From assembly GCA_960531495.1 (NCBI GenBank), contig OY482847.1, positions 15,180,187 to 15,244,186 of the forward strand: DNA of 64,000 bases, read 5' to 3'. Position numbers and translations under genes: made by a program. Each line of letters starts with the position of its first letter. The first letter of the stretch is position 1. The stretch comes from Zeus faber (taxonomy: Eukaryota; Chordata; Actinopteri; Zeiformes; Zeidae). The notes under the pieces are model-generated. The model was not told the origin of the DNA, ran no database searches, and worked only from the letters and a program-made list of their open reading frames with translations. Positions 1 to 64,000 of this stretch are shown piece after piece.

Positions 1-2401
1 GACAATGTAATGGTGTTTTAAACGTCAACAAGGACATTACAAATATTTTCAATAACAATTCATTATAAACAATGTATTTATATGCTTGGATGAAGACAGC
101 AACGCGTGTTAGTCGAGCCAAGATCAAGTTTAATTCTTTGCCAAATCAACTTTGAATACAAAGAAATAAACATGTGAAAATGTGCCTAATGAGAAAGAAA
201 AAAATTCAAATGTAATGTTGGTAACAGTCTAAAATAAAGACAAAACACAACACCATAAACCGATTTGTTGATTTCAAACCATTTCGAGGAACAACTAATT
301 GACAATGAATTAAAATATAAATAACCTATGATGACGACAACAATTAGCTATAAAAGAAAAAAAAAATGTATTTCACAAAAATCAATCATTTCTATTCCAA
401 ATTCCCCTTCAACACTGAGACAAAAATGATAATATAAACATCCTCGGATTAATGAATAAAAGCGAAATTATGCACGATATATTTTTTCTCAAAACCAGTT
501 CCATTTCATATTCCTAGTACTATGACATAAATAGGTATAATTATGATACGAATTTAAGAGGTGATTTTCAACGTGTCCGTCATCTGAACCAGCCAGAAGA
601 CATGTGCAAATCAAATCAAGGGTGAAGGATAAATCTATTTTTTTTGGGGGGGGGGGGGTCCTGGAAAAACCAAGAATATACCAACAATTGTCCGTTAAAA
701 CAAAAGCATGGAAACAGAGATTCATTTTAAATGTTAAAAATGCATAGATGAAACCTGAATCTCGCCCCTGTTAGATTGTATTTTTAGATAGGTTTTTATT
801 TTTTATTTTTTTTACAAGTCCTTAATAGATAACCGTAAAGATGCATGTTTTTCCAGGACACTTATGGCATTAACTGCTGCTATTATTCATGGTCGTATGC
901 GTCCACAGGGAAAACTGATGGGGGAATAACATGCAACTATGCATTCTTCTCTAGGTAAGACACCAAAAATAAAGCAATAACATCACATGATGTTGGCTGA
1001 ACAGGGCGGAACAGTTCAGCAGTTTTAAGTTTAACAACAGTAAGGGCAATTTACATAGCCCGAAATAAAAGGTGCATTTGACAATAAAACATTTTAAAAT
1101 AGACATTTCTTAATCACCATTGGTTATTTCATACTGTACATTAAAACTAGGTCACACAAGCAGGTTCAAAACCTAGAAAAATGTAAAATAATATTAAGAC
1201 GAGCCATCAGAGCTGCAAAAATATTGGAGAAAGATGAGAAAATCTAAAGGTGATTTGGGGACCTCCAAAGGAAGGATTTGACTACCTCCAGTGCAGGAAG
1301 AGAGGCTGAACCACAGCTTGAAGCTAACTTTATGGCTTTCACGCAACCAGGATGGTGCTCATAACAACTGATTATGGGCGGAGAAGAGATTCGGGACAGG
1401 AATGAACATTGCACCTCAAATGATCTTAAAAATAAAACTTGCATATATCTAATAATGTTAACGCTTGAAGCATCGCTGAGAAAAGGCAATTTGAAAGAGT
1501 TAATCAATCTGTTTTTTTAAGAAGTAACTTAAGATATGTAAAAGTGATTGCCACTGGCCACTACATATTAAATTTAAATTAACTGCTATGTTTACTTTAC
1601 CATCTTCTACCAATGAAACGCTTTTTACCATAACATCTTTAAAAGTGTCAAAGATCTCCCAATGGTGATATTCAAAAGGTTGTGCTACCCATTCCTCACC
1701 TTTATCTAGAACTGAATGTTATGGAAGAACATTTAGGAGGGGAGAGGGTATTTCATAAGAATAATCTACTGCGAGAAACATTTTGATATATGGTTGGTCT
1801 ATGACAATCATATTATGGTTGCCTCAAAACTGTAAAATCAGTGGCATCAGTTTGAAATTCGAATAGTGACACAAAATACAATACAAAGGTCTGATTTCTT
1901 CAAGGTAAAAATGTGACCCGACACTGACCATAGTTCCATCTTTGATCAGTTGAAAAAATAATAATAATACAAGTACATCCTTTCCCCACACTTGACACAA
2001 AGCAACTTAAAAATCAAACTCTACATTCACTCATTAATCATTAAGAAGTTTTAAGACTTTTTTTTTTTTTTTCCTTCCCCCTTTTCTGCGTGGTACGCCA
2101 CAGAATCATTTGTTCATTTCAAAATATCACATAAGATGAAAAAGCGATTTAAAAACACAAGCAGTTGCCACGGATTGCAGAACGGCTGTTTGTGCCGGGC
2201 ACCTTGGTGTGCTACGGACACGCAACTCATTATTTTGTGTCTGTGAGGGCTGTAAAGTTTCTGTTGCGTCAGTACTTTGCGAAAGTAGTGTCCTTGACGA
2301 CGAGGTTGACACCTGGTGTCCTGGTGAGTCACCGCCTCCACTGACTATATCTCTTCCGCTGGAAGTGGACATCTTTGTTTGGAGTCAGCAGTTTCTTCCC
2401 C

Positions 2402-2494
<93 letters not shown>

Positions 2495-2648
2495 TTGGGG
2501 AAGTTGTGTGTACCTGCGATTTTCACCGGTATGATAGCCATAGCCATCAATAACTCCACTCGAGGCCTGGAATTACCATTCCGGCCTTTTTCCCCCCATG
2601 TGGTTTTCCGCTGGAAGGTGCCAGTGGCTCCACAGCTGATCACGCTGG
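1..2648 (-). other. cnst 3' UTR and downstream flank
   Basis: AT-rich sequence beyond the cnst stop codon with no convincing ORF on either strand. On the minus strand T/A-rich stretches near 785-800 contain AATAAA-type signals (TTTATT on plus), so the 3' UTR could run to about there, but the cleavage site cannot be fixed. It also contains an 11-12 nt G run near 647-658, a T run near 2058-2072 and a long (TG)n at 2405-2492. Confidence 0.4.
2405..2492. repeat. (TG)n microsatellite, ~88 bp
   Basis: Uninterrupted TG dinucleotide tract on the plus strand, in the probable 3' UTR of cnst (CA in the transcript). All predicted peptides across it are frame artefacts (poly Val-Cys or Thr-His). Confidence 0.97.
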
Positions 2649-14414
<11,766 letters not shown>

Positions 14415-14445
14415 CTCACCGTTACCTGAAAATGTAAAAAATATA

Positions 14446-15237
14446 TACACCGGTCAGCCACAACATTAAAACCACTGACAGATGAAGTAAATCACATTGT
14501 TCATCTCGTTCCAATGACACCTGTCAAGGGGTGGGATATATAAGACAGCAAGTGAACAGTCAGTTCTTGAAGTTAATGTGTTGGAAACAGGAAAAATGTG
14601 CAAGCGTAAGGATCTGAGCCACTTTGACAAGGGCTACATTGTGATGGCTAGACGGCTGGGTCAGAGCATCTCCGAAACGACAGGTCTTGTGGAGTGTTCC
14701 CAGTATGCAGTGGTTAGTACCTACCAAAAGTGGCCCAAGGAAGGACAACCGGTGAACCGGCAACTTGGCCGTCCATGGGCTCATTGATACGCAGGGAAAG
14801 TCAAGTCTAGCCCGTCTGGTCCGATCCCACAGAAGAGCTACTGTAGCACAAATTGCTGAGAAATGCTGCTATGATAGAAAGGTTTTGGAACACACAGTGC
14901 ATCAGAGCTTGCTGTATATGGGGCTGTGTAGCGACCAGTCAGAGAGTCAGAAAGCGCCTACAATGGACATGTGAACGTCAGAACTGGACCATGGAGCAAT
15001 GGAAGGAGGTGGGCTGGTCTGATGAATCATGTTTTCTCCTACATCATGTGGATGGCTGGAGTTAGGGTCCAATCCGATGGAGCATCTGTGGGATGTGCTG
15101 GAACAACAAGCCTGATCCATGGGGGCCCCAGCTTGCAACTTACAGGACTTAAAGGATCTGCTGCTAACGTCTTGGTGCCAGATACCACAGGACACCTTCA
15201 GAGGCGTTGTGCAGTCCATGGCTCGACCGGTCAGCCC
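14446..15237 (+). mobile_element. Tc1-like transposon, internally deleted and 3'-truncated copy
   Basis: Begins with the terminal repeat TACACCGGTCAGCCACAACA. It then encodes broken Tc1-type transposase pieces: an N-terminal [20 protein letters not shown] helix-turn-helix segment (from about 14590), HTVHQSLLYMGL (about 14890), and WTMEQWKEVGWSDESCF carrying the first catalytic D of the DDE domain. Just after it the sequence jumps to the C-terminal part near 15063, so most of the catalytic core is missing. The 3' terminal repeat is lost at about 15237, where CA-rich sequence follows. The same deletion occurs in the copy at 59821-60643. The left end lies 20 bp upstream of the cnst exon acceptor at 14426. 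Confidence 0.85.
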
Positions 15238-15285
15238 AAGACTGTCCTGGGTCTAGGTAATCAACGAGCAACAGGTAAAACCCCC

Positions 15286-15391
<106 letters not shown>

Positions 15392-16432
15392 TGTCATGAC
15401 ATGTCTCCCATCTGCTCTGGGATTGTTCCACCTAGCCCACTCGATGCAATGAAACTGGTATGTTTTCAACCCCATCATCTGTGCCGGAGGGTCCTGAAAA
15501 CACCACTCCGGTAGTGCGTTGCTGGACACACACACACACACGCACCTCAGTATTTTCTTTTTCTTTTTACTCACTTTAACACATGTTGGAATCTGTATAT
15601 AACGTCTGTTTGGTGATTGTTAAGAGAATTAATGATATGATTGGTAGATATACATCTGTGTGAATAAAATCACCCACTCACCATCATGATCCATCAGGCT
15701 CAGCCCTCAATGCATATGATCTCTCAACATGAAGGCTAATCCACTACATGGAACCCTACAGTGGCTTGCAGAGAATGAGAAGAGAGACCAAAAGAGAAAG
15801 AAGGAGAGACAGCACCAGAGAGAGAAGGGGGGAACACGTTAAGCATCATTCCTGAGTAACCAAACAAACCCTAACAAGTTTTTAAGACATGAAAAAAAAA
15901 AGTGACAGCCCTGACAACACCCTGCACGGAGATTGGAATGACACCCGCCAGAGAAGGAAGAAAACATCTATTTAAATGCCCTCCCTCGTTCTAAAATGCT
16001 AAATGGATTAACTTGGAAATAAGGATACCAAAAAAAAAGATTATTCGATAAAACTGTTTCGTGTTACAGTACGAGATGACTACGAAGATTATATGGACTG
16101 ACATTTCCAATTTAGCTGACATCATAGTGGTCGACAATATTTATCCATGGATAAAATACATAAAAAGAAAGAAATTAAATTTTAAAAATCTTGATTCCCC
16201 TGAGGTTAAATCCGATCTATGAAAACAAAAACAAATGTAAGATCAACTTCTCATGTTCTACCTGCCAAGTTTAAACAGTTCATAGCGACTTTTTTTTTTT
16301 ATAACATATATTTTCTTCTCTGTGAGGTAAGGACTGGAGGTAAGTTAAGGTAAGTTTAATTTAGAACGATTTAAATGTATATTTAATACAACACAGACAA
16401 TTAATATTATTATACAATTATAATTACAAAAC

Positions 16433-16613
16433 CCTGAATCGCAATTCTGGCGCCACCCCTTGCAGCCGCCTCACGTCGATTGCGCACATTTTAGTGTTTT
16501 TCGTTTTTTTAGAGCTTATTGTGCATAATCTCCGGGTGTCATGACATTTCACTGCATATATGTATGACTGTATGTATATGTATATGACAAATAAACCTCT
16601 TGACTTGACTTGA
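16433..16613 (+). repeat. Dispersed repeat 3' tail, copy B
   Basis: About 180 bp alignable by eye with 24570-24725: GCAGCCGCCT..CG..GATTG.GCACATTTTAG, then GAGCTTATTG.GC.TA.TCTCCGGGTG, then CATTTCACTGCATATATGTA and the AATAAACCTCTTGA ending, here followed by (TTGAC)n. It lies in the cnst 5' intron, antisense to the gene. Confidence 0.75.
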
Positions 16614-17135
16614 CATACAAGTAGAACCTCATGCAAGACATGGCAAACACGCGGAAGCAAACATAATAAGAAACCACTACAAAATATTACAGAAGTGAAA
16701 ATTTTGGAGAGAATAGAAATGGAAAAGAAGCAATAGAGAAGGTATTCTATTTTCTATTCCATTCCTATTTTTCTGTGGAAATGTAGATTTGGAATACGAG
16801 CAGAAGTAAAACAGTGTCACAATGCACGGTGTTGGGATAAATTGGGATTGGGATAAATGTCTAGCCCTAACATTAACTTGTGTAAACCTAGGCTGGGCAA
16901 TAAATAACGATTATAGTTAATTGTCTTTCGCAGTTGCATCCTATATGGAAATTGTGTCTAAAATATTGAATGGATTTCCCAGTATGATAATCTACATAAC
17001 CATATTGTTGAATTTAATTTTTTGATTCCAAGCATACCGTATATATAAAACATTCTTGCACCAGCCTTGAGTACTAGAGTAGTTGTTTTACTTATATGAT
17101 GTAGTAAAGAGGCTGTTCTACTTCTGTAGAATAAG

Positions 17136-17246
<111 letters not shown>

Positions 17247-18459
17247 CCCATCTCAAAGGAATAATTTAATCCTGTCCCCCCCCCCCCCCCCACATTCTCT
17301 CTCCTGTAACCCTTCATAGCACAGTGTTGCACTACCTTGCACCCTAAACATCTGAAATTATATATATTCATTGAAAACCCTACCCATTTAGAGAACTTTG
17401 TTTTTCTTTTCATACATTCATTTTTACAGACGCTACTTTTATACCCCACCTGGGAAACAATTACATAAACGGGGCATCGCGGCAGTCTGTCCCGAAGGAA
17501 GACAGACATATGCCATGACGCAACTAGATTGTATGTGCAATTATATCTAAATAGGAATCAACAACATTATACCAGAATATCATCACCTCTTCAGATAAAC
17601 CCTATTCAGCCCTACAATTTGGAATGAACAACCTCTGAAACAAATCCATTTGTTCTCCAATGGATCCACGACCAAATCCCAACGGATTTGACATAGAGTC
17701 CGAGAAACCGAAAAACAACCGCTGCCAGGGGCTTATGCAACGATGGCCTACAGATTACACTGTGATGTTTGGATTGTACCATCTCCCCAGGGTCAGGTCA
17801 CTGTACCTGTGCGGGTGTTTTCTGACTTTCCTCTATACACCTTTTCTGAGTGGGGAAAGGTGGATGCACGGGGGAGGGGAGGGATACATGTTTGTTTACC
17901 TTTAAAGTTATTATTTATACTATGTGATTATATTCTACAAAAGAAAAGTACATACACACAAGGTTATTATAAGTAACGTGGGGGAAATCCCGACGAGGAG
18001 AAGATCGGACAGAAGAGACAAATGATGAATTTATGTAGAGCAGGAGATACGACGACAGATAGGGAGATAGGTACGACGACAACAACAACAACAACAACAA
18101 AAGGGGGACACAGAAGCTAAGCGGGAACACTGTGTGAAGGGCAGAGAGACATCGATTTAAAAACAAATAAACACAAAAAAACGGATTATATCAAGCGCTG
18201 AATAAGCTCTCTTCCAGACAGTGTTGGTCGTGGTGTGATGGTCACTGAGAAACACCAACACCCGCTTTGCCAGGGACCGCCCTCAAGCACAACATCAACT
18301 CTATCGACGGGCAAGGGGTTAACGCTGCCGTCTATGAGTAAAACCACGGACAAAAAAAAGCCAAAACAACAACACATAAACGCCGCTCGTGTTAATAGTC
18401 CATGCTCGGCCCCCGTTTTAGGGTTGATAACGCACTTTCTCCCTTAAAAAGCTGTTCGT

Positions 18460-18800
18460 AAAACAGCAAAGCGCTAGGCTTTGTGGCCAAGGCACCCGCA
18501 CAGCTGACGACGGCACCTCGGTGGGTCGGTCGGTAGCGTGAGCCAACCTCAATGTACCTTTGTTTGGTACATTTCGATGAGGCCGTTTTGTTCGACGCGG
18601 CCACAGCGTGAAAGCAGACAACGCCGTCCGAGCCAGCGGCAAGGTCCCGGCGTCCCGCGTTAAGGTTAACAGCGACACACCGTAGGCGCTTGACAGTGCT
18701 AGCGGTAGCGTAAGCTAGCGCGCCGATAGTGACACATCTGGGGCGAGATCCGTCGGACCGAGTCGCCGTCTACTGCGCATAATAAAAAAAAATTAAAAAT
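18460..18800 (-). promoter_or_regulatory. Probable cnst promoter / non-coding first exon (CpG-rich)
   Basis: A CpG-dense block upstream of the first coding cnst exon, unlike the AT-rich flanks. The start-codon exon opens with an acceptor, so a non-coding exon 1 must lie upstream, and this is the only CpG-rich block between it and tfb2m. It contains GCTAGCGGTAGCGTAAGCTAGC, a 22-nt imperfect inverted repeat (18698-18719). The exact start site and donor are not assigned. Confidence 0.45.
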
Positions 18801-19706
18801 AAAAACAGTCCTTGTACAAACACCACAACACTTACATCGGGGCGGTCGGGTTTTCTGATCCGTGTGCGTCTGTCAGCTCGCCGGGGCCAACGTGTGTGTT
18901 GCTGTCGGTGGAAGCGGTTTTACGACCAGCGGTGCGCTGCGCTACTGTGGCCGGTGTGCTGCGGCGTCTGGCTGCCACCCTCTGTTTACTGCCCGCACCT
19001 GGACTGCCTCGGTATTTGTATGACGTTACATCTCTACGTGACTTCGTTCTTTGGGGTTTTTTTTTTTGTTTGTTTGTTTGTTTGTTTGTTTGTTTTTTGT
19101 TTTTTTTTACGTTAGGTCTATCCTATTGCACAATAACATACTTAAAACTGATAATCCGTAAGATCATTATTATTATTACTGTTATTAGGGGTGCACGGAT
19201 TTTCATTATTATTCATCTTGGCATTCTTCCGGCTAAAAGTATCTGAAACATGGCAACCGCAGTAGCGCAGACACGTTGCAACCGGGACGTTTCAGACCTC
19301 TTGTTGTCAGAGTGATCGATATGAGGGGGGGGGGGGGGGGGGGAACTAAAAGTTGCCATTTGCGTTTGATCATTTTGAAGGAGAAGACTGTTGGCGCGGC
19401 TTGATTGGTTTGAGGGGGCGCTTTGTGACGTCATCATCCAAAGTTACACAAGTTGCGCGCTGTGGATTGCAGAGCATTTGCTACGTTAAAGGAAACAGGG
19501 AAAACTGCAATTCGTGCTGCATTTCACAAAACCCTGAAAACTATGATCTCATACCGAATTAGTTTGGTTATATATCAAATATGTGCAACTGGTCGAACAT
19601 TTGAGATTGAATTGGTGTTGATATAAAACAATTTGTTTGATGGAACCTCGGAAACCTGTAATACATATCTCACATGACTACACTGGAGCCTGTGTATTTC
19701 ATTGGC

Positions 19707-19790
<84 letters not shown>

Positions 19791-21661
19791 GTGTCATAAT
19801 CTTGTTGATAAAAAGTCTCCCGTTTGATGCTTTCTTGAAGATAAACTCAGTAGAGATCTTAAACCGATTTTTTTTTTTTTATATACATCTGTGGAAACCT
19901 GCACACTTGCATTTCCTACTTTTGTCAGAAGGTAAACTGTTGATACAGAGGTATATTGTTTTTTATTTTTAAGGGATTATTTCATGTTGTAATTTTTTCA
20001 ATTTTTATGTTAATTTTATATTTATTTCATATTGTAATTTTTTTCCATGATTTTCTAAGACGGAATTCAGAAATTCATATTACTTTTATTATTACTGAAT
20101 ATTGTTTTGATGTGTGCTGCTATAACGCTGTAATTTCCCTCTAATGATGAAAGTATCTATCTATATGTATGTCCATCTCTTATATTTAGCTGGTGCTTTA
20201 TAAGAAACAGTGATTTAATGTATGTGTGTGCCTATATGTCTAGTATGTCTTCCATAAGATGTTTCCATTGTTGGTGGCAGGGTCCGCCTTTCAGAAGAGT
20301 GCCAAGACTGGGAAAGCGAACTAAGTGAAAGGCAGTTGCAGTGACTTTCTAAAACCAGTGTCGCTAATTGTGGTCAGTAAACTGTCAATGTTGATGAACA
20401 GTCACAGAAAAGAACAGGACATAGCCCCACTGCCGCAGGAACTCAAGAAAAATAAATCGATAAATCAATGATTAGAAGACAAACCTTCAAGTACGAAGAC
20501 AATCGTCTTATAGAGCGAAGATGAGCGTAAACCCCAATGTTGAAAAATACCTTGTTGCAAATGGGATTTCTGGGACTTTAATGTAATCCAACCAACAATG
20601 TAATGGATTACCACTTTTAAACCGTTGAGATACTGTATCTCATCCAAATGGCACTAAGTAATTAAAGTACACTGAATGGTTAACAACTGAGGTGTCCGGA
20701 AGGAACTACACAACCTTTATTTTAAATTAAGATAAAATTGAATGGCCAAATTGCATGTAAATTCTCAACATGGCACGGCAGCCTTCCCTTACAAATGTTC
20801 TGGTTACATCATAACCATCATCACACCAGTTCCCTATTTAAAAAAAAAATCCAATGACTTAATATTATGAGACAATACACAAGCTCAATGATATAAAGTT
20901 TTAATAACACACACATACAATTGAACAATTAGAGACCTACATCATTTCCAATCTGCCCGGTCTAGTAGGGCAAGTCATATTGGGTAGTAAGCTACTTTCC
21001 AATACAGAGAAAAACCCAAATGGTCAAATTTTCAGTTACAGTGGCGAGTTCACTGGTTATACAAACCGTGTTTATTCTTCAATGTTATTTTCTTTAGTAA
21101 GCATTTGATTTAATTAAATAGCCTAGGATGAAGCTATCAGAGTTCCAGAAATAACATGATTCTGTAGAAACCAGGTTTTATTCTGTTCTGGAAACTCTAT
21201 GAAATGACACGTGATGTTGGTATTTGGTTTCAATTAATTTGAGAAGTGCTAAAATGCTATTGCAACCAGACTCCACAATACATGGTTAGTCATTTATATT
21301 AATACTAGAATCTTTTTTTGGCCCAAAAGAAAGTATTGATTGAATAATTTGTTAAATCAATATTTCCCGTCAATAACTAGCCCAAAAAAGTCTGTGAAAT
21401 TGCCTTTAGGAAAATGTATGTACATTTACATTTTGCTATACACAAAAATATACAGGTCATGTATGTACTTCAAAACTGGTGACAACCTTAAGATCAGGAG
21501 GACATTCTGTTTGTCCCTGTTTATCCCCACATACTGAACAACTTCATATTGCTGGTCAGTATTTCTTTCCTTTGTAAGTATACTATAGTGTATGCATACA
21601 ATTCTGTAGCTTTTGATTCATGGTTCACATAAATAGGTGCGCGGTACAAGGTTTTCATGCT
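18801..21661. other. Spacer between cnst and tfb2m
   Basis: No gene recognised. Holds a (TTTG)n run near 19066-19093, an 18-nt G run at 19324-19341 (a candidate quadruplex), a (TTA)n tract at 19708-19790 and AT-rich DNA. The part next to 21662 is presumably tfb2m 3' UTR: minus-strand AATAAA signals (TTTATT on plus) lie near 21070 and at 21177-21182. Confidence 0.5.
19708..19790. repeat. (TTA)n microsatellite, ~83 bp
   Basis: TTA/ATT trinucleotide tract with one interruption (TATTACTATT) near 19736; intergenic. Confidence 0.95.
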
Positions 21662-24287
21662 CTAGGCCCAGCCCTCCCGCTTGGTGTTCTCCAGGATCTC
21701 TGAGTACAGCCAGCTCTGAGTGAACTCCTGACTCTTCTCCATCAGCTGGAACAGTCTTAGGTACTCTTCTGGGAACACGTGGCCGGTGAGGATGTCCTCC
21801 GGCATGTGCATCTCAGCTAAGAGTTTACTGCCGCTGTCCGGAGACCAGAGACTGAGAGAATTAGAGAGGGAAACGGAGGGAAAGATAAAACCCCAAGGCA
21901 AAATAAAAACAATGCCTGGCATTAGAGGGACAAAGACAGATACAGTAGATAAAGAGACAGAGGCTACTTCAGGGCTTCATTGTGTCTTGGGTGAAATTGC
22001 ACGCAACCTTTACGTGGGTTTGCGTATTGTAATTACAATAACGCTGGATTCAGGTTGAAGTGGTTATCTCGAAGAATCTTTTTTTTTTTGTGACTTATAA
22101 AATCGTATTTTATTCGGTCATTTAGGAGGTGTTTGGGACAGTTTGTTATAACATGGTCATAAATACATTTAAAACAAGGTGTGGTTTAAACGAATATCTT
22201 TGAAAATAAATAATTTAATGTCAGATCATAATGGCACCAAATAAAATGCATGACATTAATAGAGGGACAGGAGGACTAGACTATTCAGGTAACAATTTTG
22301 AGTTAAAAAAAAAAATAACATGAATGACCAAAGCTATAGAGAAAGAGGAAAATTAACTGTAGAAGACAAGCAAGACAAGCATATGCAATTCTTGATTCAG
22401 AGAGCATGTCACACACCACTTGTTTGTGTCACTTACTTGAGCATGTTAATGAGTTTGAGCTTCCTCTTGGCTAGACATTGTCTGACCATCACAAGCAAAA
22501 TTGCAGCATTTGAAGGAGTCAGATTTTGGGAAAACAGATCAATTCTAGGACGCAGACGCACCAGGCACATATGGTCATTAGGCAGCTGTGTGGAGAAGGA
22601 AAAAAAAAAAAAGACATGGTGGCATGGGAGATTTACATATTTGCTATAAATATATAGCACCAAACTGACACAACCAAATTAAACAGTGGAAATACACCAT
22701 TTACTTACCCTGCCCTTGTGGATAGGTCGTTTTGAGGATGACACAAATGAGTCCCACGGCTCCTATAAATACAAATAAATACAACAAATAAATACAGAGA
22801 GTGTCAAACCATTTAATGTGTACCTCTTGTTCAAGAAGTGACTTGAAAACCTCTCATAAATCCCAGGTTACAACACCTAAAACGTGTGTGGTAATATATC
22901 TTGCGTGGACTGGAAAATGACTTATTTTCTCCCACAATCCAGCCATTCCACAGTACCTTGTGCAGGAGTTTGATATCACAGGCCATCTGCCAGAGGACAC
23001 TGAAGGCTCTGTAGTACATCATGTCACCTGGGCGGGACACTAGTTTCTGAAAGAATCAAAAATACACAAGATAATCATATATACAGTATATACTTTATGT
23101 GTGTGTGTATATAATATGCAAATCCAACCTTTTAAATGTCTGTGACAAACACACACATGCTCGCACTGCCTGCCTGCTCTTTGTGGTGAAAAGGTTAAGT
23201 GGCACTATTTACATACATCCAAACACACATTCTTCCTCTCGCTCTCTCTCACCGTGTATTCACTTTCACTAATGAAGAGGTTGAGCTCCACTCTGCCGTA
23301 TCTATAGACGGACAGCCGTTCGAACAGAGCATACACCATCTTCAGCAGCGTGCCGCGGTCATTACGCTGAGGCAGGATTCCAAACACCTTCACCGGAATG
23401 TCTACACACAAACATTCCCAAATCACATTAGAAACCATACGGATAAATTATTTTGTTTGTATGTTACTCATTTTGTTATAGTTTCATAATGTGTGCTTAT
23501 CTAGGTGCCATATGTTTAAGCAAGTCCAAATATAAGCCTCTTCATTTTTAATGTTAAAGCACCACTTTGTAACTTCTGGTATGTAGGGCCCTGAGAGTTT
23601 GAGTGCAATTGCACTTTCACACGACTTTCGTAAAACCCAGTCCGGTGTCCGAAATTATTTATTTTACAGGACAATTATGAACCTTACCTGTCACGTTTCA
23701 ATAACACCCTATGTTACAAATGTACACCTTAATGTACACCTAGGTTACAGCGCCGCTTGCACGGACCTCGCCGCTTCAGCGAGCACTCAGTCCACGGCTC
23801 CCCTAGAGGGTCTCTCCCCAAGGCTTCCCCAGCAGAGGGCGTGGGGATCGGCCCCCTGCTACCGGTGTAGGTACTGGATGGGCTCGGCCTGGCAGATAAG
23901 CTTGCGCGTGCAAGTCAGAGGGTGAAACAAACCCTGTGGCGCAATGACAGTGAGAGCCGGGGTGCGCCTGCTGAGATTTTTTTTTTGCTGGACATTTCGA
24001 CTAGCAAGTTTATAATTTATAGTTTTATTCATTATTATTATCAAGTTTTCCAGTCAAAAAAAACGGTAATCCCCAGTGCCAAACATCAAGAAAGTGATTT
24101 AATGATGGAACACACTTTTCCCACGGTTTCGTACCAACATAAAAGTTACATAATGCAAGAACAGGCCTTCGCAGGGGTGTGTTGGAATGAAAGCGGTGCC
24201 AGTCTCCATATTACAAGCCAGTGCACCATCAAAAGGATTTTGAAGCTTTTATTTAATTGCTAATTAGACTAATTGCTTGAAAGTACA

Positions 24288-24344
<57 letters not shown>

Positions 24345-25201
24345 AATGCGCTACCCTACATCCCTGCTATCCTTGTTAGTTATGAAAGGAGTTCTAAGCT
24401 TGTCTGATTTCTTTACATTTAAATAAATTACTATAAAAACAGCTTTACTTGTAAGTTTACATATGGACAGCACAGTTTTTATTGTGGCCCAACAACCAAC
24501 CTCCCACTCTAGGGCATCATCGCCTCATCATTATACGCATTGTGAATATAGTTATTTTGTTGTTTGTTGTTCGCCTTGCGGCCGCCTGCACCTCGTGTTG
24601 ATTGTGCACATTTTAGTATTTTTAGAGCTTATTGGGCGTAGTCTCCGGGTGCCATGACATTTCACTGCATATATGTATGACCGTATGTATATGTATGTGA
24701 CAAATAACCTCTTGAATCATGAATCTCTAAAAGACATGAAGAATAGAGAAGAGGAAATAAATGAAACAAAAAAATTCAATGAGTAACTAAAAGCTAGAAA
24801 AGGTGTATTCATAGACAAAAAATAGAAACAGACATACAAGGACAAGCAGACAAGACAGGAATAGTTAATAGCTATCTTGGGACTGTGGATTTATGTATTC
24901 AATGTCTCACCGTCGGTCCAGCTGGCTTCTGAAATCCCCAAGTCAGTAAAGAGTTTATCGGTGAACATGGCAGGAGGCTTGACGTTTGCAGTGCTGATGG
25001 GGTCTAGCTTAAAGTAATCACAGTGAACCACTTCGAGCTGACCATCAAGGCAACTCTCCAATTTCTACAACAAAAAAAACACACCAATTATATACCAACC
25101 ATTTAAACCATTGGCAGTTCTGTTTATATCTCTAAATGATAAAAAAAATAAACATGCAAAAAACATCCATCCAATGGAATTCACTCTAAATACCGTGCAT
25201 G

Positions 25202-25232
<31 letters not shown>

Positions 25233-26543
25233 AGTTAGATACCTGCAGATCATGTAGAAACATCTTGTTCCCCTCAAGAGCAACCAATCTCTGTGCTCCT
25301 GCGTTCAACAGTGTCCTGGTCAGGACCCCAGGGCCTGAAAGACACAATTTTAAATTTCATGTGTTTTATATATAGATTAAAAGTGCTGTCAACCAGACAG
25401 CAATTATATACACAAGGAAGCCAAAATACATGTCTTCATACACACCTGGGTTGCAATCAAAGATAACAGTCTTGGAGTTGTCTAGGTCAGGTCCTAGATG
25501 CTCTGCCACTACTTTAGCCAGAGCTGGGTCAACAATGAAGTGGCTGATTGTTCTGCAAGCCTTAATTCGACAGATGTTCTCCTCTACCTCCCCAACATCG
25601 AGGAAGTAATACCGGCACGAGGGCTGATATTGGCCCTGGAGAGAAAATATATAGTGGTAAACTCAGGCTGACGCAATCCTTTAAGATAAGATCAGAATAC
25701 ATTTATTTTATTGCATTATTGGTCATAGTTTTATTATTTACTTTTACACATTGTATAGAAAATATTCGAGGAGTATGTATTTGTGCTTTTATGCTCGGGC
25801 TGGACTTTATTGAAGAAAATCAAATATCGTAATATCTTTGGACAAGTAGCTTGATAATAATAATTTTAAGATATTGCTACTATTGGTGTTTTTATATGAT
25901 ATTTTTACACAAGTAATTGGAAAACAATCCTAAGTAATGTGTATATCAGGCAGAGGTGTTGATAAGTACAGCTAGAAGAGTTAGAAAATTGCATTATTTC
26001 CTTTAAGACCAGGAAAGCATAACGTTTAACTACATCACAATATTTCAATAACCAAAATCCTGTTCGATACCAAGTCTCATATCACGATATTGCATCAATA
26101 TATCGACCAGCCCTACTTTATCCATCACAACAAAGAAAAGTAGCCAACGTGTACAGAATCTTGATTGGCCCTAGCCATATCAGACATTTTTTGCCAAGAA
26201 GCGAATATTTCATCTACATGTTGCGTGAGACGATTTATATACTGCATTAGCCTACCTGTACAGCCACAGCAGACAGGTTTCTGTGTGTGAGGGCTGAAGA
26301 AGGAGAGGTCCTCTCCCCACAGGGCTGTGAGGAAGAATACCCCACCGATGGCCGACCAGGGCCAGAGGAGAACGAGTCGAGACTGTAGGCCCTTCTCTGG
26401 GACATTTGATTTGCAAAAGTAAGTGTTCCAGAGGGTCCCATAGTAGCTGTCACCGCTTGGCGAATACAGTATTTGCTGCCGGGGCTGTGGGCAGTAACAG
26501 AGCGCATCGCCAGCACGACGTGTCTGCACATCTGGGTCGACAT
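21662..26543 (-). CDS. tfb2m: Dimethyladenosine transferase 2, mitochondrial (mitochondrial transcription factor B2), 9 coding exons
   Basis: Coding exons in order: 26543-26256, 25635-25446, 25334-25243, 25064-24911, 23401-23253, 23046-22957, 22762-22709, 22585-22437, 21851-21662. All junctions are GT-AG, phase closes, about 451 aa (human 396, the excess in the N-terminus). TFB2M is a SAM-dependent rRNA-dimethylase-fold protein that works with POLRMT and TFAM to open mitochondrial promoters. Visible marks: an N-terminus rich in Arg/Ser and poor in acidic residues (a matrix presequence); the SAM motif I DCNPGPGVLT split between exons 2 and 3; [11 protein letters not shown]; the rigid block [13 protein letters not shown]; and NLTPSN near the C-terminus. 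TFB1M is excluded by the NLTP block and overall match. A non-coding 5' exon near 27.65-27.88 kb is likely but unproved. Confidence 0.9.
23560..24260. repeat. Unclassified repeat-like island in a tfb2m intron
   Basis: In the intron between exons 25064-24911 and 23401-23253. A GC-rich core (about 23745-23960, with CGCCGCTTGCACGGACCTCG and AGCAGAGGGCG) sits in AT-rich DNA. The flanks (AAAGCACCACTTTGTAACTT; a 3' A/T-rich part) look like transposon material. No matching copy was found in the window and no reading frame is convincing, so its class is unknown. Confidence 0.3.
24291..24344. repeat. (TG)n(TA)n compound microsatellite
   Basis: TG tract to about 24325 followed directly by TA repeats; tfb2m intron. 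Confidence 0.95.
24570..24725 (+). repeat. Dispersed repeat 3' tail, copy C
   Basis: Matches copy B (16433-16613) over its length, ending TGTGACAAATAACCTCTTGAATC. Intronic in tfb2m and antisense to it. Confidence 0.75.
25203..25232. repeat. (TG)n microsatellite, ~30 bp
   Basis: Short TG tract about 10 nt past the donor of tfb2m exon 25334-25243. It reads CA in the transcript, unlike the long tracts beside cnst, sccpdh and gcfc2 exons. Confidence 0.95.
25797..26117 (-). repeat. Dispersed AT-rich element, copy 2 (most complete)
   Basis: Bounded by GGGCTGG (left) and CCAGCCCT (right), an inverted terminal match. Internally it is rich in ATATCG-type blocks (ATATCGTAATATC, CATATCACGATATTG). It matches 10487-10765 in reverse and 37520-37830 in the same orientation. 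Located in the first tfb2m coding intron. Confidence 0.7.
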
Positions 26544-26940
26544 GATGGATGGACGGGATGGTCAATACGTAGGTGACCAACGACAGGGCAGGGTGCAGGA
26601 GGGTGAGATCATAGACTAATGAGAATGAGCAGAGACAGAAAGATTATAAACATTAACAAATTTAAAATGAGAGGGAATAAAATAATCTAGAATCCCTCAA
26701 TGTATGCTGAGATATGCCAATAAAGATTCTAATCTAAATAAATATGACCAATTTAATTCAAGATACTTTACTTGTCACATACAGACATGTGCAGCAAAAT
26801 TATAAAGGGAAGCTACAAAGGCTGTGCATAACAAGTTAGGTAGAGAAATAACAAATAATGTAATCTAAATGAGAAAAATGTATATACACACACATCAAGC
26901 AAAATAAATGTGAATGTGTGAGCAAATATACACACATACA

Positions 26941-27160
26941 GAGTACTTTATTAGGTACACCTGTACAATGCAATGTGATCCAATACACCAGCTCTGCCAT
27001 GATTTATACCGTTATTAAGTTACTAATGTTCAGTTTTTGTTGACATCAAATTTGTCAATTCAATGATATGTTTATGATGAGGTCATCGCTAAATGTGGTG
27101 TTGTACTGTCCTACATCATAGAGAGGTGTTTCTAATTTGTTGTCCCTCTGTCCCCCCCAT
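26941..27160. repeat. Probable non-autonomous DNA element
   Basis: Starts GTACTTTATTAGGTACACCT, a terminus style seen in dispersed vertebrate DNA repeats, and ends near GAGAGGTGTTTCTAATTTG, a degraded inverted version of it. No ORF. Upstream of the tfb2m start codon, within the probable 5' intron. Class not assigned. Confidence 0.4.
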
Positions 27161-27652
27161 GTATGAATACGAAACACCTCCGTTTATAATGCCACTCAGT
27201 ACAACGGCACCAACTACTCTGACCTCGGTACTAAAACACATAATTGAATTAACCCCCCTTCTATGACAGCGTAAAAAAAAAAAACCTGAACATCATAGGC
27301 AACATAAAGCTAAACGTTTGGCCGAGCTGGTGTAATGCTGCTCTATTACTACATACATTTACTGAATTGAAACCATTTAAGTGCATCAATCTCAAGCTAC
27401 GCTCAGACCTGGCACAACCACCAACACCCATGACTAACACTCGAATATTCGAATCGCAGCAGTGTAGCCGCCGACACTGTTGGTTCAGCTCACACTTGGT
27501 GCGGATAGACCGCGCTCGGCTGCGGCGTGAAGCCACGCAGCTCGAAATACGTGAGCTTGCGCAACGCGCGGCCTCTATAAAGCACGCACAATTTCTTTTT
27601 GAGAGTGAGCAAACCTTGTTGGGAATTCCTCGGCGTATCCCGACCGACTCAC

Positions 27653-27890
27653 GCCGGGCTCCTCGGCCGCAGCTAACAGTGACATTGAGCCGGGCGCACG
27701 TTGACCCTCCGCGAGGTGTTTCACGCTTCTCCCGGTGGCGGGCGGGGCGGGGCGGGCTGCTGCCAGTGACGTCGGTCGATTGTGGCGTCATATCCATGCG
27801 ACGAAGGCTCTCCAACGGCGGGCGGCGGTACATGAATGGCGTCGTGCGCCCGTTGTTTCGAGAGGACGTTGCGTCGGCGTCGGGATAACA
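27653..27890 (-). promoter_or_regulatory. Probable tfb2m promoter and non-coding exon 1
   Basis: CpG-rich block with tandem GC boxes (GGGCGGGGCGGGGCGGGC near 27740-27757) and a CRE-like TGACGTC near 27768. On the minus strand a strong donor GTGAGT occurs at 27652-27647, which would end a 5' UTR exon spliced into the exon containing the ATG at 26543. GC boxes plus CRE suit a housekeeping mitochondrial factor. The overlapping ORFs here (27261-27888, both strands) match nothing recognised. Confidence 0.45.
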
Positions 27891-28059
27891 ATGTAAATAA
27901 CTTATATTGGGGGGGATATATATTTGGGAGTAACCTCAAATATTTAATCACAAACAAAACAGAAGATGTTTCCCTGGGATTAATTCACAAGCATTACCTC
28001 GCGAATTGTTACCAAAAAAATATATATCTTTTTTTTAAGATATTGATTTCAATTATTCG

Positions 28060-28560
28060 TTTTGTAATCTATTCACAGAATATGTTTATCATTTATTTTG
28101 GTCGTGGGCGCGTGTAAAGTATTGTTGGTCTGATCTTTGTTCATTTATAAAAATCCACATTGACTCTTGACTTGACTTTTGTGTTTTGAAACGTTGCTGC
28201 GCTACTGACCCGAACACCGTCACACCGTGTTTTCCATCGGCTTATCTCTCTCGCGAAAACCCCAGTCCGATTATTATTTTCCGTGATTAAGCACTCGACG
28301 TTTCGAGAATTTCCCCTCGGGATGGCCGGGGAGCGTGGCCGCAGGCCCGAGGGGCCCACGGGGCGGCTGTGCAGCGCCGGCCTCAAGCGCCAGACTGGGG
28401 CGGACCCACGGGGGCGCGAACGCACGCGTTTCGAGCCTCAGTTTAGAGAACCGGTAACCACGTGGTGGCGCATTGCATTCTGGGTAGTTTGTTTTTGGGC
28501 GCCGCGCATCTTCGTTTACGTTCATTTTGCGTGCGGCGACAACAGGACACAAATCCACAG
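28060..28560. other. GC-rich island, function unclear
   Basis: Sequence at about 28300-28540 is GC/CpG-rich (GGGATGGCCGGGGAGCGTGG, CACGTGGTGGCGCATTGC, GCATTCTGGGTAGT) and ends abruptly in AT-rich DNA. It could be a second start region for divergent transcription or inserted repeat DNA. No protein is recognised. Confidence 0.25.
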
Positions 28561-28805
28561 AGGACAACCAACACTAATGGTGCCACAATGATAAATCAAT
28601 AAAATATATAAATGCATGTGGAAAAAGAGAGGAATACAAAAATGAATAAAATAAATGTATGTGGAAATATAAAGAGGGAATTGAAAATACATAGATTGAT
28701 AAAAGTGGAAATTAAAATAGCACTATAAGTTGGCGTGAATCAGAATTTATGACTGCTTTATTTTCCGTTCATTTTTATATCTATTTTCACATTTATTTTC
28801 ATATA

Positions 28806-30332
28806 CACTGCTCAAAAAAATTAAGGGAACACAATCATTACAATGTAACTCCAAGTCAATCACACTTCTGGGATATCAACCTGTCTAGTTAGGAAGCAAC
28901 ACTCATTGTCAATCCATTTAACCCGTTGTTGTGCAAATGGAATAGACAACAGGTGGAAATGAGTTGCAATGAGCAAGACAAACCCCTATAAAGGAATGGT
29001 TCTGCAGGTGGTGGCCACAGACCATTTCCCTGTCCTCATCTTTTCTGGATGATTTTTGGTCACTTTTGCATTTTGCAGGGCCCTCACCACTAGAGGTAGC
29101 ATGAGGCGGTGTCTGCAACCCACAGAAGTTCTCAGGTAGTGCATCTTATCCAGGATGGCACATCAATGAGCACTGTGGCAAGAAGGTTTGCTGTGTCTCC
29201 CAGCACAGTGTCAAGAGCATGGAGGAGATGCCAGGAGACAGGCCAGTACACCAGGAGACATGGAGGGGGCCGTTGGAGGACAAAGAGGAACAGAAGGAGC
29301 ACTACCAGAGCCCTACAAAATGACCTCCAGCAGGCCACTAATGTGCATGTTTCTCCTCAAACTGTCAGAAACAGACTCCATGATGGTGGTATGAGGGCCC
29401 GACGTCCACAAGTGGGGCCTGTGCTCACAGCCCAACACCGTGCAACCAGATTGGCATTTGCCAGAGAACACCAGGATTGGTAGATTCGCCATTGGCGCCC
29501 TGTGCTCTTCAAGGATGAAAGCAGGTTCACACTGAGCACATGTGACAGACGTGACAGAGTCTGGGGACGCCGTGGAGAATGTTTTGCTGCCTGCAACATC
29601 CTCCAGCATGACCGGTTTAGCGGTGGGTCAGTGATGGTCTGGGGAGGCATATCCTTGGAGGGCCACACAAACCTCCATGTGCTAGCTAGATGTACCCTGA
29701 CTGCTATTAGGTACCGGGAGGAGATCCTCAGACCCATTGTCAGACCACATGCTGGTGCAGTGGGCCCTGGGTTCCTTCTGATGCATGACAATGCTTGGCC
29801 TCATGTGGCTGGAGTGTGTCAGCAGTTCCTGCATGACAAAGGCATTGATGCTAAGGGCTGGCCTGCCTGTTCCCCAGACCTGAATCCAATCGACTCTCTC
29901 TGGGACATCATGTCTCGTTCCATCCAGCGACGCCACGTCGCACCACAGACTGACCAGGAGTTGAGTGATACCCTGATCCAGGTCTGGGAGGATATCCCTC
30001 AGGAGAACATCCGTTGTCTCATCAGGAGCATGCCCAGATGTTGTAGGGAGTGCATACAGGCACGTGGAGGTCACACACACTGAGCCCCATCTTGTCTTGA
30101 GGAATTTCCACAGAAGGTGGATCAGCCTGTGATCTCATTTTCCACTTTTATTTTGAGTATGATTCTGAATCCAGACCTCCATGGGTTAATGATTTTGATT
30201 TCCATTGATCATTAAGTTATTTTGGTCTCAACGCATTCCACTGTAATGAATGAAGATTTTCAACTGGAATATTTCATTCATTGAGATCTAGGATGTGTTG
30301 TTCAAGTGTTCCCTTTATTTTTTTGAGCAGTG
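28806..30332 (+). mobile_element. Tc1/mariner-superfamily transposon, near full length
   Basis: Near-perfect terminal inverted repeats: the left end starts CACTGCTCAAAAAAATTAAG and the right end reads CTTTATTTTTTTGAGCAGTG, with one difference over 27 nt. TA precedes the left end as expected of a TA target; the right flank is TG, inside a short TG/TA run, so one target copy is altered. It contains a transposase frame of about 0.98 kb (29101-30083). It lies between tfb2m and sccpdh and shows no role in either. Confidence 0.92.
29101..30083 (+). pseudogene. Tc1-like transposase, inactivated by a frameshift and one stop
   Basis: The natural start ATG is at 29101 ([12 protein letters not shown]). 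A one-base loss near 29134-29137 shifts frame; from about 29136 the frame [20 protein letters not shown] continues as a helix-turn-helix DNA-binding domain, then RRPQVGPVLTAQHRA, and stops at TAG 29481-29483 (after HQDW). The same frame resumes with IRHWRPVLFKDESRFTLS (first catalytic Asp) and continues through SVMVWGGISLEG, LLMHDNAWPHVAG (second Asp) and WPACSPDLNPIDSLWD (the third acidic residue of this family is expected here) to the natural end at 30083. A short in-frame loss after GGGRWR relative to the family is likely. The copy cannot make full-length protein. Confidence 0.85.
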
Positions 30333-31413
30333 TGCGTGTGTGTATGTATGTATGTGTATATATATATATATATATATATCTCATTTATTTCCGTCCATTT
30401 CTCTGCTTTATCTAACGAGCACAAACTGTCAAGCAACTTATTTTGGTCTTCGTAGATTTCCACATTTATTTTTTTCCACCTCTATATTAATTTATACTTT
30501 TATTAATTTATTTATCATTGTGGCACTTTCTGGATTCCATGGCAAAGGAGCACTACTTCGACGAACGGGTTTGATCCGCTGCCTTGGGCCATGTGCAAAT
30601 AAACGAACTGAAACCCTCCCTGATTTATTGCTGAACAGATTTTTTTGCTCAATAGTTTGTGTCGCTAATTTGTGTCTTTACTTTTTCGATATTTGCCTTT
30701 TATTTTTATTGACATGTTGCACACTTAGGCAGAAGACACTCAAAATGCGCACTTAGAACGTCAGTACTTGGGAGATTACGCTGCAACTTTACTTATTTTA
30801 CCTGTTGTATTTGCAGTACAGTGGTACTGTAAACTTTACATATTTAACTCGGAATTGCACTAATTAATATTACAGAGATCCAGAGTGATTTCCATATCCA
30901 TCATTTATTATGGTAACACACGGTACGCAACATAGGAATAACGCTGTTAAAGCGGTCTACATTACATGAAACCTCAGTTTGTTCGAAACAAACTGTCTTA
31001 CGTTTCTCCTTTTCGCTTGACACCGCTGCGACACCTTCCAATTACCTCCCCCCGGTCCCGAATGACACAACGGGACACCGGGGGTTGAGTTTCACACTAA
31101 CTGGACTCGAGCGGTGCTTTGCGGTGATGCGGGGCCCTGCGAGCCGTCGTTCAAAACGGGGTCGGCTGTGCACAGCTTCGGGCGTGGTGAAGGGGGCAAG
31201 CGAGTCACGGTACAAACACTGAGGCACATGTGTGGGCGAATGGTTTGTATACGTTCTGTCGCTGTGACCGTGTGCTTCCGTGTCAGCGGGGCCCTGCTGT
31301 GGTCTCGGCCGGGCGAGACCGGGGACGGTCCTGGGAACGTTGTCGTCCTTGCGTCTGCCCCGCGGGGCGGAACACTTTCCACCTCGGGGGGGGGGGGGGG
31401 GCGGTCTGCAGCC

Positions 31414-32394
31414 TCATGGAATGAGGAGGCGGGAGCCGCTCTCCTGCGTCCTGGTCTCTGCCGAGCGCCTGCCCCTCCGCGGTTGGGTGGGGGCTGTACG
31501 GGGGTCCCGCGACCGGAGGGCCTCTCGGCTCTTCTCCTCGCATTTGGCCGTCATGAGGCCCACCGCCTCGGCGAAGGCACCGGTGGCGTACACCGGAGAG
31601 TCCAGAAGCGGTAACCTGTCCCGGTTCTGGAGCCCGGTCAGGCCTAGCCAGAGGGCCCGATGTAGGACTACGCTCGCGTCCAGTAGCCTGGGCAGAGCAA
31701 CGAGTGGGGCGGAGACGGTATGTGACGAATAAACCTCTTGAATCCTGAGGGAAAGGGGGGAAATCCGTCTCCTCCGTCGAGCCGGCGAGCTCCGCGCCGC
31801 CAGCTGCTTGGCCACCTTGGAGGGCAGGGTGGGATTATTTTGCAGGCCAAAGCCTTCCCCGTGGGCTAGACAGCCGGTGACGGGCGCCTCCACCGAGGGG
31901 AGCACAGGTAGCCCAGTTCCCGAGCCTGGTCCAACTGGAGATAGGGCTCGAAACACCCCACCGGCGCCCGCGCTGAGAAGGGGTCAGCCCAGCCCAGCGA
32001 CAACTCCGCGTCCACCTCGCGGGACAGCGGGATAGACGAAGCGCTTCGGCGGGGGCTCCGGACTACGATTCTCCGTCCGGCATGGACACCTGGGTGTCCG
32101 GTTCGGTCGTGGTGGGGAGGCCCCATCTTGTTGGCCGCTCGCTGGGTTACCTCGAGAAGCTCGGTCCCCATTCGCTTAGCCGAAGTCGAAGCCGAGGACA
32201 GCTGTCTGGAACTCGCCTGGTAACCCGGAGAGCGCGTCGTTCAGGCTCCGCATGGTACTCCCTGCTGCGGGAGTCCTACACCGGGTAGGAAACCGCCGGG
32301 GGTACGGGGGCCGGACGGCGCAAACGTGGCCAGCTCCTGCGCTGGCGCTAGCCGGGGCGCAGGGGCTCGTCCCCCGTCGGCGCCCTCTTCGCAC
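31414..32394 (-). pseudogene. Decayed retroelement gag-like sequence
   Basis: Minus-strand frames carry fragments in gag-like order: MRSLNDALSGLPGEFQTAV (about 32310), MGTELLEVTQRAANKMG (about 32171), then LLDASVVLHRALWLGLTGLQ and LLDSPVYATGAFAEAV (about 31700-31540). The ALWL..TGL..R..LLD.PV pattern is familiar from gag-like ORFs of fish retrotransposons, possibly of the DIRS/Ngaro type. The pieces lie in different frames, so it is broken by indels, and a 35-bp repeat tail (31718-31750) interrupts it. No reverse transcriptase or recombinase was found nearby. Family assignment is from memory and tentative. Confidence 0.45.
31718..31750 (+). repeat. Dispersed repeat 3' tail, copy D (terminal 35 bp only)
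   Basis: TATGTGACGAATAAACCTCT followed by TGAATC is the extreme 3' end shared with copies A, B and C, here embedded in GC-rich sequence, which makes it stand out. Confidence 0.65.
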
Positions 32395-33089
32395 CGACGC
32401 GCCGCTCGCCCCTGGCAGGGGAAGCTGGGCGCCAGGCCGGGCACTCCCCGACGTCCCCTAGGAGAACCGCCGCGGCGTGCTGCCTTCCCCGGGCACGTTG
32501 CGCAGGAGCGGCGGCGGTCTCGGCACAGCCTCCCGGACGCCATGTTCGTTCGAACCAAAAGGACAAGAAACCAGCGGAAAAGCGCTGCACCGCGTCCCGC
32601 CGGACGTTACTCGGGCCGGGGGACTCACACACCTACTCCTACGGATGAGGAAGCAGAAAGGTGAACCGTGGAGCGGGACTTCCGGACTCCTCGGGGCGCG
32701 AAGTCAGGACAACGGGAAGGGGGCGGGGACGACGTAGAGGCTTCGCTCAGAACCACGCCCACCCGCTCCACGGCGGTTGACACAGGTGATGAAAGGTTCG
32801 ACTCTTTTTTTGCGACCCCGATTTTGACGTGTCGCTCGGTGAGCGGGGGGGGGGGGGGCGATTTTCCGACTTTTCGTTCGTTAAATAATTTTGTCCTATT
32901 CAAACGGTCGATGGAGGCGGGATAATACGGGGTGTGTATCGCAGAAAATCGTTCAAAATATTTACTTTGGCGAAGGGGAATCACTAGGAGCAACTACTGG
33001 TGTCAAAATGATTCATTTTGGTGCAGTGCAAAATGAAAATCAGTCCGATTCGTTATTAAATTCACAATTCACACTCAACACATTCCGCA

Positions 33090-33320
33090 CATTTGGCCCA
33101 GCTCGCCGGTGAGCACTTTCGGTTTGAGAGCCGGACGATCGTCTCGTCGTCGGAGTGACTCCCGACGAGTCGTTAGGGATTCGTTCCCCGCGAATGAGCC
33201 GTTCGCGAGTCCGGCTTCACAACGCGGAAGTCGCCGGACCGGACCGCAGCTGACAAACGCGCAGCGTCTCGCCCTCGCCGTCGCACTTTTGCTTCGACAC
33301 GACCCCGAGAGGCTGGAGCC
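33090..33320 (+). promoter_or_regulatory. sccpdh promoter / 5' UTR
   Basis: CpG-dense sequence immediately upstream of the ATG at 33321, which sits in a good context (GGAGCCATGG). It includes a GACGAGTCGTT...GGATTCGTTC...GTTCGCGAGTC block (33158-33218) that recurs at 58755-58807 and, in part, at 58296-58330. TATA-less, as expected of a CpG promoter. Confidence 0.6.
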
Positions 33321-40404
<7,084 letters not shown>

Positions 40405-41188
40405 AGTGGGGTGACACCCCCCCCACCAATGTCGTCCGGCGGGTTTCTTCCAACACTTAATAATAAACGGAATTTACACTTAGTGGATCACAGAGAATCT
40501 GTACCAATTGTAAAAAATATCACTGAAATACTGTCTCTTATAGATGCTGAAATGTCCCTTTTTAAGTGTTGGAATAAATACATCGTCAACGGCTTTTCTA
40601 ACCGTTTGAGTTTCCAAACTCTTTTTTTTTTTTTTTTTTTTTTTCCCCCCCTGTTGGTTTTACTCCGGCCTCCATGGAAAGAGCAAACAGAAAAGAGGTT
40701 TATCTGGCTGTGTGTGTTGTGCTGTACATGCCTGGCTCCTCGATCCGGCATGCGTCTAAAAATCGCGAGCGCTCGGTTTTGTCGAGAAAATTAAGAGTTT
40801 TTGATCAGGACTTTTCTCTCCCGTGTTTTGTTATTTATTTAGAGGGCTTTTGAGTTGAATTTTGCAGTAATCGCTATGCATCGCATCCTTCGTAACCTGC
40901 CTCTTTGCAGCCTTGAAAGAAAAAGTGAAGTGAGCTGTTTGCATTAAAAATATGTAAGATGTTCAATTAAACATGAGTCTCTGCCGATCAACAAATGGTC
41001 TTTTTTTTTTTATCAAATGAATGATCCATCACCTGAAAGCAACGAAAAGGTTTAACTCAGAAGGCCTGTTTTTTTGGGGGTTTTTTTGTGTGTGTGTTTG
41101 TGCTTGTGCGTGCGGTTCACAGGTGTTGCACCTTGTTATGTTTAGGATTTTCCTCTCTTTGCATGTTCTGCTCCGTCACTGGTGAATC

Positions 41189-41198
41189 AATAAATAAA
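41189..41198 (+). promoter_or_regulatory. Polyadenylation signal, probable sccpdh
   Basis: Overlapping AATAAATAAA at 41189-41198, about 0.8 kb after the stop codon. An alternative AATAAA lies near 40571. No other gene on this strand lies between. Confidence 0.45.
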
Positions 41199-41257
41199 CC
41201 AATTTAGGAAAACCAAATTCACTGGCGTGACATTCATTTCGTTTGTTTTAACGAATA

Positions 41258-41297
41258 CGTTAATAGGTGCTCTACAAATAAAGGTTATTATTATAAG
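41258..41297 (+). repeat. Retroposon-type tail, two copies
   Basis: GGTGCTCTACAAATAAAGGTTATTATTAT resembles 42325-42390 (CCACTTTGAGTTGCATGTCG ... GAGGTACAAATAAAGGTTATTATTAT), a tail style common at the 3' ends of fish LINE/SINE-derived repeats. The two copies bracket the receptor N-terminal relic. Family not assigned. Confidence 0.5.
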
Positions 41298-41366
41298 TAT
41301 TATAATATTGATATAGTCATTGGATCCCACTTAGGAGTTGTTTGTAAAATTTAAAAAAACAGATCA

Positions 41367-41447
41367 ATGTCCACTTTTCAGTACAATGCTACTCTCTTCA
41401 ACAACTCTTTCTTTCGTCAAAATTTGTACCTATGCCTATTGTTCTAG
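41367..41447 (+). pseudogene. Relic of the 7TM receptor N-terminus
   Basis: An ATG frame reads MSTFQYNATLFNNS then diverges and stops at TAG 41445-41447. The intact receptor at 42735 begins MSTFQYNASLLNSS. The nucleotide match covers about 45 bp starting exactly at the ATG and then ends. The simplest reading is the remnant of a tandem receptor duplicate, overwritten downstream. An alternative 5' exon is possible but would have to lack the stop. Confidence 0.65.
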
Positions 41448-42734
41448 GATAGAATTTTTTAAATTTTTTATGAAAGTGATCTCATAAATGAAACCTAAAA
41501 ATATGCCATACCATAAGTCTAGAACTAGCCTCAATGTACATGTTTATAAATACATATATACATATGGTGTATATGTGTGTATTTATGCTTTGTGAACTTT
41601 CCTTTTGTCAATTGTGCTGGGACAGATGTGTAGCCAAAAGGAAAAGATGTGGTTTGTTATGAATTTCAATTTGCCTGAGATGAGTCTCTTTTTTTTTTTT
41701 TTTACCTGAAGTTGCTTTGTCTCTGGTGAATGAAGCCGGTGCTGCCGACTGGGGAAGTCTCAACAGTGAAAAGAACAGAGCTAATGATGTGCGACCTGTC
41801 CAAATAAAAGTTTTTAAATTTTTGAATAAAATGACAATGTTCAAGTGAAAACAGTCTATAACTTTAGGTTGTACACAGACTTAAAAACATGGAGGTTCTC
41901 TGGCGTTCCACTGATCCTAACCGGAACCGAACAAACTAAACAATCATCACATTTACTTGGTTCATTGAAACCATTGCTTTTTGTGGAGAGATAAACTTTA
42001 ACAATTGATCCAACATGATATGAATAAATGAGCTCCACATCAAAAAAAACACAGGCTGGACAAATTCAACTAGTTAAAAATAATTATATTTTTTCTTTAA
42101 AAAACACTATATAAAACATAAAAGGCAACCACACGTTAAAAACAGTGACGGCTCCAAAAATGAGTACTGTATAATCTTTACCTTTTTTTCTTTTAATGGA
42201 ATTTTTTACATTTTATTAGCTTGTTCTTACCCTGTTTAAGATGTATTCCATTATTTAAATATTCTACTTTGGAAATGCATTTTGCTTGTTTGCTTTGCTT
42301 TTATCGTGATTAATGCCTTTCAATGTAAACCACTTTGAGTTGCATGTCGTGCATGAAGGGTGAGGTACAAATAAAGGTTATTATTATATTATTATAGAAG
42401 GTACTCACACTCAAAATCTGAGCACAGTGATGAGAGATTTCTCATCAGGATTTTCAGATCTCCGTCGGCGCTCCATTTAAATCACGACCGCGGTAACAAA
42501 CTATTTGCATGTTATTTACCTGAGCTAGTGGACAAAGCTGGACCATTAGTTAAATAGCAGGTGAACAGGACCAGAAAACCATAGGGTGGAACTCTATTCG
42601 CAACGCTATTGTCCCAGCGTAGCAAGGTGCGTAGACGCTCCTGGACTTTGCGTTGCAGGACAAATCGCAAATGTTGAATCGGACCGCCAGGATACCGGAG
42701 GATCTTCCCATCGACGGACTGCAATCTGAGAACG

Positions 42735-43769
42735 ATGTCCACTTTTCAGTACAACGCTTCTCTCCTCAACAGCTCTCAGCAGCTTGCGTCCAATAAAGGA
42801 TGCCAATTCTCCTTGCCAGAGGTGACGGTCATCATGCAGTCCACCATCACCGTCTTGCTGCTGCCCTACTTAGCCGCTGCCCTTCCAGCCAATGTGTGGA
42901 TGATCTGGCTCATCGTTTCTGGAACCAAGGGGTCACTGGCAGCAGATATATTTCTGCTCAATCTGGCTGTGTGTGAGATCGTTCACAGCGTTGGAGCTCC
43001 TCTCTTCCTGTACTGTCTGTATGAGATCGATGCACACCCATTGGTTTCAAAAATACATGCTGAAATTGAGATTTTTGTGTGGCTTGGCCGTCCCCTGTTC
43101 CAGTGTTGCATCTGTGTGGAGCGCTACTTGGCAGTGGTTCACCCTTTGCTCTTCATAAGGTAATTTAAGATTTATTTTAGGAAACGCAGGATCCTTCTTA
43201 TTAGTCTAGTCTGGAAAACTGTAATACATGCATCATGCATCACTCCACTAACGCGTGTTCCATCGTGTTTTTTCCTCCCCAGGTATAAGCCCTTGAGGTT
43301 CAGAGGGGGCTGCTGTGGTCTGATGTGGTTTGTCGTCCTTTTCAACATTTCGATCAATTCGGTTTGGCCGCTGTGGAGCCATCTGGTAACCATTCTATTG
43401 TATTGTTCAACGTTGTTGTTTATCGTTCTGTTCTGTTGTTTATCGGTTCTTTGGTCACTGAAAAGGTCTGGCCCCAGGGGAAAGGAGTGGAAGAAAAAGG
43501 AGGGAGAAGGGCTCAACGGCACAAAGAAAAGAGCGTTCAACATCATTTTGGTTCAGCTGGTGTGTTTTGTGGGCAACTTTCTGCCGTCATTGATGCTCAC
43601 GAGTCTGAAAGATTTTCTGTTTCCCAAGATCTACTACACACTAAGTGGGCTTCTGTATCTGACCGTTTGGTTCGGTCTCTTCCAGCCGCTAAGTTACCTG
43701 CGCAGGGCTGGGAAGCTGACCTGCGCCCCTGCACCGACCCCAAGAGATATTTCAACAGGGAACTCTTGA
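42735..43769 (+). CDS. Divergent rhodopsin-family (class A) 7TM receptor, 2 exons
   Basis: Exon 1 42735-43159, exon 2 43283-43769 (GT-AG, phase 2), 303 aa. Seven hydrophobic segments lie near residues 30-62, 69-96, 108-138, 153-171, 175-200, 226-250 and 257-281. N-glycosylation sites are NAS (7) and NSS (12). Class A marks: N53 in helix 1, ERY at 129-131 at the end of helix 3, and QPLSY (276-280) in place of NPxxY. Departures: Glu81 replaces the helix-2 Asp, Ser105 sits where the helix-3 disulfide Cys is expected, the loop between helices 4 and 5 is only a few residues with no Cys, and helix 6 reads FVGNFLP without the CWxP Trp. The third inner loop is Lys/Glu-rich. The intron falls just after the ERY region. 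I do not recognise an orthologue; it may be a fish-specific orphan. Confidence 0.8.
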
Positions 43770-45083
43770 CACGAGCTAGTCCCAAACAACCTGGGGTTTG
43801 AAGCATGCAGAAGGGATTTCTTTGGAATGGAAAATGACTCGTAGCTCGTAGGAAAATGTTTTTTTAAGGCTATAATTTCATGCATAGTGAGAGATGTCTT
43901 ATCTTCTCCGTAGGCATTTGAGAATCTGTCGGTTCACAACATGTTTTGTCCAACTTTAACATTTTAACTGAAATCTTCTCCCAGTTGACTTTCGAGAGCC
44001 TCTCTAGGGTTTTTGAGGAGTTAGGACAATTTAAACTCTTTTCAAGATATCCAGTGATTCTGTTAGAGCAGTTAGGGCGGATGGCTGACAGGTGCAGAGG
44101 CAAAGTAGGAAAACACACATTCTGACAAAACATAATTTGCCTTTGAAAGGGGAGATAGAGGGTTAGGTCAACATTTGTCAGCAGAGCAGTCTGCGTGAGC
44201 ATATGTTGAAGATTTACATACTCAATGTATGTAAATAGGTGTAGATCTTGTCATAGTACGTAAAGTAGATAATCACCATAACTCAAAGTCAGCCTCAGTG
44301 CTTGGACTCTGTGCAATGACAATTAATTGAATTTAATCTAAGTAATCTCTATTCAAATGGAAGATATTACATTTTTTTCCAAAAATGTATACGACTTAAA
44401 ATGATAGTAATACCTTGTTTATTAACGCTTATTCATTTGCAGCAACATTACCTTTACAGTGCAGCTTGGCATATTTTATCCTTCCAACTATAAACCTGTT
44501 TTACTATGTTTGATAATTTTGATGAATTTAGTTAGTAGTCATGTACCCGTCACTGTTTTCCTTCCACTGAACAATCATTTTATTTATAAAAATGTTACTT
44601 TTTAAAACAACAATTCAACTGTCATGGTTTCAAAGGGAATATGAAAAACTGATTTTTATTTTGTTTCGTTTCAAAAATGTACTTCATAAAAATAGTGATC
44701 TGTACAATTTAAAACAAAGTCTTAATGTCTAATTTACGACTCAAATGTATATGTGTCATCAATGCACATCATTCTCTATTGTTTCACTTGTATGGAAAAA
44801 TACAATAGAAAAATACAACAAATAATCCAATGACATCGCCCCTTCCTCCCTTACAACTATTATGCATATGAGCCAAAATGTATAATATCTGGACAGTATA
44901 TTCTGGTTTGTGACAATTAATGGTTGTTCTTGTTCTGGAAGGGTCCGTTCTGAATGCACCTACTGCACACAGAACAAATGCAGCCTCTCTTTTCAGAGAG
45001 AAAAAAAAAATAAAATCTGTAAGAATGTTTCGAACTCCTTGACGGTTGACGGCACCCCAACATCACTCCAGGTCGTTTGTCGT
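43770..45083. other. Convergent intergenic region between the receptor and gcfc2
   Basis: AT-rich, no ORF of interest. A minus-strand AATAAA (TTTATT at 44655-44660) could end gcfc2. The two genes are tail to tail, so their 3' UTRs share this 1.3 kb. Confidence 0.5.
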
Positions 45084-55172
<10,089 letters not shown>

Positions 55173-55330
55173 CTCGTCTGCTTGTTGTTATTTGGTGTTT
55201 ATTGGCGGTCGGCAAACCGGCACCAAGCACTTCGGTCCGACATGACTCTCGTCGTTATTAACGTATCGGTAGCGAACTAAGCCGTATTCCGGTGGATCTG
55301 TCGTAAAGCGGTCGTAAAGCGGCGTGTTGT
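55173..55330 (-). promoter_or_regulatory. gcfc2 promoter / 5' UTR
   Basis: GC-richer sequence directly upstream of the gcfc2 start codon at 55172. It holds two close copies of GTCGTAAAGCGG (about 55300-55322) and ends at AT-rich flank. No TATA box is evident. In mammals GCFC2 shares a divergent promoter with MRPL19; no such gene is seen here on the other strand. Confidence 0.4.
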
Positions 55331-55534
55331 GCGTAATTTGCAAGCGCGTACGCAGAGTATTGCAGAGGTTATGGGTTTGGGGGGGGGGAGAAAATCGAGA
55401 AAATAATAATATTTAACAACACGGCATTGCGAATTATGTCACAATGACTAATGAGAAATGCAACAGGGGTAGCAATAAAAGACTGCCATTGCCCTCACAG
55501 AACACTCACGCATGAGACGAAGAAGAAGACAAAG

Positions 55535-56527
55535 GCTTGAAGTGGACTCCTTTAGTCGAATTTTTCAGTCCACCTTAAATGGCCGCGATAACGTCATGTG
55601 GCCTGTAGGGGGCTCTGTTCAGTGGCTAATCTCTGTGCTGGGCTGCAGAGGCCTCTGTTGAGAGATTTCTAAAATAAATGATCTGTTGTGAATACTCTGC
55701 ATTCAGGAAAAGAAAAACAAAACAAAACAAAACAAAAAAAAGCAACTACGTATATGCAGCAACCAGAAACCCAACATGACAAGATGGACTGTAAATTGAA
55801 TGAGAAAGGCAAACAGTGACTGCACTTTCCACATAATTGTCATGATTTTATTATGACTTTCATTATGAATATGACCTTTTTATTATTAACTGCTGAACAT
55901 GGCATGTCAGACTGTGGCCTCATTGTGTCATTGCACGTTTCCCTAATTGCTAATTTCCTCCCCACTTATTTTCAGAATGTCTCAAAAGTCGGACACTTGT
56001 GTATGACAGACAAGGAACTTAGTATCGGAATCCAGGCATTTTTGAAAATAAGCGGGGAGGAACCTCGCAATTGTGGAAAAATGCAATGACACAACGACAC
56101 CACAGTCTGCATACCGTGTTCAGAGGTTCATATAAAAATGTCACGATCGCAATAAAATTCAGAATAAAAATCCTATAGTAAAGTCATGACAGTTATGCAG
56201 AAGGTGCAGTCACTTTTTGCCTTTCTCATGCAATTACAGTCCATCTTGTTTTGTTGTGTTTCAGGTGGCTTCATATAATAGCTTTTCGGGGGAAAAAAAA
56301 CAAAACGTTTATTCCATTGAAAAATGCATCCTGGAAAGTCATTGTTTTGTTTTTCTTTTCCTGAATGCAGAGTATTCACAACAGATCAGTCGTTTTAGAA
56401 ATCTCTCAACAGAGGCCTCTGCAGCCCAGCACAGAGATTAGCCACTGAACAGAGCCCTCTACAGGCCACATGACGTTATTGCGGCCATTTAAGGGGGACT
56501 GAAAAATTCGAATAAGGAGCCAACTTG
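55535..56527. mobile_element. ~1-kb palindromic (foldback) element
   Basis: The left arm (about 55535-55983) is matched by the reverse complement of the right arm (about 56033-56527) over nearly its whole length. Paired landmarks: 55556-55612 TCGAATTTTTCAGTC..ACGTCATGTGG with 56470-56510; 55630-55700 CTCTGTGCTGGGCTGCAGAG..GAATACTCTGCATTC with 56360-56445; AAGATGGACTGTAA at 55790 with 56233-56246; CAGACTGTGG at 55909 with 56102-56111; CCTCCCC.CTTATTTTCA near 55960 with 56041-56062. Only about 50 bp remain as loop. Possible target duplication TTGA at both ends (55536-55539, 56525-56528 area). No ORF. Confidence 0.85.
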
Positions 56528-56573
56528 AGAATTAGAGCGAAAATAAACGAAATGGTGCGTTCGAAGTTTCGGA

Positions 56574-56574
56574 G

Positions 56575-56608
<34 letters not shown>

Positions 56609-56648
56609 TAACAATAATAATAATATCATTAATAATAATAATAATAAT

Positions 56649-56691
<43 letters not shown>

Positions 56692-56732
56692 TCATTAATA
56701 ATAATAATAATATTAATAATAATAATAATATT

Positions 56733-56795
<63 letters not shown>
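56574..56795. repeat. (AAT)n microsatellite, ~220 bp
   Basis: AAT/TAA repeat with internal variants (AATATCATTAATAAT and AATATTAATAAT each occur more than once, giving a higher-order pattern). Poly-Ile/Leu ORFs over it are artefacts. Confidence 0.95.
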
Positions 56796-56875
56796 TGACA
56801 ACATATTAAGATGGAAACATACAACGAAGGTAACTGTTCAAGAAAGGGAACCGATAAACAAATTTAACCATCTTT

Positions 56876-58205
56876 GTCTTTCTAGCTCTACCTCCCTCCT
56901 CCCTCCCTCTTTCTCGCCATCTCTCTCCCCCTCCCTCCCTCTCTCTCCATCTCCCTCCCTCCCTCTCTCCATCTCTCTCCCTCCCTCCCTCTCTCTCCAT
57001 CTTCCTCCCCCCCGCCCTCTGTCTCTCCCTCCCTCCCTCTCTCCATCTCTCTCTCCCTCCCTCCCTCTCTCCATCTCTCTCCCTCCATCCCTCTTTCTCT
57101 CCATCTCTCTCCCTCCCTCCCTCCCTCTTTCTCTCCATCTCCCTCCCTCCCTCTCTCCATCTCTCTCCCTCCCTCCCTCTTTCTCTCCATCTCTCTCCCT
57201 CCCTCCCTCCCTCTCTCTCGTTCTCCCTCCCCCGCCCTCTGTCTCTCCCTCCCTCCCTCCCTCTCCATCTCTCTCTCCCTCCCTCTCTCCATCTCTCCAT
57301 CTCTCTCCCTCCCTCCCTCTCTCCACCTCTCTCCCTCCCTCTCTCCATCTCTTTCCCTCCCTCCCCCCCTCTCTCTCCACCTCTCTCCCTCCCCCCGCCC
57401 TCTGTCTCTCCCTCCCTCTCTCCATCTCTTTCTCTCTCCCTCCCTCTCTCCATCTCTCTCCCTTCCTCCTCTCTCTCCCCCCTCCCTCCCTCTTTCTCTC
57501 CATCTCTCTCCCTCCCTCTCTCTCTCTCCCTCCATCTCCCTCCCCCCGCCTCTGTCTCTCCCTCCCTCCCTCCCTCTCTCCATCTCTCTCTCTCTCCCTC
57601 CCTCCCTTGCGCCATCTCTCTCCCTTCCTTCCCTCTCTCCATCTCTCTCCCTCCCTCTCTCTCTCCACCCCTCTCCCTCCCTCCATCTCCCTCCCCCGCC
57701 TCTGTCTCTCCCTTCCTCCCTCTCTCCGTCTCTCTCTCTCTCCCTCCCTCCCTTGCTCCATCTCTCTCCCTTCCTTCCCTCTCTCCATCTCTCTCCCTCC
57801 CTCTCTCTCTCTCCACCCCTCTCCCTCCCTCCATCTCCCCCCGCCCTCTGTCTCTCCCTCCCTCCCTCCCTCTCTCCATCTCTCTCTCTCTCCCTCCCTC
57901 CCTTGCTCCATCTCGCTCCCTTCCTTCCCTCTCTCCATCTCTCTCCCTCCCTCTCTCTCTCCACCCCTCTCCCTCCCTCCATCTCCCCCCGCCCTCTGTC
58001 TCTCCCTCCCTCCCTCTCTCCATCTCTCTCCCTCCCTCCCTCTCTCCATCTCTCTCCCTTCCCTCTCTCTCTCCCCCCTCCCTCTCTCTCTCCCTCCCTC
58101 ACCCCTCCTCTCTCCATCTCCCTCCCTCTCTCCAGCCCCCCCCATCTCTCTCCCTCCCTCCTCTCATCATGTCTCCCTCCTCCCTCCCCTCTCTTCCCTC
58201 CCCCT
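56876..58205. repeat. C/T-rich (polypyrimidine) satellite, ~1.33 kb
   Basis: The plus strand is almost wholly C and T, built from CCCTCC and CTCTCT blocks punctuated by CCATCTCTCTC, CCGCC..CTGTCTCTC and CCACC variants. At the right side a higher-order unit recurs: CTTGC(G/T)CCATCTC(T/G)CTCCC at 57606, 57752 and 57902, spacing 146 and 150 bp. The long Arg/Glu/Gly ORFs on minus and Ser/Leu/Pro ORFs on plus are low-complexity artefacts with no start or splice context. Confidence 0.95.
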
Positions 58206-58259
58206 CAGTACGGTCAGGTTTCGCGCCACCGACCAGGGACTGAACACTAGTTAGTGATA

Positions 58260-58521
58260 AAAAAAAAAAAGGTCGACTCCTTTTGCGGATTCGGTTCCTG
58301 ACCTGACGAGTCGTTCGGTCTCGCGACTCTCCGTTCGCTTCGGTTGCCGAGCGAAGGAGGACTTCCGGTGAACGACGGACGGCAGTCGGCTCGGTCGGAT
58401 CAATTATTTATTATTTATTATTTATTATTGATTTAATAACGTAAACTGCGGGTCCCGGAGCAAAATAAATAAGTAAACAAACGAATAAACAAACAAACAA
58501 ACAAATAAATAAATACACAAA

Positions 58522-58572
<51 letters not shown>

Positions 58573-59026
58573 ATCATCTTTAAAATCTTTAAAGAAAAGA
58601 GTGAATCACAAAAATAATTTACTCCTTTAATATGAATTACTTGGCCTCCCCCCCCCTCCTCCTTAGACCTTAATTTAGCGCTTTCGTAATTATTTTCAGT
58701 TTGTGGATTGAGGATCCACTCCACGCCCAACTCTTTTGCCGGAATGACTCCGGACCTCTGAGTCGTTTAAAAGGATTCGTTCGCTACGAGCGAGTCGTTC
58801 GCGAGTCTCGCATCGCCGACGCTCGTCAGCCATGTTGTTTGTGTGACACGGAGCTGTCAGCAACAGGTTCTGGGACGAGCTAAATTTAACAATTCACGCT
58901 CGACTATTTCGTTTTACATGAATTAGCAACCCACATCACACGCGGGAGGTCGTCCCGAATTAGCGGAGTGAAGATTTGTCCCGGACAGAGCCTGGAAGTC
59001 CGAGATTTTCAGCTCGTAAAGAGAGA
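58260..59026 (+). promoter_or_regulatory. CpG-rich block; possible promoter and first exon of an unseen plus-strand gene
   Basis: CpG-rich sequence at 58270-58400 and 58730-59060, split by the AAAT repeat. The right part ends in AAGAGAGAG|GTACGC near 59028, a fair donor, so a 5' UTR exon could end there and its gene continue beyond 64000. It shares GAGTCGTT/GGATTCGTTCGC/GTTCGCGAGTC blocks with the sccpdh 5' region. No coding exon is seen to the right in the window, so this is conjecture. Confidence 0.25.
58504..58575. repeat. (AAAT)n microsatellite, ~72 bp
   Basis: AAAT tetranucleotide repeat following an AAAC-type run (58480-58505). Confidence 0.95.
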
Positions 59027-59820
59027 GGTACGCACCCGAAACTGCCGATCCAAGACTGAGTACAAGTTTGACATTGTTTAAAAAAAATCCCGGTGGGAAT
59101 GTACAGAAAGGTTGTTTAGTTAAATAATAACGGGACGTTTCTCTGTTGCGTTTTTAGCTTTGTCTTTTTCTCTTTCCCCCCACGCGAGGACTTAACACCC
59201 CCCCCCCCAAATGTGACGTTTCGACTTCTTTTTAAAAGCGTGATGTCAAACCTCAAATATCTCATTGTTCAGCCCGGGAGGAGTTGGCGAACATTGATTA
59301 TACATATACATATATACTTTGTTAAAATTCAGATTCTAAAAGTCATGCAAAGACAGGGGTTCTCGTAAACACGTTTGCATTTGTTAAATTCTTTGCTGTC
59401 CAAACGAGTTGAGCAGGTTGCAGTGGGTCTGCTGGTGACAGGTGATCAGAGAAGGTGACTCTATGGTATCGTATTATTGAATGTATTATATATATGTAAC
59501 ACTCTATATTAAAATGTGAGTCTATGGCTTTACATTAGAAAGACATTGTGGTTGTATCTGAGAATGTGACTATGGTATTACATTAGATACGTTAGAATGT
59601 CACTATGGCTAGATATGAAAATATGAATCTATGGCTTGCTTTATATTAGAATGTAGATTAGGGATATATTTCAATTTGCATTCTAATAATAAGCCATATA
59701 TGGTAATGTGCTGTTACATCTCGGGGAGTTTATTTAACACAAGATATTTCTGTGATTGATCCACCTGACCCCCACATGCGAAGCAACATCAGGCACTTGT
59801 CTGAAAATAGTAGGGTTATG

Positions 59821-60643
59821 TACACCAATTAGCCACAACATTAGAACCACTGACAGGTGAAACATTGATCATCTCGTTCCAATGGCATCTGTCAAGGGGT
59901 GAGATATAATAAGGCAGCAAGTGAACAGTCAGTTCTTGAAGTTGATGTGTTGGAAGCAGGAACTATGGGCAAGCGTAAGGATCTGAGCGACTTTGACAAG
60001 GGCAAAATTAGGATGGGTGGACGACTGGGTCAGAGCATCTCCAAAACAGCAGGGCTGTGGGGTGTTCGACAACAGGGTCATGAGCTCATTGATGCGTGTG
60101 AGGAGCAAAGTGTAGCCTGTCTGGTAGGATCCCAAAGAAGAACTACTGATGCACAAATTGCAGAAAAAGTTAATGCTACTATAATAGAAAGGTGTCAGGA
60201 CACACAGTGCATCACAGCTTGCTCTGTATGGGGCTGCGTAGCCGCATACCAGTCAGAGTGCCCATGTTGACCCCTGTCCACTGCCGAAAGCAGGTACAAT
60301 GGGCTCATAAGCGTCAGAACTGGACCATGGCGCAATGGAAGAAGGTGGCCTTGTCTGATGAATCACGGTTTCTTCTACCTCATGTGGATGGCCGGGGTGA
60401 GGGTCCGATCCAATCGAGCATCTGTGAAATGTGCTGGAACAACAAGCCCAGTCCATGGGTGCCCCACCTTCCAACTTACAGCACTGGCTGCTACTAACAT
60501 CTTAGTGCCAGATACCACAGGACACCTTCAGAGGTCTTGTGGAGTCCATGCCTCGATGGGTCAGAGCTGTTTTGGCGGCAAGAGTGGGACCTACACAATA
60601 TTAGTGGTTATTAGTGGTGGTTTTAATATCGCTGATCGGTGTA
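59821..60643 (+). mobile_element. Tc1-like transposon, internally deleted, both ends present
   Basis: Left TACACCAATTAGCCACAACA and right GATCGGTGTA ends are inverted repeats (about 28 bp, imperfect) with TA at each edge. Transposase fragments: [20 protein letters not shown] (59968 on), [20 protein letters not shown] (about 60100), WTMAQWKKVALSDESRFLLP (first catalytic Asp), then a jump near 60398 to the C-terminal coding part. A second deletion removes the region between the two DNA-binding subdomains (near 60070). It cannot encode a transposase but retains ends that could be mobilised. Confidence 0.85.
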
Positions 60644-63600
60644 TGCCTCTCAAATGGCTTATTTTCTACTGGATAGTGTTTTCCCTCTGCTACTGTAGTC
60701 AGGTCAGTGAGATGTTACTCAACCCTGTCTATACGTATACTTCTTTATTTACCTTATCCATTGTAAAAGTATTATGTAGTGAGTAAAGTGATTCCCCCTT
60801 TATCCAGCCAGAACCTGTGTTTAGCCCCAATGGGGGAAATGGCAGGGATACACCAAAAGACTTTCAAAAGACAGCCTCACAGCTTTGAAGACTTTTTTCC
60901 CCCATCCCAGTAGTGTGCACACTATAGGATTAAGCGGAGGGTGGTGATCACAGGAGATCACACGTCTTGGTATACTAGCACACACTGTGGGGGCCAAGGC
61001 ATCAGACTAGTGTCTAGCCTGCTAAGGTCTTTCTAAGCAGGACACTAAACCCCTGATTGTCTGTTACCCTTTCCAACTCATGGCTGGCTCGCAGGTTTCT
61101 GTTTCAGCAGCACTTGTAGAACCTGATCAGCTTTTACATTAATTCCTTGTCAAAGCATCATCATAAAAGTATTAGCACTCTTAAATGTAAACAGGGTAAA
61201 CATGATACAACAAACGACACTTTTTAAAGTATGTTAACACCTTTTAATTAAATATTGAGATACTCGTGATTCTTAAGTGTGTTCATATTTCCTTAAACGC
61301 CTAATAGGAGGTACCTTACAGTATCTGAAGTTACCAGGGAAGTATGCCTCCGCATCCCATCTTATACTGTATGTTCTGAGGTAGATCATACTTATGTCTA
61401 CCTTAACCTATGACATTTTTACACTTTGATTCAGCCTGATTAAACTGAACAAGCTCACACTATGAAATCCCAACTTATCAGAGAACTTTCTCTGCTCTTG
61501 AGCTAATCTTTATATAGTCGGAGATAAAACAGGACAGAGCGAAAGAGAACAGGGAGAGGCATTCCTTGCCTCTTAGGAAAACAAATCAAGGCAGACCGCA
61601 TTTATCAAATCTTATCTGAAATACTGCTTGAGGCTCATGCAGGTCATTAAGTGTGTGAATGAGTGCATCTGGTGTGGGGGCCATTGTAGAGAAAGAGAGT
61701 TTAGATATGTTAAGGAACATCCATTTAAAAAAACTTCCTCAATAAGATAACACTTTATATATTCCTGAGGGGAAATTATAATGAAATGGTATTAGAGGGA
61801 AACACAGATTGACCTGGAAGGAGTTGTCGGAGTTAGTCTGTTGGCTCCAAATCAGTTTTCTTTCTTAGATAATCAACCTCTCTGTCCAGCAGGTAGGCAG
61901 GCAGGTAATGCGTGTTTCTAAACAGATTAAGGGTGAGGACAGAGCAGCGTCATACAACTAGTAGAATAAGGACATAAGAGCAGACAGAGAGAAGTAACTA
62001 GTGAATGGATGAAAGACAAACTTAACAGATGAATAGAGGGATTGTTTTAACAAATTACCTCAGACAGACTTTTATGGTTTCAAGCTTTTTTTTCCCCAAT
62101 ACCCATATACTGTATGTGTTTATGGTTGAACTGCTGTGAGACAGTTGGGGATAGTCTGGCGAAGGAGTATTTTTTAACAAAAATCGAATTATGCAGCCAA
62201 TATGGATCCACAGCTACAGTAAAATTAGGGGAAGTGTCTTTGCCATAGTTTGTGCCTTATGTGTTGTTACGTCCCAGGAACTGTTTGACCACATTCCATC
62301 ACAGTGATGGACTAAAAGATAGGCTGACTTCATAACTAGGTGTAAGTTTGTGGATAGGTGGTGGTTTGGTTGGTAGGTGGAAGTGTGATATATGTTCAAT
62401 AAAGTTTATACATAAGGCTACATCTTAACTTTACATAGGGTAAACAGCCATCAGATCTTTTCTATTCTACAATGTGTATAAATTATTTTCCTTTGTGAGG
62501 TAAGATATGTGATGAATCTATAATTGTGAATATATTTGTTTTCATAATTTCTATATCTGCAGCCTTTCATTGAATTATATTATCCAGAACGTTGGTTCCA
62601 GTACTGTTCCTAAGCAGAGGACCTCAATTATTGGGATTTGAAGATTGCATTGACAGAACAACACTTTCATATTTGGTCAAAATGAAACACCACTTAGAAT
62701 AGTGTTAAGACGTTTCTGCAGGACTGCAAATTATTAGCATCTTATCCAAACTTTGTGATGGATAATATCAGGATTTCTAAAATTTTTATATTCTGGAAAT
62801 TCACTACTGCTATATGTATTTGTTTTTGGGAAGCTTAATGTGCATAATTTCCAAGTATACTGATCAAAGCCCATTTGTATTTGTAAAATTACTGCTCACT
62901 CACAACGCTGGTGTGCGTTGAGTTAGCCCTGCCCCTGATTTTACACAGTAGGCTTATCACTATGCAAATACAGACTCTGCCTAGGTGTCTGTACCCGCTC
63001 TATTAATTTGGCAGCTAAAGGCCTTTACTCAGAGAGTAGAATAACCGTGAGTGTGGAAGCACACATGTGGGTGATCGGGCTGAGGATACTGAATGGATTT
63101 GCATGATATCCGCAAAGCACATTGGCTACTCAGTCAACCACTCAGTCAGCTTGTCTCCTTTGTCCGCCAGTCATTCATCCATTAAATTCTCAGCCGAACG
63201 GCCAGCTTGCCAGTCAGGGCTCTGGAAATACAATGAAATATAAAACAGGATTGGGATACACCTAAAACTTGAGCATGGATTTCTTCCTGGCTTTCCTATC
63301 TTCTTAAATGGCTATTATTCACTGTATCACTTTCACAGCTTGTGAAGACACACACCTGGCTCTGTGTTGAACCGGCTCAAATTCCCATCAGTGGTCAAGG
63401 TCAGACATGTCGCTGGCCAGTCGAATGTCTAAATTTACAAATAGGAATATGTTCATGACTTATTCAATAGTTGCTTTAGTTGACAGAACTAAAGATGCTC
63501 TGATACCGCTTTTTCAATATCCCCAATACAAAGGTCAGATACTTGGAGGCAGTCATATAGATATTCAAGAGATATTAAAGAAAAGCAATTTGATTTACTG

Positions 63601-64000
63601 CATTTTTCATGCAGTGTTAATTTTCATGTCTCACTAAGAAGAATGAGTCAATTGTTTTGTTCTGATGTTCCCCATAATATTGGTCTATAGGATTCAGTAA
63701 TAATTTATTGAGTTGTAGATATAAGCGATTAGTAAAGTTTGGAATTCAGAATTAACATTGGTAGTGGAAAAAGTGCTCCACCCTAATAATGATTCACAGT
63801 CCTACCTTTTAAATATTGACAAATAGTTAACACTGATCTAGTACATTTCTATTACATTACAAAATACAATTTCTATTATAGTACATTCATTTTGTTTTTA
63901 GTATTTTGGATATGTTGGACACTAAACAAAATGGTAAACATTATTAAAGTAGTATCGTAAAGCTAATTTTGACCCCTTGCAAGTGGACGCAGAGGGCCAC
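60644..64000. other. Right-end region without recognised gene
   Basis: About 3.4 kb of AT-rich, low-repeat sequence. The only ORFs are short (for example 63407-63637) with no family resemblance or splice context. It may be the first intron of a gene starting near 58.9 kb, or intergenic. No transposon ends, RNA genes or microsatellites longer than about 20 bp were found. Confidence 0.5.

Follow-up and report, generated by a model that had tools for sequence, protein, structure and literature searches.

A near-complete palindrome upstream of gcfc2 in Zeus faber, best read as an internally deleted copy of a foldback-type, non-autonomous DNA transposon

A near-complete palindrome lies upstream of gcfc2

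The window studied here, the whole 64,000-nucleotide stretch of Zeus faber DNA, contains an open frame that we take, from the start of its protein, to be the first coding exon of gcfc2; a GCFC domain is matched on the minus strand at 48061-48198. Measured from the start codon, a palindromic element begins ~0.36 kb upstream, in agreement with the 0.35 kb of the initial annotation. Beyond it an (ATA)n array begins at 56575 and a C/T-rich array at 56891, as expected from its earlier placement between the gene and an (AAT)n / C-T stack. Elsewhere the window holds thirteen long CA/GT arrays of 73-140 bp with 91-100% matches (2405-17244 and 40126-49823). The features are collected in Table 1.

Table 1. 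Coordinates of the palindromic element, its parts and its neighbour in the window
Feature	Position	Strand	Remarks
Open frame taken to be the first coding exon of gcfc2; neighbour, outside the element	54750-55172	-	First ATG at 55172
Expected left target duplication of the window copy, AAGAAGAAG	55520-55528		4 of 9 positions equal to the right one
Whole foldback-type element	55529-56535		Edges deduced by reference to the family terminus ACGAGGCTGAAGTTGG, which is degraded at either end
Left arm	55540-55982	+	Alignment, looser scoring
Outer block of left arm, resembling the right arm	55556-55732	+	Differences: 6 in 177 columns, against 42 in 258 beyond the block
Centre (loop), ~51 nt (62 nt under stricter scoring)	55983-56033		Alignment
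Right arm, reverse complement of left arm	56034-56526	-	Alignment, looser scoring
Outer block of right arm, equal to the L011 left arm over 177 columns	56350-56526	-	L011 at G000:C3:15959748
Expected right target duplication of the window copy, AGCGAAAAT	56536-56544		4 of 9 positions equal to the left one

When the two halves of 55500-56560 were aligned locally, a left arm at 55540-55977 paired with the reverse complement of a right arm at 56040-56526, in 383 matches, 47 mismatches and 65 gap columns. The identity is 89% over ungapped columns, where the initial annotation had named about 65% as the level below which the palindrome should be given up. Looser scoring pushes the arms to 55982 and 56034 and leaves a centre of 51 nt, stricter scoring one of 62 nt; the arms measure 438-443 nt on the left and 487-493 nt on the right, so that the coordinates, arm lengths and loop given earlier all proved correct. 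The alignment score of 478.5 compares with a maximum of 41 in 51 segments of 1,061 bp taken elsewhere in the window and of 29 for 100 single-base shuffles of the left half, which confirms a near-complete palindrome of ~1 kb. Identity is uneven along the arms, at 96% over the outer ~174 nt and 82-88% in the inner 50-column bins; opposite ~45 nt of ordinary arm sequence on the right, the left arm carries an (AAAAC)n run. A misassembled inverted duplication, the other objection raised beforehand, is disfavoured on the assembly sequence because the arms are 11% apart and copies of the same build exist elsewhere.

The RNA-folding check proposed in the initial annotation gave -596.8 kcal/mol for 55550-56517, far below the mean of 20 dinucleotide shuffles (-237.4, sd 6.7). 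Activity as a cruciform or as hairpin RNA is conceivable in principle for such a sequence. Given the 51-62 nt centre and the 11% mismatch between the arms, spontaneous cruciform extrusion should be less likely than for a perfect palindrome. No Rfam family reached its threshold within 55300-56900.

The palindrome is one copy of a dispersed family

A search of the same genome for further copies, also proposed earlier, shows that the window palindrome is one copy of a dispersed family (803-Mb genome, 153 contigs). With 40 of 90 candidates scored, the left arm has at least 50 matches, a count that takes in both arms of the window copy itself, and a 29-nt arm core is found at 53 sites at three or fewer mismatches, again counting the window's two, against none for a reversed control. 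Arms are present in both orientations at 18 of the 28 fetched loci (numbered L below); the other ten are unpaired or doubtful, and L035, a doubtful one, is not counted.

The longer copies, ~2.1 kb in length, hold the same arms, roughly 0.4-0.65 kb long and ending in ACGAGGCTGAAGTTGG, around a common non-coding centre of ~1.1 kb (~3788-4919 in L019). Because the window copy lacks this shared centre, the best reading of its palindrome is a non-autonomous DNA transposon of foldback type that has undergone internal deletion. L010 (1,222 bp) and L040 (1,317 bp, arms 95.6% identical) are likewise nearly all arm. The earlier description of a non-autonomous element that is nearly all inverted repeat is thus borne out, but not as a separate type, as the window copy appears to be a centre-less derivative of the ~2.1-kb family, with L010 and L040 similar.

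No long open frame was found in seven longer copies; their longest stop-to-stop frames, 96-164 aa, are too short for a transposase. A frame in the centre of L014 had been considered by eye as the captured end of a LINE reverse transcriptase, but Pfam gave only an unrelated match (E=0.15). The centre of L019, used as a query, found at least 33 places outside the listed arm sites, most of them aligned to the initial ~290 nt of the 473-nt query; 40 of 85 candidates were scored.

Insertion of the family makes 9-bp target-site duplications

The copies have the terminus ACGAGGCTGAAGTTGG in common, lying upstream of the arm core; further out, the sequence varies from copy to copy. In the window copy, the right edge rests on an automatic match to this terminus (10 of 16 positions) and the left edge was put by eye on ACAAAGGCTTGAAG, the automatic match there (55517, 9 of 16) being unconvincing. 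Between these edges the arms make up ~93% of the 1,007-bp element.

Flanks were first compared in ten copies with both termini (at least 12 of 16 positions; right end of L039 by eye), copies with one recognisable end being excluded from all flank sets. Among lengths 4-12, length 9 stands out, with a mean of 5.3 equal positions of 9 versus 2.02 for crossed pairs (0 of 20,000 permutations); length 6 is slightly raised (2.3 versus 1.46), largely through L028. Adding L046, L048/L050, L049 and the window copy, whose register was set by eye, gave a set of 14 copies in which 72 of 126 positions are equal at length 9 (mean 5.14 versus 2.22; 0 of 50,000 permutations), and lengths 7, 8, 10 and 11 lie near background. 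That insertion of the family makes 9-bp target-site duplications is statistically firm.

The duplications are clearest in L010, L012 and L039 (8/9 each) and in L023 and L049 (7/9 each). L040, at 6/9, is at the best level that crossed pairs reach, so its age has no independent support from the flanks. L022 and L029 match at 5/9 and L011, L046 and L048 at 4/9, whereas L043 and L028 match at 1/9 in the fixed register; L028 reaches 8/9 with a right end 3 nt shorter, placed by eye. The window copy has degraded termini, and its own duplication is unrecognisable at 4/9.

Foldback elements are recognised by arms that make up most of the element, as in the window copy, L010 and L040 (the longer copies also have a centre), and by dispersed copies with target-site duplications, as seen in the family as a whole.

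The family resembles Mutator/Foldback elements

The length of the duplication bears on the superfamily. Elements of the pogo / Tc1-mariner group duplicate TA and hAT elements duplicate 8 bp. The 9-bp duplication does not fit the former, and the DDE_1 frame found in L048 belongs to a nested element; nor is there a signal at length 8 (2.57 versus 2.09, near background, in the 14 copies). For the P superfamily, the duplications given in the accessible part of PMC4168063 are of 7 bp (Galileo) and 8 bp (P), and neither of these lengths stands out in our flanks. A profile search of the genome with PF12762 (Merlin, IS1595/IS1016-type transposase) returned no match.

Mutator-like elements (MULEs), by contrast, are described in the available text of PMC6446971 as having duplications of 8-11 bp and arms commonly hundreds of bp long, and here the 9-bp duplication and the aligned arms of up to ~0.65 kb are both typical. 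The family may be a true MULE whose transposase gene is present in Zeus faber or a related genome and was missed, a reading also favoured by the similarly built Tm1 family of root-knot nematodes (PMC3169594, in the part available). A transposase was found neither in the seven longer copies nor as a partner: the Mutator model PF10551 matched the genome at one place, a stretch of contig C31 with bacterial-type genes for neighbours. PMC6446971, in the same portion, reports no match to MULE transposases for those vertebrate entries that are listed as autonomous. We consider a true MULE possible but somewhat short of an even chance. Because the Mutator model matched only this contig, MULE membership is not claimed; the family resembles, by analogy, a Mutator/Foldback non-autonomous element.

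The match on C31 (G000:C31:41000-44954, L047) lies among bacterial-type genes including IS256-like and IS1-like transposases and a BamD-like frame, all named by eye, and the contig probably stems from bacterial contamination of the assembly.

Several known systems are comparable, as described in the accessible parts of the cited articles. Tm1 shares foldback long terminal inverted repeats, mostly 9-bp duplications and gene-less MITE-like copies (PMC3169594); it differs in having transposase-bearing copies and arms mainly of 13-15-bp tandem repeats, whereas no transposase was found for the Zeus faber family and its arms are as a rule not arrays (the exception being L029). Galileo, of the P superfamily in Drosophila, is alike in its long foldback arms, varied copy size and build, and ectopic recombination, but duplicates 7 bp rather than 9 bp (PMC4168063). 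The zebrafish MuDR entries of Repbase are possibly the same sort of element, bearing a Mutator label without a confirmable transposase, a likeness drawn from their description (PMC6446971). The same article states, in the part available, that vertebrate MuDR entries, mostly from zebrafish, could not be linked to any Mutator transposase and should be re-evaluated. Among the titles and opening parts of abstracts listed, from literature outside Repbase and subscription papers, we found no fish family of such build, and the family may already carry a name. The kind of element is ordinary; what is worth keeping is a 9-bp footprint without a known vertebrate transposase, together with patchy arm conversion. 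The family supplies the termini, a firm 9-bp footprint and a full arm, which is what a hunt for the missing enzyme in related genomes needs.

Genes inside long copies are read as nested insertions

Autonomous partners were sought as pairs of termini lying far apart, single termini among 37 sites being left out, and none was found among such pairs (L039, L022 and L048/L050), though an autonomous copy may lie among the single termini. The 5.5 kb of L039 include fragments that look by eye like a BEL/Pao retroelement. In L022 (5.2 kb) an endonuclease fragment exceeds the Pfam cut-off and a reverse-transcriptase fragment falls below it. L048/L050 (C6:786344-796176, 9.8 kb; left 5 kb and last 0.4 kb read) has a DDE_1 transposase frame, at first sight a candidate for the partner, but this was rejected because it sits in a nested element with its own ends: a pogo-like element at ~1642-3233 of L048 that is bounded by CCGTATTTTC and contains fragmented DDE_1 and helix-turn-helix frames. 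A Tc1-like element, identified by eye, follows at 3326-4266. We read the retroelement and pogo-like genes inside these three long copies as nested insertions.

L049 (59-947; C9:12586238-12587125), an 888-bp element, was also rejected as a partner. It resembles the known arms near the termini only and has flanks matching at 7/9 at length 9; it may represent a second subfamily that the same enzyme mobilised.

Identity blocks point to gene conversion in some copies

The window copy's own arms differ at 6 of 177 columns in an outer block, which is 96-97% identical, versus 42 of 258 elsewhere (permutation p<=0.0025). Another copy, L011, lies on the same chromosome (C3) at a distance of 723 kb, and its left arm differs from the window right arm at 0 of 177 columns in this block and at 46 of 232 outside it (p<=0.0005), the blocks lying in inverted orientation. 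In a genome search with the outer block, nothing else among the matches listed exceeds 86% (40 of 52 candidates scored); the next reach 86% across 118 nt (L011 right arm), 85% across 91 nt and 84% across the greater part of the block.

Similar blocks are present in L040 (5 differences in 506 columns, 22 of 114 outside) and L046 (22 in 487, 27 of 85 outside). Among the 17 fetched loci with both arm ends placeable (L014 left out), homogenisation reaches p<0.05, uncorrected for 17 tests, in six (the window copy, L028, L029, L040, L041 and L046) and not in the other eleven. In trees, a copy's own arms are sisters in 7/17 cases for outer, 6/16 for middle, 3/15 for inner and 8/17 for all columns, and the own partner is the best outer-block match for 14 of 34 arms. 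The window copy's arms are not sisters in the outer-arm tree, presumably because the L011 arm equals the window right arm there. The outer arm is also the part best conserved between copies (0.77 versus 0.57 for the inner), which inflates within-copy contrasts. Arm homogenisation is not general in the family.

Since the identity blocks have sharp edges in otherwise diverged copies, the sequences point to gene conversion, within an element and between copies, as a better explanation than recent transposition. Recent movement of the window copy or L011 would also yield identical copies, and the block is 100% identical to L011. Such a movement is improbable, as identity ends abruptly at the block edge, the flanking 9-mers of the window copy and of L011 each match at 4/9 only, and no whole-length identical donor is found among the matches listed. 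The blocks could otherwise mark the breakpoints of a 723-kb inversion through ectopic crossover, being inverted relative to each other on one chromosome, and Galileo elements of Drosophila are reported, in the available part of PMC4168063, to have made inversions in this way; yet the flanking 9-mers do not match crosswise by eye, though both duplications may be decayed, and we judge an inversion distinctly improbable. Assembly polishing could in principle homogenise copies that are already very similar, a possible artefact. Gene conversion is not mentioned in the accessible part of PMC3310237. For such elements arm identity is a poor clock, as the contrast between block and remainder in the window copy illustrates.

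A proposed history of the window copy

From the comparison of copies, we consider it very probable that the palindrome belongs to a non-autonomous foldback-type family making 9-bp duplications, and is an old copy that lost its centre and had its arms partly overwritten by gene conversion. A family element would have inserted and made a 9-bp target duplication, as the family rather than this copy indicates, through an enzyme presumably acting in trans. The window copy would then have lost its centre, as comparison with the longer copies suggests, leaving arm against arm. After insertion, part of the arms would have been overwritten by conversion between the copy's own arms and, judging by the same sharp-edged blocks, with the left arm of the copy 723 kb off. 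A broader reading, which we regard as unlikely, is that a vertebrate transposon lineage with Mutator-like anatomy, in its 9-bp footprints and arms of roughly 0.5 kb, is mobilised by a transposase beyond current family models, its palindromes kept near-perfect for long after insertion as arms overwrite one another and distant copies through gene conversion.

A one-off local inverted duplication, by replication slippage or break repair and with no transposon involved, would suit the adjoining simple repeats and the want of a clear target duplication in the window copy, but is most improbable given the same arms at many places, in both orientations at most fetched loci, and the common termini and 9-bp duplications of the copies. 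The window copy is most likely a decayed element with no role for the host, and no host function is indicated.

Variant copies and local duplications

Classical FB elements have arms made of tandem subrepeats. In the Zeus faber family, tandem repeat rows were found by TRF in 9 of 20 copies scanned, with 14 bp x 55.8 in L029, 19 bp x 4-9 in L046 and the rest short or simple, and the inner ~120-150 nt of the arm is present more than once in some copies (e.g. L023, L025 and L045). The L029 array, at 4235-5015 (element positions 1440-2220), consists of 55.8 copies of the 14-bp unit AGAGTATTCATAAC. It appears to derive from the arm itself (arm consensus TTATGAATACTCTG; origin judged by eye), which would make it a transposon arm becoming a minisatellite. 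Tetris of Drosophila virilis, a foldback transposon giving satellite building blocks, is comparable to this array by its description in the available part of PMC4079207.

Some copies lie in longer stretches of similarity. L014, L017 and L016 (C4:28492217-28494282, C4:28555030-28557094 and C90:10917-12981) resemble one another through most of the 8-9 kb fetched; the first two are ~62.8 kb apart on C4 and the third lies on the 62,866-bp contig C90. Probably this is a 63-kb duplication, with C90 a further copy or a haplotig. L031 and L032 (C17:28344759 and 28372913), 28 kb apart, resemble each other across most of the 7.5 kb fetched and represent a local duplication.
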